A stretch of 64,000 bases of DNA from NCBI RefSeq assembly GCF_016801025.1, contig NZ_CP068983.1, positions 1,364,001 through 1,428,000 of the forward strand, in the 5' to 3' direction. A program made the translations under genes and the position numbers. Origin of the DNA: Paradevosia shaoguanensis. Lineage in GTDB: Bacteria; Pseudomonadota; Alphaproteobacteria; Rhizobiales; Devosiaceae. Positions 1 to 64,000 of the stretch are shown one piece after another. The first letter of the stretch is position 1. Every line of letters begins with the position of its first letter. Below the pieces are notes generated by a model. It searched no databases, was not told where the DNA came from, and saw only the letters and a program-made list of their open reading frames with translations.

Positions 1-126
1 TGAGGCGGCGCAGAGCGCAACCAATGGTTAACCTCTAACGCCAAGTCGATGTCGTCTCAAGGGGGATCAACCCGTTGAAATCGCGCGGGTTTGCAGCCTC
101 AGCAAGGCCCCGAGCGATCGCCACAC

Positions 127-143
127 TTTATAATAGTTCTAAA
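127..143. promoter_or_regulatory. Irr/ICE-like iron-control box
   Basis: The sequence TTTATAATAGTTCTAAA matches 15 of 17 positions of the perfect box upstream of mbfA at 27643-27659 in this window. Irr is the haem/iron-status regulator of Rhizobiales. The controlled gene is probably leftward and outside the window, so the assignment rests on sequence similarity only. Confidence 0.45.
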
Positions 144-147
144 CTTT

Positions 148-163
148 GTCAACTTAAGTTGAC
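148..163. promoter_or_regulatory. 16-bp perfect palindrome, possible operator
   Basis: GTCAACTTAAGTTGAC is a perfect inverted repeat lying 4 bp to the right of the Irr-like box. Its AT-rich promoter-like surroundings suggest a dimeric-regulator operator. The cognate regulator is unknown. Confidence 0.35.
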
Positions 164-188
164 GCCATCTATCAGGAAAGTCGGCGTG

Positions 189-1304
189 TCAGCCGACGAC
201 GGTGAGCTTTTCCGCCGCTCGCGTCACGCCCGTATAGAGCCAGCGCCGCCTGTCCTCGCGGAAAACGCTGCTTTCATCGAACAGGTAGACGTTGTCCCAC
301 TGGCTGCCCTGGGCTTTGTGGACCGTGAGGCAATAGCCGAAGGTGAATTCGTCGTAGCCGCGCCGTTCAGGCCAGGAGAGGTTGGCTTCCTCCCCGGTGA
401 AGAAGGCCTTGTGGGTGACGACTTTGACCTGCTGGCCGACGCCGGTGCCGTCCTCTTCGGGGTCGAGCCACATCTGGATGCGGCCGTTGGCGCGGGCGTT
501 GATCTGGGCGACGGTAAAAATCTGGCCGTTGAGGAGCTTCTTGATCGGGTTGTTGCGCAGGCACACGAGCCGGTCGCCGACGACGGGTTCCTGGTGTGGC
601 AGGCCCTTCAGCTCACGGATGCGGTCGTTGTACATGAGGCGCGTCTTGTTGCGCCCGACCAGCACCTGGTCGGCACCCAGCACTTCGGACTGGTCGACCT
701 CGCGCGCGCTGATGACCTTGGATTCCCCATAGTTGCCGCGCTCGAGATTGCGGCCTTCGCGAATGTCCATGGACATGCGGATGATGGGGTTTTCCTGGGC
801 CTGGCGGCGGATGTCGGTGAGCATGATGTCAGGCTCGACCTGGGTGAAGTAACCCGCTCCCTGGACCGGCGGCAGTTGGAAGGGGTCGCCGAGGACGAGC
901 ACCTTGGTGCCGAAGGAGAGGAGGTCGACGGCCAATGCCTCGTCGACCATCGAGACCTCGTCGATGACGATAAGGTCGGCGGTGACGGCGGCGGATTCCG
1001 GATCGAGCACGAAGCGGGGTTCGGAGGCGTTACCCTCGCCCTGCCCCTCGCCTTCAAGTTTATAGATCAAGGAATGGATGGTGGAGGCGCCGCGGCAGCC
1101 GCGCTTGCGCATGACGAGCGCCGCCTTGCCGGTGAAGGCGGCGTATTTGACGCTCTTGACGCCCGAGCCCAGATGCTTGGCGAGCGTGGTCTTGCCGGTG
1201 CCCGCCCAGCCGAAGAGGCGAAAGACCTGCGGGGCGGATTTATCCTTGAGCCAGGCCGAAACCTTGCCGAGGGCCTCATCCTGCTGGGGCGTCCATTGTA
1301 CCAT
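189..1304 (-). CDS. RecD-like ATP-dependent DNA helicase (superfamily 1B)
   Basis: This 371-residue protein is a compact superfamily 1 helicase. Walker A, GWAGTGKTT, is at residues 32-40. Walker B with the sequence VIDEVSMVD is near residues 113-121. The C-terminal UvrD-type signature contains TVHKAQGSQWDNV and ends in YTGVTRAAEKL. It lacks the N-terminal extension of exonuclease V RecD and is close in size to phage Dda-type helicases, so it is probably a stand-alone 5'-3' helicase in repair or replication restart. Its ATG shares one base (TGATG) with the stop of the upstream hydrolase gene, which suggests translational coupling. The exact biological role cannot be read from the sequence. Confidence 0.85.
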   Translation of the reverse strand: MVQWTPQQDEALGKVSAWLKDKSAPQVFRLFGWAGTGKTTLAKHLGSGVKSVKYAAFTGKAALVMRKRGCRGASTIHSLIYKLEGEGQGEGNASEPRFVLDPESAAVTADLIVIDEVSMVDEALAVDLLSFGTKVLVLGDPFQLPPVQGAGYFTQVEPDIMLTDIRRQAQENPIIRMSMDIREGRNLERGNYGESKVISAREVDQSEVLGADQVLVGRNKTRLMYNDRIRELKGLPHQEPVVGDRLVCLRNNPIKKLLNGQIFTVAQINARANGRIQMWLDPEEDGTGVGQQVKVVTHKAFFTGEEANLSWPERRGYDEFTFGYCLTVHKAQGSQWDNVYLFDESSVFREDRRRWLYTGVTRAAEKLTVVG

Positions 1305-1990
1305 CAGGCGATCCGGGTGGTGACGGAGCCGACGCCTTCGACCGCGCCTTCGAGGAGATCGCCGCGAACCACGGGGCCGACGCCGGCGGGGGTGCCGGTG
1401 AAGATGAGATCGCCGGGCTTGAGCTCAACCCAGTTGGAGAGGTAGGCGATGGCATCGGCGATGGGCCAGATGAGATCGGAGATATCGCCGCGCTGCTTTT
1501 CGACGCCATCGACCTTGAGGGTGATGACGCCCCTGGACGGATGCCCAATGCGGGTGGCCGGGATGAGGTCGCCGATAGGCGCGGAATGGTCAAAGCCCTT
1601 CGACATATCCCACGGGCGGCCGGCTTTCTTCGCCACTGACTGGACATCGCGCTGCGTCATGTCGATGCCCACGGCGTAGCCGAAGATCTTCGCAGGAATA
1701 GCTTCCGGCGAAAGGTTGGAGCCGCCTTCGGCAAGGGCGACGACGAGTTCGACCTCGAACTGGAAATCCTGCGTGTTGGCCGGATAGGGCGTATCGGCGC
1801 CGCCTGTCACGAGGCTGTCGGCCGGCTTTCCGAAGAAGAAGGGCGGCTCGCGGTCGGGGTCGTGGCCCATTTCGCGCGCATGCTCGGCATAGTTGCGGCC
1901 CACGCAATAGATGCGGCGAACAGGGAACGCGCCGCCTCCGGCCACGGGAACGGCGGCAACGGGCGGGGCGGGAATCACGAACTGCGTCAT
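1304..1990 (-). CDS. fumarylacetoacetate hydrolase family protein
   Basis: The 228-residue protein is a single FAH catalytic domain. The start CVGRNYAEHAREMG (about 29-42) is typical of the bacterial FAHD1-like group. Acidic metal ligands are in FEVELVVALAEGG (about 78-90) and the conserved GYAVGIDMTQRDVQ follows at 104-117. Members hydrolyse or decarboxylate C-C bonds in acylpyruvates, oxaloacetate or aromatic catabolites, using Mg2+. The substrate cannot be assigned here. It is the first gene of a two-gene unit with the RecD-like helicase, and no catabolic partner lies next to it. Confidence 0.85.
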   Translation of the reverse strand: MTQFVIPAPPVAAVPVAGGGAFPVRRIYCVGRNYAEHAREMGHDPDREPPFFFGKPADSLVTGGADTPYPANTQDFQFEVELVVALAEGGSNLSPEAIPAKIFGYAVGIDMTQRDVQSVAKKAGRPWDMSKGFDHSAPIGDLIPATRIGHPSRGVITLKVDGVEKQRGDISDLIWPIADAIAYLSNWVELKPGDLIFTGTPAGVGPVVRGDLLEGAVEGVGSVTTRIA

Positions 1991-2091
1991 CGGGGGCTCC
2001 TTGGTGTCCTTGGGTAACGCGAGAGAGCGTTTGCGTCACGGCCTATCTGCCACTAAGAGCGAAGCCACGTTTCTCTAAAGGGAGCTTTCTC

Positions 2092-2445
2092 GTGACCATC
2101 AAGCGTATCGAGCCCGGCAAGCGCATGAGCGAAGCCGTGATCCATGGCAACACCGTTTACCTCGCCGGCCAGGTAGCGACCAACTACGATGCGGGGATCA
2201 CCGAGCAGGTCCAGCAGGTGCTGGCTGCCATCGATGACGTGCTCGCCAAGGCCGGGACCAACAAATCCAACGTGCTTTCGATGCAGGTCATCCTCAACAA
2301 TATCGCTGACTTCGCGGCGATGAACGCCGTCTACGATACGTGGATCGACCCGGCCAACCCGCCGGCCCGTGCGACGATCGAGGCTCGGCTGGCGGACCCG
2401 CGCCTCAAGGTGGAAATGATCGCAGTGGCGGCGCTGCCGAGCTGA
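2092..2445 (+). CDS. RidA family enamine/imine deaminase
   Basis: This 117-residue protein matches the YjgF/YER057c/UK114 fold. Family landmarks include the N-terminal hydrophobic strand VYLAGQVA, the central VQQVLAAIDDVLAKAG helix and the C-terminal PARATIEARLADPRLKVEM segment with the conserved Arg of the active cleft. RidA proteins hydrolyse reactive 2-aminoacrylate-type enamines made by PLP enzymes. Translation begins at GTG 2092, with an AAAGGGA ribosome-binding site about ten bases upstream. It stands alone, divergent from the FAH gene, and is followed by a clear intrinsic terminator. Confidence 0.88.
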   Translation: MTIKRIEPGKRMSEAVIHGNTVYLAGQVATNYDAGITEQVQQVLAAIDDVLAKAGTNKSNVLSMQVILNNIADFAAMNAVYDTWIDPANPPARATIEARLADPRLKVEMIAVAALPS

Positions 2446-2465
2446 TCTGGGCTCAGGTGGTTGTG

Positions 2466-2496
2466 GGGCGGTCCTCGGGGCCGCCCTTTTTGTTTT
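2466..2496 (+). terminator. intrinsic terminator after the RidA gene
   Basis: A GC-rich stem (GGGCGG paired with CCGCCC, with further pairing inside) is followed by CTTTTTGTTTT. This is the classical form and lies about 20 bp past the RidA stop. Confidence 0.8.
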
Positions 2497-2837
2497 GAGG
2501 CGTTGCACCTCTCGACGAGGGCGACTGTTTTCGTCCGGGTGGACGAAGGTTTTGAAATCTCGCCACCCCCACAGAGCTTCCCCGGGCGGAGACCCGGGGC
2601 CTATTGCACCGCTCCACTCGAGTGGCGGCATCCGTGGGCCCCGGATCAAGTCCGGGGAAGATCGGGGGCGGGGATGGAGCAGTGACAGAAGCGGTGCGCC
2701 CCGGTGCAGCAGGCACCGCGCCATCTGGCCAACCCACTCACAATCCCTCCCCACAAGGAGGAGCGAGTCGATGGGGCAAAATCGCGCCAGCAGGTCTCCC
2801 CCCTCTTGTGGGGAGGGAACAAGGGTGGGGGTAGCCC
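2497..2837. repeat. intergenic palindromic repeats (two REP-like families)
   Basis: No gene is seen here. At 2575-2660 there is a copy of the repeat core with a CCGGGG-type stem, CCACTCGAGTGG and GGATCAAGTCCGGGG, also found near 25630, 42370 and 63750. At 2738-2836 a second family is present, made of inverted halves rich in CCCTCCCC/GGGGAGGG, related to those at 4517-4640 and 7031-7168. The stretch separates the convergent RidA and urocanase-like genes. Confidence 0.7.
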
Positions 2838-4499
2838 CTACCGCAGATCGATATGCGGAATCCCCTTCTTCTCGATCTCGTCAAAACTCTCATCGTACCC
2901 CGCATCCGCATATCGCATGACGCCCAGTGAGGTATCGTTGGTCTGCACATGCCTGAGCCGTTCTGCCCCCTCTGGCGTGCCGTCCGCGATCGTGGTGACG
3001 CCGGCGCTGGTCATGTAGCCGGCATAGCCGCCGCCGCCGGAGTGAATGGCTACGAGGTCGGCCATGGAGGCGGTGAGCAGCATGGCGTCGAGCAGGGGCC
3101 AGTCGGCGATGGCGTCCGAACCATCCTTCATGCGCTCGGTCATGATGTTGGGATGCGCCATGGCGCCGGCATCGAGGTGATCGCGCGAGAAGGCGACCGG
3201 GCCCGAGAGGGTGCCGTTGGCCACCAGCTCATTGACCGCCAGCGCCAGCTGCGTACGCTCGCCATGGCCGAGCCAGGCGATGCGGGCGGGGAGGCCTTCG
3301 AAGGGGACGTATTGGCGGGCGAGGCCGATCCAGTTGGTGACGATGTTGTTGCCTGCGAACATTTTCAGCACCAGCTCGTCGATCTTGCCGATGTCGTCGG
3401 GATCGCCCGAGAGGGCCATCCAGCGGAAGGGGCCGATGGCGCGGGCGAAGAGCGGGCGGAGATAGGCTTCGGTGAAGATTTTTATGTCGAAGGCATTGGC
3501 GACGCCGCCGTCGCGGGCCTGGGTGCGGATGAGGTTGCCGTTGTCGAACACCTCGGCGCCGCGCCGCTGGAATTCGAGCATGGCGTTGACGTGCTCGACG
3601 ATCGAGGCGCGGCTGGCGGCCATGAGCTCGGCGGGGTTGTCCTTGCGCAGGCGCCGGACCTCTTCGAGCGAATAACCTTTTGGCACGTAGCCGTAGACAA
3701 GGTCGTGGGCCGAGGTCTGGTCGGTGACGATGTCGGGCGTGATGCCGCGCCGGGCGATCTCCGGGTAGATTTCGGCGGCGTTGCCGACAAGGCCGATGGA
3801 GGTGGGGCGCTTCGCCTTCACCGCCTCATCGATCATGGCCAGCGCCGTGTCGAGGTCAGGCGCGACATGTTCCAAATAACCGATCTCCTTGCGCTTGCGG
3901 GCGCGTTCGGGATCGACGTCGACCACGAGAATGGCGGCATTGGCCATGCGGCCGGCAAGCGGCTGGGCGCCGCCCATGCCGCCGAGGCCGGCGGTGAGGA
4001 TGAAGCGGCCGCGCAGGTCGCCGTCGAAACGGTTCTCGGCGATGCGCATGAAGATCTCGTAGGTGCCCTGGATGACGCCCTGGCTGCCGATATATTGCCA
4101 GGCGCCCGCCGTCAGCCCACCCCAGGCGATGAGGCCCTTTCTCTCAAGGTCGTAGAAGTTCTCGGCTTTGGCCCACTGCCCGACGATGTTGCAATTGGCC
4201 ATGATGACCAGCGGCGCCTTGGCGTGGGTCTTGAGCAGGCCGATCGGCTTGCCCGACTGGATGATGAGGGTCTGATCCTCGTCCATGGTCTTGAGCGCGG
4301 TGACGATGGCGTCATGCGCGGCCCAGTTGCGGGCGGCCTTGCCGAGGGCGGCGTAGACAACGAGGTTATCGGGGTCTTCACCTACCGAGAGCACGTTTTC
4401 GAGGAGGCGCAGCAGGGCTTCCTGGCGCCAACCCTTGGCGCGCAGCTCCTTGCCGCCGGGAATGGGGAAATTGGGGTGACGGGGATTGGGTGTGGGCAT
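2838..4499 (-). CDS. urocanase homologue, probable thiourocanate hydratase
   Basis: The 553-residue protein has the full urocanase architecture: QSGKPIGLLKTHAKAP (81-96), the NAD-binding GLGGMGGAQP (171-180), VTDQTSAHD (258-266), and MRYADAGYD (528-536). At the family signature around residue 400 it reads FEGLPARIAW, so Ala408 replaces the catalytic Cys. The usual HHGGGVGMG loop is replaced by HSGGGGYAG (486-494). It sits last in a cluster with a MIO-less lyase, a DUF917 desulfurase-like protein, a hydantoinase and a carbamoylase. The best inference is hydration of thiourocanate to the thiohydantoin propionate during ergothioneine breakdown. The ATG at 4499 is chosen because it matches the family N-terminus; an in-frame upstream ATG at 4583 lies inside a repeat. 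Confidence 0.8.
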   Translation of the reverse strand: MPTPNPRHPNFPIPGGKELRAKGWRQEALLRLLENVLSVGEDPDNLVVYAALGKAARNWAAHDAIVTALKTMDEDQTLIIQSGKPIGLLKTHAKAPLVIMANCNIVGQWAKAENFYDLERKGLIAWGGLTAGAWQYIGSQGVIQGTYEIFMRIAENRFDGDLRGRFILTAGLGGMGGAQPLAGRMANAAILVVDVDPERARKRKEIGYLEHVAPDLDTALAMIDEAVKAKRPTSIGLVGNAAEIYPEIARRGITPDIVTDQTSAHDLVYGYVPKGYSLEEVRRLRKDNPAELMAASRASIVEHVNAMLEFQRRGAEVFDNGNLIRTQARDGGVANAFDIKIFTEAYLRPLFARAIGPFRWMALSGDPDDIGKIDELVLKMFAGNNIVTNWIGLARQYVPFEGLPARIAWLGHGERTQLALAVNELVANGTLSGPVAFSRDHLDAGAMAHPNIMTERMKDGSDAIADWPLLDAMLLTASMADLVAIHSGGGGYAGYMTSAGVTTIADGTPEGAERLRHVQTNDTSLGVMRYADAGYDESFDEIEKKGIPHIDLR

Positions 4500-4516
4500 C
4501 TTTTGGTCCTTCAGTG

Positions 4517-4640
4517 CGGGAGGCCCTCCCCCTCCCCGACCCTCCCCGCAAGGGGGAGGGTGTTTCGATCCAGTTTGCGGCAAGCCAATACCCCCACTTG
4601 CACTCCCCTTGCGGGGAGGGTCGGGGAGGGGGGTGAGCCG
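4517..4640. repeat. inverted palindromic repeat inside the operon
   Basis: Two inverted halves rich in CCCTCCCC and GGGGAGGG flank GTGTTTCGATCCAGTT, a block also found at 7077-7092. The repeat fills the gap between the DUF917 and urocanase-like genes. It could form a long stem in the polycistronic mRNA. Confidence 0.7.
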
Positions 4641-5756
4641 TCAGCCCCGGTCTGTCTTCCTGCGCCCCAGGTCGAGCGCGTATTTGGCGATTTCGATACC
4701 CATGGCCTTTTCGACCGACGGATAGACCGTCGGGTCAAGGACGGACGAGGCCAGGGGAATGATGGTTTTGGGGACGTGCAGCACGAAGATGAACATGCCT
4801 TCGCGCACCTGGCCGACGCTGAGCGGAGTGCCGGCGGCGTCGAGGGTGGTGATGACGTCGGGGAAGGTAGCGAGGCGTGTGCCGCCCGCGTCTTCGACAG
4901 CCATGTACTCGTTCATGACGTGGAGTTTTGTCGCCTTGTCGCCGGTTCCCAGCGTGATGGTGCCGATGTCGAAGGCTTCCTTGGTGTAGACCACGTCCTT
5001 GGCCTCGACATTGCCCTGGGCGAGGATGGTGCCGCCCGTGGTCCTGACGATGGCATCGATGATTTTCGAGCCACCGCCGGCTTCGGCGGCGATGATGGCT
5101 TCGCCCAGTTTCAACGCCATCGAGATGCCGCCGAGCGCCGCATTTTTCGCCACATAGGAAGCGCGTAGAGGGTTGCGGCAGGAGGCGATGAAGCCGCCCG
5201 ACTGGTCGGCGGCGGTGCGCAGGACCGGCGAAATCTTGGCGGTGGCGCCGCGCACGACCAGCTCGATGTAGCGGTTCTCGTCGCGGTTGCCGCCCACGGC
5301 GGTCTGGATCATCTGTTCGGGGCTGCCGGCCATGCCGATGGAGCCCATGTCGCCGGTCGGGTGGGCGCGCACGTCGCCGACCGCATCGACCACCTTGGTG
5401 CCGAGCATGGCGGAGGGAAGCCAGGCGTTGAGCGTCGAGGATTTGCCGTTCTGGCCGACCATGAGGCCGGAGAGCTTTTCGCCAAGCGCGTCCTGGAGGA
5501 GCTGGGCGGCCTTGATGTAGTCGACGCCCTGCATTTCCCAGGGCGTGGTCGAGGCCGGGGCGCCGATGGCGGCGGCCGTGGCGACCCAGTCGTTGTCGTC
5601 GAGTTCCTCGATCGAGACCAGTTCGGGCTTGCCGATCGAGACCGCGGCGCGGCCGAGCATGCGGCCATGATCGGCCCAGCCGCCGCCGCCCGCTGCATAG
5701 ACGGAGCCGCCCTTGACCGCCGGTTCGATGTCTTTTTCGGTGAGAATGCGGCCCAT
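4641..5756 (-). CDS. DUF917 / S-methyl thiohydantoin desulfurase-like protein
   Basis: The 371-residue protein belongs to DUF917, a family now linked to S-methyl-thiohydantoin desulfurases. It opens with the glycine-rich SVYAAGGGGWADHGRML and contains TGDMGSIGMAG in the middle. A conserved-looking Cys lies in FIASCRNPL. In the inferred pathway it would remove sulfur from 3-(5-oxo-2-thioxoimidazolidin-4-yl)propionate to give hydantoin-5-propionate. Its ATG overlaps the stop of the upstream M20 gene by one base (TAATG), indicating tight coupling. The family link is strong. The exact substrate is inferred from neighbours. Confidence 0.8.
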   Translation of the reverse strand: MGRILTEKDIEPAVKGGSVYAAGGGGWADHGRMLGRAAVSIGKPELVSIEELDDNDWVATAAAIGAPASTTPWEMQGVDYIKAAQLLQDALGEKLSGLMVGQNGKSSTLNAWLPSAMLGTKVVDAVGDVRAHPTGDMGSIGMAGSPEQMIQTAVGGNRDENRYIELVVRGATAKISPVLRTAADQSGGFIASCRNPLRASYVAKNAALGGISMALKLGEAIIAAEAGGGSKIIDAIVRTTGGTILAQGNVEAKDVVYTKEAFDIGTITLGTGDKATKLHVMNEYMAVEDAGGTRLATFPDVITTLDAAGTPLSVGQVREGMFIFVLHVPKTIIPLASSVLDPTVYPSVEKAMGIEIAKYALDLGRRKTDRG

Positions 5757-7006
5757 TACTTGGCTTCCTGTAGTTGCTTGTCGAGGGTTTTGACCGCTTC
5801 GAGCAGCACGGCGGCGCCCAGGGCGATGTCCTCGGTCTTGGCGGATTCCTCGGGGGCGTGGCTGCGCCCGCCAAGGCAGGGGATGAAGATCATGGCCGCC
5901 TTGGTGGCGCGGGCCATCCAGGCGGTGTCGTGGCCTGCTCCCGAGGCCATGCGGCGATGCCGGGCGCCCGTGGCCTCGCAGGCGGCGTCGAGGACCTTGA
6001 GGAGGTCCGGGTCGCAGGGGGTCGGCTGGTTGTCCGAAATGCGGCGTGGCTTGGCGACCGAGCAATCGGTCTCGTCGGCGACTTCAAGGGCGAGCGCATC
6101 GAGGGCTTCGCAGAAGCGCTCCATGTCGGCGCGGTTCTCGGCGCGGGCGTCGATGAGCATCACCGCGCGGGACGGCACGACATTGGCGGCGTTGGGCTCG
6201 ATGCGGAATTCGCCGACGGTTGCAGCGAAGTGGGCTTCGCTTTGCGCGAACTGATGAGCCAGTTGCTCGATGGCGAGCACGAGGCGCGCGGCAGCGGTCA
6301 AGGCATCGCGGCGCGAACCCATGGGCGTGGTGCCGGCGTGATCGGCCCGGCCATCGACGACGATCTCGATGCGGGTGATCCCGGCGATGGCGGTGACGAC
6401 GCCGATATCGAGTTTTTTGTCTTCGAGGACTGGGCCCTGCTCGATGTGGAGTTCGAGGAAGGCCTTTATGTCGGTGCGCTTTTCGCTGACCTCGGGGTGC
6501 CCGCCAACTTCGGCGATGCCCTGTTCGAGGGTCAGGTCGCCAGAGGTACGAGTGAGCCAATCAGGTGGGACGAGCCCGACCATGCCGCGCGAGCCGATGC
6601 AGGAGACGCCGAAGATCGAGACCTCCTCGGCGAGGAAGTCGACGATTTCGAGGTCGTGGTCGAGCTGAACATCCTGGTCGTGGAGCGCGCGGGCGACTTC
6701 GAGGGCGGCGGAAACGCCTGCTATGCCGTCATAGCGTCCGCCATCGGGCACGGTGTCCGAATGCGAGCCGAGGAGGATGGTGCCGAGGCCGGGCTTCCTG
6801 CCGGGCCGGTGGCCGATGAGATTGCCGGCAGCATCGATGCGGATCTTGAGGCCGGCCTTCTCGAAACGGCGTTCGAGATAGGAGCGGCCGGCCAGGAACA
6901 TCGGGGTGAAGGCCCGGCGGGTATAGGGGTGGTCCAGCTCTGTGATGGCAGCGAGGTCGGAAATATCCTCGGCGATGCGGTCGGGGTTGGTGGGGAGGTT
7001 TCTCAT
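5756..7006 (-). CDS. M20 amidohydrolase, probable N-carbamoyl-L-glutamate amidohydrolase
   Basis: This 416-residue metallohydrolase is of the Zn-dependent hydantoinase/carbamoylase type (AllC/HyuC-like). Metal-site landmarks are GSHSDTVPDGGRYDG (His82, Asp93) and FLAEEVS (Glu127/128). ELHIEQGP holds His187. The dimer-interface HAGTTPMGSRRDA and the late GAGHDTAWM and GRSHAPEE motifs are present. Such enzymes release CO2 and ammonia from N-carbamoyl amino acids. After the hydantoinase it would yield glutamate. The ATG at 7006 fits the family N-terminus. An ATG at 7174 overlapping the hydantoinase stop is also in frame but reads through a repeat. Confidence 0.85.
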   Translation of the reverse strand: MRNLPTNPDRIAEDISDLAAITELDHPYTRRAFTPMFLAGRSYLERRFEKAGLKIRIDAAGNLIGHRPGRKPGLGTILLGSHSDTVPDGGRYDGIAGVSAALEVARALHDQDVQLDHDLEIVDFLAEEVSIFGVSCIGSRGMVGLVPPDWLTRTSGDLTLEQGIAEVGGHPEVSEKRTDIKAFLELHIEQGPVLEDKKLDIGVVTAIAGITRIEIVVDGRADHAGTTPMGSRRDALTAAARLVLAIEQLAHQFAQSEAHFAATVGEFRIEPNAANVVPSRAVMLIDARAENRADMERFCEALDALALEVADETDCSVAKPRRISDNQPTPCDPDLLKVLDAACEATGARHRRMASGAGHDTAWMARATKAAMIFIPCLGGRSHAPEESAKTEDIALGAAVLLEAVKTLDKQLQEAK

Positions 7007-7030
7007 GTGGGGGCTCCCGGGTGAGGGCGG

Positions 7031-7168
7031 TGGGTGTGGCTCACCCCCCTCCCAGCCTCCCCCGCAAGGGGGGAGGTGTTTCGATCCAGTTGCTTGAGCA
7101 TTGAGCGTTCTACACCCACGGTAGGCACCTCCCCCCTTGCGGGGGAGGCTGGGAGGGGTGGGCCGCAT
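7031..7168. repeat. inverted palindromic repeat inside the operon
   Basis: CCTCCC/GGGAGG-rich inverted halves flank a copy of the GTTTCGATCCAGTT block seen also at 4517-4640. The repeat separates the hydantoinase and M20 genes and keeps an open frame into the M20 gene. Confidence 0.7.
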
Positions 7169-7170
7169 GC

Positions 7171-8544
7171 TCATGACGCCACCACGATCTGCTGTGGCGG
7201 GCGCACGAATTTTCCGGTGCCGGGTTCGGAGAGGACCCTGGTGCCGTCGAAGGCCAGCTTGCCGCGCAAGTAGGTGGCGGCCGTGGTCCAGGGGAGCTTG
7301 ATGCCGTTATAGGGGCTCCAGCCGACGACGTTGTTGCCGGAGGCGGCGGCGTCATAGGTCTTTTCGACCGGGACCAGCACCGTGATATCGGCATCGCGGC
7401 CGGGGGTAAGCGCGCCCTTGACGTGGTCGAGGCGGAAGTGGCGGGCCGGGTTTTCGGCCATGAGTTTGGCGGCCCAGGTCAGCGAGATGCCGCGATCCAG
7501 CGCACCCTTGACGAAAAGCGGGACCATGGCTTCGAGGCCCGGAACGCCCGAGGCGTTGGCGAGCATGTCGGGACGGGTCTTGCGGTTTTCCGACCAGCTC
7601 ACGTGGTCGGTCGAGACCAGGGTAACATTGCCGGCGGCAACCTGGCGCCAGAGGGCCTCGACTTCGGTGCGGGGTCGGATCGGCGGGTTGATCTTGGCCT
7701 TTCCGCCGAGGCGCCTGACGTCGTTTTCCTCGTCGAGCGTCAGGTAGTGGATGCAGCACTCGATGGAGGCGGCAAAACCCTGGGCGCGATAGCTGGCGGC
7801 GATGTCGTAGCCGCGCGACAGCGAGCAGTGGACGATGTGAGCGTCGGCGCCGGTGAGGGCGCCGGTTTCGTAGACTTGCAGCGTAGCCAGCAGTTCGGTC
7901 AGCGGCGGGCGCGAGAGGGCGTGGGCGCGGTAATCGGTGATGCCGAGCGCCTTGACCTTTTCCATGGCGGCACGGACGGCTTCGTCGTCCTCGTTATGGA
8001 CGCCGGCGGTGAGGCCGGTTTTGGCGATTGTCGCAAAGCATTCTTCGAGCAGGCCCGGCGGGATGCGGGGGAAGCGCTTGGGGTCGGTGCCGAAGGTCGA
8101 GAACTTGAAGGCGGCGACGCCGGCCTTGACCTGTTCGGGGATGCGTTTGGCGCCTTCGGTCGGATCGACGGTGCCGTAAAGGGCGAAATCGACGCGGGCC
8201 TGCGGGCCGGCATGATCGACCTTCTTGCGGACGGCTTCGGCCGAGCAGACGAGGTTGCCTTCGTCATAGGGCATGTCAACGATGGTGGTGACGCCACCGG
8301 CAGCGGCGGAGCGGGTGGACCAGACGAAATCTTCCTGGTCCTTCTGGGAGAGCGAATGCACCTGGGCGTCGATGGCGCCGGGGAGGATGAGGGCATTGCC
8401 CAGTTCGTGGCGTTCGCGGGCAGCCGGTGCGGGTCCCTGCCCGACCTCGGCGACCTTGCCGTCGCGGACGGCGACGTAGCCGGCTTCGAGGATGCGGCTG
8501 GAAAGCACCACGTTGCCCGAGAGGACGAGATCGAAATCGGACAT
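7171..8544 (-). CDS. hydantoinase/dihydroorotase-type amidohydrolase
   Basis: The 457-residue cyclic-amidohydrolase protein fits the hydantoin-5-propionate hydrolase step. A probable carboxylated Lys147 lies in GVAAFKFST, with His183 in AGVHNEDDE, His239 in HIVHCSLSRG and Asp313 in VSTDHVSWSE. The first metal motif is unusual: IDAQVHS (58-64) has Gln61 where most hydantoinases have His (DxHxH). Similar Gln variants occur in some dihydroorotase-like proteins, so activity is still plausible. It starts 14 bp after the upstream permease gene. A dihydropyrimidinase or allantoinase role is the alternative, but no purine or pyrimidine genes lie nearby. Confidence 0.8.
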   Translation of the reverse strand: MSDFDLVLSGNVVLSSRILEAGYVAVRDGKVAEVGQGPAPAARERHELGNALILPGAIDAQVHSLSQKDQEDFVWSTRSAAAGGVTTIVDMPYDEGNLVCSAEAVRKKVDHAGPQARVDFALYGTVDPTEGAKRIPEQVKAGVAAFKFSTFGTDPKRFPRIPPGLLEECFATIAKTGLTAGVHNEDDEAVRAAMEKVKALGITDYRAHALSRPPLTELLATLQVYETGALTGADAHIVHCSLSRGYDIAASYRAQGFAASIECCIHYLTLDEENDVRRLGGKAKINPPIRPRTEVEALWRQVAAGNVTLVSTDHVSWSENRKTRPDMLANASGVPGLEAMVPLFVKGALDRGISLTWAAKLMAENPARHFRLDHVKGALTPGRDADITVLVPVEKTYDAAASGNNVVGWSPYNGIKLPWTTAATYLRGKLAFDGTRVLSEPGTGKFVRPPQQIVVAS

Positions 8545-8558
8545 GTTCCAAAAGTCTC

Positions 8559-9311
8559 CTATGCGGCTTCCTGCTGGGCGCGGCCGGTGCGCGCCACGAG
8601 GAAGCGTTCGAAGGCCGAAAGGCCGTCGTAGATGAGCACGGCCAGCACGGCGACGATGAGGCCACCCTGCAGGACGAACGCGGTATTGCTGGCCGTAAGG
8701 CCGGCAATGATGACTTCGCCCAGCGTACGCGCCGCCACGGTCGAGCCGATGGTGGCGGTCGCGAGCGAAATAACGGTCGAAAGGCGGACGCCGCCCAGGA
8801 TAACGGGCAGCGCCAAAGGCAGTTCGACGCGGGTCAGGCGCTGCGTGCCGGTCATGCCCATGCCGCGTGCCGCCTCGGTGACGGCGGGCGGCAAGGTGGT
8901 GAGGCCGGTGAGCGAGTTCTCGAAGATGGGCAGGAGGCCGTAGAGGAAGAGCGCGACGAGCGTGGGCGCGGTGCCGAAGCCGAGGATGGGCACGGCAAGC
9001 GCCAGCACGGCGACGGGGGGAAAGGTCTGACCGATATTGGCGAGGCTGCGCGAGAGCGGCAGGAATTCAGCCCCGAACGGGCGCGTGACGAGGATGGCGA
9101 GCCCAACGGCCACGATGGTCGCCGCGACGGTGGCGGCGAAGGTGATGGTCAGGTGGCTGAGCGTCAGGCTCCAGAGGCTCCCGCGATCATAGATGGCGGG
9201 CTGGCCATTCTTGGTGAGCGGCTGCAGCAGGAAGGCAAAGCTTTCCGGCGTCACCAGGAACGCGATGAGCAGCGCCAGCACCACCAGCCTTATGAGCAGG
9301 GGCCATTTCAT
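8559..9311 (-). CDS. OpuC/betaine-type ABC permease (small subunit)
   Basis: A 250-residue membrane protein with about six hydrophobic segments. It carries the permease EAA-like loop EAARGMGMTGTQRLTRVELPLALPVILGG typical of OpuCB/YehW proteins (quoted from 163 on, split: EAARGMGMTGTQ then RLTRVELPLALP). It pairs with the larger permease upstream to form the channel. Its ATG overlaps the ATPase stop by four bases (ATGA). In this cluster the importer would take up ergothioneine, a trimethylammonium betaine, which fits the betaine-transporter family. Substrate is inferred from context. Confidence 0.82.
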   Translation of the reverse strand: MKWPLLIRLVVLALLIAFLVTPESFAFLLQPLTKNGQPAIYDRGSLWSLTLSHLTITFAATVAATIVAVGLAILVTRPFGAEFLPLSRSLANIGQTFPPVAVLALAVPILGFGTAPTLVALFLYGLLPIFENSLTGLTTLPPAVTEAARGMGMTGTQRLTRVELPLALPVILGGVRLSTVISLATATIGSTVAARTLGEVIIAGLTASNTAFVLQGGLIVAVLAVLIYDGLSAFERFLVARTGRAQQEAA

Positions 9312-10243
9312 TGCGGGCGGGCCGCGCGGCGGTTGAGTTCGGTGAGGGTGACGCGCCCGACGAGCTTGCCGCTTTCCTCGACCGGCAGGGCGGCGCGGCC
9401 GGACCACAGGAGTTCGGCAAAGGCATCGCGCAGGGAGGCATCGGCGGAGATGGGAGCGCCGAGGGCTTCGCCGGGCTCGACGGCCTCGCGGATCGAGGCC
9501 AGCGAAAGCAGGCGGAAGGGCCGCTCGCCGGTGCCGATGAGCTCGTTGACGAAGTCGGTAGCCGGGTGCGCGATGATCTCTTCGGGCGTCGCGTATTGGA
9601 GCAGCCGGCCCTTGTCCATGACGGCGATCTTGTCGCCGAGATGGATGGCCTCTTCCATGTCGTGCGTGACGAGCACGACGGTGGTGCCAAAACGTTTCTG
9701 GATATCGAGCAGGTCCTCCTGCGCCTTGGCGCGGATGATGGGATCGAGCGCGCCGAAAGGCTCGTCCATGAGGAGGATATTGGGCTCGGCGGCCAGCGCC
9801 CGGGCGACGCCGACGCGCTGCTGCTGGCCGCCCGAAAGTTCGCTCGGCATGCGGTCGCGATACTGGCCGGGATCGAGCTGGAAGAGGTCGAGCAGTTCAT
9901 CGACGCGCTTGTCGGTGCGCGCCTTGTCCCAGCCGAGCAGTTTCGGGACCGTGCCGATGTTCTGGCCGACGGTGCGATGCGGAAAGAGGCCGTGGCCCTG
10001 GATGGCGTAGCCGATGCGGCGGCGCAGCTCATAGGCGGGGACCGAGCGGGTGTCCTGGCCGTCGATGCGGATGGTACCGGAAGTGGGCTCGACCAGGCGG
10101 TTGATCATACGCAGGAGCGTGGTCTTGCCCGAGCCCGACGTGCCGACGATGACGGTAATGGTATGTGGATCGACCGTCATGGTGACGCGATCGACGACAT
10201 TGGTGTCGCCATAGGTCTTGGTGATCTCTTCGATCTCAATCAT
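9308..10243 (-). CDS. OpuCA-like ABC transporter ATPase with CBS region
   Basis: The 311-residue ATPase has Walker A GTSGSGKTT (about 34-42), signature LSGGQQQRVGVARAL, Walker B ILLMDEPFGALD and the switch His in VLVTHDMEEA. After residue 230 it continues into a CBS-like region that includes AALPVEESGKLVGRVTLTEL. That arrangement is usual for quaternary-amine importers such as OpuCA and ProV. It overlaps the upstream permease gene by eight bases and the downstream permease gene by four. It should power the importer of the ergothioneine cluster. Confidence 0.87.
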   Translation of the reverse strand: MIEIEEITKTYGDTNVVDRVTMTVDPHTITVIVGTSGSGKTTLLRMINRLVEPTSGTIRIDGQDTRSVPAYELRRRIGYAIQGHGLFPHRTVGQNIGTVPKLLGWDKARTDKRVDELLDLFQLDPGQYRDRMPSELSGGQQQRVGVARALAAEPNILLMDEPFGALDPIIRAKAQEDLLDIQKRFGTTVVLVTHDMEEAIHLGDKIAVMDKGRLLQYATPEEIIAHPATDFVNELIGTGERPFRLLSLASIREAVEPGEALGAPISADASLRDAFAELLWSGRAALPVEESGKLVGRVTLTELNRRAARPQ

Positions 10244-11429
10244 TGGCGGGTTCCCGTGGCGAGACCATTTCGACTATGGCATCGAGGATGACGGCGGAGG
10301 CGAAGGCCAGGGCGACGGTCGGGACGGCGCCCAGCAGCACGAGGTCCATCGCAGTCTGGCCGATGCCCTGAAAGACGAAGACGCCGAAGCCGCCGCCGCC
10401 GATCAGCGCGGCGATGGTGGCGAGGCCGATATTCTGCACCAGGACGATGCGGATGCCGGTGAGGATGACCGGAAAGGCCAAGGGCAGCTCGACCGAGAAC
10501 AGGCGCTGGCGATCGGTCATGCCCATGCCGCGCGCCGCGTCGTTGGCGGCCTCGGGCACGCCGACAAGGCCGACCACGGTGTTGGAGACCACCGGCAGGA
10601 GGCTATAGATGAAAAGCGCCACCATGGCGGGCGCGGCGCCAATGCCCGAAACCCCGATGGCTGCGAGCGCGGGTACGGCAGCAGCGAGGGCGCCAAGGGG
10701 GGCGATCAGCAGACCGAACAGTGCGATCGAGGGGATGGTCTGGACGGCGTTGAGGACATTAAGCACGACGGTGCGCAGCCGCCGATTGCGATAGCACGCA
10801 ACGCCCAGCGGAATGCCGACGGCTGTCGCCACGACCAGCGAGCCGAAGGCGAGAAGCACATGCGTCTGGCCTTCACGCCAGAACGCGTCCGCCCGGCTGG
10901 CATATTCCTTGAGGATCGAAAGGTCGCTCCAGGACCCGCTCCAGAGCAGCGCGCCAAGCCCGATCGCAACCACCGCCAGAATGGCGATGCGCGGCCAGGG
11001 CCCGAGGCGCAGGCGCGTCAGCGAATCGGCAGCCAGCAGCGCAAAGGCGCCGGTCAGCACCCAGAAGCCGGCGCCCGGCGCGATGCGCACCAGCTTGTCG
11101 CCTTCCGGAGTGAGAAAATAACCGGCAATGCCGACATAGATCGCAATCGCCGCCAGCGCGACGAAACTCATCGCCAGCCGGAATATCGTCGGCGTGCGCA
11201 GCGCGCTCACCGGAATGGAAACCGCCAGCACCGCTGCGAGAATGGCCGCATGCAGCGGCGGCAGCGCCGCGAAGATCGAGCGTGGTTCGCCCGGCAGGAT
11301 ACGGTTGGGCTTGAAATCGACGAAGGGCAGCGCGAACCAGCCCACCAACACGATCAGCGTAATGACGACGCCGAGCTTGTCGAGGCCGATAACCCGTTTC
11401 GGCAATGCTGTGGCGACGCTTTGAGCCAT
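10236..11429 (-). CDS. OpuC/betaine-type ABC permease (large subunit)
   Basis: This 397-residue membrane protein has extra N-terminal transmembrane segments (about residues 15-200) before the standard permease domain, which contains DAARGMGMTDRQRLF and ELPLAFPVILTG. Homologues with long N-terminal regions occur in YehY-type betaine transporters. ATG 11429 was preferred, although an in-frame GTG at 11435 lies closer to the AAGGGAGG ribosome-binding site, so either may be used. It overlaps the ATPase gene by eight bases. Together with the small permease it forms a heterodimeric channel. Confidence 0.82.
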   Translation of the reverse strand: MAQSVATALPKRVIGLDKLGVVITLIVLVGWFALPFVDFKPNRILPGEPRSIFAALPPLHAAILAAVLAVSIPVSALRTPTIFRLAMSFVALAAIAIYVGIAGYFLTPEGDKLVRIAPGAGFWVLTGAFALLAADSLTRLRLGPWPRIAILAVVAIGLGALLWSGSWSDLSILKEYASRADAFWREGQTHVLLAFGSLVVATAVGIPLGVACYRNRRLRTVVLNVLNAVQTIPSIALFGLLIAPLGALAAAVPALAAIGVSGIGAAPAMVALFIYSLLPVVSNTVVGLVGVPEAANDAARGMGMTDRQRLFSVELPLAFPVILTGIRIVLVQNIGLATIAALIGGGGFGVFVFQGIGQTAMDLVLLGAVPTVALAFASAVILDAIVEMVSPREPAND

Positions 11430-11477
11430 CGTCACCGGGCCTCCCTTGCTCGGATCGATTGGGAAAGTCGACTTCGG

Positions 11478-11504
11478 GGCGGAGAGGGAGGTGCCCTCCC
11501 CGCC
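11478..11504 (-). promoter_or_regulatory. stem-loop between binding-protein and permease genes
   Basis: An 11-bp stem with one mismatch closes a five-base loop just after the binding-protein gene. No T-run follows on the minus strand, so it looks like an mRNA-stabilising or attenuating hairpin that would keep binding-protein levels above those of the membrane subunits. Confidence 0.5.
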
Positions 11505-11519
11505 ACGGGTCGCAAAAGC

Positions 11520-12431
11520 CTACTTGATGAGGCTGTTGGTCTTGAGGAAGTCGAGCGCCACGGCATTGGCCGGTTCGCCCGCCACCTGCACGCGGCCGTT
11601 GAGCTCCTGCAGGGTCTTGAGGTCGAGCTTGGCGAAGACCGGCTTCAGAAGGTCCGCGATCTGCGGATATTGCGTCAGCACGGCTTCGCGGATGATCGGA
11701 GCGGGCTCGTAGACCGGCTGCACGCCCTTGTCGTCATCGAGCACGGTGAGCTTGGAGGGCGCGATGCCGCCGTCGGTGCCATAGACCATGGCCGCATTGG
11801 CGCCCGAGGTCTGCTGCGCCGCCGCCGCGATGGTTGCTGCCGTATCGCCGCCGGAAAGCGTGATGAGCTGCTCGGGCTTCAGGGTGAAGCCATAGGCGGT
11901 CTGGAAGGCGGGGAGCGCTGCCGGCGAGTTCACGAACTCGGAAGAAGCGGCCAGCTTCACTTCGCCGCCGCCGGCAACCCACTTGCCGAAGTCGGAGAGC
12001 GTTTTCAGGTTGTTCGGGCCCGCCACGTCGTCACGCAGCGCGATGGCCCAGGTATTGTTGGCCGGGGCGGGGTCGAGCCAGACGATCTTGTTGGTGTCGT
12101 AGTCGAGCTTCTTGACCTCAGCATAGCCTTCGGCCGCGTTGTTCCAGATGGGCTTGTCGGCTTCGTTGAAGAAGAAGGCGCCGTTGCCGGTATATTCCGG
12201 ATAGATATCGATCTGGCCGGCCGTGATGGCCTCGCGCACGACCGGGGTCGCGCCGAGCTGGATCTTGTCGGTCACCGGAATCTGGTTGGCTTTGAGCACT
12301 TCGAGAATGATGTTGCCCAGCACGCCGCCTTCGGTGTCGATCTTTGAGGAAACCACGACCTGGGCCTGGGCCGCAGTCGCTGTCAGTGCCAGCGCCGCAA
12401 GGGCGCCGAGAATCCTGGTAGTCAGTCGCAT
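11520..12431 (-). CDS. OpuAC/OsmF-type periplasmic substrate-binding protein
   Basis: The 303-residue protein begins with a Sec signal peptide (residues 1-23, cleavage likely after AQA). It contains the quaternary-amine-binding family motif QIDIYPEYTGNG at about 95-106 and many aromatic residues suited to caging a trimethylammonium group. It is the binding component of the four-gene importer. Its place directly after the ergothionase-like gene suggests it captures ergothioneine. A compatible solute such as glycine betaine or choline is the alternative ligand. Confidence 0.85.
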   Translation of the reverse strand: MRLTTRILGALAALALTATAAQAQVVVSSKIDTEGGVLGNIILEVLKANQIPVTDKIQLGATPVVREAITAGQIDIYPEYTGNGAFFFNEADKPIWNNAAEGYAEVKKLDYDTNKIVWLDPAPANNTWAIALRDDVAGPNNLKTLSDFGKWVAGGGEVKLAASSEFVNSPAALPAFQTAYGFTLKPEQLITLSGGDTAATIAAAAQQTSGANAAMVYGTDGGIAPSKLTVLDDDKGVQPVYEPAPIIREAVLTQYPQIADLLKPVFAKLDLKTLQELNGRVQVAGEPANAVALDFLKTNSLIK

Positions 12432-12513
12432 GATGCACTCCCGTGTTGCCTTGGCTCATGCCAAGCTATTGCCTACCCTAACGTTTCAGGCCCGCGCGAC
12501 CAGCCCGCACTTG

Positions 12514-14058
12514 CTAAGCAATGGGGCCCAAAGCGAAAAAGTCGTCCAACTGGGGTAACGGTGCTTGGGAAATAAGTTTCCCCATCGTTTCGTCCGAACC
12601 CAGATCGCTCTCGATCGCTTCCACCTCCGCCGATAGCGGACGGTCGAGCCTGTAGAACTCGGCATGGCCGCGCACGATCTCGTAGATCATGCCGGGCACG
12701 CCGGCCGGCCGGTCACCCAGGATATCCATGGCCTGGGCCGAAAGCAGGGCCTCGAGCGCCGCCATGCGGCGCAGGGCCCGCACCTGCCGTTCGAATCGCT
12801 CGACGACCAACGGCAGGAAAGCCGCCTCGTCCTCGATGCCGGCTGCCACTACCATGGCCTGCGCCGAGATCGGTGTCGACATGGAATGGACACGGGCGAA
12901 CAATTCGCCGGCCAGCTTGATGATCGGCCCGAAACCGGTTGCAATCGCGCCCGGCGCCACGAGATTGATCGGCAGGTCGCGCCGTACGCCGTTCCCCAGC
13001 AACACGCAGCGATTGAAGGAATTTCGCGCTGCGTGCGCCAGCGCGAGCTGCGCGGTCTGGAGGAAAACCGTCACGTCGAGCGGCAGCGAGCCGCCCGAGG
13101 TCAGCACCTCGCCCTCGACCACCACCGGATTGTCGTCCGTTCGCCCGGTCGCTGCCAGAATCGTGCGGCCGGAAACCAGAAGGCTCTCGAACGCGGTGCC
13201 GAAGACCTGGGGAATCATGCGCAGGCTCAGGGGGTCCTGGACATGCGTCGTCACCGGCCATTCCCAGTCGGCAACCGCGTCCATCATCCAGGTGCCGATC
13301 AGCGCCTCGCGCTCGGTGCCGACATGGGCCACCGCCTTCCAGGGGTCGCGCGACGCGCCCAGCCCGCCGCCGGTCATGAGCGCCGTCGCCAGCATGACGC
13401 GCACTGCGCTCGCCGCAGCGCGCATGGCGCCCGCCGCCGCTGCATAGCCAACGGCATTGATCGAAATGGAGGCGAGGCTGTCGCGCGGCGCCAGCTGCAC
13501 CGGCTTGAGGCCCGCCTCGGCAAGCGCGGCTTCCGCCGAAAGCCGCCGGCCATGATAGATGGCCTCGCCGACCCCAGTCAGCACCGCCCCGATCTGGCCC
13601 ATGAGCCCGATATCGGCGCAGCCGATCGAGCCGGTGCGGCGCACCACCGGCACCACATCGGCCGAAAGCAGGCGCAGATAGGTATCGACCAGTTCCGGCG
13701 AGCAGCCGACGCGCCCGGTCAGCGCGGTATTGACGCGGATGGCCATGGCGTTGCGTACGACGGCGCTCGGAAACGGCGCGCCGGTGCCGAAGTGGTGCGC
13801 CCGCACCAGGCCCATATTGTAGGTATCAAGGTCCTCAGGCGACCACTCGATGTCCTTCATCGCCCCCACGCCCGTCGTCGCGCCGTAGACCGGCGCGCCG
13901 TGAGCGATGCGTTCCTCCATCACCGCGCGGCTGGCGCGCACCCGCTCCATCGCCGCCGGGTCGGCGAGGGGTACGGCCAGGCCGGCGCCGATCCGCGCCA
14001 TCGTCGCAAAGCTCAGCGGCTTTCCGTCGAAGGTTACGGGGGTTACGGCAACGGTCAT
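12514..14058 (-). CDS. MIO-less ammonia-lyase homologue, probable ergothionase
   Basis: The 514-residue protein has the histidine/phenylalanine ammonia-lyase fold. Landmarks are VYGATTGVG (58-65, Tyr58), VQDPLSLRMIPQVFG (273-287) and DDNP (308-311). Two catalytic features differ. The cofactor loop reads RTGSIGCADIGLMG (141-154), so the Ala-Ser-Gly that cyclises to MIO is missing. The Tyr of QDPYS is Leu277. Loss of MIO is expected for ergothionase, which eliminates trimethylamine, a good leaving group, to give thiourocanate. It is the first gene of the cluster, divergent from a LysR-type regulator. The function is a strong inference from motif and context. Confidence 0.8.
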   Translation of the reverse strand: MTVAVTPVTFDGKPLSFATMARIGAGLAVPLADPAAMERVRASRAVMEERIAHGAPVYGATTGVGAMKDIEWSPEDLDTYNMGLVRAHHFGTGAPFPSAVVRNAMAIRVNTALTGRVGCSPELVDTYLRLLSADVVPVVRRTGSIGCADIGLMGQIGAVLTGVGEAIYHGRRLSAEAALAEAGLKPVQLAPRDSLASISINAVGYAAAAGAMRAAASAVRVMLATALMTGGGLGASRDPWKAVAHVGTEREALIGTWMMDAVADWEWPVTTHVQDPLSLRMIPQVFGTAFESLLVSGRTILAATGRTDDNPVVVEGEVLTSGGSLPLDVTVFLQTAQLALAHAARNSFNRCVLLGNGVRRDLPINLVAPGAIATGFGPIIKLAGELFARVHSMSTPISAQAMVVAAGIEDEAAFLPLVVERFERQVRALRRMAALEALLSAQAMDILGDRPAGVPGMIYEIVRGHAEFYRLDRPLSAEVEAIESDLGSDETMGKLISQAPLPQLDDFFALGPIA

Positions 14059-14107
14059 GGCAATGGTTCCTCTCTCATGGGGCACGCTATTGGATAAAAT
14101 GCGGAGC

Positions 14108-14119
14108 TGGGATATCCCA
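14108..14119. promoter_or_regulatory. palindrome in the ergothionase/LysR divergent promoter
   Basis: TGGGATATCCCA is a perfect 12-bp inverted repeat midway between the divergent lyase and regulator genes. It is a candidate binding site for the tandem-HTH LysR-type regulator, though it lacks a classic T-N11-A form. Confidence 0.4.
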
Positions 14120-14167
14120 AATCGTGAACACCAGATGCCGTCGGATCGAGCATGAAGGACGCGGGAA

Positions 14168-15316
14168 TTGGATAGCGCTACGCTGGTCATCGCCCATCGG
14201 GTGCTGACGGCGCGCAGCATACGCGCAGTGGCGCGCGACCTCAAACGGGCGCCGGCAAGCGTGGCGGCCGCCATGTCGCGCCTCGAAGCCGAGATTTCAG
14301 TGACCCTGGCCGAGCGCGCCGGCGCCGGCCTCGTGCTCACCCTCGAAGCCGAACGCCTCGGCCCGGAGATTTCCCGCGCCACCGCAATCATTGAAGCCAT
14401 CGTGCCAGATGCCGCCCAACGCGGCATCAATCTCGAAGCCCTCTGGCGCTTCGCGGAAGTCGCAAGCGCCGGCAGCGTTCGGCGCGCCGCGCAACGGCTC
14501 GGCCTCGGCCAGCCCCAGCTCACCCGCCAGATCGCCGCGCTCGAAGCCCTGCTCGGTGCGCCGCTTCTCGAACGCGGCACCGCCGGCTCTCGCCCCACCG
14601 CCAGGGGCGAAGCGATGCTCGACCGCATCCAGGATCTGGCCGGCATCTGGTCCGACCTGGCGCGCACCGCCCCCGATCGCTTCCGCAAGCACGCCGCCAC
14701 GACGCGCCTGGGTTCGGTCATTCCTCTTGGCTACGAAAGCGAGCTGGCCCGCATGCTGGCCGCGCTCACCGCCCGCTGGCTCAAGGCGCGGCCGCGCCAG
14801 CCGCTCTTCATCTCGAGCACCACCGCCGAGGAATTGCTGGCCGGCCTCAAGAGCGGCCGGTTCGACGCCGCCATTCTCGACGTCGAAACACCGCCGCCCG
14901 AATACGAAGCCCACCTGCTCTACCGCTCGCCGCTCGCTCTGGTCGGCACCCGGCAATCTCTGGCGGCGGCCGGCGACGTATCAGCCCTCCTCGCCGGCAT
15001 GCCCATTGCCGTTCCGAGCCTGCGCAGCGGCCTGCGGCAGGCGGCGATGCGCTATCTCGATGCGACGCTCGACGAGCTTCGGCGCGAAAAGCTGACGCTG
15101 ATCGAGATCGACTCGATCCCCGTCATCGTCAACCTCGTGCTCCACCACGGCTTCATCTCGGTGCTCCCCGAAGCCTCAGTCGGCAACATCCGCGGCGACC
15201 TCGCCCGCCTTCCGTTGGGCGAGGAGCATGCGCTTTCCATCCGGTTGGTCTGGCCGAAGGGCAATGGCGGCCGGAACGTCGGAGAAATGGTGCTGGGGTT
15301 GATGGGCAGGGAGTGA
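14168..15316 (+). CDS. LysR-type regulator with two N-terminal HTH units
   Basis: At 382 residues this is about 80 longer than normal LysR proteins. Residues 1-68 resemble one LysR winged helix (AVARDLKRAPASVAAAMSRL, ending LVLTLEAERL). Residues 88-155 are a second, canonical one (SVRRAAQRLGLGQPQLTRQI, ending RPTARGEAML). A substrate-binding domain fills about 180-382. Start is TTG 14168; the upstream ATG at 14152 is out of frame and gives only a seven-codon peptide whose TAG overlaps this start. Divergence from the ergothionase-like gene makes it the likely regulator of the cluster, perhaps sensing ergothioneine or thiourocanate. Confidence 0.82.
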   Translation: MDSATLVIAHRVLTARSIRAVARDLKRAPASVAAAMSRLEAEISVTLAERAGAGLVLTLEAERLGPEISRATAIIEAIVPDAAQRGINLEALWRFAEVASAGSVRRAAQRLGLGQPQLTRQIAALEALLGAPLLERGTAGSRPTARGEAMLDRIQDLAGIWSDLARTAPDRFRKHAATTRLGSVIPLGYESELARMLAALTARWLKARPRQPLFISSTTAEELLAGLKSGRFDAAILDVETPPPEYEAHLLYRSPLALVGTRQSLAAAGDVSALLAGMPIAVPSLRSGLRQAAMRYLDATLDELRREKLTLIEIDSIPVIVNLVLHHGFISVLPEASVGNIRGDLARLPLGEEHALSIRLVWPKGNGGRNVGEMVLGLMGRE

Positions 15317-15430
15317 GCGGGCGCGCGGGCAGGTGCGCGTTCTCTCAGCACATGGCGACGTAACGTTGAGTCCCGGCCTACGCCCGGAGAGGAGAAATCT
15401 GCACTAGGTAAGCGGAGCGGGGATGAACCC

Positions 15431-16066
15431 CTACTCCTCCCCCAACCGCGCGCGTCCATCGGCAATATCGCGGGCCGCATCTTCGAGCACGTGCAGGAAC
15501 CGTTCGCCCGCCATCTCGATCGGCCCGGAATTCTCGATCAGCACGGCATCGGAGCGGATGCTTTCCTCGACCTGCATGCGGCTGAGGCGCTTGGCGATCG
15601 CCGCCTCGTCCTCGCGGCCACGGCTGGCGAGGCGCTTGGCGATGATGTCGGGATGGGCTGAGACCGAAACCACGATCAGGTGCTCATAGCGGTCGGCAAT
15701 GGCCGGAACCAGCGCGCGCGAAGTGTTGACGATCACGACGCGCCCGGCATCGATATCCCTGTCGATGCTGTCCGGCAAGCCGTAGCTCAGGCCGTGCGCT
15801 TCCCAGTCGAGGGCAAAGCCGCCTGCGGCCTTGCGGGCCGCGAAGGCTTCTACGCTCAGCGTATCGTGGTCTTCGCTGCGCGCATCGGCGTCGCGGGTGA
15901 TGATGCGGCGCGGGAAGACAAAATTGCTCCGCCCCTCAAGATGGTCGCGGGCGTAGTTGATGATCGAATCCTTGCCCGAGCCGCTGGGACCGACCACCGC
16001 CACGAAAGTGCCCGCCGTGAACGGCACGGGCTTGTGCAGAGCCTCGTCGGAAGCGGTTCTGGTCAT
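15431..16066 (-). CDS. phnN: ribose 1,5-bisphosphate phosphokinase
   Basis: The 211-residue kinase resembles guanylate kinase. Walker A GPSGSGKDS lies at 26-34, followed by the RRIITRDAD nucleobase-loop equivalent and a Lid region with KRLASRGRED. PhnN phosphorylates ribose 1,5-bisphosphate to PRPP, the salvage step after C-P lyase. It overlaps phnM by four bases (ATGA), so the two are co-translated. The core phnGHIJKL genes are not in this window. Confidence 0.9.
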   Translation of the reverse strand: MTRTASDEALHKPVPFTAGTFVAVVGPSGSGKDSIINYARDHLEGRSNFVFPRRIITRDADARSEDHDTLSVEAFAARKAAGGFALDWEAHGLSYGLPDSIDRDIDAGRVVIVNTSRALVPAIADRYEHLIVVSVSAHPDIIAKRLASRGREDEAAIAKRLSRMQVEESIRSDAVLIENSGPIEMAGERFLHVLEDAARDIADGRARLGEE

Positions 16067-17202
16067 ATCACCCGCTGCCCCTGGCGATAGACGGCGCGCA
16101 CGATCGGCACGCCTTCGTGGAGACGCACGCGCACGAGGTCGGCGCGCTTGCCGATGGCAATCTCGCCGCGATCGTCAAAGCCCGCGGCCCGCGCCGGGCG
16201 GCGCGTCACCAGCGAGATGGCCTCGGGCAGCTTGATGGCCTCGACCTTGTCACTGAGCGTAAAGACCGCCTGCATGAGCGAGAACGGCACATAGTCCGAG
16301 GAGAGGATATCGAGCAGGCCGTTCTCGGCCAGCTCGCGCGCCGAGACATTGCCCGAATGCGAACCGCCGCGCACGATATTGGGCGCGCCCATCAGCACGG
16401 CCATGCCGGCGCCGTGCGAGGCGCGGGCAGCTTCGAGCGTGGTGGGGAATTCGGCGACGCTGATGCCCTGCTCCACCGCTTCGGCGACGTGCCCGGTCGT
16501 GGCGTCGTCATGGCTCGCCAGCACGATGCCGCGCTCCTTGGCGACTTCGGCGATGGCGGCGCGGTTGCGCGGCGCATTGGCCTGCGATTCGGCGATGCGA
16601 CGCTCGCAGAAGGCGCGGAACACGTCGTCCGGCATCTTGAGCTTGCCCTGATAATACTTGGCGTATTCCGCCAGGCTGGCGAACTGGCGCTGGCCGGGGG
16701 CGTGGTCCATGAGCGAGGCCAGGCGCACGCGCGGATCGGTCTTGAAGAGCTCGAGGCCTTCGAGGCAATCGGGCGAGGAGACCTCGCAGCGCAGGTGGAT
16801 GTAATGGTCGGCGCGCAGCCGGTCGTCGGCCATGGCCTGCTCGATGGCATCGGCCAGCCGACGCATGTCGGCGTGGTCGACATCGGTCTGTTCGTCCGTG
16901 CCGAGCCGCAGCGCATCGAGCACCGTGGTGATGCCGGACGAGGCGACCTGCGCGTCGTGGGCCTGGACGGCGGCAATGGCGCCCCAGACCACGCCGGGGC
17001 GCGGCGCGTAGTGGTTTTCGAGGTGATCGGTATGGAGCTCGATGAGGCCCGGGATCAGATAATCGCCGCCGAAATCCTCGCCGCGCGCTCCGCCTTCGGA
17101 GATATCGGCGATGACGCCGTCGCGCAGCGCAACGGTGCCTGTTACCTCCTCATCGGCAAGGACGAGGCGGGCATTGGTGAAGACCTGTTCGGAAGCGGAC
17201 AT
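16063..17202 (-). CDS. phnM: alpha-D-ribose 1-methylphosphonate 5-triphosphate diphosphatase
   Basis: The 379-residue amidohydrolase-fold protein shows the PhnM metal motif IELHTDHLENHYAPRPG (His57, His60, His64 region) and the late LASHDDATTGHVAEA segment. PhnM cleaves pyrophosphate from the C-P lyase intermediate. It is the first gene of a phnMN pair, with a Pho box about 50 bp upstream of the ATG at 17202. Separation from the phnG-L core is common in rhizobia. Confidence 0.9.
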   Translation of the reverse strand: MSASEQVFTNARLVLADEEVTGTVALRDGVIADISEGGARGEDFGGDYLIPGLIELHTDHLENHYAPRPGVVWGAIAAVQAHDAQVASSGITTVLDALRLGTDEQTDVDHADMRRLADAIEQAMADDRLRADHYIHLRCEVSSPDCLEGLELFKTDPRVRLASLMDHAPGQRQFASLAEYAKYYQGKLKMPDDVFRAFCERRIAESQANAPRNRAAIAEVAKERGIVLASHDDATTGHVAEAVEQGISVAEFPTTLEAARASHGAGMAVLMGAPNIVRGGSHSGNVSARELAENGLLDILSSDYVPFSLMQAVFTLSDKVEAIKLPEAISLVTRRPARAAGFDDRGEIAIGKRADLVRVRLHEGVPIVRAVYRQGQRVI

Positions 17203-17252
17203 TTGCTAGGGAAACCATTCATCGGATCGGGCACTGCCCCTATCGCGCCAGT

Positions 17253-17270
17253 ATGACAGTGCGATGGCAG
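17253..17270 (-). promoter_or_regulatory. Pho box upstream of phnMN
   Basis: On the minus strand the sequence reads CTGCCATCGCACTGTCAT, two seven-base direct repeats four bases apart. It has one mismatch to the rhizobial PhoB consensus CTGTCAT-N4-CTGTCAT. It lies 51 bp upstream of phnM, so phnMN is probably induced by phosphate limitation. Confidence 0.7.
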
Positions 17271-17325
17271 ATGCCGCAACCCGCTGTGAGTCCCTGATTG
17301 GCGGGCCTTCAGCGCCCGCCCCGGC

Positions 17326-18246
17326 TTACTTGTTGGGCGCGTAGAAGATGTGGGCGCCGATGGCGGCTACGCGGTTGAAAGTGCTCGACCAGCTCGGGGC
17401 CACGGCCGTGGTGTGGTAGAACAGGGCCGACTTGGGAATGACGCCCGGGCGCTTGCCCTGCTGGAATTCGGCGAAAGCGGCGTCGGCGATTTCCATCGAA
17501 CGGTTCCAGGCGCGGCGCTCGCGGCCGACATCGGAGCGGCCGTCGCAGGCGAACGAGAACTGGCACTGATTACGACCCTTGCCGGCGTTCTGGTAGACGA
17601 CGCCGCAGATGGTCGTGGGGAACCGGCCGGAGAAGGCGCGGTTGATGATGACGTTGGCGACGGCCCACTGGCCCTCTTCGCTCTCGCCGCGCGCTTCGTG
17701 ATAGATGGCGGCGGTGAGGCAATTGCGCTCGTCGTCGGCCAGTTTCACCTTGCGGATAGTGGGCACGAACTTGTCGGCGGCATAGGCCGCCAGGATGTCT
17801 TCGCTCACCGTGTTCTGGTCGGCGGACGCCGCGTCGATGGCGGCGAGGGCCGGGTTCTGCTGGCGGGCGATATAGCCGAGCAGCACTTCGGTGGTGAGCT
17901 TGTGCTCGGGAACCACGTCGAAATGATTGAAGGAGCGCAGCGCCTGCTGACGGTCGACATAGGCCTGCAGGAATTCGGCGGTCAGCTTGGGCTGGACCTG
18001 GGAGAGCGGAACGACTTCGTCGATCGAGCCGCGCAGCGTGATCGGGCCGGAGAAGCTGGCGATCACGGGCTTCTGGCGCTCAATGGCCAGAGCATGGGAC
18101 GTCACCGCCGGCACGACTTCGGCTACCCGAATCGTATCCTGAGCGGGCGTTGCCCTAACAGTCACAAAGAGTACGAGCGCTGCGGCAGCGATAGCCGCTG
18201 CATGAACACTTGCACGAATTGCAGTGGCGAGATGGCCTCTCGTCAA
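17326..18246 (-). CDS. SleB-type cell wall hydrolase
   Basis: The 306-residue exported protein has an N-terminal hydrophobic segment (about 14-35) and a C-terminal Hydrolase_2/SleB domain from about 178. That domain has the catalytic Glu in AIYHEARGESEEGQWAVANV (split: AIYHEARGE, then SEEGQWAVANV), followed by ICGVVYQ, QCQFSFACDG and ALFYHTTAVAPSW. Such proteins are muramidase- or amidase-like peptidoglycan hydrolases. In Alphaproteobacteria they act in envelope growth rather than germination. The only in-frame initiator near the signal segment is TTG at 18246. Confidence 0.82.
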   Translation of the reverse strand: MTRGHLATAIRASVHAAAIAAAALVLFVTVRATPAQDTIRVAEVVPAVTSHALAIERQKPVIASFSGPITLRGSIDEVVPLSQVQPKLTAEFLQAYVDRQQALRSFNHFDVVPEHKLTTEVLLGYIARQQNPALAAIDAASADQNTVSEDILAAYAADKFVPTIRKVKLADDERNCLTAAIYHEARGESEEGQWAVANVIINRAFSGRFPTTICGVVYQNAGKGRNQCQFSFACDGRSDVGRERRAWNRSMEIADAAFAEFQQGKRPGVIPKSALFYHTTAVAPSWSSTFNRVAAIGAHIFYAPNK

Positions 18247-18632
18247 TACGCCCCGTCTTTCCCCGACGCCGCCCTAATCAGCCAAGCCCGGCTAGCGACC
18301 CCAGATTTTTCGTCTGTTCCCGGGCAGCAACCTATCGGAGCCAAAGCCGGGAGGGAACCCAGAATTTACGTCTGTTTAACCATGTCCGCTAACGTCTTAA
18401 AACACGGTTAACGGGCTCCGGGCAGCTTGATACCTCAATATCTGGAAGGAGTTGCGCGAAATCGGCCACAGGGCGAATGGTTAATTACCAGAGCCGTTGC
18501 AATTTTAACGATTTGGGCGGAACTGATGCCCCGAGGCCACGGCGGCGGCTGGATGGAAGGGCTTTACGGGTGCTAATGGAGAGAACCTGCCGCGTGATTC
18601 TCATTCCCTGCCCATGACGGTCCGGAACCCCG
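18247..18632. other. long intergenic region, no gene seen
   Basis: This 386-bp divergent promoter region between the SleB-type and DUF1275 genes contains AT-rich patches near 18375-18410 and 18480-18515. The second patch includes TTTTAACGATTTG, loosely similar to part of the 68-bp element near 37700. No open frame or RNA gene was recognised. Confidence 0.5.
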
Positions 18633-19346
18633 ATGCTGATTAAGGAAGGCGACGAGCGCACGGTCGCGGTCGACGTGCGCCTGGCTTCGATTCTGGCGGG
18701 CGTCGCCGGCGCGGTGAACGCCGCCGGCTTCCACGCCATCGGCTATTACTCGGCCAACATGACCGGCAACGTCTCGGCGCTTTCCGATTACATCGCGAGT
18801 GGCAATTTCCGGCTGGCGCTGCTCTATGGCGGCATCGTCATCGCCTTCATCTCGGGCGCCTGGGCGTCCTCGCTGATGATCAATTACGGACGCCGCCGCA
18901 AGGCCAAAGCCGTCTATGCCTATTCGGTACTGACCGAGGGTACGCTGCTGGCGCTGTTCGGCCTCGCCGATCTCTGGCTGCCGGGCATCCATCGCAGCGT
19001 GGTGCTGATCATTGGCCTCAGCTTCCTCATGGGGCTCCAGAACGCCTCGGCGACGCGCATTTCCAATGCGCGCGTGCGCACCACGCACGTGTCGGGCATG
19101 GCCACGGATGTCGGCATCGAGCTGGCGACGCTCTTCGATATCAAGCGGGGGGTGGAGCCCGAGGAAGACTGGCCGGCGAATCGGTCGCGCCTGCGCCTCC
19201 ACACCACGACGATCCTCGCCTTCGTCTTCGGCGGCATCGCGGGCGTCCTGCTGTATGGCTATATCGCCGGCGCCATGCTGGTGGGCGCCGGCATCCTGCT
19301 GGTCTCGATCGCCGTACCGGAAATCCACAAGACCCGGCGGCGCTGA
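18633..19346 (+). CDS. YoaK family (DUF1275) membrane protein
   Basis: The 237-residue inner-membrane protein has about six hydrophobic helices. It carries the DUF1275 hallmarks DVRLASILAGVAGAVNA near the N-terminus, YYSANMTGNVSALS at about 38-51, and GLQNASATRISNARVRTTHVSG at about 134-155 (written GLQNASATRI and RVRTTHVSG). The family is of unknown function. The gene ends three bases from the convergent HAD gene. Confidence 0.85.
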   Translation: MLIKEGDERTVAVDVRLASILAGVAGAVNAAGFHAIGYYSANMTGNVSALSDYIASGNFRLALLYGGIVIAFISGAWASSLMINYGRRRKAKAVYAYSVLTEGTLLALFGLADLWLPGIHRSVVLIIGLSFLMGLQNASATRISNARVRTTHVSGMATDVGIELATLFDIKRGVEPEEDWPANRSRLRLHTTTILAFVFGGIAGVLLYGYIAGAMLVGAGILLVSIAVPEIHKTRRR

Positions 19347-19349
19347 GCT

Positions 19350-20027
19350 TCAGCGCGCGGTTTCGACCAGCGGGAACGCGGCCGCACGCACCTGGTGCAG
19401 GCTTTCCATCACCGCAAAGCAGAGCTGGCGGATCTCATCGTTCGGCCCGACGAGGTCGGGGATCATGATGGTCTGCATGCCGGCCGCCGAGGCGGCGCGC
19501 ACGCCGGTATGAGAATCCTCGAGCGCCAGGCAATGGGCCGGCTCGATCCCGAGACGCCCCGCGGCCATGAGGTAAGGCTCGGGGTGCGGCTTGGGATTGG
19601 CCACGTCATCGCGCGTCACGATGGTGTCGAACATGTCGATGAGCCGCGCCGCGCCCAGATGGGCGGTCGCATGGGCATTGCGCGAGGAGGTGGCGATGGC
19701 CGTGGGGATACCGCGACCGCGCAGTTCGGAGAGGATTTCGCGGGCGCCGGCCTTGACCGGGACATCCACATGCATGCGCTCGCGCATCATCACGCGGCAC
19801 TTCTCGTCAAAGACCGTATAGGGGAAGGCGACGCCATAGGTGTCGATCAGCAGGCGATTGGTCGTCTCGTGGCTCGATCCGACCATGGCCTTGTGCACGG
19901 CATCGGTCATTTCGAAGCCCAGTTCACCGGCGACTTCGAAAACGATGCTGCGAAAGACGAGTTCAGTATCGAGGATCGTGCCGTCCATATCGAATATGGC
20001 GGCCTTGAAAGGCTTCAATTGCATCAT
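19350..20027 (-). CDS. HAD-superfamily phosphatase (beta-phosphoglucomutase-like)
   Basis: The 225-residue protein has HAD motif I FDMDGTILDTE (Asp12 and Asp14 region), motif II AIATSSRNA, and motif III/IV around ALEDSHTGVRAASAAGM. The helical cap places it in subfamily I with phosphoglycolate phosphatase and beta-phosphoglucomutase. Substrate is unknown. ATG 20027 brings motif I to the usual distance from the N-terminus; an in-frame ATG at 20063 would add 12 residues. Confidence 0.82.
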   Translation of the reverse strand: MMQLKPFKAAIFDMDGTILDTELVFRSIVFEVAGELGFEMTDAVHKAMVGSSHETTNRLLIDTYGVAFPYTVFDEKCRVMMRERMHVDVPVKAGAREILSELRGRGIPTAIATSSRNAHATAHLGAARLIDMFDTIVTRDDVANPKPHPEPYLMAAGRLGIEPAHCLALEDSHTGVRAASAAGMQTIMIPDLVGPNDEIRQLCFAVMESLHQVRAAAFPLVETAR

Positions 20028-20113
20028 TGCCCGAATATAGGGCCGTTCGCTCGGCTTTACCATTGCCGCCGAGCGCGTAGCGGCGTTGCGCCGCGCGAAA
20101 GCCTGGCCTTCGC

Positions 20114-20437
20114 TTAGAAGTCGTCGTCGTCCGGCTTGCGGCGATCCTTGCCGCTGCGGCGTTCGGCGTCCGTCCAGCCCTGGTTGCCCTGGCGGCGATC
20201 GCGGCCGGTCCGGCGGTCATTGGCGTTGGGGGCCAGGATATCGAGCGGCTCGGGCATGAGGTCGAGCGCGGAATCGACAACGATGGCAATGGCTTCGATA
20301 TCGAGCGTGCCGTCGATATCGTATTCCTTGAAGCCGAAGCGTTCGTGGATGATGGGCGCGCGCGGAACGCCCGCTGCGGCCTGACGTTCGAGCTCGCCCA
20401 CGATGGCCACCGCAATCCGCTGCTGCCGTTCTTTCAT
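20114..20437 (-). CDS. hypothetical protein, 107 aa
   Basis: No family is recognised. The first 70 residues look like a folded alpha/beta unit (MKERQQRIAVAIVGELERQA start). The C-terminus is strongly basic then acidic, with DRRTGRDRRQ, GKDRRK and a terminal PDDDDF, which looks disordered. No signal peptide or membrane segment is present. It lies between a HAD phosphatase and a LytTR regulator on the same strand. Confidence 0.6.
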   Translation of the reverse strand: MKERQQRIAVAIVGELERQAAAGVPRAPIIHERFGFKEYDIDGTLDIEAIAIVVDSALDLMPEPLDILAPNANDRRTGRDRRQGNQGWTDAERRSGKDRRKPDDDDF

Positions 20438-20548
20438 AATTCACTCCGTACGCGGATGTCCCGGGGAGTGAGCACTAGCCCCAAGCTGCTAAATTCCGCG
20501 GTGCTCAATCGATAAAATTTGAGACGATATTCGGGCAATCCAAAGGCG

Positions 20549-21313
20549 TCAGACAAGGAGGCCCGCCTCTCGCGCCGCGGTTTGGTAAGAGCGGCTGACG
20601 GGCAGGCGCACGCCGTCGGCCATCTCGAGAAGGATTTTGCCATCGAGGCGGACCACCGTGCAGACAGCGTCGAGCGCCACCCAGTGCGAGCGGTGGATCT
20701 GCAGCCCCGCCACCGGGGCCGTTTCGGCGATGGCATCGGAAAGACGCATGAGGATGAGGGCATGGCCCTTGTCGGTAACGACCTCTACGTAGTGGTCCTG
20801 CATCGACATATAGCGCAGCGCTCCGCGTTGCGGGAGCGCTAACCGCTTGAGAATGGCAGGTGGTGCCGGGCCTGTGGAAGCCTGGGGCTCAAAGCCCGCT
20901 TCCCGGTCCCCGCGCGGCGCGGTGTCCGAGAGCACAGTCAGCACCGAAACGCCCAGCGTGATGACGAAGCAGGAGAGCAGCAGCGAGCCGAAAGCCGCCG
21001 GGTCCGGCACGTCCTCGCCAAGGATGAGGATATTGATCAGCGCCACCGCCAGCGTCACCGGCATCGAGGCGATGGCGGCGAGGACCAGGACCAGCAGCGG
21101 CCGGTTGCTGATGATCGGCCGGGCGAAGCCCAGCGCCAGCATGGCGAAGAAGAGCCCGATGCCATAGGTCGCCAGCGCGATCACCGCCCAATAGCCGAGC
21201 CGGGCGGCGAGCGGGAGCTGGGCATAGGTGCCGAAGGGGCCGGTGAGGCTGAGCACGACGACAACCACCAGCAGGACGCCCAGCGCCCGGGGGTTCGAAA
21301 AGCTCAGCTTCAT
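20549..21313 (-). CDS. membrane-anchored LytTR-domain regulator
   Basis: The 254-residue protein has four predicted transmembrane helices in the first 140 residues. A LytTR DNA-binding domain follows (about 160-250) with RYMSMQDHYVEVVT, IHRSHWVALDAV and VSRSYQTAAREAG. No receiver or kinase domain is present, so it may sense a membrane signal directly. It is divergent from a DUF2306/membrane gene pair, which is a likely target. The ATG at 21313 precedes the first helix; longer in-frame starts upstream lack family support. Confidence 0.82.
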   Translation of the reverse strand: MKLSFSNPRALGVLLVVVVVLSLTGPFGTYAQLPLAARLGYWAVIALATYGIGLFFAMLALGFARPIISNRPLLVLVLAAIASMPVTLAVALINILILGEDVPDPAAFGSLLLSCFVITLGVSVLTVLSDTAPRGDREAGFEPQASTGPAPPAILKRLALPQRGALRYMSMQDHYVEVVTDKGHALILMRLSDAIAETAPVAGLQIHRSHWVALDAVCTVVRLDGKILLEMADGVRLPVSRSYQTAAREAGLLV

Positions 21314-21445
21314 TTCACGAAGCGCGAATTGCAGGGGGCTGCTGTTCACGAAGCAGGTTCCGGAATTGACGCATCCGGGTTTGCCGTTCCCCAGGCGAGG
21401 CGTCAAGACCGCTCCGTCACCCGATGCCAGAGGGGCACGGCAAAG

Positions 21446-21952
21446 ATGGAGTTCAAAATGCAGCAGCCTTCGCTTCTCGATATCCTCACCCACACGCCGA
21501 GCTGGGTCTGGGCCGTCCTGGTCCTGGTGATCTGGATCGGCCTGCGCCGCACCCGCGATCGCGACGTCAGCCCGAGCCGTCTCGTCCTCTTCCCGCTGAT
21601 CATCGCCGGCCTCGCGGTCAGCAACATGGTCGGCAGCGGCTTCGGCGCCGCGCCCCTCGAAGGCCTGCTGCTCGGCGCGCTAACGGGCGTCTATGCCGCC
21701 TTCGTCCTCGAAAAGCGCAACGGCGCCATCAAGCTGCCCGATGGTAGGGTGCGGCTTGCCGGGGAATGGACCTCGCTGGCGGTCATCGTCGTGATCTTCC
21801 TCAGCCGCTACGTGACCACCGTCATCGGCACGGTCGATCCCGCTACCGCGGCAGGCGACGGCTTCCATTTCGTCACGGCTCTGCTTTCAGGCTTCTTCAG
21901 CGTCATGATGCTGGTGCGCACCGGGCTGCGGCTGCGCGTGGCGCTGGCCTGA
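21446..21952 (+). CDS. small integral membrane protein
   Basis: The 168-residue protein has about five hydrophobic stretches, starting with WVWAVLVLVIWIGL and including VRTGLRLRVALA at the end. The N-terminal half resembles CcdC/DUF6622-like proteins only loosely, so the function is unknown. ATG 21446 follows AGAGGGG; ATG 21458 behind a GGAG is an equally good start. It is 11 bp from the DUF2306 gene and divergent from the membrane LytTR regulator, which probably controls both. Confidence 0.65.
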   Translation: MEFKMQQPSLLDILTHTPSWVWAVLVLVIWIGLRRTRDRDVSPSRLVLFPLIIAGLAVSNMVGSGFGAAPLEGLLLGALTGVYAAFVLEKRNGAIKLPDGRVRLAGEWTSLAVIVVIFLSRYVTTVIGTVDPATAAGDGFHFVTALLSGFFSVMMLVRTGLRLRVALA

Positions 21953-21963
21953 GGGAGGGTGCG

Positions 21964-22464
21964 ATGACGCTCGAACCGCTGCTTTCCGCCTCGCCCATCA
22001 TCCAGATCCATGCCTATGCGGCAATTGCCGCCTTCATCCTGGGCGCCTGCGTGCTTTTCCGGCGCAAGGGCGATGCCCGGCACAAGGCCATGGGCCGGTT
22101 CTGGGTGGCGCTCATGGCCGTCGTCGCCGTCAGCTCGCTCTTCATCTGGGAGATCCGCACCTTTGGGCTCTTCAGCCCGATCCACATCCTGTCGCTGGTC
22201 ACGCTCTACGGTCTCTACAAGGGCATCGGCCATGCCCGCGCCCGGCGGATCGCTCTGCATCGGCGCACCATGCAGGCGCTCTATCTGGGTGCGCTCGGCA
22301 TAGCCGGCATCTTCACGCTCGCGCCGGGCCGGATCATGCATCGGGTCGTGTTCGGCGTCGACGCCGGCTTCCCGCTCAACCCGTTCGTGCTCGCCGCCGG
22401 CATCGCCCTTGCCCTTCTCGCCGGCTGGCTCGTGCTGCGCGCGCGAAGGTTACCGGAGGCCTGA
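21964..22464 (+). CDS. DUF2306 family membrane protein
   Basis: The 166-residue protein has four to five transmembrane helices. It carries DUF2306 traits: IQIHAYAAIAAFILGACVLF, then KGDARHKAMGRFWV, and HRRTMQALYLGALGIAG with conserved His residues at helix ends. The function of the family is unknown. The pattern of paired histidines recalls haem or quinone proteins. It follows the preceding membrane gene by 11 bp. Confidence 0.78.
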   Translation: MTLEPLLSASPIIQIHAYAAIAAFILGACVLFRRKGDARHKAMGRFWVALMAVVAVSSLFIWEIRTFGLFSPIHILSLVTLYGLYKGIGHARARRIALHRRTMQALYLGALGIAGIFTLAPGRIMHRVVFGVDAGFPLNPFVLAAGIALALLAGWLVLRARRLPEA

Positions 22465-22561
22465 CCGGGAAGGGAAAATACGATGTTTTCTGGACATGCG
22501 GTCTTAAGGGGATGACCCTATAGAAAACCCATATGCGCCAGGACGGCGCTCTGGTTCGATA

Positions 22562-23905
22562 ATGCTCAAAGAATTGCGCAACTGGTTCCAGATGCAGGAT
22601 GGCATCGAGGACGGAACCACCGGGACCGATACGCTTCCCACAGGCCTCGCCGGCGCTTACCAGCCCGGTGCGTGCGGAACCGTAGCACCACCCCGATCGC
22701 TCAGTTTCATCGTTGATCCGGACGTCGCGTCTGCGCAGAGCCTTGCCGCTGTTTTATCGGCATCGGGCGTGGACGCCGCCATTTTCGCCAATGGCGAATC
22801 CCTTGCCGCAGGGTTGCGGCGTTCCACGCCCGAACTTGTTTTCCTGGATGTCACCACGCACGGCGAAGAAGCCATCGAGGCCCTGCACAGCATGGGCAAT
22901 GGCCGGTTCGTGGGCGCGGTGCAATTGGTGGGCACACCATCCTCGCCCGTCGTCGATGCCGTGCGTCGCATGGGCGGGCTCCACGGGCTCGACATGCTCG
23001 AGCCGATTGCCAAACCTCTGATGCCCGGCATGGTCCGGCGGGTGCTGCGCGAGCAGAAGCTCATCGCGCCCGGCCAGGAGCCGCTGGTGGACCTGGGCGA
23101 AGCCCTCGCCAATGACTGGGTCGAGTTCTGGTATCAGCCCAAGATCGATCTCAAGAAGCGTCATGTCGCCGGCGTCGAGAGCTTCGTGCGCCTGCGCCAT
23201 CCGCGCCTGGGCGTCCTCCAGCCCGCCGATTTCATGGCCGGCGCCACCGAAGACGAGATGATGATCCTGAGCGAAGGCGCGCTGGTTTCGGCCCTGCGCG
23301 CGGCGAGCAATTTCGCCCGGCTGGGCATCTCGCTCAAATTCGCCGTCAACCTTTCCGCGAAGGGGCTGCTGACGCTCCCCATCGCCCAGATAGTCCGTGA
23401 ACTCGGACCCAAACACCACAATTGGCCAGGCCTGCTGCTGGACGTCACCGAAGCGCAGATCGATCAAAACCTGGCCGAAGTGCAGGCGGTGAGTCGGGGG
23501 CTCACCGCCTGCGGGGCACTTCTGGCCGTCGATGCCTTCAGCGGCGAATACCTGTCGCTGGCGACGCTCGGCCAGCTTCCCATTGCCGAGCTCAAGCTCG
23601 ACGCGTCCCTCGTGGCCGATTGCGCGGTCGATCTCGATCGCTCCTCGACCTGCCGCACCGCCATCGCCATGGCCCACCGGCTCGGCTGCACAACGGTCGG
23701 AGCCGGCATGGAAAAGGCCGCCGACATGATGGTGCTGCAGGGCATGGGCTGCGATCTGGGCCAGGGTCATTTCTTCGGCCAGGCCATGCCCGAGGAGCGC
23801 CTCCTCGCCATGATGCAGCAGCGCGCCATGACCACGGCCTCGACCGCCAATCGCGCGCGGCCACCCGTCCGCCCGGCCGCGCCCCTGCGCGCCCGCTGGA
23901 GCTAG
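22562..23905 (+). CDS. REC-EAL protein with degenerate EAL domain
   Basis: The 447-residue cytosolic protein has a receiver-like region (about 46-165) with candidate phospho-acceptor Asp96 in LVFLDVTTHG and Lys151. An EAL domain occupies about 183-415. The EAL signature is ESF (206-208). The DDFG metal motif is DAFSG (324-328), and the AEGVE motif is GAGME. GCDLGQGHFFGQAMP near the end is conserved. It is therefore probably not an active c-di-GMP phosphodiesterase and may bind the nucleotide or a protein partner. It stands alone between DUF2306 and GMC oxidoreductase genes. Confidence 0.8.
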   Translation: MLKELRNWFQMQDGIEDGTTGTDTLPTGLAGAYQPGACGTVAPPRSLSFIVDPDVASAQSLAAVLSASGVDAAIFANGESLAAGLRRSTPELVFLDVTTHGEEAIEALHSMGNGRFVGAVQLVGTPSSPVVDAVRRMGGLHGLDMLEPIAKPLMPGMVRRVLREQKLIAPGQEPLVDLGEALANDWVEFWYQPKIDLKKRHVAGVESFVRLRHPRLGVLQPADFMAGATEDEMMILSEGALVSALRAASNFARLGISLKFAVNLSAKGLLTLPIAQIVRELGPKHHNWPGLLLDVTEAQIDQNLAEVQAVSRGLTACGALLAVDAFSGEYLSLATLGQLPIAELKLDASLVADCAVDLDRSSTCRTAIAMAHRLGCTTVGAGMEKAADMMVLQGMGCDLGQGHFFGQAMPEERLLAMMQQRAMTTASTANRARPPVRPAAPLRARWS

Positions 23906-23956
23906 ACGCCGGGCGCTGCCTGCCGCTATCACTTGGCGGCGGGAGAACGCTCATCC

Positions 23957-25576
23957 ATGCCTCAGACTGACCACGACATCGTCATCGCCGGAGGCGGCTC
24001 GTCCGCCTGCGTTGCGGCCATGCGGCTCGTCCGCGACTATGGCCTGCGCGTCGCCATCATCGAGCGCGGACCGCGACGCACCGCGCGGCTGATGGCCATG
24101 CCGGCCGGCTACATGAAGTATCTGGGCCGCGACGATTTCCTCGAAATGCACCACACTTTGCCCCAGCCGCAACTGGGTGGACGCGGTCCCATCGTGCCGG
24201 TGGCCAAGGCCCTTGGTGGGGGCAGCGCGGTCAATGCCATGGTCTATATGCGCGGCCAAAAGGAAGACTATGACGGCTGGGCGCAATATCTGGGCAGCAA
24301 CGATGCCTGGTCCTATGCCGACATGCTCGGCCACTTCAAGGGCATCGAGGCCAATAGCCGGTTCAACAACACTTACCACGGCATAGGCGGCAACCTGCGG
24401 GTCTCGGAGCCCGGCCATATCTGCGACACGACCGAGGATTTCCTGCTCGCCGCGCAGGGGCTCGGCCATGCCTACAATCCCGATTTCAACGGCCCGCGCC
24501 AGAACGGCGTCGGCATCATGCAGCACACCTATGGCCTGTGGAACGGCCGCAAGGAGCGCTCGGACGCGGCCAAGGCCTTCCTCGAGCCGCTGGCGCATGA
24601 CGATCGCCTCACCGTCATCACCGACGCCCGCGTCGATCGCATCCTTCTGGACGATGCCGGCCGCGCCATCGGACTCGCCTATCGCCAGAACGGGGAGGAA
24701 AAGCAGATCCACGCCGCCCGCGAGGTCCTTGTCGCCTCGGGCACCTATAACAGCGCCAAGCTGATGATGCTTTCAGGTCTCGGCCCGGCCGACCACCTGC
24801 GTGAGCACGGCATCGCGGTGCGCGCCGACCTGCCCGGCGTCGGCCAGAACCTCCAGGACCATCACGAGGTCCCCGTCATCGCCACCACCCGCGGCAAATC
24901 GGGTTATTTCGGCGAGGACAAGGGCTGGCCGATGATCCGCAATGGCCTGCAATACCTGCTGTTCAATTCCGGCCCTGTGACCACTACCGGCATCGAAAGC
25001 TGCCTCTTCTACGATCCCGATGGCGGCGAGCGGCCGACGATCCAGCTCTATTGCGCGCCCATCGTCTATCTCGACCGCGACGTGTCCTCGGCCAAGCCGA
25101 CCTATGGAGTAACTTTCACCTCATGCCTGCTGCGCCCCAAGGCGCGCGGCTCGGTGAGGCTCCGCTCGGCCGATCCGGCCGCCCAGCCCGTGGTCGATTG
25201 CAATTTCTTCGGCGATCCGGACGACCTTCGCCTGACGCTGGCTTCCCTGCGCCACGCTCGCCAGCTCCTCAAGACCGAGCCCTTCCGTTCCAAGATCGAC
25301 GCTGAACTCCTGCCCGGCCCGGCGATCGAGGATGACGACAGCCTCGCCCGCTTCTGCGGCCAGACGGTCAAGACCAATTACCACCCCTCGGGCTCGCTCC
25401 GCATGGGGCCGGCGCATGATCCGATGGCGGTGGTCGATGCCGAGCTCAAGGTGCGCGGCGTCGAGGGCCTGCGCGTCATCGACTGCTCGATCATGCCCTT
25501 CATCCCTTCCGGCAACACCAACGCCCCGGCAATGGCCGTTGGCTCGAAAGCGGCGGACCTCGTCGGCGTCCGCTAG
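23957..25576 (+). CDS. GMC-family FAD oxidoreductase (choline/alcohol dehydrogenase-like)
   Basis: The 539-residue protein has an N-terminal FAD motif IVIAGGGSSACVAAMRL, with GGGSSA in place of the usual GAGSAG. It also has the GMC signature ALGGGSAVNAMVYMRG and catalytic His in TNYHPSGSLRMGP. The final NTNAPAMAVGSKAADL is conserved. Substrates of the family include choline, polyethylene glycol, sugars and alcohols. No betB or betI lies nearby, so choline is not supported. The stop codon TAG lies within the left end (CTAG) of a MITE-like repeat. ATG 23957 has a GGGAGA site upstream. Confidence 0.87.
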   Translation: MPQTDHDIVIAGGGSSACVAAMRLVRDYGLRVAIIERGPRRTARLMAMPAGYMKYLGRDDFLEMHHTLPQPQLGGRGPIVPVAKALGGGSAVNAMVYMRGQKEDYDGWAQYLGSNDAWSYADMLGHFKGIEANSRFNNTYHGIGGNLRVSEPGHICDTTEDFLLAAQGLGHAYNPDFNGPRQNGVGIMQHTYGLWNGRKERSDAAKAFLEPLAHDDRLTVITDARVDRILLDDAGRAIGLAYRQNGEEKQIHAAREVLVASGTYNSAKLMMLSGLGPADHLREHGIAVRADLPGVGQNLQDHHEVPVIATTRGKSGYFGEDKGWPMIRNGLQYLLFNSGPVTTTGIESCLFYDPDGGERPTIQLYCAPIVYLDRDVSSAKPTYGVTFTSCLLRPKARGSVRLRSADPAAQPVVDCNFFGDPDDLRLTLASLRHARQLLKTEPFRSKIDAELLPGPAIEDDDSLARFCGQTVKTNYHPSGSLRMGPAHDPMAVVDAELKVRGVEGLRVIDCSIMPFIPSGNTNAPAMAVGSKAADLVGVR

Positions 25577-25823
25577 GGTCCGCACTCAATTGCACCGGTA
25601 GATGAGGTTGCGATGGCCGCCCCACCCACCGGACTTCCTCGGACTTGATCCGGGGCCCATTGCCATCCTCCACTCGAGTGGAGGTATCCGTGGGGGCCCC
25701 GGCTCTGCGGCCGGGGAAGTTCAGTGGTTGTGGCGCGGCAGACGGACAGCGCTTCCGTTGGAATCTGTCGGATGGGAAGATAGCGCTCTGCGAGCGCCGG
25801 GACTTATTGAGTACGGCCCCTAG
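25573..25823. repeat. MITE-like composite repeat, copy 1
   Basis: The 251-bp unit begins CTAGGGTCCGCACTCAAT and ends with the inverted form ATTGAGTACGGCCCCTAG. Inside are a palindromic core (GGACTTGATCCGGGG, CCACTCGAGTGG, CCCCGGCTCTGCGGCCGGGG) and about 80 bp of extra sequence missing from copy 2 at 63699-63869. The first CTAG supplies the TAG stop of the GMC oxidoreductase. No transposase is present. Confidence 0.75.
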
Positions 25824-25830
25824 CCGGGGA

Positions 25831-26643
25831 TCACTCCTTGGCCTCGACCTCGCGCCAGAATTCTTCGAGCGTCGCCCGGAACTCCTCGGGCACGTCGAGA
25901 TTGGCCACGTGCCCGCCCTTGGGCAGGTGCTTCACCCGGAAATCGGGATGTTCGGCCATGGCCTCGATCGTCGTCGGCAAGGCCCGGTTGACGGCATGGT
26001 CGAGCCCGCCGCGCATGAGGAGGATCGGTCCCTCATAACCCTGCGCATTGGCGATGAGATCGTAGCTGCGCACATTCGCACCCACGGCCTTGCCCGCCTT
26101 GGGCGAAAAGTCGCGCAGCACGCTGGCGATCAGCCGCTGCGCCTCGACATTGCTGGTCGTCGAGCGCGCCGTGAGCTCCGCCGCCAGCCGCGGCCCCAGC
26201 GCGCCATAGATCAGCGGCACGAGATGGGGCACGAAGGAGGGCAGGCCGAGCGTATAGGCCGTGCCATAGGTCGCAAGACTGCGGATGCGCTCCGGCTCCA
26301 GCCCCAGGATGGCCAGCGCCAGGATGCCGCCGAGCGAATTGCCGATCCAGTGCACTGGGCCAACTCCGGCATGGTCGAGCATCTCGATGAGATCGCGCGC
26401 CATGCGCTCGATGGAAAAGTCCTCGTCGCGCATGCTGTCCGGCGCGCCCGAGCGGCCGTGGCCGCGCAGGTCCGGCACCAGCACGCGCCAGCCCTTGCCG
26501 GCAAAATAGTCGGCATCGGCGCGGAACTGGATGCCCGCCGCTCCCAGCCCGTGGCAGAGGACGACCGGATCGCCCGTTTCCGGCCCCAGATCCTCATAGA
26601 CGAAGGGGATGCCGTCGCCGGCCAGGAATGTCTTTTCCGTCAT
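25831..26643 (-). CDS. alpha/beta-fold hydrolase
   Basis: This 270-residue hydrolase has oxyanion-hole HGLGAAG (about 31-37), nucleophile elbow GNSLGG, acid in MRGGLDHAVN and catalytic His in KGGHVANLD. It resembles 3-oxoadipate enol-lactonase (PcaD) and related esterases. No protocatechuate genes are present, so the substrate is unknown. It overlaps mbfA by four bases (ATGA) and is therefore co-expressed with an iron-controlled gene. Confidence 0.85.
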   Translation of the reverse strand: MTEKTFLAGDGIPFVYEDLGPETGDPVVLCHGLGAAGIQFRADADYFAGKGWRVLVPDLRGHGRSGAPDSMRDEDFSIERMARDLIEMLDHAGVGPVHWIGNSLGGILALAILGLEPERIRSLATYGTAYTLGLPSFVPHLVPLIYGALGPRLAAELTARSTTSNVEAQRLIASVLRDFSPKAGKAVGANVRSYDLIANAQGYEGPILLMRGGLDHAVNRALPTTIEAMAEHPDFRVKHLPKGGHVANLDVPEEFRATLEEFWREVEAKE

Positions 26644-27623
26644 GCGCTTCCGATCAGGATACCGGCGGCGAAGACCATGGCGCCGCCCAGCACCACCTGT
26701 ATCACGGCACGCCAGAACGGGGTGGACATAAAGCGGTTCTGGATGAAGGCGATGGCCCAGAGCTCGATCACCACCACGACCATGGCAATGAGCGTGGCGA
26801 GGTGGAAATTGGGGATGAGGTAGGGCAACGCGTGACCCAGCCCGCCGAGCGTCGTCATGACGCCGCAGGCCAGCCCGCGCTTGATGGGAGAACCGCGCCC
26901 GGTAAGCTTGCCGTCGTCGGCCGCCGCCTCGGTAAAGCCCATGGAGATACCCGCGCCCACCGCCGCGGCGAGGCCGACGAGGAAGGTCTGCGTCGTGTCG
27001 CCGGTGGCGAAGGCCGCGGCAAAGACCGGTGCCAGGGTCGAGACCGAGCCATCCATGAGCCCGGCCAGGCCCGGCTGCACATAGGTGAGCACGAACTGGC
27101 GGTGCTCCTCGTCCTTCTCCGTCTCGCGATTGCCTTCGGTGAGGTGCGTGGCCTCGAGCTGCTCGGCCTTGCGGGCATGGCCCTGCTCTTCAAGCGCAAG
27201 ATCGCCCAGGAGCTTGCGCACGTCCGGGTCCTGCGCCCGCGTCATGGCCTCCTGGTAGAAGTGCTGGGCGCCGCGCTCCATTTCCCAGACGAGCTGGCGG
27301 GTGGCTTCGAGCGAGAGCGTGTTGGAGAGCCAGAGCGGCTTGCGCTGCAGGAAGCCGCGCACATGTTCGCGCCGGATCGGCACCAGCCGGTCGCCGAATC
27401 GCTGCTTGTAGAGGTCGAGGAGCCGGCGGCGATGCCCGCTTTCCTCCTCGGCCATACCCTCGAAGACCTTGGCGGAGGCGGGATAGGAGGGCTCCAGCTT
27501 CTCCGCGAGCGCCGAATAGATCTGGCCGTCCTCTTCCTCGGCGGCGATTGCCAGCGACAGAACCTCGCGTTCGGTCAGGGTTGCGAAGTCGCGTTTATGC
27601 GGCACGAGCCAGCGGGAAAACAT
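26640..27623 (-). CDS. mbfA: membrane-bound ferritin-like/VIT1 fusion (iron efflux)
   Basis: The 327-residue protein fuses an N-terminal rubrerythrin-like di-iron domain to a VIT1 membrane domain. Di-iron Glu/His ligands lie in AEEEDGQIYSALAEK, AEEESGHRRRLLDLY and EEQGHARKAEQLE. The VIT1 domain from about 155 has four or five helices beginning near PGLAGLMDGSVSTLAP. MbfA exports iron and protects against peroxide stress in Agrobacterium and Bradyrhizobium, where Irr represses it under iron limitation. A perfect Irr box is centred about 28 bp upstream of the ATG, which supports that control here. GAGGTG is the ribosome-binding site. Confidence 0.9.
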   Translation of the reverse strand: MFSRWLVPHKRDFATLTEREVLSLAIAAEEEDGQIYSALAEKLEPSYPASAKVFEGMAEEESGHRRRLLDLYKQRFGDRLVPIRREHVRGFLQRKPLWLSNTLSLEATRQLVWEMERGAQHFYQEAMTRAQDPDVRKLLGDLALEEQGHARKAEQLEATHLTEGNRETEKDEEHRQFVLTYVQPGLAGLMDGSVSTLAPVFAAAFATGDTTQTFLVGLAAAVGAGISMGFTEAAADDGKLTGRGSPIKRGLACGVMTTLGGLGHALPYLIPNFHLATLIAMVVVVIELWAIAFIQNRFMSTPFWRAVIQVVLGGAMVFAAGILIGSA

Positions 27624-27641
27624 GTTTTGGGCACCTCAATA

Positions 27642-27660
27642 GTTTAGAATAATTCTAAAC
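27642..27660. promoter_or_regulatory. Irr box (ICE motif) upstream of mbfA
   Basis: GTTTAGAATAATTCTAAAC is a perfect 19-bp inverted repeat and matches the Irr iron-control element TTTAGAA-N3-TTCTAAA exactly. It lies between 19 and 37 bp upstream of the mbfA start, where bound Irr would block transcription. Confidence 0.85.
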
Positions 27661-27800
27661 AATGGCAGGAAACGAGGCAATGCCCTGCGGCCCAACGTTC
27701 GCCTGATTCCGGAACTAGGCTGCCTTGGACAACGTTTGTGGTGCGCGCCACTTTCGGTGTCTCGCGTCCTAAGGGGATGACCTCCACCCGGGGACACGAG

Positions 27801-27832
27801 AAAGGCGGCAGGGCTTACCCCTTGCCGCCTTT
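27801..27832 (-). terminator. intrinsic terminator after the GcvA-like LysR gene
   Basis: AAAGGCGGCAGGG and CCCCTTGCCGCCTTT form a strong stem-loop with A and T tracts on both sides. It sits directly after the LysR stop and can also act on transcripts from the left. Confidence 0.7.
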
Positions 27833-27835
27833 GCT

Positions 27836-28738
27836 CTATCTGCGCCCGGTTATGGGCAGGCAGGCTGCCATCTCGGCTTCGAGCCAGTCGCGGAACAGCC
27901 GAGCCGGCTTGCGCAGTCGCCGGCCGGCGGCGCTGACGAACCAATGGGCATATTCGCTTTCGACCCCGACCGGGAATGGCCGCACCAGTCGCCCCGTCGC
28001 CAGCGCGTCGACCATCAGCATATCCATCACCAGCAGCACCCCCTGCCCGGCCAGGGCCGCCTCATAGGCCAGCAGCGGATCGGTATAGGACGGCCCCGCC
28101 ATCGTCGGCGCCTCGACGACGCCGGCCGCCGCCAGCCAGGCATCCCAGTTGAGCAGGGTCGATTCGTCACGGATGACCTGCACCCTCGCCAGATCGGCGG
28201 GTGTCGAGAGGCGCGCGGCGAGTTCGGGCGCGCAGAAGGGCGAATAATCGCGTCGGCCGAACAGCGACGCCTCGACGCCTGGCCAATGCCCCAGGCCGAA
28301 GCGCACGCCGCAATCGATGTCCTGCCGTCCGAGGTCGAGGAATTTCGAGGTCGCGACGAGTCGCAGCTCGATATCGGGATGTAGCGCGGCGAAGCGTCCG
28401 AGCCGCGGGACCAGCCAGAGCGAAGCGAACATCGAGCCCACCGTGATGGTGAGGCTGGTCTCCGCATCTGGCCTGAGGCCAGCCAGACCCGTCGCCAGAT
28501 GATCGAAACCTTCGGTGAGGCGCGGGAGTTGATCGACAAGCTCGGGCGTCGGCACCAGCCCACGCGGCGTCCGCTCGAAAAGCTGGATGCCCAGCCGTTC
28601 CTCGGCCCGCCGGATGTGCTGGCTGACGGCGCCCGGGGTCACGCCAAGCTCCTCGGCCGCCGGCGACAATGCCCCGCGCCGCGCCACGATCTCGATGGCG
28701 CGTAGGGCGTTGAGCGGAATGAAGAACGGCGATGACAT
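27836..28738 (-). CDS. GcvA-like LysR transcriptional regulator
   Basis: The 300-residue regulator has a standard LysR HTH at about 8-65 (IPLNALRAIEIVARRGALSP, then PGAVSQHIRRAEERLG). Its GcvA-type substrate-binding domain contains SLWLVPRLGRFAALHPDIEL. The recognition segment and length are normal. It is divergent from a tiny 46-residue gene. A 12-bp palindrome, ATTGCGCGCAAT, lies between them, so autoregulation and control of the small gene are likely. The effector is unknown. Confidence 0.87.
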   Translation of the reverse strand: MSSPFFIPLNALRAIEIVARRGALSPAAEELGVTPGAVSQHIRRAEERLGIQLFERTPRGLVPTPELVDQLPRLTEGFDHLATGLAGLRPDAETSLTITVGSMFASLWLVPRLGRFAALHPDIELRLVATSKFLDLGRQDIDCGVRFGLGHWPGVEASLFGRRDYSPFCAPELAARLSTPADLARVQVIRDESTLLNWDAWLAAAGVVEAPTMAGPSYTDPLLAYEAALAGQGVLLVMDMLMVDALATGRLVRPFPVGVESEYAHWFVSAAGRRLRKPARLFRDWLEAEMAACLPITGRR

Positions 28739-28788
28739 ATAGATTTTCTAAAGCCTGGCGCAGTTCTTGTCCATTGAGACGAGCGGAA

Positions 28789-28800
28789 TTGCGCGCAATC
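28789..28800. promoter_or_regulatory. palindrome between LysR and small gene
   Basis: ATTGCGCGCAAT is a perfect 12-bp palindrome in the divergent promoter and a candidate binding site for the GcvA-like regulator. Confidence 0.35.
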
Positions 28801-28833
28801 CTTACGCTTGACACGTTGAGTGGAGATTTCGAG

Positions 28834-28974
28834 ATGTTCAAAATCTATAGCGCACTCGTCGCCTTCTTCCGCAGTCTGGCCGAACCGGCGCCCGCGCCCG
28901 ACCCGATGGCATCCTTCACGCCCCGCGAATGGGCTGACCTGCCGGTCCACCACCCCTGGCTCGATCGCGGCTGA
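28834..28974 (+). CDS. small protein, 46 aa, divergent from LysR
   Basis: A 46-residue protein (MFKIYSALVAFFRSL start, ending HHPWLDRG) follows a TGGAG ribosome-binding site. It has an amphipathic N-terminal helix, a Pro/Ala linker and an FTPREWADLP segment. Small proteins of the DUF1127 type are often found opposite LysR genes in rhizobia, and this one is similar in size and layout, but the match is not firm. It abuts the convergent extensin-like gene with no gap. Confidence 0.55.
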   Translation: MFKIYSALVAFFRSLAEPAPAPDPMASFTPREWADLPVHHPWLDRG

Positions 28975-29703
28975 TCATTGGCAGAGGCGCGCCGTGCAGG
29001 TCTTGCCATGGCAGCCATAGTCGAGGTGCAGGTGGTCGCGATGCAGCGCATTGGCCTCCGGGCCCAGTACGGTCATGAAGCTGGTGCAGGCCGCGTCATG
29101 GGCAAAGCGCACGATGGCCCGCCCGTCCTCGTCCGTCCCTGGCCAGCCCTTTTCGACGGTCACCGTGCGCCCGTCTTCCAGCGTGAAACCGACGACGTCG
29201 AGCGCATCGGCGAAGGCGTGTTCGGAAAGATCGGTATTGGCCTCGCCCGTCCGCCGGTCACGGCACATATAGGAGGTGCCGATATTGACCGCCGCAATCC
29301 GCGTATTCTCGTGCGCCGCCACATAGCCATCCACGGCCGATAGCCAGGCCGGCAGGGCCGAGGCCAGTTCGCAATTGATCGTCGGTTCGCCCGTCACCGG
29401 CACCATGCGACCGTTGGCGAGAATGGTCTCCAGCGCCAGCGGCGATTGCTCTCCGCATTGCCCTTCCGAGATCGGCGGCAGCATCCTGGCCGCCACCAGC
29501 CCGCCGATCACCGCCGGACAGGCCGTCTGGAAAACCCGTGGCGCCGTGGATTGCGCGGGCTTTTCCGCCTTGGCGGCAGGCTCCTCGTCCTTGGTGGACG
29601 GCTGCTGGATGGATGGCTCGGGGCGCGGGCGCGGCAGGGGCACGTCCTGTGCACTTGCTGCGACCGGCAAGAGCAACAGGGCAAGCGCCAGGATCGTCCT
29701 CAT
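28975..29703 (-). CDS. extensin-like family exported protein
   Basis: The 242-residue protein starts with a signal peptide (about 1-18, ASAQ cleavage). A Pro/Lys/Glu-rich linker to about residue 55 follows. The extensin-like C-terminal domain contains CPAVIGGLVAARMLPP, then LSEHAFADALDVVGF, FMTVLGPEANALHRDHLH and a final Cys-rich YGCHGKTCTARLCQ. The His/Asp residues HAFADALD and HRDHLHLD resemble the zinc site of the D-Ala-D-Ala carboxypeptidase (peptidase M15) fold, so a periplasmic peptidoglycan role is plausible. Confidence 0.85.
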   Translation of the reverse strand: MRTILALALLLLPVAASAQDVPLPRPRPEPSIQQPSTKDEEPAAKAEKPAQSTAPRVFQTACPAVIGGLVAARMLPPISEGQCGEQSPLALETILANGRMVPVTGEPTINCELASALPAWLSAVDGYVAAHENTRIAAVNIGTSYMCRDRRTGEANTDLSEHAFADALDVVGFTLEDGRTVTVEKGWPGTDEDGRAIVRFAHDAACTSFMTVLGPEANALHRDHLHLDYGCHGKTCTARLCQ

Positions 29704-29817
29704 GGCAGGCAAACGCGTGACACGGCAAGTCGTTGCCACGGGCAACAGGTGACAAGCGCGAAGCCGGTGATATGTTTGGCCTTTGAGCGATGGGGTCCCA
29801 GACTGTTGAGGCAGATC

Positions 29818-30630
29818 ATGCGGTGGCTTTCTCTCGTGCCGATTGCCCTCCTTGCGCTGATGACCGGCCCGGCGCTGGCGGCGGCGGAAACCGGCAAGGC
29901 TGTGGGCGTCGATCCGGATGCGGCGGCCAAGGGCCAGGGCGGCGACCGGACGCTGCTCGTCGGCTCGGATGTCGCCGTCGGGGAGACCGTGATCACCGAT
30001 CGGCGCGGGCAGGTGCAGATCCTTTTCGAGGACCAGACCCGTCTCGTCGTCGGTCCCAGTTCCTCCCTTCTCATCGAGAAATACCTGCTGCGCGGCGACC
30101 AGACCGCCGGCAAGTTCGCCATTACTGCTCTTTCGGGCACGTTCCGCTTCGTCACCGGCAAGAGCCCCAAGGCCGCCTACGAGATCAAGACGCCGACCGC
30201 CACTATCGGCGTGCGCGGCACGGCCTTCGATTTCACCGTCGACCAGATGAACCTCACCACGCTCGTGCTCTTCCACGGCTCGGTGCTGATCTGCACGTCG
30301 GGCGGCGCCTGCACCACGCTCAATACCCGCTGCCAGGTCGGAGCCGCCGACCTTATGCAGTCGGTCGCGATCCGACCCCTGGCGAGCCTGCGCAGCCAGT
30401 TCCCCTATATCCGCTCGCAAAACGGCCTCATGTCCGCCTTCCGCGTGGACCAGGCCACCTCCTGCCTCCCCATCTCGTCGGAGCCGCCGGAAGCGGTAGG
30501 TGGCGGCAGTAACAATGAGACCGACACCACGCCCACTCCGACGCCGAACACCAATACGAACAATACCAACAACACGCCGCCATCGCCGAACAACCCGATC
30601 ACCGGGGGACCGCCGGGTTCGACGCCATAG
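29818..30630 (+). CDS. exported FecR-domain protein
   Basis: The 270-residue protein has a signal peptide (about 1-22) and a FecR domain with VGSDVAVGETVITDRRG and then QVQILFEDQTRLVVGPSS. ATIGVRGTAFDFTV follows. The last 40 residues are low complexity, rich in Thr, Pro and Asn (TPTPTPNTNTNNTNN). It lacks the N-terminal membrane helix and sigma-interaction part of true FecR anti-sigma regulators. It lies 30 bp before a CHASE2-cyclase gene. The two probably form a periplasmic sensor module. Confidence 0.85.
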   Translation: MRWLSLVPIALLALMTGPALAAAETGKAVGVDPDAAAKGQGGDRTLLVGSDVAVGETVITDRRGQVQILFEDQTRLVVGPSSSLLIEKYLLRGDQTAGKFAITALSGTFRFVTGKSPKAAYEIKTPTATIGVRGTAFDFTVDQMNLTTLVLFHGSVLICTSGGACTTLNTRCQVGAADLMQSVAIRPLASLRSQFPYIRSQNGLMSAFRVDQATSCLPISSEPPEAVGGGSNNETDTTPTPTPNTNTNNTNNTPPSPNNPITGGPPGSTP

Positions 30631-30660
30631 TGCAGCAGCGACGGATAGTTTCGCGTCCCC

Positions 30661-32754
30661 ATGAGAAGTAGCAGGTTCGCCCCGACCATCTTCGGACTGG
30701 CGCTGGTTCTGATGCTGGCGGCGATCCGCCTTGCTGACCCGCTGCCGCTCCAGATGATGCGCGACGCGGCCTTCGACCTCTACCAGCGCCTCGCACCGCG
30801 CGAGGCGGTCAACCTGCCGGTGCGGATCGTCGATATCGACGACGCGGCAATCGACGCCGTGGGCCAATGGCCCTGGTCGCGCCACGTCTTTGCCAGCCTC
30901 ACCGACAGGCTCACGGATATGGGCGCTGCCGCCATAGGCTTTGACGTGCTCTTCGCCGAGCCCGACCGCCTGTCGCCCGACAATATTGCCAGCACGATCC
31001 CGAGCTTTGCCGGCGCAGACCTTCCCGATTACGACGCCGAGTTCGCCGCGGCCCTTGCCCGCGGCCCCACCATCCTCGGCTTTTCCCGCTCGCCCACCGG
31101 CCGCTCGTTCCCGCAGGAGCCCAAGGGCGGCTTTGCGCTGAGCGGCACCGATCCGCGTCCCGCCATTCCCAGCGTCGACAAGGCCGTCGTGCCCCTTCCA
31201 GAGCTGGGCGACGCTGCCTCGGGCCTTGGCGGGCTCAGCCTCACGCCCAGCGAATCCGTCGCTGTCGTCCGCCGCGCGCCGCTCCTCTGGACGGCGAACG
31301 GCAAGGTCTTTCCTGCGCTCTCGGTCGAGGCGCTGCGGATCGCGCAGGGCGAGGATAATGTGGTGGTGCTGGGCGAAACCTCGGCGCCCTTCGTCGAGAG
31401 CCTGCGCGTCGGCCAGCTCGACGTGCCGACCACTCCTGATGGCGGCCTCTGGCTCTATTACCGGCACCTGACGCCCGATCTCACCATCTCGGCCGAGGAC
31501 ATCCTCGGCCCCAATTACCGCGACCAGGAAGAGGCCATCGACGGCAATATCGTCCTGATCGGCTCCTCGGCCTCGGGCCTCAACGACATGCGCGGCACCC
31601 CGCTCGAGGACATGCCCGGCGTCGCCATCCACGCCCAGGCCATCGAGCAGATGATGACCGGCAAGTTTCTCACCCGCTCGGACTGGGTGCAGGCCATCGA
31701 GGTCATCGCCTTCGTCGCCCTGGGCGCCAGCCTCGTTTTCGGCGTGCTCTGGTCGGGACCCACGGTCGGCCTCGTCATCGGCCTTGCCACCGCTGCCGGT
31801 CTTCTGGCCTTCTGCTGGTCGATGTTCCGTGGCCCCGGCATCCTCATCGATCCCGGTTTCCCGCTGCTCGGCGCCAGCATCGTCTATTTCGCCATGATCT
31901 TTGCGCGCTACGCCACCACCGATGCCGACCGCCGCAAGCTGCGGCGCGCCTTCGGCCATTACGTGGCGCCCACGCTCCTCGCCCAGATCGAAGCCAGCGG
32001 CGCCAAGCTGCAGCTCGGCGGGGAGATGCGCGACATGAGCGTGCTCTTCACGGACCTGCGCGGCTTCACGCCGCTGAGCGAAACCCTGCCCCCGCCCGAA
32101 CTCCTCAACGTCCTCAATACGCTTTTCGGCGCTCTGGGCGAATGCGTGACGGCGGAAATGGGCACGATAGACAAGTTCGTCGGCGACAGCCTCATGGCCT
32201 TCTGGAATGCGCCCGTCGACGTTTCCGACCACGCGCTCCATGCCTGCCGCACGGCGCTTGCCATGCGCGAGACCTTGAGCCGCCTCAACCAGCACGACGC
32301 CTTTGCGCTCAGCACCAATCCGGTAGCCAGGACTCTGCGCATCGGCACCGGCATCGCCACCGGCGATGCGCTGGTCGGCAATATGGGCCTCAAGACCCGC
32401 TTCGATTATTCCTGCATCGGGGAAACGGTAAACCTCGCCTCGCGCCTCGAAGGCGTCTCCAAGCTTGTCGGCTACGACATCGTCGTCGCCCGCGAGACCC
32501 GCGAGCAGGCGGGCGCCCTCGCCTTCCTTCCCGCCGGCGCGGTGGAGGTGCGGGGCTTCAGCGAAAGGGTCGAGATATTCATCCTCGTCGGTGGCCCCGA
32601 ACTCGCCGCCAGCAGTGCCTTCGCGGAGCTATCCGAACTGCACCGCGCCCGCGACTGGCCCGCCTGCGCGAAGCTGGCGGCGGAGATCGAACCGGGCCTC
32701 GCGCACTTCTACGAGGAAGCCGCCAAACGCCCTGCGGATTTCGCGGCGCTCTAG
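30661..32754 (+). CDS. CHASE2-domain class III adenylate/guanylate cyclase
   Basis: The 697-residue protein has an N-terminal anchor, a periplasmic CHASE2 domain to about residue 330 (RIVDIDDAAIDAVGQWPWSR near 57-76), two or three helices at about 340-415, and a class III cyclase domain from about 455. Both metal Asp residues are visible, in VLFTDLRGFTPL (about 462) and KFVGDSLMAFW (about 508), and RFDYSCIGETVNLASRLE is intact, so it should be active. It pairs with the upstream FecR-domain protein, as is often seen in Alphaproteobacteria. Confidence 0.88.
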   Translation: MRSSRFAPTIFGLALVLMLAAIRLADPLPLQMMRDAAFDLYQRLAPREAVNLPVRIVDIDDAAIDAVGQWPWSRHVFASLTDRLTDMGAAAIGFDVLFAEPDRLSPDNIASTIPSFAGADLPDYDAEFAAALARGPTILGFSRSPTGRSFPQEPKGGFALSGTDPRPAIPSVDKAVVPLPELGDAASGLGGLSLTPSESVAVVRRAPLLWTANGKVFPALSVEALRIAQGEDNVVVLGETSAPFVESLRVGQLDVPTTPDGGLWLYYRHLTPDLTISAEDILGPNYRDQEEAIDGNIVLIGSSASGLNDMRGTPLEDMPGVAIHAQAIEQMMTGKFLTRSDWVQAIEVIAFVALGASLVFGVLWSGPTVGLVIGLATAAGLLAFCWSMFRGPGILIDPGFPLLGASIVYFAMIFARYATTDADRRKLRRAFGHYVAPTLLAQIEASGAKLQLGGEMRDMSVLFTDLRGFTPLSETLPPPELLNVLNTLFGALGECVTAEMGTIDKFVGDSLMAFWNAPVDVSDHALHACRTALAMRETLSRLNQHDAFALSTNPVARTLRIGTGIATGDALVGNMGLKTRFDYSCIGETVNLASRLEGVSKLVGYDIVVARETREQAGALAFLPAGAVEVRGFSERVEIFILVGGPELAASSAFAELSELHRARDWPACAKLAAEIEPGLAHFYEEAAKRPADFAAL

Positions 32755-32763
32755 AAACTAAAG

Positions 32764-33225
32764 CTACAGCGGCAGCGGCCCGTCGTTCTTCACCTCTTCC
32801 ATCACCGCATAGGTTCGCGTCTCGCGCACACCCGGCAGCGACAGCAGCACGTCGCCGAGGAAGCGCCGGTAGGCCATCATGTCGGGCAGCCGCGTCTTGA
32901 GGAGATAGTCGAACCCGCCCGCCACCATGTGGCATTCGAGTACTTCGGGCGCCTGCCGCACCGCCTTGGCGAACTTGTCGAAGACATCGGGCGTGGTCTT
33001 GTCGAGCAGCACCTCGACGAAGACCAGCAGTCCGTAGCCCAACAGGTCCGGGTCGAGCCGGGCGGCGTAGCCCTTGATGTAGCCGAGCTTGTGGAGGCGC
33101 TTGACCCGATCGCTCATCGAGGTCGGCGCCAGGCCGATGCGCTGGGCCAGTTCGGCGTTGGAGATGCGTCCGTCGAGCTGCAATTCCATGAGGATGCGGC
33201 GGTCTGTTTGGTCAATACCCGTCAT
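32764..33225 (-). CDS. putR: Lrp/AsnC-family regulator, probable PutR
   Basis: The 153-residue protein has an AsnC-type HTH (DQTDRRILMELQLDGRISNA, then LAPTSMSDRVKRLHKLGYI) and an ActD/RAM domain with ECHMVAGGFDYLLKTR. It is divergent from putA, which here lacks the DNA-binding N-terminus of autoregulatory PutA. Lrp-type PutR activates putA in response to proline in Agrobacterium and Rhodobacter. ATG 33225 was taken; GTG 33231 would add two residues. Confidence 0.85.
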   Translation of the reverse strand: MTGIDQTDRRILMELQLDGRISNAELAQRIGLAPTSMSDRVKRLHKLGYIKGYAARLDPDLLGYGLLVFVEVLLDKTTPDVFDKFAKAVRQAPEVLECHMVAGGFDYLLKTRLPDMMAYRRFLGDVLLSLPGVRETRTYAVMEEVKNDGPLPL

Positions 33226-33366
33226 TGTCACGCCAATGTAATATTCATGCCGTTGAAACTACGGATAGTGCCGCCAATCTGCAATAGCGTTACGCCGCAA
33301 CGATCCTATGCTCGCCGTCAGCGCGGCGGATAGGACGCCGCAACGCAAAAAGGCTATAAAACCAAG

Positions 33367-36300
33367 ATGTCCGCTCGCCCGTTCGCGAACTACGATCCGG
33401 CCCCCGCGGAGCGCTCCCCGCTCCGCCAGAAGATTTCCGCTGCCTATACGCGTCCCGAGACGGAAGCCCTGCCCGATCTCATCGCGCAGGCGACGCTCCC
33501 GCCCGAGACGGTAGCCTGGGCGCGCAACACGGCCCGCAAGCTGGTAACGGCCATTCGCGGCAAGAAGAATGGCGGCGGCGTCGAGGCCCTCATCCAGGAA
33601 TACGCGCTCTCGTCCGAGGAAGGCGTGGCCCTCATGTGCCTAGCCGAAGCCCTGCTGCGCATTCCCGACAACGCCACCCGCGATGCCCTCATCCGCGACA
33701 AGATCTCGACCGGCAACTGGCGCAACCATCTCGGCGGCGATCGCTCGCTCTTCGTCAATGCCGCGACCTGGGGGCTCGTCGTCACCGGCCGGCTCACCAC
33801 GCCCGTGGTCGAAACCGGCCTCGGCAATGCCCTGACCCGCCTCATCGCGCGGGGCGGCGAGCCGATCATCCGCACGAGCGTCGATGTCGCCATGCGCATG
33901 ATGGGCGAGCAGTTCGTCACCGGCCAGACCATCAAGGAAGCCCTCGAAAAGGCCCGGAAGATGGAAGCCAAGGGCTTCCAGTATTCCTATGACATGCTGG
34001 GCGAAGCGGCCGCCACCGCGGCCGACGCCGACCGCTATTACAAGGATTACGAGACGGCCATCAACGCCATCGGCAAGGCCAATGCCGGCCGCGGCCCCTA
34101 TGGCGGCCCGGGCATCTCGATCAAGCTCTCGGCGCTCCATCCGCGCTATGAGCGCACCAAGTACGAGCGGGTGATGGAAGAGCTCCTGCCCCGCCTCATC
34201 AAGCTCGCCGTCCTCGCCAAGTCCTACAATATCGGCCTCAACATCGATGCCGAGGAAGCGCGCCGCCTCGAAATCTCGCTCGACCTTATGGAAGCCATGA
34301 GCTTCGATCCCGCCCTCGACGGCTGGAACGGGCTCGGCTTCGTGGTGCAGGCCTATGGCAAGCGCTGCCCCTTCGTCATCGACTATCTCATCGATCTCGC
34401 CCGGCGCTCCAAGCGCCGCATGATGGTGCGCCTCGTCAAGGGCGCCTATTGGGACAGCGAGATCAAGCAGGCCCAGGTCGATGGCCTCGCCGACTATCCG
34501 GTCTATACCCGCAAGGTCTATACCGACGTCTCCTACCTCGCCTGCGCGAAGAAGCTGCTCGGCGCGCCCGACGCCATCTTCCCGCAATTCGCCACGCACA
34601 ACGCCCAGACGCTCGCCACCATCTACCAGATGGCCGGCCCCGATTTCGAAATCGGCCGCTACGAGTTCCAGTGCCTCCACGGCATGGGCGAGCCGCTCTA
34701 TGAGGAAGTCGTCGGCAAGGACAAGCTCGATCGCCCGTGCCGCATCTATGCGCCGGTCGGCAGCCACGAGACGCTTCTCGCCTATCTCGTCCGTCGTCTG
34801 CTCGAAAACGGCGCCAACTCGTCCTTCGTCAACCAGATCGCCGATCCGGACTATCCGATCGACGAGCTGATCGGCGATCCGGTTGCCAAGGCCGCCGCCA
34901 TCTTCCCGGTCGGCTCGATGCACTCCAGGCTCAAGCTGCCGCGCGATATCCTGGGCGCCCGCAAGAATTCGGCCGGCCTCAATCTCTCCAACGAAAACGA
35001 CCTCAAGGCCATCGAGAAGGCCTTCGGCCGCATCAGGACCGCGACGGGCAACGGCCTGCCGGTGACGAACCCCGCCGATCGCTCCGACGTCGTCGGTCAC
35101 GTCACCTATGCCGAGCCCGGCGAAATCGAGGCGGCCTTCGCCGCCACTGCCAAGGGTGGTCCGGCCTGGGCTGCGCTCGGCGCCGAAAAGCGCGCCGCGA
35201 TCCTGCGTCGCGCCGGCGATATCATGGAAGAACGCCTGCCCGACCTTCTGGGCATCGTCATCCGCGAGGCCGGCAAGTCGACGCAGAACGCCATCGCCGA
35301 AGTGCGCGAAGCCATCGACTTCCTGCGCTACTACGCCGATGAGGCCAGGGACGACGCCGCCCCGCTCGGCACCGTCGTCTGTATCAGCCCGTGGAACTTC
35401 CCGCTCGCCATCTTCACCGGCCAGGTGACGGCGGCGCTGGCCGCCGGCAATGCCGTGGTCTGCAAGCCGGCCGAGGAAACCCCGCTCATCGCTACCGAGG
35501 GCGTGCGCATCCTCCACGAGGCCGGCGTGCCTGCCGATGTCCTAAGGCTCGTCATCGGCGACGGCCCGGTGGGCGCGGCCCTTGTCGGCCACAAGGATAC
35601 CCATGGCGTTGTCTTCACCGGTTCGGTGGAAGTGGCCCAGCTCATCCAGAAGCAGCTTGCCGAAAAGCAGCTGCCCGATGGCCGTCCGGTTCCGCTTATC
35701 GCCGAGACCGGCGGGCAGAACGCCATGATCGTCGATTCCTCGGCCCTGCCCGAGCAGGTGGTCGCCGACGTCCTGACTTCGGCTTTCGACAGTGCCGGCC
35801 AGCGCTGCTCGGCCCTGCGCATCCTCTGCCTCCAGGACGATATCGCCGACCACACCCTCAAGATGATCAAGGGCGGCCTTGACGAACTGGCGCTCGCCAA
35901 TCCGCAATTCCTCGCCACCGATATCGGCCCGGTCATCACCGAGGAAGCGCGTGACCGCATCAATGGGCATATCGAGGCCATGAAGGGCAAGGGCCATGCC
36001 GTGAGCCAGCTGCCGCTCCATGCCGATGCCGGCAAGGGTACGTTCGTCGCCCCGACCATCATCGAGCTCAACTCGGTGTCCGAGCTCGCCGGCGAAGTCT
36101 TCGGCCCCGTCCTCCACGTCGTGCGCTTCAAGCGCGCCGGGCTCCACAAACTCATCAACGAGATCAATGCGCTCGGCTACGGCCTTACCTTCGGCCTCCA
36201 CACCCGGATCGACGAGACCATCCAGGACGTGACCTCGCGGATCGAAGTCGGCAACGTCTATATCAACCGCAACATCATCGGCGCGGTGGTGGGCGTCCAG

Positions 36301-36960
36301 CCCTTCGGCGGCCATGGCCTGTCGGGCACCGGCCCCAAGGCCGGCGGCCCGCTCTACATGCGCCGCATGGTGCTCGATGCGCCCGTGCTCAAGGGCGGCA
36401 AGCCCGGCAAGGAGATCGAGGCCTATCGGCACTGGCTGGTGGCGGAGGGCCGTGCGGACGTCGCCGGCATCGTCGCCAATTACGCGGCGACCAACCTCAA
36501 CGGCGCGCCCGAATTCCTCGCCGGCCCGGTGGGTGAAGAGAACAGCTACGGCACCAAGCCGCGCGGCACCATCGCCCTCGTCCCGGCCACCGAGGAAGGC
36601 CTGCTGATCCAGCTCGGCGCCGTCCTCGCCACGGGCAACAAGGCTCGCGTGGTCGGCGGCGGCGACGTCGACAAGGTGCTCGACAAGCTGCCGACGATCC
36701 TCGGAACCTTCGTCAGCGCCGGCACCGATCTCAAGGGCGCCGTCGGCGTTCTCGTCGAGGGCGATGCCGAGAAGATCCGGCAGGTCTCGCGCGAGGCGGC
36801 AACGCTCGAAGGGCCGGTCGTGCTGGTCCAGGGCGCCAGCACCCGGGGGCTCGCCGAAGGCACGCAGGTCTACAATCTCGACCTTCTGGTGCTGGAAGTC
36901 TCGACCAGCATCAACACCGCCGCAGCAGGCGGCAATGCCTCGCTGATGACCATCGGCTGA
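33367..36960 (+). CDS. putA: bifunctional proline dehydrogenase / P5C dehydrogenase
   Basis: The 1197-residue trans-acting enzyme oxidises proline to glutamate. The FAD proline-dehydrogenase barrel lies at about 140-490, with PGISIKLSALHPRYE near 249 and RLVKGAYWDSEIK. The aldehyde-dehydrogenase domain occupies about 560-1020, with catalytic Glu in AETGGQNAM (about 779) and Cys in GQRCSALR (about 815). A C-terminal domain ends at 1197. There is no N-terminal ribbon-helix-helix, so regulation falls to the divergent PutR. A GC hairpin follows the stop. Confidence 0.94.
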   Translation: MSARPFANYDPAPAERSPLRQKISAAYTRPETEALPDLIAQATLPPETVAWARNTARKLVTAIRGKKNGGGVEALIQEYALSSEEGVALMCLAEALLRIPDNATRDALIRDKISTGNWRNHLGGDRSLFVNAATWGLVVTGRLTTPVVETGLGNALTRLIARGGEPIIRTSVDVAMRMMGEQFVTGQTIKEALEKARKMEAKGFQYSYDMLGEAAATAADADRYYKDYETAINAIGKANAGRGPYGGPGISIKLSALHPRYERTKYERVMEELLPRLIKLAVLAKSYNIGLNIDAEEARRLEISLDLMEAMSFDPALDGWNGLGFVVQAYGKRCPFVIDYLIDLARRSKRRMMVRLVKGAYWDSEIKQAQVDGLADYPVYTRKVYTDVSYLACAKKLLGAPDAIFPQFATHNAQTLATIYQMAGPDFEIGRYEFQCLHGMGEPLYEEVVGKDKLDRPCRIYAPVGSHETLLAYLVRRLLENGANSSFVNQIADPDYPIDELIGDPVAKAAAIFPVGSMHSRLKLPRDILGARKNSAGLNLSNENDLKAIEKAFGRIRTATGNGLPVTNPADRSDVVGHVTYAEPGEIEAAFAATAKGGPAWAALGAEKRAAILRRAGDIMEERLPDLLGIVIREAGKSTQNAIAEVREAIDFLRYYADEARDDAAPLGTVVCISPWNFPLAIFTGQVTAALAAGNAVVCKPAEETPLIATEGVRILHEAGVPADVLRLVIGDGPVGAALVGHKDTHGVVFTGSVEVAQLIQKQLAEKQLPDGRPVPLIAETGGQNAMIVDSSALPEQVVADVLTSAFDSAGQRCSALRILCLQDDIADHTLKMIKGGLDELALANPQFLATDIGPVITEEARDRINGHIEAMKGKGHAVSQLPLHADAGKGTFVAPTIIELNSVSELAGEVFGPVLHVVRFKRAGLHKLINEINALGYGLTFGLHTRIDETIQDVTSRIEVGNVYINRNIIGAVVGVQPFGGHGLSGTGPKAGGPLYMRRMVLDAPVLKGGKPGKEIEAYRHWLVAEGRADVAGIVANYAATNLNGAPEFLAGPVGEENSYGTKPRGTIALVPATEEGLLIQLGAVLATGNKARVVGGGDVDKVLDKLPTILGTFVSAGTDLKGAVGVLVEGDAEKIRQVSREAATLEGPVVLVQGASTRGLAEGTQVYNLDLLVLEVSTSINTAAAGGNASLMTIG

Positions 36961-36970
36961 TAGCATCTTC

Positions 36971-37004
36971 GGGGGCGGGCCCGCGGTCCGCCCCCTCTCG
37001 TTTC
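36971..37004 (+). terminator. probable terminator after putA
   Basis: GGGGCGG and CCGCCCC pair around a GC-rich loop, followed by CTCTCGTTT, a weak T-rich tail 10 bp past the putA stop. Confidence 0.55.
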
Positions 37005-37079
37005 GCTCCCCCGTTGGCGCTTGCGCAAAAGCGCGTTAAAAACACTTTCGTCACAGCGGCTTGTGAGGGGTGATGCGCC

Positions 37080-37535
37080 ATGGATGACGTGCTGGCTTTG
37101 CTCGAAGGGATGCCGATCGCCACGTTCAAGTCGGGCGAGGCGCTCCTGACCGAGGGCGTGCGGGAAAGCAGGCTCTACATTCTGATCGACGGCGAGGTGG
37201 AAGTGATCCGCCGCGACACCCTGGTCAGCCACGTGGACGAGCCCGGCTCGATCTTCGGGGAGATGTCCGTCCTGCTCGACCAGCCGCACAGCGCCACCGT
37301 GCAGGCCCTCTCGCCGGTCAGGGCCTATCAGGTCGATGACGCCATCAAGTTCCTCGAGGCCCATCCCGAGCTCTCGCTGATCCTCGCCACCCTGCTCGCC
37401 CGCCGGCTCTACTACACGACGTCTTACCTCGTGGATCTCCAGCAGCAGGCCCAGGGCAAGCGCGAGGACCTCGACATCGTCGACAACATCCTCTCCAGCC
37501 TCACCGGCCGCCCGAGGGCGAAGAAGCGGGCCTGA
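37080..37535 (+). CDS. stand-alone cyclic-nucleotide-binding-domain protein
   Basis: The 151-residue protein is a single cNMP-binding beta-roll (about 10-115) with no HTH. The phosphate cassette reads GEMSVLLDQPHSATV (60-74). His70 sits where cAMP-binding proteins have Arg, so nucleotide binding is doubtful. The basic C-terminus (GRPRAKKRA) is probably flexible. It lies after putA and could be transcribed alone from its own promoter near 37030, where an AT-rich patch is present. The partner is unknown. Confidence 0.8.
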   Translation: MDDVLALLEGMPIATFKSGEALLTEGVRESRLYILIDGEVEVIRRDTLVSHVDEPGSIFGEMSVLLDQPHSATVQALSPVRAYQVDDAIKFLEAHPELSLILATLLARRLYYTTSYLVDLQQQAQGKREDLDIVDNILSSLTGRPRAKKRA

Positions 37536-37881
37536 GCCGGCTTATCCACCCCACCTCGAACCCGGCTAGACTCCCGGGAGCCACGCGCTCCCGCGCCTGC
37601 CGCTGCCATTTTTCGAGGAGAGGGAAACACCCCGGAAGGACATTTTCCGAATTTGCACCAAACCACGCAAAAACCCGCGCAGGATTGCCAAACATTACCC
37701 GAAATTGAGTCAAAATTTAACGATTTGAGGATGCCTCACGGGCGCATCTTCGTTATTTATCAATAACTTAACGCAAAACGAGGCGGGATAAAACCCGCAA
37801 AAAAGATCACAAAACCTCAAATCGCTGACTCCAGCCTTCGCTGGAGCGCAGCAATCGTGTTGGTGAACGGGCATCCGCTCC
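37536..37881. other. AT-rich intergenic region, no gene seen
   Basis: This 346-bp stretch between convergent genes is AT-rich from about 37700 to 37825. It carries a 68-bp element (37658-37725) repeated in inverted orientation at 63538-63605, and a CTCCAGC-CTTC-GCTGGAG hairpin at 37829-37846 that may end the GhrA-like transcript. No ORF or known RNA was recognised. Confidence 0.5.
37658..37725 (-). repeat. 68-bp intergenic element, copy A
   Basis: Read on the minus strand, this starts AATCGTTAAATTTTGACTC and ends GCGTGGTTTGG. It matches 62 of 68 bases of 63538-63605 with no gaps. It includes GACTC, a site of the CcrM type (GANTC). Confidence 0.75.
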
Positions 37882-38820
37882 CTAATACCCGCGCGAAAAA
37901 TCCACCACGTTCACCAGCGGCTTGCCGGCCTCGTGATCCTTGAGGATGCGGCTGAAATAGCTCACGCCCGTCCGCTCGTTGGAGATCGCGGCGATGTGGG
38001 GGGTGATGTAGCAGTTGGGGATATCCCAGAGCGGGCTCTCGGCCGGCAGCGGCTCGACCTCGAAGACGTCGAGGCTCGCTGCGCCCAGGGTGCCGTCGCG
38101 GAGCGCCCTGGCGATATCGGCTTCCTTCTGGTGGCCGCCGCGGGCGCCGTTGACGACTACCGGGCCGCCGTCGAGCTTGCGGCGCAGCTTGCTGAAGGTC
38201 TCGTAGTTGAGGATGCCCTGCGTTTCCGGGGTCAGCGGCAGCAGGTTGACGAGGATGTCGGTGCCGCCGAGGAAGGCGTCGAACTGCGCCTCGCCGACAA
38301 AGCCTTCCACGCCCCCGACGCTCCTGGGCGAACGGCTCCAGCTGCGCAGGGTGAAGCCGAGCGCCTTGAGCCGTTCGGCGGCGTGCTGGCCCAGCACGCC
38401 CATGCCCATGATGCCGACCACGCTTTCGGAGGCGGCGGGCGGATAGAGCTGCACCCAGCGCCGCGCCTTCTGGTCGGCCTGGTAGCGGGTGAAGAGCCGG
38501 TGATGCATGGTGACCTGCGCCACCACGTAGTCCGTCATCTTCTGGCTGAGGTCTTCATCGATGAACCGCACCATCGGCACGTCGCGCGGCAGCTTGGGAT
38601 GGCGCAGCAGCGCATCGACGCCGGCGCCCAGCGACAGCACGGCCTTGAGGTTGGTCAGGCCGTCGAAGGCATCGGGCTTGGGCTTCCAAACGAAGATGTA
38701 GCGGATGTCGGCCGGGTCGAAATCGTCGCCGCGCCGCACCACCGGATAATCGCCCAGCGCCTCGCGGAACTTGAGCGCCCAATTGGCTTCGTCGACGTCG
38801 GACAGGTGCAGCAGCAGCAT
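37882..38820 (-). CDS. D-2-hydroxyacid dehydrogenase (GhrA-like)
   Basis: The 312-residue NAD(P)-dependent oxidoreductase matches the length of glyoxylate/hydroxypyruvate reductase A. The Rossmann fold has VGIMGMGVLGQHAAERL (about 137-153). Catalytic Arg lies in VNGARGGHQKE, with Glu in DVFEVEPLP and His in CYITPHIAA. It would reduce glyoxylate or hydroxypyruvate to glycolate or glycerate. ATG 38820 follows GAGGGGA and matches family length; an earlier in-frame ATG at 38856 would add 12 residues. Confidence 0.87.
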   Translation of the reverse strand: MLLLHLSDVDEANWALKFREALGDYPVVRRGDDFDPADIRYIFVWKPKPDAFDGLTNLKAVLSLGAGVDALLRHPKLPRDVPMVRFIDEDLSQKMTDYVVAQVTMHHRLFTRYQADQKARRWVQLYPPAASESVVGIMGMGVLGQHAAERLKALGFTLRSWSRSPRSVGGVEGFVGEAQFDAFLGGTDILVNLLPLTPETQGILNYETFSKLRRKLDGGPVVVNGARGGHQKEADIARALRDGTLGAASLDVFEVEPLPAESPLWDIPNCYITPHIAAISNERTGVSYFSRILKDHEAGKPLVNVVDFSRGY

Positions 38821-38901
38821 GTGGTGGATGGTCCCCTCAAAAACCACGAGCCGCACCCCGGGGGGCGCGGCTCGATGAAAACGGCAAGTCTCGAAGAGAC
38901 C

Positions 38902-39723
38902 TTAATTGGTGGCGGCGGGAGCGGCCGGAGCGGTCTCGGTCGCCGGAGCCTGCGTGGCGGGCGCAGCCGGAGTTTCGGTTGCTGCCGGGGCAGGCGTCTC
39001 GGTGGCGGCGGGAGCCGGAGTTTCGGTCGCGGCCGGAGCCGGGGTTTCGGCAGCCGGAGCGGCCGGGGCCGGGGTCTCGGTCGCAGCAGGTGCTGCCGGC
39101 TGGGCGGCAGGAGCCTCGGCAGCCGGGGCGCCGGCGGCCGGAGCTTCGGCGGCAGGGGCCGGAGCGGCGTCAGGAGCCGGGAACGGCACGGGCGAAGCGG
39201 AGAGCGTCTGCAGGTAGGCCAGGATGTTGGCGCGATCCTTGGCTTCCTTGTCGCCCGAATAGCTCATCTTGGTGCCCGGGGTGAAGCCCTTCGGGTTGGT
39301 CAGGAAAGCGTTGAGGTTCTCGAAGCTCCAGACGTCGCCCTTGGCGTGGTGCTCTTCCATGCCGGCGGAATAGGTATAGCCCTCGTGGCTGCCGATCGGA
39401 CGGCCGACGACACCGAACAGGTTCGGGCCGGTCTTGTTCGGGCCGCCTTCGGAGAAGTCGTGGCAGGACTGGCACTTCTTGACGGCAGCGGCGCCCGCAG
39501 TGGCGTCGGCGGCGGCGAGCAGCGTACCCAGCGAGACTTCGGGCTCGGCTGTGGCGGCAGCGCCGCCGGCGGCTTCACCGGCTGCCGGTTCCGGCAGGGC
39601 GTAGCCCGGGCCACGTTCTTCGATGGGATGATAGATCGCCTCGGCCAGGAAACCGGTTGCCATCACGAACAGCAGCGTTCCAAGAACGGCGCCGGCGATC
39701 TTGTTGAATTGAAACGAATCCAT
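38902..39723 (-). CDS. membrane-anchored cytochrome c (CycM-like) with Ala/Pro-rich tail
   Basis: The 273-residue protein has an uncleaved N-terminal anchor (about 8-30) and one class I cytochrome c domain with haem site KCQSCH at about 81-86 and the Met ligand in GTKMSYSG. A tail of about 90 residues follows, built from repeats of ATETPAPA and APAAEAP type. CycM-like proteins pass electrons to terminal oxidases in Rhizobiales. The tail is unusual for the family and probably forms a flexible periplasmic spacer. It lies upstream of the GhrA-like gene on the same strand. Confidence 0.87.
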   Translation of the reverse strand: MDSFQFNKIAGAVLGTLLFVMATGFLAEAIYHPIEERGPGYALPEPAAGEAAGGAAATAEPEVSLGTLLAAADATAGAAAVKKCQSCHDFSEGGPNKTGPNLFGVVGRPIGSHEGYTYSAGMEEHHAKGDVWSFENLNAFLTNPKGFTPGTKMSYSGDKEAKDRANILAYLQTLSASPVPFPAPDAAPAPAAEAPAAGAPAAEAPAAQPAAPAATETPAPAAPAAETPAPAATETPAPAATETPAPAATETPAAPATQAPATETAPAAPAATN

Positions 39724-39952
39724 TGCGGGCTCTCTATAGGTTTTCCGCCGGTATAAACGATTGGCGGCACACCTCAAGAGCCCGTTGGATAGTAACGCGT
39801 CTCAAGCCCTGTCCCGCAGCGGGCGGACCATAGTATTATCCCCCGAGGGAAGCAACCGCCTAGCCGTCCATTTCGGGGCTTTGGCGGCGGCAAGATTGAC
39901 TTGAGGACTGCGCGGCGTAAATAGAGCGCGCAAACGAGCTCAGAGTCTTTCG

Positions 39953-40786
39953 ATGTCACAGAAAATCGCGTTCCAGGGTGAACCCGGGGCTTTCAGCCAC
40001 GCGGCCTCCCATGCCTTGTTCCCCCAGGGTGAGGCGGTTCCCTGCGTGACCTTCGAGGACACGATCAGCGCCGTACAGAGCGGCGCCGCCGATTTCGGCG
40101 TGGTCCCGGTCGAAAACTCCCTCTACGGGCGCATCACCGACATCTACAACCTCCTGCCGCAGAGCGGTCTGCACATCATCGGCGAGCACTACCTGCGCGT
40201 CGAGATGAACCTGCTCGGCGTCAAGGGCGCGCGGCTGGAAGACGTCAAATCCGTGCAATCGCTGGTGGTGGCGCTCGGCCAGTGCCGCACCTTCATCCGC
40301 GAGCACAAGCTCAAGACCATCAATGGCGGCGATACTGCCGGGTCCGCCCGCGAAGTGGCGCTGGCCGGCGACAAGTCGGTGGCCGCTATCGCCTCGCGCT
40401 ATGCCGCCGAAGTCTATGGCCTCGATATCCTGGCCGAGAACATCGAGGACGCCGCGCACAACACCACGCGCTTCCTCGTCGTCTCGCCCACCCCACAGGT
40501 GCCGGCGCCCGATGGCAACAAGATCAAGACTACTTTCGTCTTCCGCGTGCGCAACGTCCCGGCGGCCCTTTTCAAGGCCATGGGCGGCTTTGCGACCAAC
40601 GGGGTCAACATGACCAAGCTCGAAAGCTACATGCTCGACGGCTCGTTCACCGCCACCCAGTTCTACGCCGACATCGAAGGCCATCCGAGTGACCGCTCGG
40701 TCCAGCTCGCCTTCGAAGAGCTGCAGTTCTTCACCGACGAATTCCGCGTCCTGGGCGTCTACCCCTCCGCGAAGGTCGCTTCGTAA
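39953..40786 (+). CDS. pheA: prephenate dehydratase
   Basis: The 277-residue monofunctional enzyme makes phenylpyruvate for phenylalanine synthesis. The catalytic domain (1-185) includes IAFQGEPGAFSHAA, VPVENSLYGRITDIY and NTTRFLVVS. The C-terminal ACT domain has GGFATNGVNMTKLESYM, the ESRP-like feedback-binding region in an ESYM form. No chorismate mutase domain is fused. The gene stands alone, divergent from the cytochrome c gene. Confidence 0.92.
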   Translation: MSQKIAFQGEPGAFSHAASHALFPQGEAVPCVTFEDTISAVQSGAADFGVVPVENSLYGRITDIYNLLPQSGLHIIGEHYLRVEMNLLGVKGARLEDVKSVQSLVVALGQCRTFIREHKLKTINGGDTAGSAREVALAGDKSVAAIASRYAAEVYGLDILAENIEDAAHNTTRFLVVSPTPQVPAPDGNKIKTTFVFRVRNVPAALFKAMGGFATNGVNMTKLESYMLDGSFTATQFYADIEGHPSDRSVQLAFEELQFFTDEFRVLGVYPSAKVAS

Positions 40787-40792
40787 GCCAGG

Positions 40793-41503
40793 TTAAGCCG
40801 CTTTCTCGAAGAACGCCCCGATATACCGCGCCACCTCGGCGCTGTCCGATTTCCGCTCGACCGAGGCAATCGCTGCATCGACGACCGCGTCGGGCGCCTT
40901 GCCCCGCCGCAGCTCGGCCAGCGCCAGCGTATAGTCGTCATCGAATTCCGGATGAGGCTGGAAGCTGAGCGCAGCGCCGTTCCGGTAGGCCAGCCCGGCA
41001 TTGGGGGTAAAGTCGGAGGCCAGGATAACCTCGGCCTCTGCCGGGGGAACGATGACCTGGTCCTGGTGCGAGCAGGCGACGGCGAGCAGGTCCGGCGCGC
41101 CGTTCATGAAGGCCGGCCGCTGGCGCACGCCATAGACGTGCCGCCCCAATCCCCAGCCCTTTTCCGACTTGCGCACATCACCACCCAGCGCGTCGGCCAT
41201 GATCTGGTGGCCGAAGCAGACGCCCAGCATCGGCGTGCGCAGGTCATAGGCGTTGCGGATGAAGCCGCGCAGCGGCTCGAGCCAGGCATGGTCTTCATAG
41301 ACCCCGGCGGCCGAGCCGGTGATGACGATGCCATCGAGCGAAGCTGCATCGGGCATGGGTGCGCTGTCGAAGACCGGAACGGTCTCGAAGGCGAAGTCGT
41401 GACCGGCCCGGGCGAACATGCGCTCGAACATGGCGGGATAGGGACCGAAATCCTGGCGGAGGCTCACCGGCACTTCGCCGGTCTGAATGATCGTGATCTT
41501 CAT
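40793..41503 (-). CDS. class I glutamine amidotransferase-like protein
   Basis: The 236-residue protein has the GAT triad. Cys is in MLGVCFGHQIMADALGG (about 88-104), and His and Glu are in LSFQPHPEFDDDY. It resembles GMP-synthase-like amidotransferases, including those acting on gamma-glutamyl compounds. The partner synthetase is not fused or adjacent. ATG 41503 gives the usual MKI start; ATG 41512 is also in frame. It is convergent with pheA. Confidence 0.82.
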   Translation of the reverse strand: MKITIIQTGEVPVSLRQDFGPYPAMFERMFARAGHDFAFETVPVFDSAPMPDAASLDGIVITGSAAGVYEDHAWLEPLRGFIRNAYDLRTPMLGVCFGHQIMADALGGDVRKSEKGWGLGRHVYGVRQRPAFMNGAPDLLAVACSHQDQVIVPPAEAEVILASDFTPNAGLAYRNGAALSFQPHPEFDDDYTLALAELRRGKAPDAVVDAAIASVERKSDSAEVARYIGAFFEKAA

Positions 41504-41583
41504 GGCAGTCATCGAGATGGAGCGCTTTCGTCCTAAAGCCAAGCCCTGCCCGCCGCAATCCGGTTTTGCACCCTGCGCATCGC

Positions 41584-41613
41584 AAAGAAAACCCCCTGCC
41601 TTGCGGCAGGGGG
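41584..41613 (-). terminator. intrinsic terminator after msrB
   Basis: On the minus strand, CCCCCTGCC-GCAA-GGCAGGGGG is followed by TTTTCTTT, a textbook terminator about 35 bp after the msrB stop. Confidence 0.8.
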
Positions 41614-41646
41614 AGGAGGCCTAGGGGGACCTCCCAGGTCGGAGGT

Positions 41647-42150
41647 TCAAGCGTTGGAGGGCGTGAAGGTGAGGGCCAGCCCGTTCATGCAGTAGCGCAG
41701 GCCCGTGGGCGGCGGCCCGTCATCGAAGACATGGCCCAGATGTCCGCCGCAGCGGCGGCAATGGACTTCGGTGCGGGTCATGCCGAAAGAGGTGTCGGTG
41801 GTTTCGCCCACCGCGTTTTCGAGCGGCTGGTAAAAGCTCGGCCAACCGGTGCCGCTCTCGAACTTGGTGGCGGAATCGAAGAGCGCCAGGTCGCAGCCGG
41901 CGCAATGAAAAGTGCCGGCGCGGTGTTCGTAGAGCAGCGGGGAGGAGCCTGGCGTCTCCGTCGCCTCCTCGCGCAACACCGCGTATTGCTTGTCGTTGAG
42001 GCGCTTGTGCCATTCGGCATCAGTCAGCGTGACCTCGAACGTGCCTTCGGCGGCCCGGGTGGCCGAAGTGGGACGGAAAAAGGTGGCAGCCGCCCCCAGC
42101 GCCAGCACGGCGCTTCCACCCAGCAGAACCGAACGTCGGTTATAGGACAT
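41647..42150 (-). CDS. msrB: Tat-exported peptide-methionine (R)-S-oxide reductase
   Basis: The 167-residue protein starts MSYNRRSVLLGGSAVLALG, a twin-arginine signal, followed by the MsrB domain. Zinc Cys pairs are FHCAGC and HCRRCGGH. The catalytic Cys is in GLRYCMNG, and GTGWPSFYQP is conserved. It should repair methionine sulfoxide in periplasmic proteins. Most MsrB enzymes are cytosolic, so the Tat leader is notable. It lies downstream of the ECF sigma/anti-sigma pair on the same strand with a repeat between. Confidence 0.88.
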   Translation of the reverse strand: MSYNRRSVLLGGSAVLALGAAATFFRPTSATRAAEGTFEVTLTDAEWHKRLNDKQYAVLREEATETPGSSPLLYEHRAGTFHCAGCDLALFDSATKFESGTGWPSFYQPLENAVGETTDTSFGMTRTEVHCRRCGGHLGHVFDDGPPPTGLRYCMNGLALTFTPSNA

Positions 42151-42493
42151 ATTCCTTGCCTTTCCGGGTGAGCGTCTAGCCCAAGAGGCGAACACGCTCG
42201 TTGATGTTCAGTCTAGGTCCGCGCGAAGCCGATGCGCACGTCAAAACTCGGTGAGGCGGAGGCTCGTTGCGGGATTGGTAAAGCAACGGAAGCTGGCCCG
42301 GGAAAGTTTCGGCTGGATGGACCTCGGCGCGGGATGCCATCTGCTCCCCTCCCCACCACCGAACTTCCCCGGGCGAAGACCCGGGGCCCATTGCCCCCAT
42401 CAACGCGAGTGGAGAAATCCGTGGACCCCGGCTCTCCGACCAGGGAATTACAGTGGCCGATACCGATCGCGCCTCACTTCGAGAGCGGCGCTC
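42151..42493. repeat. intergenic region with degenerate repeat
   Basis: No gene is seen. At 42354-42450 lies a diverged copy of the palindromic core (CCACCACCGAACTTCCCCGG, GACCCGGGGCCCATTG, AGTGGAGAAATCCGTGGA). Terminal inverted repeats are not clear, so it looks like a decayed member of the family at 25573 and 63699. Confidence 0.6.
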
Positions 42494-43210
42494 CTAAATC
42501 AACGTCGCCTCGCCCTTGGCCACTACCGGCCCTGTCGGATCGCCCGTCGGGGAACCGCCCTTGGGCTCCAGCGTCACGGTCAGCATGGTTCCCGGCGTGA
42601 AGTGCGATTTCATGTCGTCGGGCACCGGCATTTCCATGGGCGACATCGGCACCACGCCCATCGAGACGGGCTTGCCGTCCGAACCGATCATCCAGAGCTC
42701 GAAATCCTTGTCCGGCACTGCCGCACCCGAAAGGGCCGTGAGCTTGAACATGCCCGAATGCTCGTCATAGAGCGCCACGAACGACACCCCGCTCCCCTGG
42801 TCCTCGAGCGCAGCCACCAGCTGCATGGCCAGTTCGCTCGGCGAAAGCTGGGGCGGGCGCAGGAAATTGGTGCCAACGGCAATGATCGCGACCAATGCCG
42901 CCGCGCCGGCGAGGCTGCGCCAGAAGGTGAGGCTTTCCCAGAGGCCGTGACGGCTGCGCGCCGGCTTGCCGAAGAGCTTTTCCTCGATGGCCGGCAAAGT
43001 GCGCTCGGGCGCGGGCTTTTCCTCGAACTCGGTATCCAGCCGGGCCAACCGCGATTGCCAGAGGGCGAGCTCGCGCCGCAGTTCCGGCTCGGCAACCAGT
43101 CGCACGCGCAGCTTTTCCCGCTCTTCCGGGTCGAGCAGGCCCAGAACATATTCGGCCACGAGGACAGAGTCCTCGTCCGGGCCGTCATCATGTTCCTGCG
43201 GGTCGCTCAT
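42494..43210 (-). CDS. anti-sigma factor (RskA family)
   Basis: The 238-residue membrane protein has an N-terminal cytosolic anti-sigma part with VLVAEYVLGLLDPEEREKL, a single transmembrane helix (about 96-114, SLAGAAALVAIIAVGTNFL) and a periplasmic RskA/anti-sigma-K C-terminal domain with DFELWMIGSDGKPVSMGV. It should hold the upstream ECF sigma factor at the membrane until an envelope signal arrives. The ATGA overlap with the sigma gene supports coupled expression. Confidence 0.87.
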   Translation of the reverse strand: MSDPQEHDDGPDEDSVLVAEYVLGLLDPEEREKLRVRLVAEPELRRELALWQSRLARLDTEFEEKPAPERTLPAIEEKLFGKPARSRHGLWESLTFWRSLAGAAALVAIIAVGTNFLRPPQLSPSELAMQLVAALEDQGSGVSFVALYDEHSGMFKLTALSGAAVPDKDFELWMIGSDGKPVSMGVVPMSPMEMPVPDDMKSHFTPGTMLTVTLEPKGGSPTGDPTGPVVAKGEATLI

Positions 43211-43752
43211 CGGGTCAGGCACTCTCTCAGTTTCATCAGGCTGCGCCGCAGCCATGTTCGCATTGTGTTGAGCGGCACGCCATAACGGCTGGCCAGCTCC
43301 TCGTAGGAATAGCCGTCGAGATAGGCGCCGCGCACCGCGCCTGCCCGGTCGACCTCGAGCTCGTCGAGGCACGCCTCGATCTGCGCGCGCTCGCCCGCCG
43401 CCATGGCCGCCGCCTCCGGGTCCGGCCCCTGGTCGGCCAGGTCGAAGGCCGCCTCGATGTCATCGGAAACGGGTTTGCGGGCGCGCAGGACGTCGAGCGA
43501 ATGGTTACGGGCAATCGCCACCAGCCAGCTGATCGGGCTGTAATTGCCGGCCCGATAGCGGTCGGCGCGCTGCCAGATCTTCACATAGACTTCCTGCAGG
43601 GCTTCTTCGGCTTCCGCGCGGTCTCTCAAGATACGCAGCGTCACCCCGAAGAGTTTCGCGCTGGTCGCGCCATAAAGCGCCTGGAATGCCGCCCGGTCGC
43701 GCAGGGCAACCCGCGCGATCAGGTCCGCAATGTCGCTGCTTTGGCCTGCCAT
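43207..43752 (-). CDS. ECF RNA polymerase sigma factor (SigK-like)
   Basis: The 181-residue protein has sigma region 2 ([20 protein letters not shown], about 42-61) and region 4 ([18 protein letters not shown], then [17 protein letters not shown]). Its pairing with an RskA-type anti-sigma factor puts it in the SigK-like ECF group. Likely targets may include the downstream Tat-exported msrB, but that is only suggested by position. Confidence 0.88.
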
Positions 43753-43879
43753 GGGGAAAACCTTAGCGGTGGTCGCATGCGCTGCCTATCCGCGGCGATC
43801 AGAAATTGTAAAGTTAGCACGCACTGTTGCAGCAAAACTGATTTCCTGCCCACCGGAATCCGCTATAGCTTCACGCGTC

Positions 43880-44794
43880 ATGACCGAGACCAAACGATCA
43901 ATGCCCGATATCGAATCCTTTTCCCGCGACGCGGCCATCCTGTCCCAGGCGCTGCCCTATATGCAGCGCTATGAAGGCAAGACGGTCGTGGTCAAGTATG
44001 GTGGCCACGCCATGGGCGATGCCAAGCTTGGCCAGGCCTTCGCCCGCGATATCGCCCTGCTCAAGCAATCCAAGGTGAACCCGATCGTCGTCCATGGCGG
44101 CGGTCCGCAGATCGCCTCGATGCTCAAGAACCTGGGCATCGAGAGCAAGTTCGAGGGCGGCCTGCGCGTGACGGACCAGCGCACGATGGAAATCGTGGAA
44201 ATGGTCCTGGCCGGCTCGATCAACAAGGAGATCGTGGCCCTCATCAATGCCGAGGGCGAATGGGCGATCGGCCTTTGCGGCAAGGACGGCAACATGGTCT
44301 TCGCCAAGAAGGCGCAGAAGACCATCATCGATCCGACCTCCAATATCGAGCGCGTGCTCGATCTCGGCTTCGTGGGCGAGCCGGTCGAAGTCGACCGCAC
44401 GCTCCTTGACCTCCTGGCCCGTTCGGAGATGATCCCGGTCATCGCTCCTGTGGCGCCGGGGCGCGACGGGGCGACCTACAACATCAATGCCGATACCTTT
44501 GCCGGCGCCATCGCCGGCTCGCTCGGCGCCAAGCGCCTGCTGTTCCTGACCGACGTTCCGGGCGTGCTCGACAAGAACGGCGTGCTGCTACCCGAGCTCA
44601 AGGTCTCGGAAGCCAAGGCGCTCATCCGCGACGGCACGATTTCGGGCGGCATGATCCCCAAGGTCGAGACGTGCCTCGAAGCGCTGGACAATGGCGTCGA
44701 GGGCGTCGTGATCCTCAACGGCAAGACCCCGCACGTGGTGCTCGTCGAGCTCTTCACCGAGCATGGCGCCGGCACGCTGATCGTGCGCGGCTGA
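43880..44794 (+). CDS. argB: acetylglutamate kinase
   Basis: The 304-residue enzyme catalyses the second step of arginine synthesis. Landmarks are [42 protein letters not shown] and [17 protein letters not shown] 43880 (MTETKRS) fits rhizobial ArgB length; ATG 43901 is an internal option. It is divergent from the ECF sigma gene, and a GGGGACG-CTT-CGTCCCC hairpin (44802-44818) follows the stop. Confidence 0.93.
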
Positions 44795-44817
44795 CCTCTT
44801 GGGGGACGCTTCGTCCC

Positions 44818-45297
44818 CTAGCTTTCGCCCTTGCCATGGCGCGCCAGCAATTGCCGCGTCATGTCCTCCTGCAACCGCAGTGACTCGCTGAGCACTTCGC
44901 TGACGATCCTGAGCTCGGCTTCCGAATATTTCGCCAGGAGTTCCGCTCCTGCCACGCCCAGCGGCAGATAGGCCTCCTCGGTCACGCGCCGCGCTTCCTC
45001 GCCCGCTTCGACCAACACCTTGCGACGATCGCCAGGGTCGGCCATCCGCCGCACGAAGCTGCGCTTTTCCAGCCGATCGATCAGCGCCGTTACGGCCGCG
45101 GGCGTCAGCCGCGTGTGGCGCGCAATGGCGCTGGCAGTCTTCGGTCCATCCCAGAGGAAACTCAGGCAGAGCCGTTCGGCGGGGTTGAGACCGAAGATCT
45201 CGCCCACCGCTTCGTCGTGCCGTTGCGTCGCATCCTGCCAGCGTACCACCACTTCGCCGAGCGCCTCGATCAGGGCGGACTTGGAGTCCCTTGACAT
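44818..45297 (-). CDS. MarR-family transcriptional regulator
   Basis: The 159-residue protein has the MarR winged helix with ASAIARHTRLTPAAVTALID and the wing signature RRMADPGDRRKVLVEA. It is divergent from an FAD monooxygenase gene. The 54-bp gap holds a perfect ATCTAAT-C-ATTAGAT palindrome and a second imperfect copy, so it very probably represses itself and the monooxygenase until an aromatic ligand binds. Confidence 0.88.
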   Translation of the reverse strand: MSRDSKSALIEALGEVVVRWQDATQRHDEAVGEIFGLNPAERLCLSFLWDGPKTASAIARHTRLTPAAVTALIDRLEKRSFVRRMADPGDRRKVLVEAGEEARRVTEEAYLPLGVAGAELLAKYSEAELRIVSEVLSESLRLQEDMTRQLLARHGKGES

Positions 45298-45310
45298 CTA
45301 TACTTCCACA

Positions 45311-45341
45311 ATCTAATTATTCGATCATCTAATCATTAGAT
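45311..45341. promoter_or_regulatory. MarR operators
   Basis: The perfect palindrome ATCTAATCATTAGAT lies at 45327-45341, and an imperfect copy, ATCTAATTATTCGAT, at 45311-45325. Both have the form expected of a MarR dimer site. The first overlaps the upstream candidate start codon of the monooxygenase. Confidence 0.7.
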
Positions 45342-45351
45342 GGTTGCACAA

Positions 45352-46581
45352 ATGTCCGTCATTCAGCCTGCTTCCGCAAGCCCGAAAACCAAGCGTACCC
45401 GGATCGCCATTGCCGGTGCCGGTATTGGCGGTCTGGCGTTGGCGGTCGCACTCAGCCGCCGCGGCTATGCTCCGGTGATTTACGAGAAGAAGCCGGTCGA
45501 GCAGATCCGGAGCGAGGGTGCCTTTCTGACTCTGGCGCCGAACGGCATCAACGCATTGCGCGCGCTCGGCCTGGCGGAAGGCGTAATCGAAGCGGGCCTG
45601 GAAACCTCCGGGCTTGCGCTCTTCAACGAACACGGACGTCGGCTGGCGGTCGTGGATTACAGCGCGCACCGCGCGAAGTTCGGCGCGCCCTCGGTCACCA
45701 TTCGCCGTGGCGCGCTGGGCGCCTTGTTGCTTGATGCGGCGGTCGCGGCAGGGGTCGAGATCAGGTCGGGCAACGGCATCGAGGACGTCGAAGCGGCGGG
45801 AGAAATCGTTGCCGTGCATTCGGCCGACACCATGCAATACGACGCACTGATCGCCTGCGATGGATTGCGTTCGCCGATACGGCGCCGGCTCTTCCCGGAA
45901 CTGCCGCAGCCGCTCTATTCCGGTCTCATCGGCACGGGCGGCGTCATCGACGTCGAGGACGTCGCCTCGACCAACGGCCTCATGAACATGACATTCGGCC
46001 GGCGCGGCTTCTTCGGCTACATCGCCGAGCCGGGCCAGCCAGTGATGTGGTTCAACAGCTATCCGGCGCCGATCGATGCCGTCGGGCAGCCGGCGGACCC
46101 CAAGGCTTATGCCCGCTTCATGGAAGACCTGCATCGTGATGACCCGCTCGACAATGCGCGGATCATGGCCGCGGTGCCGGCCATCGAGCGGCATTATCCC
46201 ATCTTCGACATGCCCGAGCTCGCACGCTGGTCACGCGGCCGGGTGCTGCTGATGGGTGATGCCGCCCATGCAGTCTCGCCCCATTCGGGGCAAGGCGCGT
46301 CGATGGCCATCGAGGATGCGGTGGTGCTTGCGGCCCTGCTTGATGATGCCGAGACCATCGAGGCGGCCTTTGCCCGCTTTTTCGCGCTGCGCCAGGAGCG
46401 CAGCCAGGCGGCGATCCGGGTCGGGCGGGCGGCGGGCGGACAGAAGTCAGCCCAGGGCTGGCTGCAATTACGGCTGCGCGATCTCATCCTGCCGCTGGTC
46501 ATGCCGATGGCGGCCAAAGCCCAGTCGCGGCTCTTCGCCTTCCGCGCCGATCGCTTTCCCCTTACCCAACCCGTTCAATGA
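45352..46581 (+). CDS. FAD-dependent aromatic monooxygenase (salicylate hydroxylase-like)
   Basis: The 409-residue flavoprotein has the FAD GxGxxG motif AIAGAGIGGLALAVALSRRG, then the DG-type motif DALIACDGLRSPIRRRLF, and GRVLLMGDAAHAVSPHSGQGASMA in the GD motif region (written here as GRVLLMGDAAHAVSPH). It hydroxylates an aromatic ring using NAD(P)H. Substrate is unknown. ATG 45340 is in frame but lies in the MarR operator, so 45352 is preferred. The stop overlaps ATGs of a tiny membrane gene. Confidence 0.85.
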   Translation: MSVIQPASASPKTKRTRIAIAGAGIGGLALAVALSRRGYAPVIYEKKPVEQIRSEGAFLTLAPNGINALRALGLAEGVIEAGLETSGLALFNEHGRRLAVVDYSAHRAKFGAPSVTIRRGALGALLLDAAVAAGVEIRSGNGIEDVEAAGEIVAVHSADTMQYDALIACDGLRSPIRRRLFPELPQPLYSGLIGTGGVIDVEDVASTNGLMNMTFGRRGFFGYIAEPGQPVMWFNSYPAPIDAVGQPADPKAYARFMEDLHRDDPLDNARIMAAVPAIERHYPIFDMPELARWSRGRVLLMGDAAHAVSPHSGQGASMAIEDAVVLAALLDDAETIEAAFARFFALRQERSQAAIRVGRAAGGQKSAQGWLQLRLRDLILPLVMPMAAKAQSRLFAFRADRFPLTQPVQ

Positions 46582-46592
46582 TGGAGACCATG

Positions 46593-46751
46593 ATGCACGA
46601 GCAAAAGCCGCTCAGCCGCGACGAAGAATGGAAATATGCCGAGAAGGCGCTGACCTCGTACGGCTGGGGTTCCCCTGTCGGCCTCGGCTTCGCGCTGGTG
46701 GCGCTGGGCGTGGCGGCGCTGCTGGCCCGCTTCGCGATTGTCGGGTTCTGA
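46593..46751 (+). CDS. tiny single-helix membrane protein
   Basis: A 52-residue protein (MHEQKPLSRDEEWKYAEKAL start) has a charged N-terminus and one transmembrane helix (VGLGFALVALGVAALLARF). The start at 46593 has GGAG six bases upstream. An ATG at 46578 overlapping the monooxygenase stop would add five residues. Its overlap with the monooxygenase and the terminator just after it show it is the second gene of that MarR-controlled operon. Confidence 0.65.
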   Translation: MHEQKPLSRDEEWKYAEKALTSYGWGSPVGLGFALVALGVAALLARFAIVGF

Positions 46752-46759
46752 AAATGCAA

Positions 46760-46784
46760 GGGGCGCCAGCGGCGCCCCTTTTCG
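46760..46784 (+). terminator. intrinsic terminator after the monooxygenase operon
   Basis: GGGGCGCC-AGC-GGCGCCCC is a perfect eight-bp stem followed by TTTTCGTTT. It ends the rightward operon and may also serve the leftward MFS gene. Confidence 0.85.
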
Positions 46785-46786
46785 TT

Positions 46787-48289
46787 TCAGGCCTCGACCA
46801 CGACCGGTGGCGGCGAGGATTTGGCCTGGCCCTGATGGGGCTGCTTGATGACCCTGAGGAAGGGCACGAGGAGCAGCACCAGGCCGAACGAGGCGATCTG
46901 GTAGTACATGGCCGTCGCGGCGGCACCGGCGAAGGCCGAATGCGGCACGGCGCCGGCAGCGAAGGAGCCTTCGAGGGTCGAGAAGAAGATCTGCCCGACC
47001 AGCGCCACGCCCAGCGCGCCACCCACCTGCTGGAAGGCCTGGAGCGCGCCCGACGCCGAGCCGGCATCGCGATGCGGCACGCCCGAGAGCACAGCCTGGA
47101 ACAGCGAGGAGAAGCCCAGGCCAAGCCCCATGCCGGCGATGAAGAGCGGCGGCATGAACGCCCAGCGGTCGATGCTATCGACGAGGCCGGTCATGATGAA
47201 ATGCAGCCAGATCATGCCGATCATCAGCATGAATGCGGCCACTGCCATGCGGCGCTTGAGATAGTTGGACCCAAGTCGCCCGGCCACGAAGGAGATCAGC
47301 AGCACGCCGACCGAGAACGGGGTGTTGGTGAGCCCCGATTCGAGCGGGGTGAGACCGAAGCCGGCCTGGAACAGCAGCGAAATCACCATGAACATGCCCG
47401 GAATGCCCGAGGCATAGATGGTCATGGTGAGGACGCCCAGCATGTAGGTGCGGTTGGTGAGGAGATCGAAATTGAGGAGCTGCGGCGCCCCGACCCGTGC
47501 CCGGTTGCGCTCCCAGAGGGTGAAGAGCGCGAGCCCGATGGCGGCAAGGACCATCATGCCGAAGATCCAGACCGGCCAGCCGAAGGCGCGGCCTTCGATC
47601 AGCGAATAGACCAGCAGCAGGATGGAAACACCGAAGATGCCGATGCCGACATAGTCGTTCTTGAGGGTATTGTTACCCGGAACGTCGTGGATGAGCATCG
47701 TGCCGGCGACCACGGCGAGAATACCGAAGGGCACGTTGACGAGGAAGATCGGGCGCCAGTCGAGGCCGGCCACGTTCATCGAGATCAGCACACCGCCCAG
47801 GATCGGTCCGCAGACCGAAGCCAGGCCGGAGGCCAGCCCGAAGAGCGAGAAGGCCTGCCCACGCTCCTGCGGTGGGAAGGTGACCTGGGCAATGGCCAGC
47901 ACCTGCGGGGTCATCATCGCCGCGCCGATACCCTGGAGGGCGCGAGCGCCGATCAGCGCCTCGATGGTCGGCGCCAGGCCGCAAAGCGCGGAGGCCAGGG
48001 TGAAGGCCGAGACGCCCCAGAGAAACATCTTCTTGCGACCGACGATATCGCCCAAACGCCCGAAGGGCAGCAGGCCCAAGGCGAAGGCGAGGACGTAAGC
48101 GGCGATCACCCATTCGATATGGCTCGAATCCGCGCCCAGATTGGTCTGGAGGCTCGGGAGCGCCACGTTGACGATGGTGACGTCGATCAGGTTCATGAAG
48201 CTGGCGAGCAGCAGCACCGCCAGGGCGACCCACCGGCGCGGGTCGGCCGAGGCCTTGTCCAGCGGGGGTCCGAAATTGGGTTGGGACAT
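46787..48289 (-). CDS. EmrB/QacA-type MFS drug transporter (14 TMS)
   Basis: The 500-residue transporter is a DHA2-family proton antiporter. It starts with WVALAVLLLASFMNLIDVTI, and the motif A region reads LPFGRLGDIVGRKKMFLWG. Motif C is GPILGGVLIS. About 14 helices are predicted. It lies last in a leftward unit after a TetR regulator and an exported glycosidase-like gene. Export of an antibiotic or toxic compound sensed by TetR is likely. Confidence 0.87.
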   Translation of the reverse strand: MSQPNFGPPLDKASADPRRWVALAVLLLASFMNLIDVTIVNVALPSLQTNLGADSSHIEWVIAAYVLAFALGLLPFGRLGDIVGRKKMFLWGVSAFTLASALCGLAPTIEALIGARALQGIGAAMMTPQVLAIAQVTFPPQERGQAFSLFGLASGLASVCGPILGGVLISMNVAGLDWRPIFLVNVPFGILAVVAGTMLIHDVPGNNTLKNDYVGIGIFGVSILLLVYSLIEGRAFGWPVWIFGMMVLAAIGLALFTLWERNRARVGAPQLLNFDLLTNRTYMLGVLTMTIYASGIPGMFMVISLLFQAGFGLTPLESGLTNTPFSVGVLLISFVAGRLGSNYLKRRMAVAAFMLMIGMIWLHFIMTGLVDSIDRWAFMPPLFIAGMGLGLGFSSLFQAVLSGVPHRDAGSASGALQAFQQVGGALGVALVGQIFFSTLEGSFAAGAVPHSAFAGAAATAMYYQIASFGLVLLLVPFLRVIKQPHQGQAKSSPPPVVVEA

Positions 48290-48355
48290 GATTGTTCCGT
48301 AACTAGTGGTTTGGTGGCGATGCCGCGCCGGCCGTCAGGCCGCGCGGCATCGAAA

Positions 48356-49306
48356 TCAGGGCTGGAGCCAGGGCGTCTGCGCGCTCCAGAACACGGCATC
48401 CGCGCCCAGGTAATCGGTCGCGAAGGCCAGGAATTCGTCTTTGGTGAAGGGCTTGCCGGTTTTCTCGTTCTTGTAGGTCAGGGTCGGCTCCTGCACCGCC
48501 ATGCCCACGAAATCGAGCTTGCCCTTGTACTGGTTGAAGAACGGGTAGGAGTTCTTCATCTGCCCCTTGCGATAGGGGATGATGTCCGGCCCGCCCAGGC
48601 CCACGCCATTGGCGCTGGCGAACTCGAAGAGCCGGCTCATGTATTTGTGGTCGTTCTCCCACTCGCACGGCCAGAAATTGACGTATTGCACGACATGGGA
48701 CCGGGTGAACGCCTCGCGGGCGACACCCAGGTTTTCGAGTTCGGCCGCGAAATAGGCATCGCAGGAAAAGCCGCTCTTTTCGGCTTCCGCCTTCATGTCG
48801 ATATCGATCGCGGTCTCGGGCAGGTTGATACCCTCGACCTTGCCGTCGAACTTTTCGCCCAGCGCCTTGAGCAGGGCCTGGTAGCGGGCGCGGACGTTCT
48901 CGTTCCACTGCATGGCGGCCCAGCCATAGGCTTCGGCCTTGCCCTCGCCCGGATTGTCCATCTGCGGCACTAGCCCGCCGCCATATTGCGGCCCTTCGAG
49001 GAGGTAGGCAGGGAGGTTGCGCGCGTCGGGCGAGAAGAAACGGTCCTGGATCTGGATGAAGAGCTTCTTGCCCAGCGCGTCGGCCATGGCGAGGTCAGCG
49101 TCGATGGCGGAAAAATCGTATTCGCCCTGCTTCGGCTCCAGCCGGCGCCAGTTGTAGACCACCTGCACCCCTGCGATGTCGGGACGTTCGACTATGGCCT
49201 TGAGCCCCTCGAGTTCGCCTGCGCTCGTATAGAGATAGTTGGCGGGCGCCGCGAACGCGGTACCGGCGGAAAGCGTGAAGGCGAGCGCGCAGAACAGGAC
49301 TTTCAT
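48356..49306 (-). CDS. exported glycoside-hydrolase-like (TIM-barrel) protein
   Basis: The 316-residue protein has a signal peptide (about 1-20, AFAAP). A barrel-like body contains VQVVYNWRRLEPKQGEYDFS, typical of GH42/GH5-like clan A proteins, and KLFIQIQDRFF. A candidate acid Glu is in GINLPETAID. No exact family is recognised. ATG 49306 follows GGAG and gives the signal peptide directly; ATG 49393 overlaps the TetR stop (ATGA) but would bury it. Confidence 0.68.
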   Translation of the reverse strand: MKVLFCALAFTLSAGTAFAAPANYLYTSAGELEGLKAIVERPDIAGVQVVYNWRRLEPKQGEYDFSAIDADLAMADALGKKLFIQIQDRFFSPDARNLPAYLLEGPQYGGGLVPQMDNPGEGKAEAYGWAAMQWNENVRARYQALLKALGEKFDGKVEGINLPETAIDIDMKAEAEKSGFSCDAYFAAELENLGVAREAFTRSHVVQYVNFWPCEWENDHKYMSRLFEFASANGVGLGGPDIIPYRKGQMKNSYPFFNQYKGKLDFVGMAVQEPTLTYKNEKTGKPFTKDEFLAFATDYLGADAVFWSAQTPWLQP

Positions 49307-49389
49307 GAAAGGGGAATCTCCGACCGAAACAGCCGGCGAGGCCTCTGCGCGGAGCGTGGCCGAAATGTGGTGGCGCGACTGCATGGCAC

Positions 49390-49989
49390 TCATGCCCGCA
49401 CCACGCCGCGCACGATCTCGGCCGCCATGGCGTCGAAGGCAGAGAGCTGGTTGGGCGAGCGTCCCCAGAAATCGCCAAGCGCCCCGGTGACGATCCGCGC
49501 CTGCGCGGTCGGATCGAGATTGGCGCGGAAGGTGCCGTCGGCGACGCCATCGGCGAAGATCTCTTCGAGCTGCCGCACCCAGAAGGCATGGATCGGGGAG
49601 ATGCGATCGTCGACATGCGGATCGCGCCGGGCGCGATCGAGCATTTCCGAGAAGATGGCGACGAGGTCCGGGGTCTGCTCGACCGTCTCGCGGAAATCCT
49701 CGAACTCCATTTCAAGCCGGCGCAGCGGCGGCAGGTGGCTACGCGGACGTCGACGGCCCTGCTCGGCGAACTCGTCGCGGATCGTCTCGGCGACGAGCGC
49801 GATCAGCGCCTCCTTGCTGGGCACGTGATAGTGGAGCGTTGCGATGTTGATGCCGACGCGATCGGCAATGTCACGCGTGCGCAAACCCTCGAACCCCTTC
49901 TCGATGATGAGTTGCCGCGCGGCCATGGCAATGGCGCGCCGACGCTCCTCGGTGCTTTCGCGGCGAGGTGCCGCCTGGATATCGGTCAT
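49390..49989 (-). CDS. TetR-family transcriptional regulator
   Basis: The 199-residue regulator has an N-terminal TetR HTH (AMAARQLIIEKGFEGLRTRD, then VGINIATLHYHVPSKEALIA). It heads a leftward unit with a glycosidase-like protein and an MFS exporter, the standard TetR-exporter layout. ATG 49989 fits family length; ATG 50043 would add 18 residues. An imperfect inverted repeat, CAATCAAGTGATTGATTG, at 50037-50054 is a candidate operator. Confidence 0.83.
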   Translation of the reverse strand: MTDIQAAPRRESTEERRRAIAMAARQLIIEKGFEGLRTRDIADRVGINIATLHYHVPSKEALIALVAETIRDEFAEQGRRRPRSHLPPLRRLEMEFEDFRETVEQTPDLVAIFSEMLDRARRDPHVDDRISPIHAFWVRQLEEIFADGVADGTFRANLDPTAQARIVTGALGDFWGRSPNQLSAFDAMAAEIVRGVVRA

Positions 49990-50036
49990 GAGAGGTCCGC
50001 TTGCTGAGCGGCTTCGTATAGACCTGCCCCTTGCCT

Positions 50037-50054
50037 CAATCAAGTGATTGATTG
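50037..50054. promoter_or_regulatory. possible TetR operator
   Basis: CAATCAAGTGATTGATTG is an imperfect inverted repeat just upstream of the TetR gene, in the position expected for autoregulation. Confidence 0.45.
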
Positions 50055-50146
50055 GGAGTGTAGGGCGTTAACCTCGTATTAAGGATATCGTTGCTGCGCG
50101 CCCCCTCCGGGCGTAGGGCGGAAGGGTCGAATCCTGGAGGCCAACC

Positions 50147-50290
50147 ATGCGACGCAAAAGCCATCACATTCCGCTCACCCTGCGCGTGACCATCGCCGCC
50201 CTGCTGCTGCTGGCGGCCGCGACCGCCTTCCCGACGCTGAGCGGCGCCAATGCGCGGCCGGTCGTCCAGAGCGAAGGTGAAACCTTTTAG
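50147..50290 (+). CDS. small exported or membrane protein, 47 aa
   Basis: The 47-residue product begins MRRKSHHIPLTLRVTIAALL, with a basic head and one long hydrophobic segment ending in AATAFPTLSGANA, which could be a signal peptide or anchor. A perfect TGGAGG ribosome-binding site lies six bases upstream of the ATG. It ends 22 bp before the nucleotidase gene. No homologue is recognised. Confidence 0.55.
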   Translation: MRRKSHHIPLTLRVTIAALLLLAAATAFPTLSGANARPVVQSEGETF

Positions 50291-50312
50291 GAATTGCACT
50301 ATATGGTGGGGA

Positions 50313-51017
50313 ATGACCGAACATTCCTCCCCCGCAATCCGCTCGCTCTCTCACGTTTCAGACTGGGTCTTCGACCTCGACAACACGCTCTATCCGCGCG
50401 AGTGCAATCTCTGGTCGCAGATCGACGTGCGCATCACCGCCTATGTGATGGAAGTGACCCAGCTTGAGTTCGACGCCGCGCGCGAACTGCAGAAGGGCTA
50501 TTACCGGGATTTCGGAACGACGCTGAACGGGCTGATGCAGCGCCACAAGGTCGATCCGCAGCACTTCCTCAAGACGGTGCATGCCATCGACTATTCGCCG
50601 GTCGCCGCCCATCCCGACCTCATCGACGCCATCAAGGGGCTGCCGGGCCGCAAGTTCATCCTCACCAATGCCGATAGCGGCCATGCCCGCTCGGTGCTCT
50701 CGCGCCTCGGCGGCGAGGACCTATTCGACGGCATCTTCGATATCTGCGCGATGGACTATACGCCCAAGCCGCATCAATCGGCCTATGACGCGTTCCTGTC
50801 GACCCACGGCATCGACCCGGCACGGGCGGCCATGTTCGACGATCTCGAAAAGAACCTCCTGGTGCCGCACCAGTCGGGGATGGCGACGGTGCAGGTCATC
50901 GCCTCGGAAGGCTATGCCGACGAGCGCGTCGACCCATGGGAACTCGCCCATGCGGGCGGTCCCCATGTGCACCACATCACCAGCAGCCTTACGACGTTCC
51001 TGCGGAATCTCCCCTAG
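50313..51017 (+). CDS. HAD-type pyrimidine 5'-nucleotidase
   Basis: The 234-residue protein has the SDT1/PpnN-like HAD motif WVFDLDNTLYPRECNLWSQI (Asp20, Asp22), motif II ILTNADSGHA and motif III/IV KPHQSAYDAF...MFDDLEKNL. It dephosphorylates pyrimidine nucleotides or related damage products. Location upstream of dapD is conserved in Rhizobiales. Its 3' end overlaps the convergent LOG-type gene by 29 bp. Confidence 0.85.
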   Translation: MTEHSSPAIRSLSHVSDWVFDLDNTLYPRECNLWSQIDVRITAYVMEVTQLEFDAARELQKGYYRDFGTTLNGLMQRHKVDPQHFLKTVHAIDYSPVAAHPDLIDAIKGLPGRKFILTNADSGHARSVLSRLGGEDLFDGIFDICAMDYTPKPHQSAYDAFLSTHGIDPARAAMFDDLEKNLLVPHQSGMATVQVIASEGYADERVDPWELAHAGGPHVHHITSSLTTFLRNLP

Positions 51018-51873
51018 GCGCAGGCAGGGTGACTTCCGGCAGGTTGTAGTGCTGCCGGATCACGTCCCAACCTTCGGCGGCGGTATCGACCACCGATAGC
51101 AGCGACATGTCCTCGGGCGCGATCGTGCCGGCTTCGACCAGGGCGTCGAAGTTGATGACCTTGTGCCAGAACGCGCTGCCGAAGAGCACCAGCGGGATGC
51201 GCTCCATGCGTCCCGTCTGGATGAGGGTCAGGGCCTCGAAAAGCTCGTCCATGGTTCCGAAGCCGCCCGGGAAGATGGCGACGGCGCGAGCGCGCAGCAG
51301 GAAGTGGATCTTTCGCGTCGCGAAGTAGTGGAAGAGGAAGCTCAGTTCAGGCGTGACGTAGGCGTTGGGGGCCTGCTCATGCGGCAGGACGACGTTGAGG
51401 CCGATCGAGGGGGCGCCGACATCGGCCGCACCACGGTTTCCAGCCTCCATCACGCCCGGACCGCCGCCGGTGACGACGACGAAATCGCGGTAGCTGAGGG
51501 CCTGGGAGGTGAGCGAAGCGTATTGGGCGAAGAGCCGCGCTTCCTCGTAATAGATCGAGGCGGCCTCGAGGTTCTTCTTCTGGATGGCGTTGCGTGCCGC
51601 CCAGGCCGGCTTGCCGGGCGCCGGGATGCGGGCGCCGCCGAACAGCACCACGGTCGAGCGGATATTGCGCTCCTTGAGGCGGATTTCGGTCTTCATGTAT
51701 TCGAGCTGGAAGCGCACGCCGCGCGTTTCCTCCGAGGTCATGAAAACCTCGTCGGTGAAAGCCAGCCGGTAGGCCTCCGAGGAGGATTGGGCGGTCTTGG
51801 GGACGCGCCGGCTGGCCGTGATGTCCTCCACCGAGCTGCGAAGCGGGCTGTGGCGGCGGCGTTTGGTCGGCAT
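50989..51873 (-). CDS. LOG-family (TIGR00730) nucleotide-binding protein
   Basis: The 294-residue protein carries the LOG signatures VTGGGPGVMEAGNRGAADVG (about 162-181) and FPGGFGTMDELFEALTLIQ. LOG proteins are cytokinin riboside 5'-monophosphate phosphoribohydrolases or related nucleosidases. The long form with a 90-residue N-terminal extension is common in Alphaproteobacteria and may act on AMP. ATG 51873 gives the basic MPTKRRRHSP start. Confidence 0.84.
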   Translation of the reverse strand: MPTKRRRHSPLRSSVEDITASRRVPKTAQSSSEAYRLAFTDEVFMTSEETRGVRFQLEYMKTEIRLKERNIRSTVVLFGGARIPAPGKPAWAARNAIQKKNLEAASIYYEEARLFAQYASLTSQALSYRDFVVVTGGGPGVMEAGNRGAADVGAPSIGLNVVLPHEQAPNAYVTPELSFLFHYFATRKIHFLLRARAVAIFPGGFGTMDELFEALTLIQTGRMERIPLVLFGSAFWHKVINFDALVEAGTIAPEDMSLLSVVDTAAEGWDVIRQHYNLPEVTLPAPRGDSAGTS

Positions 51874-52006
51874 GTAACTCTCCGATTCTTCGAAAAATGA
51901 TGGTCGCACCAGCCGGTTAAGGATCAATGGCATACATTGGCCATCCTGAGGTTCGGTTGAGGCAAGGTGGGGGCGATCGGCCCGCATCATACGAAGAGGA
52001 ATCGTG

Positions 52007-52966
52007 ATGAAGACCCTTGCAGCTGCAACATTTGCCAGCGCCTGCCTCCTGCTGACCCCAGCCATGGCCCAGCAGGCTGCGCCTGCCGCCCAGCCGGCGG
52101 CTCCCGCAGCAGCGCCGGCGGCCACCGAGCCGTTCAAGGCGGGCGAACCGCTGCCGGTCCGCCCCAATGTCAAAACCTTCGGCTCCTTCTGCGGCGCGGA
52201 AAGCGTTTCGGTCGATACCGAGCGCGACCTCTATGTGGTGGTCAGCCCCTGCACCTCGAACACGCTGCGCCCCAATGACGGCTATGTGTCGCTGGTCAAC
52301 CCGGACGGCACGGTCCACACGCTCAAGTGGATTCAGGGCAACGACAAGATGGGCGTGACGCTCAACGATCCGCGCGGCTCGGACATCAACCACGGCATGC
52401 TCTACCTTGCCGACATCGACACCGTGCGCATGTTCGACATCAAGACCGGCGAGCCCAAGGGCGAGGTCAAGGTCGACGGCGCCGTGTTCCTCAATGACCT
52501 CGAAGTGACCGATGACGGCACCGTCTACGTGACCGACTCGGGCAGCAACGACAATCCGGATGCCAGCGCGATCTACAAGATCACGCCCGATGGCCAGGTT
52601 TCCGATTTCGCCCGCGGCGGCCAGCTGCAGCGCCCGAACGGCATCGCGTTCGATCCCGATGGCAACATCGTGGTCGTGCTGCTCGCCAATACCGAAATCC
52701 TGACCTATACGCCGGACGGCCAGGTCGCCAAGACCGAGAACGGCCTCGAATCGCTGGCCGATGGCCTGGTGATCCTCGCGGACGGCACCAAGATCACCAC
52801 CTCGCTGCGCGCCAACCACCTGGCTAAGATCCCGCCGGGCGGCAAGGCCGAACTGCTGGTCGACCAGGTCTTCACCCCCGCTTCGATCGGCTACGACGCC
52901 AAGCGCAACCGCGTCATCGTGCCGGAAAACCAGCAGAACGCGATCACGATGGTCGACCTCAACTAA
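52007..52966 (+). CDS. exported SMP-30/gluconolactonase-like beta-propeller
   Basis: The 319-residue protein has a signal peptide (1-20), an Ala/Pro-rich linker (AAPAAQPAAPAAAPAA) and a six-bladed propeller body with repeated DGxVxVTDSG-like strands: LNDLEVTDDGTVYVTDSGS and RPNGIAFDPDGNIVVV. The family includes calcium-dependent lactonases. Substrate is unknown. ATG 52007 sits six bases after GAGGA; GTG 52004 is a less likely start. Confidence 0.8.
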   Translation: MKTLAAATFASACLLLTPAMAQQAAPAAQPAAPAAAPAATEPFKAGEPLPVRPNVKTFGSFCGAESVSVDTERDLYVVVSPCTSNTLRPNDGYVSLVNPDGTVHTLKWIQGNDKMGVTLNDPRGSDINHGMLYLADIDTVRMFDIKTGEPKGEVKVDGAVFLNDLEVTDDGTVYVTDSGSNDNPDASAIYKITPDGQVSDFARGGQLQRPNGIAFDPDGNIVVVLLANTEILTYTPDGQVAKTENGLESLADGLVILADGTKITTSLRANHLAKIPPGGKAELLVDQVFTPASIGYDAKRNRVIVPENQQNAITMVDLN

Positions 52967-53043
52967 TCCAGTTGTCTCCTGGCGCCGCCTTAATTTGGCG
53001 CAACTGTTCCCCCTCCCTTGCCCCGGCATCGGAGGGGTTTTTC

Positions 53044-53967
53044 TTGGCGCAATACACTTCGCTCGAGGCGCGGATCGACGCGGCCGCGCATCGCGTATTG
53101 GAACGCCTGCCGGCGAACGGGATTGCCGGAGCGCTGATCGAATTCCTGGTCTTCGGCCTCAAGCAGGCCTGGGCCTGCCTCTTCGGCGGCATCATGCTCG
53201 GCCTGATGCTGGCGACACGCCTTTATTGGCCGGAGGCCATGCCGCTGGCGCGCTACGATTTCCTGTTCCTCGCAGCAGTGCTCGTCCAGATCGGCATGCT
53301 GGCCTTCAAGCTCGAAACGCTCGATGAGGCCAAGGTCATCGTCATCTTCCATGTGGTCGGCACGATCATGGAGATCTTCAAGACCGGTGCCGGCTCCTGG
53401 GTTTATCCGGAGGAGAGCTTCTTCCGCATTGCCGGCGTGCCGCTGTTCTCGGGCTTCATGTATGCCTGCGTCGGTTCCTACATGACGCGCATCCAGCGCA
53501 TCTTCGATATCCGCTTCAACCGCTACCCGCCCTTCTGGACGACGGTGGTGCTGTGCCTGGCGATCTACGTGAATTTCTTCACGCACCATTTCTTCCACGA
53601 CCTGCGCTACCTGCTGTTCGCGGCGACAGTCGTGCTCTACCTGCCGACAATGATGCATTATCGCGTCTTCCGCTTCTGGCACCGCATGCCGATGCTGCTG
53701 GCCTTCGTGCTGGTGGCGCTCTTCATCTGGATCGCGGAGAATATCGGCACCTGGTCGCGGGCCTGGGTCTATCCGGGCCAGGCGGAGAGATGGTCGCCGG
53801 TCGCCTTCGAGAAGCTGGGCTCCTGGTTTCTGCTGATGATCATCTCGGTGGTGCTGGTTACCTGGGTGCATCGGCCGCGCCAGCCGGACTATGGCGCGCA
53901 ACGCCGCATTGACTTGCCGACCCCCGGCGTTAATGTCCGCTCCCCAAAGCAGCCCGTGACCGATTGA
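53044..53967 (+). CDS. DUF817 family membrane protein
   Basis: The 307-residue protein has about eight transmembrane helices and DUF817 landmarks: [51 protein letters not shown] and WAYPG-like [12 protein letters not shown]. Function of the family is unknown. TTG 53044 is the chosen start because GGAGGGG lies eight bases upstream and no ATG fits. It ends 7 bp before dapD. Confidence 0.8.
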
Positions 53968-53974
53968 GAGCTCA

Positions 53975-54820
53975 ATGTCCTACGCCGATCTCGCCGCCAC
54001 CATCGAAACCGCCTTCGACGCCCGCGACACCATCAATTTCGACACCAAGGGTCCGGTGCGCGAGGCCGTGGTCGAGGCCCTGGCCCTCCTCGACAGCGGC
54101 AAGGTGCGCGTGGCCGAAAGGCAGGCGCAGGGCGACTGGAAGGTCAACCAGTGGCTTAAGAAGGCCGTACTCCTCTCCTTCCGCCTCAACGACATGGCGG
54201 TGATCGAGGGTGGCCCGGGCGGTTCGGTCTGGTGGGACAAGGTTCCCTCCAAGTTCAACGGCTGGACCGAGAGCCGCTTCCGCGAAGCCGGTTTCCGCGC
54301 CGTGCCGGGCGCCATCGTCCGCCAGTCGGCCTATATCGCCAGGAACGTTGTGCTGATGCCGTCCTTCGTGAACCTGGGCGCCTATGTCGATGAATCGACC
54401 ATGGTCGACACCTGGGTCACGGTCGGCTCCTGCGCCCAGATCGGCAAGAACGTCCATATCTCGGGCGGCGTCGGCATTGGTGGCGTGCTCGAGCCGCTGC
54501 AGGCCGGCCCGGTCATCATCGAAGACAATTGCTTTATCGGCGCGCGCTCGGAAGTGGTCGAAGGCGTGGTCGTGGGCGAAGGCTCGGTGATCTCGATGGG
54601 CGTCTTCATCGGCTCCTCCACCAAGATCGTCGACCGCGCCACCGGCGAAATCCATATCGGCAAGGTGCCGCCCTATTCGGTCGTGGTGTCCGGCAGCCTC
54701 CCCGGCAAGCCGCTCCCCGACGGCACGCCGGGCCCGAACCTCTATTGCGCCGTCATCGTCAAGCGCGTCGACGCCCAGACCCGCTCCAAGACCGGCATCA
54801 ACGAGCTGCTGCGCGACTAA
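53975..54820 (+). CDS. dapD: 2,3,4,5-tetrahydropyridine-2,6-dicarboxylate N-succinyltransferase
   Basis: The 281-residue hexapeptide-repeat transferase makes N-succinyl-L-2-amino-6-oxopimelate for lysine and peptidoglycan. The left-handed helix coils include [38 protein letters not shown] and [15 protein letters not shown]. Length is typical. dapE follows after one intervening DUF805 gene, so the succinylase branch is partly grouped here. Confidence 0.94.
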
Positions 54821-54985
54821 GCGCCTGGCCCCTGCATCGTTCGGCCTCGCCCAGGTGAGGCCGAATTGCAGCTTTTCCCTAGCAATGACATTGCCTTAGA
54901 CCGTCGCCTCTGGCGGCGCAGTCATGCATACATTAACACTTCAGTTACGGCGCGAGGGGCGCCGTCCGTTCAATCGGGGGACTTC

Positions 54986-55537
54986 ATGGATAATCTCGTT
55001 CCGCTCTATACGAGCTTCACTGGCCGCATCTCGCGCAAGACCTACTGGATGGGCGTGATCGGCATCATCATCGGCGCCATCGTGCTGAGCATCATCCTCT
55101 CGCTCGTCGGGCTGGGGATCATGCCCAATGTCGCCGCGCTCGACCCGGCCAATCCGGCCGCCTTTGCTGAGGCGATGAACGCCGCTACGCGCTCGGCCGC
55201 CTGGGGCAGCCTCATCATGTTCGTGATCCTGGGCGTTCCGAGCCTGGCCATCGCGATCAAGCGCCGACATGACCGCAACAATTCGGGCAACGACGTCTAT
55301 GTCTACTTTGCCCTGACCCTCATCATGCTCCTCGTCCAGGCCTTCGGCTTCGGCTATACGACCACCGAGGTCAACGGCATCGCGATGCCGACCCCGACGG
55401 TGACCATGATGATCCTCTCGGCCGTCATCGGCATCTTCGCGATCTACCTGCTGGTCGTGCTCGGCTTCCTCAAGGGGACCGACGGCGCCAACCAGTATGG
55501 TCCCGATCCGCTCGGCGGCGTGGCCGCTACCGCCTGA
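54986..55537 (+). CDS. DUF805 family membrane protein
   Basis: The 183-residue protein begins with the DUF805 block YTSFTGRISRKTYWMGVIG and has four transmembrane helices, with RRHDRNNSG between helices two and three. YGPDPLG at the end is typical. Function unknown. It has a separate upstream gap of 165 bp with AT-rich CATACATTAACACTTCAGTT near 54926, a possible promoter, and ends 18 bp before dapE. Confidence 0.85.
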   Translation: MDNLVPLYTSFTGRISRKTYWMGVIGIIIGAIVLSIILSLVGLGIMPNVAALDPANPAAFAEAMNAATRSAAWGSLIMFVILGVPSLAIAIKRRHDRNNSGNDVYVYFALTLIMLLVQAFGFGYTTTEVNGIAMPTPTVTMMILSAVIGIFAIYLLVVLGFLKGTDGANQYGPDPLGGVAATA

Positions 55538-55555
55538 TCGCAAAGGAGACGGGAT

Positions 55556-56734
55556 ATGTCCGCACGTGCCAAGGGCGATCCCGTCCCGCTGCTTTCCGAT
55601 CTCATCGCCTGCCCCTCGGTGACACCTGCCGAGGCCGGCGTCTTCGATGTACTCGAAGCGGTGCTCGCGCCGCTGGGTTTTGCGACCACCCGCGTGGTCT
55701 TTGAGGGCAACGGTTCCTACCCCGTGGGCAACCTCTTCGCCATTCGCGGCACGGGCGGCAAGCGCCTGCTCTTTGCTGGGCACACCGACGTGGTGCCGCC
55801 CGGCGACATGGGCGACTGGACCCATTCTCCCTTTGCGCCGGAAATCCGCGACGGCCGCATTTTCGGCCGTGGGGCGGCGGACATGAAGAGCGGCATCGCC
55901 GCTTTCGTCGCCGCCGTCGAGACGGCCATTGCCGATGGCCCGGCCGACCAGGGCACGATCGCGCTCGCCATTACCAATGACGAAGAGGCCGATGCCGTCA
56001 ACGGCACCGAAAAGCTCATCGCCTGGGCGCGGGCGCAGGGTCATGAATTCGATTTCGCCATCGTGGGCGAGCCCTCGGCGACGGCCACGGTCGGCGACAG
56101 CATCAAGGTGGGCCGGCGCGGTTCGCTCAACGGGCAGATCGTGGTCACGGGGCTGCAGGGGCACGTGGCCTATCCCGACAAGGCCAACAATCCGCTGCCG
56201 GTGGTGGCGGGGTTGGTGACGGCGCTGTCGAGGACGCCGATCGACGAGGGGACTGAGCATTTTCCGCGCTCGAACCTCGAGGTGACCTCGATCGATGTCG
56301 GCAACCAGACCACCAATGTCATTCCGGCGCGCGGCACGATCAGGTTCAATATCCGCTTCAACGACCTCTGGACGCCCGAGAGCCTCGGCGACTGGATCGC
56401 CGGGCGCATCGCCTCGGTCGAGGCCAAGGGCTGCGAGATCGCGTTCTCGCGCGTTGGGCGCCCGTCGCGCTCGTTTCTCTCCCCGCTCGGCGGCGGCGTC
56501 GAAACGCTGGCCGGCGTGATCGAGACGGCGACCGGCAGCCGCCCGCAATTGTCGACCGGCGGCGGCACCTCGGACGCGCGCTTCATCGCCTCCTACTGCC
56601 CGGTGGTGGAGTTCGGCCTGCCCGGCGCGACCATGCACAAGGCCGACGAAAACGTGCTGGTCACGGACGTGCGCCAACTCGCCGATCTTTACGCCCGCTT
56701 CATCGCGGCCTGGTTCGTTTCCGGTAACGACTGA
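55556..56734 (+). CDS. dapE: succinyl-diaminopimelate desuccinylase
   Basis: The 392-residue M20 zinc hydrolase releases succinate to give LL-diaminopimelate. Metal-site landmarks are LLFAGHTDVVPPGD, GRGAADMKSGIAAF, TNDEEADAVNGTEK, VGEPSATATVGD and GGGTSDARFI. Length and order are typical. It follows a DUF805 gene and dapD, part of the conserved Rhizobiales lysine cluster. Confidence 0.93.
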   Translation: MSARAKGDPVPLLSDLIACPSVTPAEAGVFDVLEAVLAPLGFATTRVVFEGNGSYPVGNLFAIRGTGGKRLLFAGHTDVVPPGDMGDWTHSPFAPEIRDGRIFGRGAADMKSGIAAFVAAVETAIADGPADQGTIALAITNDEEADAVNGTEKLIAWARAQGHEFDFAIVGEPSATATVGDSIKVGRRGSLNGQIVVTGLQGHVAYPDKANNPLPVVAGLVTALSRTPIDEGTEHFPRSNLEVTSIDVGNQTTNVIPARGTIRFNIRFNDLWTPESLGDWIAGRIASVEAKGCEIAFSRVGRPSRSFLSPLGGGVETLAGVIETATGSRPQLSTGGGTSDARFIASYCPVVEFGLPGATMHKADENVLVTDVRQLADLYARFIAAWFVSGND

Positions 56735-56817
56735 GAGAAAACGACAATTGGTCGCCCTTGCCCAATCGGGCCGCGGCCATTAAGTCCTGTTCTGCACCCC
56801 GCGAAACGAGTCCGTTC

Positions 56818-57387
56818 ATGACGACCATCATCGACGAAATGGTTGCCGCCGCCCGCGGATGCGCCTTCCTTTTGGTCGGCAATCGGGTGGCGTCGCAGTA
56901 TTTCGATTTCAGCCAGCGCGGCCTGGTGGGCAGCTTCATCGCCATCCTGGTGGCGACCGCCTTCTCGGCGTACCTCCCCATGCTGATCGGCCTCACGCCC
57001 GGCGGTTCGGTGATGCGCATCATCATCACCTCGGCCCTGGCCTTTGCGCTGCAGGTGGCTTTCGCCGCCCTGGCGCTGCGGCAGATGAAGCGGCTCGACG
57101 GGTTCGTGCCCTATCTCGTGGCCGAGAACTGGGCGACGTTCTTCCTCTCGGTCATCACGGCGATCCTGGCGCTGCTCGGCTTCGGCGGGGATATCTTCCT
57201 CATCGTGGTCGGCATCACCATGCTGATCGTCCAGATCAACATCGCCCGGCTTATCGTGACGCTGGCGCCGCTCCAGATCGCGATCTTCCTCATCGCGCAA
57301 CTGGTGGCCGGCAGCATCGGCCTGCTCATCGTCGGCCTCTCGCTTCCCGTCCCGCCCGAAACGGCGGCAGCGGTTCTCGCTCAGTAA
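56818..57387 (+). CDS. integral membrane protein of unknown function
   Basis: The 189-residue protein has five predicted transmembrane helices (about 35-60, 65-90, 103-125, 125-150 and 155-180). The basic residues GNRVAS and RQMKRLDG lie in loops. No named family is recognised with confidence. It follows dapE by 83 bp and overlaps the convergent truA gene by seven bases. Confidence 0.65.
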
Positions 57388-58118
57388 TCGACCTGGGTGA
57401 GGTAGAGCCCTTCGGGCGGCGCGAGCGGCCCGCAGGCGGCGCGGTTGCGCGCGTCGAGCGCGGCGCGGAAATCTGATGGCTGCCACTTGCCTTCGCCCAC
57501 GAGCTTGAGCGAGCCGACCATGGACCGCACCTGGCTGTGGAGGAAGCTGCGCGCCTTGGCGTAGATCACCACATGCTCGCCCTGTCGGGAGACGGTGAGG
57601 ATATCGAGCGTGCGGACAGGCGACTTGGCCTGGCACTCGGCCGCCCGGAAGGTGGTGAAATCGTGCTGGCCGAGGATGAGCTGGGCCGCCCCGTGCATGG
57701 CGTCGGCATCGAGCGGCACGGCCACGTGCCAGACGCGATCGGCTTCGAGCGCCGGACGCGCGCGGCGATTGAGAATGCGGTATTCGTAATGCCGTGCCAG
57801 GGCCGAGAAGCGCGCCTCGAAGTCCCCGCCCACGGCCTCGGCCGCAACGACGGCGACCGGATGGGGCTTGAGGTGGAAATTGAGCGCTTCGCGCACGCGG
57901 AAGGGATCGCGCTCGGTCGAGAGATCGAAGCTTACTACCTGACCGAGGGCATGGACGCCGCTATCGGTGCGGCCGGCGGCTTGGATGACGACGGTCTCGC
58001 CTGAAAAGCGCGCGATGGCCGTTTCGATGGCTTCCTGCACCGACATCTGCCCCGCCTGCCGCTGCCAGCCGGCGAAGGGGGTTCCGTCATATTCGATGGT
58101 GAGCTTGTAGCGCGCCAT
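57381..58118 (-). CDS. truA: tRNA pseudouridine(38-40) synthase
   Basis: The 245-residue enzyme modifies the anticodon stem-loop of many tRNAs. The catalytic Asp is in [20 protein letters not shown] (about 45-64), and the C-terminal [12 protein letters not shown] and [10 protein letters not shown] are conserved. The ATG overlaps the fmt stop by one base (TGATG). Confidence 0.93.
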
Positions 58119-59041
58119 CAGACCGCCTTGCCGATGAGCGAGCCCGTCCCCCTGAGGAACGCGGCGGCGTCCATGGCGCCCTTGCCCTCGCGCTGTACCG
58201 AAATCAGCCGGACGGCGCCCTGGCCGCAGGCGATGGTAAGATCGTCCCCGATCACCGTGCCGGCGGGGCCGCTGCCTTCGCCCAGGGTCGAGCGCAGGAC
58301 CTTGACGCGGACCGGCTTGCCGTTGAGTTCGATCTCGAACCAGGCGCCGGGAAAGGGCGAGAGGCCGCGGATGTGGTTGTGGACGTCCTGGGCCGGCCGG
58401 CTCCAGTCGATGCGGGCCTCGGCCTTTTCGATCTTGCTGGCATAGGTGGCGCCGTCGGCAGCCTGCGGCGTGAAATGGAGACTGCCGCGCTCGAGCGCAG
58501 CGAGGGCGCGGACCATGAGGTCGGCACCGATGAGCATCATGCGGTCGTGGAGTTCGCCCGAGGTCATGTCGGGGCCGATCGGCATCTCGTCGACGAGGCC
58601 GACTGGCCCGGTATCGAGGCCTTCATCCATCTGCATGACCATGACGCCGGTACGCGGGTCGCCCGCCATCACCGCGCGCTGGATGGGTGCAGCGCCGCGC
58701 CAGCGCGGCAGGAGCGAGCCGTGAAGGTTGAGACAACCATTGCGGGGCGCATCGAGGATGGGCTTGGGCAGCAGCAGACCATAGGCCACGACGACGGCGA
58801 CATCGGCGTCGTGCAGCGCGAAGACGCCCTGCTCCTCGGCACCCTTGAGCGAGCGTGGGGTGAAGACGGGAATCCCGAAATTTTCGGCGGCGAGGTGGAC
58901 AGGCGACTTGCGCTCTTCCTGCCCGCGACCGGCCGGCTTTGGTGCACGCGTATAGACGGCCACCACTTCGTGGCCGTTGGCGACGATCTCGGTCAGGGTC
59001 GGAACCGCGAAGTCGGGCGTCCCCATGAATATGATGCGCAT
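58118..59041 (-). CDS. fmt: methionyl-tRNA formyltransferase
   Basis: The 307-residue enzyme formylates initiator Met-tRNA. It has [16 protein letters not shown] at the start, the catalytic [20 protein letters not shown] segment (His at about 109) and [10 protein letters not shown]. The C-terminal RNA-binding domain follows from about 205. It is 31 bp after def and translationally coupled to truA, the order usual in Rhizobiales. Confidence 0.94.
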
Positions 59042-59072
59042 GGAAACGCCCCTCTGCCGGTTTACAATTGGC

Positions 59073-59591
59073 CTAGTTCGCGGTGGCGCGCTTGGCGGCC
59101 TTGTCGAACTTCTTGATCACGCGGTCGCGCTTGAGGCGCGAGAGGTAATCGATATAGAGCACGCCATCGAGGTGGTCGATTTCGTGCTGCATGCAGATGG
59201 CCAGGCGATCGGAGGCCTCGCGCTCGACGATCTTGCCGTCCTGGTCCATGTAGCGGACCTTGATGTCGGCCGGGCGCTCGACCTCGTAATAGAGCTCGGG
59301 GATCGAAAGGCAGCCCTCTTCGGTGACGACGGTTTCGTCGCCGAACTCGATGACTTCCGGATTGATCATGACGATCGGATCGGGGCTCTCGTCTTCCTTG
59401 GCGAGGTCGATCACGACCACGCGCTTGAGCACGCCCACCTGCGGCGCGGCAAGGCCGATGCCGGGGGCGGCGTACATGGTATCGAACATGTCTTTGACGA
59501 GCGTCTTGATCTCGTCGTTGATCTCCTCGACCGGCTCGGCGATGGCGCGCAGGCGCGCGTCGGGGATGATCAGGATGGGGCGAACGGCCAT
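59073..59591 (-). CDS. def: peptide deformylase
   Basis: The 172-residue metallopeptidase has all three PDF motifs: [18 protein letters not shown] and [15 protein letters not shown]. It removes the formyl group from nascent proteins and is first in a def-fmt-truA operon. ATG 59591 ([11 protein letters not shown]) matches the family; an upstream ATG at 59648 is not expected to be used. Confidence 0.94.
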
Positions 59592-59719
59592 CTTGTGGTC
59601 CTTTTCAGCGATTGCCCCCGATATGGTATTTTCTGTGCCCCCGGTCAACTGCCGGCTGGTTGAACGCTGCGGAACAAGAGGGGAACACTTCTGCGACGAA
59701 TCGCGCTAATGTCCGTCGC

Positions 59720-60868
59720 ATGGATATGGTCCTCTTTACCCTCGGCGACGTTCCGGTCACCCTCAGCTACGCCATCGCGGCCGCGGTGGCGCTGACGGCG
59801 CTGCTGCTCGTCATTCTCCTCGTTAATTCCATCCGCTCCGGACGCCAGCGCGCGGAGGAAGCGACACTGGCCATCAACCGCAGCCAGGAGATGGAAAAGC
59901 ACCTGGCCGACATGATGCGCATCCAGAACGAGATGACCGGGCGGATGCAGACGATGTCGGAGATTTTCGGCAGCCGGACCTCGGACCTGGCGCGGCTCGT
60001 CAACGAGCGGCTGGATTCGACCAGCCAGCGCATGGGCCAGGCCATGGCCGAGACGCGGACCAAGACCGAGGAGAGCCTTTCCAAGCTCCATGAGCGGCTG
60101 GCGGTGATCGACCGGGCGCAATCGACGATCACCGAACTCTCCGGCGAGATCGTCTCGCTGCAATCGATCCTCTCCAACAAGCAGCAGCGCGGCGCCTTCG
60201 GGCAGGGGCGGATGGAGGCGATCATCGCCGATGGGCTGGCCTCGAACGGCTATGCCTTCCAGACGACGCTATCGAACGGCAGCCGGCCGGACTGCGTGAT
60301 CTACATGCCGAACGACGCGCCGCGCCTCGTCATCGACGCCAAGTTTCCGCTCGAGAGCTGGCAGCGGCTCAAGGCGGCGGCCAATGACGACGAGGCCAAG
60401 CTCGCCAAGGCTCAGTTCAAGACCGACATCACCACCCATGTGCGGGCGATCTCGGACAAGTACCTGATCGCCGGAGAGACGCAGGACACGGCGTTCATGT
60501 TCGTGCCCTCCGAATCCATCTTCGCGGACCTGCACGAGCAGTTCGAGGACCTGGTGCAGCGCGCCATCCGCCACCGGGTGGTGATCGTGTCGCCGTCCCT
60601 GCTCATGCTCTCCATCCAGGTGATCCAGGCGCTGCTGCGCGATGTGCGGATGCGCGAGCAGGCACATTTGATCCAGAAGGAAGTGCGCGACCTGCTGACC
60701 GATGTCGGCCGGCTCGACGAGCGCGTGCGAAAACTCCAGACGCATTTCCAGCAGGCAAACAACGACATAGGCGACATCCTCGTTTCGACCGGCAAGGTGA
60801 CCCGGCGCGGCGAGAAGATCGATGCGCTCGAACTGGACGAGGCCACGCCGCGATTGGCCGGCGAATAG
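59720..60868 (+). CDS. rmuC: DNA recombination protein RmuC
   Basis: The 382-residue protein has an N-terminal transmembrane helix (about 15-37), a coiled coil (about 40-150) and the RmuC nuclease-like domain with GAFGQGRMEAIIADGL, RPDCVIYMPNDAPRLVIDAK and TAFMFVPSESIFADLHEQF. RmuC limits recombination at inverted repeats. It is divergent from def. Confidence 0.92.
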   Translation: MDMVLFTLGDVPVTLSYAIAAAVALTALLLVILLVNSIRSGRQRAEEATLAINRSQEMEKHLADMMRIQNEMTGRMQTMSEIFGSRTSDLARLVNERLDSTSQRMGQAMAETRTKTEESLSKLHERLAVIDRAQSTITELSGEIVSLQSILSNKQQRGAFGQGRMEAIIADGLASNGYAFQTTLSNGSRPDCVIYMPNDAPRLVIDAKFPLESWQRLKAAANDDEAKLAKAQFKTDITTHVRAISDKYLIAGETQDTAFMFVPSESIFADLHEQFEDLVQRAIRHRVVIVSPSLLMLSIQVIQALLRDVRMREQAHLIQKEVRDLLTDVGRLDERVRKLQTHFQQANNDIGDILVSTGKVTRRGEKIDALELDEATPRLAGE

Positions 60869-60931
60869 CTGAAACTTCGCTCCCGCTGCCGCGTTACCGT
60901 GGAGATCGCAATCTTCATGGGAGCCACGGCC

Positions 60932-61423
60932 ATGACCCAGATCAGAGAGGGCGGCAAGGTGCTCGCCCAGGATACCGGCATTGACGGCGACGATGACGAG
61001 GGCCTGCCCGGCTTCGCCTATCCCGTGAGCGAAGCGGAGATCGAGGACCTGATGTATGGCGACCGCCCGGTCGCCGAGCGGCTGGCGCGGCTGCGCGAGA
61101 TCCGCGACGACCTGCGCGCCCGCGAGCCGGGCGATTTCGGGCTCGACGATCCCAAGGGCCTGCTGAGCGAGATCGAGGGCGCCATCGTGCAGCTCGAAGC
61201 GGATGGAGACAGCGAGGGCGCGGGCGAGGACATGGGCGAGCTCGACCCTACCCGCACCTTCGACCAGGACCCCACCGCGCATCACGAGGTGCTCTCGCCG
61301 GACGATGACGCGCTGGTTTCGCTCGACGAGCAGGAAGCCGAATACGGGGATGACGAGGTGCTCGACCCGACCGAGTGGGACGAGGGCGACGATTTCCGCC
61401 CCGAGCGCGGGCACGACCACTAG
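60932..61423 (+). CDS. hypothetical acidic protein, 163 aa
   Basis: This is a highly acidic, probably cytosolic protein with a central helical EARLARLREIRDDLRAREPG-like segment (PVAERLARLREIRDDLRA) and long Asp/Glu-rich stretches in the C-terminal half, ending ERGHDH. No family is recognised. ATG 60932 lies eight bases after GGGAG; ATG 60917 and GTG 60899 are in frame upstream. The composition suggests a disordered or nucleic-acid-mimic tail. Confidence 0.6.
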   Translation: MTQIREGGKVLAQDTGIDGDDDEGLPGFAYPVSEAEIEDLMYGDRPVAERLARLREIRDDLRAREPGDFGLDDPKGLLSEIEGAIVQLEADGDSEGAGEDMGELDPTRTFDQDPTAHHEVLSPDDDALVSLDEQEAEYGDDEVLDPTEWDEGDDFRPERGHDH

Positions 61424-61511
61424 CCGCTTTTGGGGCGCGGCAATGGCCGCTTCCCTCCGGCCCCTGCGCGGGTCTAGTCTTCGGCCACAGCGAAAAGGCT
61501 CGGAGGCTAGG

Positions 61512-62564
61512 ATGGAATACCGCTTGCTCGGGCGCTCGGGACTGAAGGTCTCGACCCTTACCATGGGCACGATGACGTTCGGGGGGAACCCGAAGGTCGG
61601 CAATACCAGCCTCAAGGACGCGCAGCGCCAGATCGACATGTGTCTGGAGGCGGGCATCAACATGCTCGACACGGCCAATGTCTATACGCGGGGCGTGTCG
61701 GAAAGCATTATCGGGGAGGCGCTGACCGATGGGCGACGCCAGCGGACGCTGCTGGCGACCAAGGTGCGCTTCCCGATGGACGACACCGACCCCAACGAGC
61801 GGGGGCTGTCGCGCTACCACATCGTCAACCAGTGCGAGGCAAGCCTCAAGCGGCTCAAGACCGATGTGATCGACCTCTACCAGGTGCATGAATGGGACGG
61901 GCAGACCCCGCTCGAGGAGACCATGGAAGCGCTCGACATGCTCGTGCGCCATGGCAAGGTCCGCTATATCGGCTGCTCGAACTATTCGGGCTGGCATATC
62001 ATGAAGGCGCTCGGCGTTTCCGAGAAGGATGCCCGGCAGCGCTTCGTCTCCCAGCAGATCCACTACACGCTGTTTTCGCGCGAGGCGGAGAACGAGCTGG
62101 TGCCGATCAGCCTCGACCAGGGGCTGGGCATTCTCATCTGGAGCCCGCTGGCGGGCGGCCTGCTTTCGGGCAAGTATCGCCGCGGCCAGACGGCGCCGGA
62201 AGGGGCGCGCCATGCCGGGGGCTTCAAGGAGCCGCCGGTGCATGACTGGGAGCGGCTCTACGATATCGTGGAAGTGCTGGTTTCGATCGCCGAGGTGCGC
62301 GGGGTTTCGGGCGCGCAGATCGCGCTGGCCTGGCTGCTGGGACGCCCGGGGGTGACTTCGGTGATTATCGGCGGGCGCACGGAAGACCAGTTCAGGGATA
62401 ACCTGGCGGCGGCCGAACTCAAGCTGACCGAGCATGAGCGCAAGCGGCTGGACGACGTGTCGCTGCTGCCGCTGCAATATCCCTACTGGCACCAGAGCTT
62501 TACGGCCTCGGACCGACTGGGGCCGGCGGACCTGGCGCTGCATGCGCCCCATCTCGAAAAATAG
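61512..62564 (+). CDS. aldo/keto reductase (YajO/tas-like)
   Basis: The 350-residue NADPH oxidoreductase has the AKR tetrad: Asp and Tyr in MLDTANVYTRG, Lys in LLATKVRF and His in LYQVHEWDG. NADP-binding VIIGGRTEDQFRDNL lies near the end. It resembles AKR11/12-type reductases of aldehydes and keto sugars. CGGAGG precedes the ATG by five bases. It is 14 bp from an SDR gene, so the two are likely co-transcribed. Confidence 0.88.
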   Translation: MEYRLLGRSGLKVSTLTMGTMTFGGNPKVGNTSLKDAQRQIDMCLEAGINMLDTANVYTRGVSESIIGEALTDGRRQRTLLATKVRFPMDDTDPNERGLSRYHIVNQCEASLKRLKTDVIDLYQVHEWDGQTPLEETMEALDMLVRHGKVRYIGCSNYSGWHIMKALGVSEKDARQRFVSQQIHYTLFSREAENELVPISLDQGLGILIWSPLAGGLLSGKYRRGQTAPEGARHAGGFKEPPVHDWERLYDIVEVLVSIAEVRGVSGAQIALAWLLGRPGVTSVIIGGRTEDQFRDNLAAAELKLTEHERKRLDDVSLLPLQYPYWHQSFTASDRLGPADLALHAPHLEK

Positions 62565-62578
62565 CGCGGGAGAGGACA

Positions 62579-63349
62579 ATGGGCGACCTGCCGAGCTTTG
62601 ACCTTTCCGGCAAGACCGCACTCGTGACCGGCTCGGCGCGCGGGCTTGGCCGGGCCATTGCGCTGGCGCTGGCCAATGCCGGAGCCGATATCGCGCTGGG
62701 GCTGCGCGACCTCGATGTCGATAACGGCGTGGCCGGCGAGGTGGAGGCGCTGGGGCGCAAGGCGCTGCGACTGCAGATGGATGCGCTGGACCTGCCGCAA
62801 TCCTATCGCGCGATCGACCAGGCCATCGCCCATTTCGGGCGCATCGACATCCTGGTCAACAATGTGGGCGGCGGCATCGAGGGGCCGCTGCTGGAGGTGA
62901 GCGAGGTCGACTTCGACACGACGCTCGACCTCAACGTCAAATCCAGCTTCTTCATCGCCCAGCGCCTTGCCCGCCACATGGTGGAGAAGGGCGGCGGCAC
63001 GATCGTCAACATGAGCTCGCAGGCGGGCTTCATCGCGCTGCCCGGCGAGGGCGTCTATTGCCTCTCGAAGGCCGCGGTGGCGCATATGACCAAGTGCATG
63101 GCGGTCGAGTGGGGCCAGCATGGCATCACGGTCAACGCGGTGGCGCCGACCTTTATCGAGACGGACGGGACATCCACGGCCCTGGCAGTGCCCGAGTTCA
63201 AGGCCGACGTAGTCGAGCGGATCGCGGCGCTGCACAGGATCGGGCTGCCGCGGGAGGTTTCCGGGGCGGTAGTGTTTCTGGCGTCGCCGGCGGCGTCGCT
63301 GATTACGGGGCAGACGCTGCTGATCGATGGGGGCTGGACGGCGCGATAA
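62579..63349 (+). CDS. short-chain dehydrogenase/reductase
   Basis: The 256-residue classical SDR has TGSARGLGRAIA (about 17-28), NNVGGG, catalytic Ser in VNMSSQAGF and YxxxK as YCLSKAAV. It resembles gluconate 5-dehydrogenase and 3-oxoacyl reductases. Substrate unknown. A strong hairpin with a T-run follows at 63430-63467. Confidence 0.88.
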   Translation: MGDLPSFDLSGKTALVTGSARGLGRAIALALANAGADIALGLRDLDVDNGVAGEVEALGRKALRLQMDALDLPQSYRAIDQAIAHFGRIDILVNNVGGGIEGPLLEVSEVDFDTTLDLNVKSSFFIAQRLARHMVEKGGGTIVNMSSQAGFIALPGEGVYCLSKAAVAHMTKCMAVEWGQHGITVNAVAPTFIETDGTSTALAVPEFKADVVERIAALHRIGLPREVSGAVVFLASPAASLITGQTLLIDGGWTAR

Positions 63350-63429
63350 TACCCGGCCGACGGGGGTAACTTCCGGGCCTGGACCTGGCCGGGGAGGAGA
63401 TTTTGAGCCGCCAGGCGGGTTGGCGGCGG

Positions 63430-63467
63430 ACCGTGAAACTGTTTCACGGGTTTCACGGTATTTTTTG
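63430..63467 (+). terminator. intrinsic terminator after SDR gene
   Basis: ACCGTGAAAC and GTTTCACGGT form a 10-bp perfect stem followed by ATTTTTTG. Confidence 0.85.
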
Positions 63468-63537
63468 CAGCTTTTTCGGACTCAACGGCAGGCTAACTAC
63501 TTATAATGTAATGGTAATTTCTATCGCGACGGCCACG

Positions 63538-63605
63538 AATCGTTAAATTTTGACTCAATTTCGGGTAATCTTTGGCCATTCTGCGTGGGTTTTTGCGCGG
63601 TCTGG
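63538..63605 (+). repeat. 68-bp intergenic element, copy B
   Basis: This matches copy A (37658-37725, minus strand) at 62 of 68 bases without gaps. Both copies lie between genes in AT-rich sequence and include GACTC. Confidence 0.75.
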
Positions 63606-63698
63606 AGACAATTTAGAGGATGTTTTCGAGGGGCGGGTTCCGGGTGGGTCGGGAGGCGGTTCCGATAGTCTAAGCCCGCCGGATCGGGCGGGGATAGA

Positions 63699-63869
63699 CT
63701 AGGGTCCGTACTCAATAAGTCCCGGCGCCCCCCGGCCGCAGAGCCGGGCACACGGATTCCTCCACTCAAGTGGAGGGGTGCAATGGGCCCCGGATCAAGT
63801 CCGGGGAAGTCCGGTGGTGGGGCGGCCATCGCAACCTCATCTACCGGTGCAATGGAGTACGGACCCTAG
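63699..63869. repeat. MITE-like composite repeat, copy 2
   Basis: The 171-bp unit is bounded by CTAGGGTCCGTACTCAAT and the inverted ATGGAGTACGGACCCTAG. On the minus strand it is near-identical to copy 1 (25573-25823) but lacks about 80 bp of internal sequence. Its right CTAG supplies the stop codon of the GNAT gene. Confidence 0.75.
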
Positions 63870-64000
63870 AGGGGCAGCTCCCAGAATTCGCTGGTGAGGT
63901 CCTGGCCGAAGGAATGGGTCTGGTCAGCCCTGACGAGGGTGAAGCCGGCGGCGGCGTAGATCTTGCGGGCGGGGACGAGGACGGACTGGGTCCAGAGCTT
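63866..64000 (-). CDS. GNAT acetyltransferase C-terminus (partial)
   Basis: The last 44 residues of a leftward protein are present; the rest is cut by the right edge. The sequence KLWTQSVLVPARKIYAAAGF followed by HSFGQDLTSEFWEL is typical of the C-terminal GNAT domain of MarR-GNAT fusion proteins. The stop TAG lies within the end of a MITE-like repeat. Confidence 0.7.
   Translation of the reverse strand, partial: KLWTQSVLVPARKIYAAAGFTLVRADQTHSFGQDLTSEFWELPL

What the first reader, a model, noticed from the sequence alone, without database searches (positions are those of the whole stretch)
2838..15316. Complete ergothioneine import and degradation locus
Nine leftward genes and a divergent regulator match each step of the known five-enzyme route: lyase, hydratase, desulfurase, hydantoinase and carbamoylase, plus a betaine-type importer. 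The enzymes seen directly are a MIO-less ammonia-lyase homologue, a Cys-to-Ala urocanase homologue, a DUF917 protein, a cyclic amidohydrolase and an M20 carbamoylase. From memory, the same activities were characterised in Burkholderia sp. HME13. The link to ergothioneine is inference, but it explains every gene at once, including why HutH- and HutU-like genes occur without hutI, hutF or hutG. A dedicated importer and regulator in the same block would be a compact, mobile-ready system for using ergothioneine as C, N and S source.
Basis: partly seen in the sequence, partly recalled or inferred. Interest (0 to 1): 0.9.

Follow-up and report, generated by a model that had tools for sequence, protein, structure and literature searches.

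The report
Ergothioneine degradation locus with unusual regulator
These genes very probably let a bacterium of the Devosia family take up the antioxidant ergothioneine and break it down by an already known five-enzyme route; what looks new is a regulator with two DNA-binding domains and a precise DNA switch that ties the importer to the enzymes.

Summary
Nine leftward genes and a divergent LysR-type regulator lie at 2838-15316. Four enzymes pass NCBI's cut-offs for thiourocanate hydratase, thiohydantoin desulfurase, ErtD and ErtE. The lyase lacks the MIO triad and forms a clade apart from HutH. The genome holds no other gene of the HutH or urocanase families. The five-enzyme ergothioneine pathway is thus present but already known; activities rest on homology.

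Two layers were not seen in the literature listings. (1) An OsmF-type importer stands beside the lyase in 12 of 16 lyase genomes of a 297-genome order sample. (2) The regulator has two tandem winged-helix domains and goes with a bipartite site, TGTWC-N9-GATATCCC, found once in this genome, at the lyase promoter. In 11 of 11 Rhizobium-type genomes that carry the regulator, the site stands at the lyase promoter and at a distant promoter between regulator and importer. Importer, regulator and enzymes look like one regulon even where apart. More distant relatives have variant sites or none. 'Mobile-ready' is unsupported. Importer specificity, inducer and DNA binding are untested.

The parts
12514..14058 (-). 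ergothionase-type lyase (ergothioneine -> trimethylamine + thiourocanate, inferred), MIO-less HutH relative, P0001
   Evidence: PF00221; far below HutH cut-off, 211 of 539 bits; best PDB match is the chain named ergothionase, 6s7j/6s7q, 177 bits against 140 for HutH; clade apart from HutH
2838..4499 (-). thiourocanate hydratase, P0002
   Evidence: NF058530 1046 bits against cut-off 930; S-methyl model 756 of 880 not reached; hutU 701 of 375 also passed; Cys->Ala at residue 408
4641..5756 (-). thiohydantoin desulfurase (DUF917/S-Me-THD family), P0003
   Evidence: NF058529 596 bits against 440; S-methyl model 291 of 450 not reached
5756..7006 (-). ErtE, N-carbamyl-L-glutamate amidohydrolase (M20), P0004
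   Evidence: NF058540 600 bits against 520; a general Zn-hydrolase model, NF009531, scores higher, 671 of 486
7171..8544 (-). ErtD, hydantoin-5-propionate amidohydrolase, P0005
   Evidence: NF058538 782 bits against 600
8559..9311 (-). importer permease 2, P0006
   Evidence: BPD_transp_1; synteny
9308..10243 (-). importer ATPase (ProV-like), P0007
   Evidence: ABC_tran; best NCBIfam TIGR01186, 285 of 326.6 bits, under cut-off
10236..11429 (-). importer permease 1, P0008
   Evidence: BPD_transp_1
11520..12431 (-). importer substrate-binding protein, OsmF family, P0009
   Evidence: NF049931 502 bits against 400; nearest PDB chains named as glycine-betaine-type binding proteins (474, 469, 464 bits), OsmF 4wep 362, ergothioneine-binding EgtUC about 93
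14109..14130 (-). bipartite operator TGTTC-N9-GATATCCC reading towards the lyase; the palindrome TGGGATATCCCA spans 14108-14119
   Evidence: only match in the 4.63-Mb genome; conserved at many lyase promoters
14059..14167 (.). divergent promoter region between lyase and regulator
14168..15316 (+). LysR-type regulator with two tandem winged-helix domains (my provisional name: ErtR), P0010
   Evidence: two HTH_1 stretches + LysR_substrate; AlphaFold2 model, mean pLDDT 86: two similar units at residues 3-78 and 89-177

Best explanation
This is a locus for using ergothioneine as a nutrient. An OsmF-type ABC importer brings in ergothioneine (inferred from synteny and shared regulation). The MIO-less lyase removes trimethylamine and gives thiourocanate; thiourocanate hydratase makes the thiohydantoin; the DUF917 desulfurase swaps sulfur for oxygen (releasing hydrosulfide); ErtD opens the hydantoin; ErtE removes the carbamoyl group to give glutamate (steps inferred from homology and the known pathway). 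A LysR-type regulator with two winged-helix domains per chain is encoded divergently. It most likely binds the bipartite site TGTWC-N9-GATATCCC in the shared promoter and controls import and breakdown together, presumably in response to ergothioneine or an intermediate. The site's conservation and its companionship with the regulator are shown; binding, inducer and sign of regulation are inferred.
For: Four enzymes over their curated NCBIfam cut-offs. Lyase: MIO triad gone in 102 of 102 rows; Lys381 in 102 of 102, shared with the PDB ergothionase and absent from 22 of 22 HutH-like rows; clade support 98. No second PF00221 or PF01175 gene and no EgtD-family gene in the single-contig genome. Five enzymes in one order in 68 of 80 loci. 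Importer next to the lyase in 12 of 16 lyase genomes, also at 38-49% lyase identity. In Rhizobium-type genomes the importer is elsewhere but lies divergent from the same kind of regulator in 8 of 8 regions read, and the promoter between them carries the site (8 of 8). A search of 40 whole genomes that I chose found the site at both promoters in 11 of 11 Rhizobium-type genomes with the regulator; the importer sites of 3 of them (G308, G686, G690) were not used to derive it. In those 40: site in 24 of 24 with lyase and regulator, 0 of 6 with lyase and no full-length regulator found, 1 of 10 without lyase (an off-motif match); 35 of 40 matches at these promoters; reversed-pattern control 1 match.
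Against: No activity, binding or expression was measured. The solved ergothionase does not group with this clade in the tree (weak, long branch), and on 86 discriminating columns it matches this clade in 22, HutH in 24, neither in 40. No ergothionase model in NCBIfam was hit. The importer's putative pocket is the same in copies with and without the enzymes beside them, and enzyme-linked binding proteins are not one clade, so its sequence does not show specificity. Most lyase-promoter sites come from loci used to define the pattern, and I chose the 40 genomes knowing many of their promoters. Not among the 40: G239 and G309, which have regulator homologues (39-40%) but only one-base variants of the core, and G315 and G152, whose more distant regulators (26%) go with no site. 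14 standalone importer regions in lyase-less genomes show no such regulator.
Confidence: 0.9

Rival explanations
1. The locus degrades S-methyl-ergothioneine rather than ergothioneine: same logic, with S-methyl-specific hydratase and desulfurase.
For: Both proteins also match the S-methyl models.
Against: Both stay below the S-methyl cut-offs (756 of 880; 291 of 450) and pass the non-methyl ones (1046 of 930; 596 of 440).
Confidence: 0.03
2. The true substrate is ergothioneine sulfonate or another oxidised ergothioneine, with a lyase that accepts it.
For: A separate sulfonate pathway is cited in PMC13405746 (Yan 2022; seen only as a citation; not held). From recall, the solved ergothionase accepts the sulfonic acid.
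Against: The downstream genes are those of the thiohydantoin/hydantoin route; desulfurase and hydantoinase would have no obvious use after loss of sulfite (inference).
Confidence: 0.04
3. It is a diverged histidine-utilisation (hut) operon.
For: Lyase and hydratase are HutH and HutU relatives; hydratase also passes the hutU cut-off (701 of 375).
Against: Lyase at 211 of 539 bits for hutH, MIO triad lost, hydratase Cys lost; hydantoinase and carbamoylase instead of hutI/hutG in the cluster.
Confidence: 0.01
4. The importer is a general glycine-betaine-type transporter that happens to be co-transcribed; ergothioneine enters mainly another way.
For: OsmF equivalog; same pocket residues in linked and standalone copies; binding protein in 66 of 297 genomes against 16 with the lyase; linked copies scattered on the tree.
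Against: Adjacency in 12 of 16 lyase genomes; shared regulator and operator even where unlinked.
Confidence: 0.2
5. The site belongs to another regulator, or the tandem LysR protein uses only one of its two DNA-binding domains.
For: No binding data; two lyase-only Rhizobium loci (L059, L079) hold the palindrome, though not the full pattern, in genomes without a detected full-length regulator; G239 and G309 have regulator homologues but only one-base variants of the core.
Against: Regulator and full site go together in 24 of 24 and are jointly absent in 6 of 6 lyase genomes of the 40 chosen; both domains visible in 11 of 13 aligned homologues, more weakly in two.
Confidence: 0.2

Closest known systems
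Bacterial five-step ergothioneine catabolic pathway (ergothionase, thiourocanate hydratase, thiohydantoin desulfurase, ErtD, ErtE)
   Same: All five enzyme types, four at NCBIfam equivalog level.
   Different: Here with a linked OsmF-type importer and a tandem-domain LysR regulator. The main paper (Beliaeva 2021, recalled) is not held, so its own gene maps were not compared.
EgtU ergothioneine importer of Firmicutes (PMC9732360, passages read)
   Same: Quaternary-amine binding-protein family; related by sequence (about 93 bits).
   Different: There the binding domain is part of the permease chain; here it is a separate protein, nearer to glycine-betaine/OsmF-type chains (474 to 362 bits).
OsmF (YehZ-type, name recalled) betaine ABC importer family
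   Same: NF049931 502 of 400 bits; SBP-permease-ATPase-permease order as in standalone copies.
   Different: Coupled to ergothioneine genes by position or by regulator and site.
LysR-type transcriptional regulators
   Same: HTH plus effector domain; Foldseek matches to solved LTTRs over about 300 columns.
   Different: A second winged-helix-plus-linker unit at the N-terminus; the 50 best structure matches are all 279-326 residues long.

Membership tests
Ergothioneine catabolic (ert) locus | MIO-less ergothionase-type lyase | tested here: met
   Triad lost 102 of 102 rows; best PDB match named ergothionase. The tree cannot join it to that enzyme.
Ergothioneine catabolic (ert) locus | Thiourocanate hydratase, thiohydantoin desulfurase, ErtD, ErtE at curated cut-off | tested here: met
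   All four over cut-off.
Ergothioneine catabolic (ert) locus | Activity on ergothioneine | not testable with these tools
   Needs enzymes or cultures.
Histidine utilisation (HutH) | MIO triad and HutH cut-off | tested here: not met
Histidine utilisation (HutU) | Conserved Cys; hutU cut-off | tested here: inconclusive
   Score passes hutU (701 of 375), but the thiourocanate model fits far better (1046) and the Cys is Ala.
S-methyl-ergothioneine catabolism | S-methyl hydratase and desulfurase cut-offs | tested here: not met
   756 of 880; 291 of 450.
EgtU-type ergothioneine importer | Binding domain fused to permease | tested here: not met
   Separate genes 11520-12431 and 10236-11429.
OsmF importer family | OsmF equivalog score | tested here: met
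   502 of 400 bits.
LysR-type regulator | HTH_1 plus LysR_substrate domains | tested here: met
   (13 of 13).
LysR-type regulator | A single N-terminal winged-helix domain | tested here: not met
   Two HTH_1 stretches; two units in the model.

The most novel reading that the evidence does not exclude
The regulator is a LysR-type protein that reads a two-part operator with four winged-helix domains per dimer (one pair on TGTWC and its upstream dyad, one pair on TGGGATATCCCA, centres about two helical turns apart), senses ergothioneine or thiourocanate, and commands an ergothioneine regulon in Devosia- and Rhizobium-type bacteria; the OsmF-type importers in this regulon, annotated for glycine betaine, are ergothioneine importers.
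Probability: 0.4. Interest if true: 0.65.

Novelty: new variant of a known kind. Interest (0 to 1): 0.5.

Why it matters
How bacteria that eat ergothioneine take it up and sense it did not appear in the search listings seen (several listings were capped, and most subscription papers are not held). A defined regulator and a site that is unique in this genome make the question testable in a few experiments and could give an ergothioneine biosensor. It would also correct the annotation of a set of 'glycine betaine' importers. It suggests that ergothioneine breakdown (and trimethylamine release) is frequent in Rhizobium and Devosia: one scan found 192 stretches that encode a relative of the lyase, of which the best 80 were kept and looked at. 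A LysR protein with duplicated DNA-binding units would interest those who study how such regulators evolve.

Tried and rejected
S-methyl-ergothioneine and hut readings: rejected on scores and residues. Joining the lyase to the solved ergothionase by tree: not achieved; long branch, support 63, and a symmetric column count was neutral (22/24/40), so only shared residues and the PDB ranking are used. AlphaFold model of the lyase from seven sequences was poor (pLDDT 45) and was not searched. Pocket comparison of the binding protein: positions were carried over from EgtU (PMC9732360 passages) by motif and by eye, not by structure, and three of the thirteen positions were out of register; nine of the other ten are identical in 59 of 59 linked and standalone rows and one differs in a single row, so specificity is undecided. 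Binding-protein tree: linked copies need 12 label changes, at least 5 forced; nine Rhizobium-type rows were wrongly labelled standalone, corrected. Ergothioneine synthesis in the same genome: no EgtD-family gene. Trimethylamine use: only a 34.6-bit FMO-like fragment, not followed. Promoter and repeat scans of the divergent region gave nothing.

Rows dropped or limited: the lyase row L010 was left out of the HutH-like set. In one search, 10 of the 104 'upstream' stretches come from loci centred on the binding protein and may not reach the promoter; the count of 57 exact palindromes is given of all 104, and some genomes occur more than once. Thirty-three of the 47 stretches without an exact palindrome (L170-L173 read in place of their shorter twins) were re-read with one mismatch allowed over 700 bp: 11 Rhizobium regions hold a one-base variant, and so do L087, L149 and L173. 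The regulator alignment leaves out L149 (its start was not picked well), L173 (match begins at residue 101) and L075/L143 (match begins at residue 30). The regulator search covered 18 chosen genomes; L073 and L103 were not among them.

Literature: search listings only, except passages of PMC13405746, PMC9732360, PMC10903977, PMC5882156 and PMC6018408; PMC9516567 was searched and held none of the terms. LysR proteins with two HTH domains were sought; four papers were listed each time, the passages with those terms read in two of them speak of AraC- and MarR-type regulators, and the others were not opened.
Full report
What is there. Ten genes fill 2838-15316: nine leftward, one divergent. From the promoter outwards: lyase, substrate-binding protein, permease, ATPase, permease, hydantoinase ErtD, carbamoylase ErtE, DUF917 desulfurase, thiourocanate hydratase. 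Gaps run from -8 to 164 bp. The window is part of a single-contig genome of 4.63 Mb.

Enzymes. NCBIfam scores against curated cut-offs: thiourocanate hydratase 1046 of 930, thiohydantoin desulfurase 596 of 440, ErtD 782 of 600, ErtE 600 of 520. The S-methyl variants stay below their cut-offs; the hydratase also passes hutU, 701 of 375. The lyase passes no equivalog. Its nearest solved structure is the chain named ergothionase (6s7j/6s7q; from Treponema denticola by recall and by a title cited), 177 bits against 140 for HutH. In 60 related genomes plus its own, lyase matches fall into two bands, 69-100% and 26-30% identity, with nothing between. A wider order sample and a phylum sample fill in 38-67% members that, where aligned, keep the clade's residues. 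In 102 of 102 distinct clade rows the MIO triad is gone. Lys381 is present in 102 of 102, Asp69 in 101 (one gap); the solved ergothionase shares both, while 22 of 22 HutH-like rows lack Lys381 and 2 of 22 have the Asp. The row L010 was left out of the HutH set; it is also MIO-less and has the Lys. The clade is one side of a branch with support 98 on a 63-row tree, but the solved ergothionase's place is unresolved, and a symmetric column count is neutral. The hydratase has Ala where HutU has Cys: 76 of 76 against 4 of 4 rows that cover the column. The genome has one PF00221 gene, one urocanase gene and no EgtD-family gene, so it has no other gene of the HutH or HutU families.

Neighbourhoods. 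One scan of a collection of 84,980 species found 192 stretches that encode a relative of the lyase; the best 80 were kept, mostly Rhizobium and Devosia, with some Salinarimonas and Pelagibacterium. Of these 80, 68 have the five enzymes in the order seen here (51 without the importer between, 17 with it), 8 are partial and 4 have the lyase alone within the fetched DNA. The 4 lyase-only genomes each carry a hydratase of 81-82% identity outside the fetched DNA. In an order sample of 297 genomes, 66 have the OsmF-type binding protein and 16 the lyase (both at E <= 1e-60); in 12 of the 16 the two genes are neighbours, in 3 they are on different contigs, in 1 there is no such binding protein. Fourteen lyase-less regions read around the binding protein hold the four transporter genes or most of them (L168 lacks an ATPase hit) and show no such regulator. 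In a 398-genome phylum sample 5 have the lyase at E <= 1e-55.

Regulator. P0010 has two HTH_1 stretches and a LysR effector domain. In an alignment of 13 homologues both HTH regions are kept in 11, more weakly in the two most distant; three loci with unclear or truncated N-termini were left out. The AlphaFold2 model (mean pLDDT 86, pTM 0.53) shows the same run of three helices, two strands and a long linker helix twice, residues 3-78 and 89-177. The 50 best Foldseek matches are ordinary LysR regulators of 279-326 residues. Nine of the 80 loci have it (40% identity or more) beside the lyase.

Operator. The 109-bp region between lyase and regulator holds the palindrome TGGGATATCCCA (14108-14119). 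Exact GGGATATCCC occurs in 57 of 104 lyase-upstream stretches (10 of the 104 may not reach the promoter); 61 distinct lyase-promoter sites fit TGTWC-N9-GATATCCC. The Rhizobium clusters have no such regulator beside the enzymes. Yet 8 of 8 Rhizobium genomes searched that have the full cluster carry one elsewhere (36-38% identity over nearly the whole length), while 8 of 8 genomes without the site (7 Devosia, 1 Salinarimonas) and 2 lyase-only Rhizobium have none of that kind (in two of the Devosia genomes there are only partial 31% matches without the first domain). That distant regulator lies divergent from the importer operon in 8 of 8 regions read (six of the genomes plus G058 and G217), and the promoter between them carries TGTTC-N9-GATATCCC in 8 of 8.

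Genome-wide test. The pattern was searched in 40 whole genomes of my choice, giving 40 matches against 1 for the reversed pattern. By position and neighbours (27 matches checked by alignment, the others by coordinates), 24 are at lyase promoters, one in each of the 24 genomes with lyase and regulator; 11 are at the importer/regulator promoter, in 11 of 11 Rhizobium-type genomes that carry the regulator (8 from the Rhizobium loci; G058, G217 and G308 are unnamed, share one genus code, and the lyases of G058 and G217 group with Rhizobium); 5 are elsewhere and lack the letters shared before GATATCCC. None of 6 lyase genomes without a detected full-length regulator has the site (two of these are lyase-only Rhizobium); 1 of 10 lyase-less genomes has one (off-motif). 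The window's genome has exactly one. Lyase-promoter matches are partly by construction, since the pattern came from such loci; the importer sites of G308, G686 and G690 were not used to derive it. Against a universal rule: G239 and G309, not among the 40, have regulator homologues (39-40%) but only one-base variants of the core, and G315 and G152, with regulators of 26% identity, have none. The shorter palindrome GGGATATCCC occurs five times in the own genome; the four other sites lie inside frames of the mechanical reading-frame list, one of them close to a tRNA-like end (by eye), and none has the full pattern.

Reading. The catabolic pathway is already known (gene names exist in NCBIfam; the five-step reconstitution is recalled, paper not held). 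What adds to it is the control layer and the importer link. The importer is coupled to breakdown either by position or, where it has moved, by the same kind of regulator and the same site. I take this as good evidence that it belongs to the ergothioneine regulon. It does not prove that ergothioneine is its ligand: sequence does not separate linked from standalone copies, and a general betaine importer under this control remains possible.

Mechanism proposed (inference). In several Devosia-type promoters (L005, L006, L044, L075) the TGTTC half is part of a dyad GAACA-N5-TGTTC, about 20 bp centre to centre from the TGGGATATCCCA palindrome (read from the sites printed). A dimer with four winged-helix domains could hold both. 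An activator of the usual LysR type, with the operator about 50 bp upstream of the lyase start codon, fits; a repressor is not excluded.

Noticed in passing
L010 (G053:C82), match 1482-2951: A second kind of MIO-less ammonia-lyase relative (motif ASIGA-GDL, Lys at the column of Lys381, 27-29% identical to the window lyase); possibly a lyase for another betaine.
   Followed up: no
L059, L073, L079, L103 (Rhizobium and Rhizobiales): Lyase alone within the fetched DNA; in L059 and L103 it sits near the same kind of neighbours as the whole cluster has in L051 (by eye). All four genomes have a thiourocanate hydratase elsewhere.
   Followed up: partly
L033, L035, L036, L038, L039, L043, L049 (Devosia), L086 (Salinarimonas): Clusters without the tandem-domain regulator and without the site, so some other control may act. 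L036 has a reading frame with a DeoR-like start upstream (by eye).
   Followed up: partly
window 15431-17202: Reading frames that look like phosphonate-use genes (phnN- and phnM-like by eye) next to the locus.
   Followed up: no
e.g. L155-L168: Standalone OsmF-type importers with binding proteins up to 78% identical to the window's in genomes without the lyase; their substrate is open.
   Followed up: partly
G239 (L173) and G309 (L149): Regulator homologues of 39-40% identity whose lyase promoters hold one-base variants of the palindrome core; the site may drift with the regulator.
   Followed up: no
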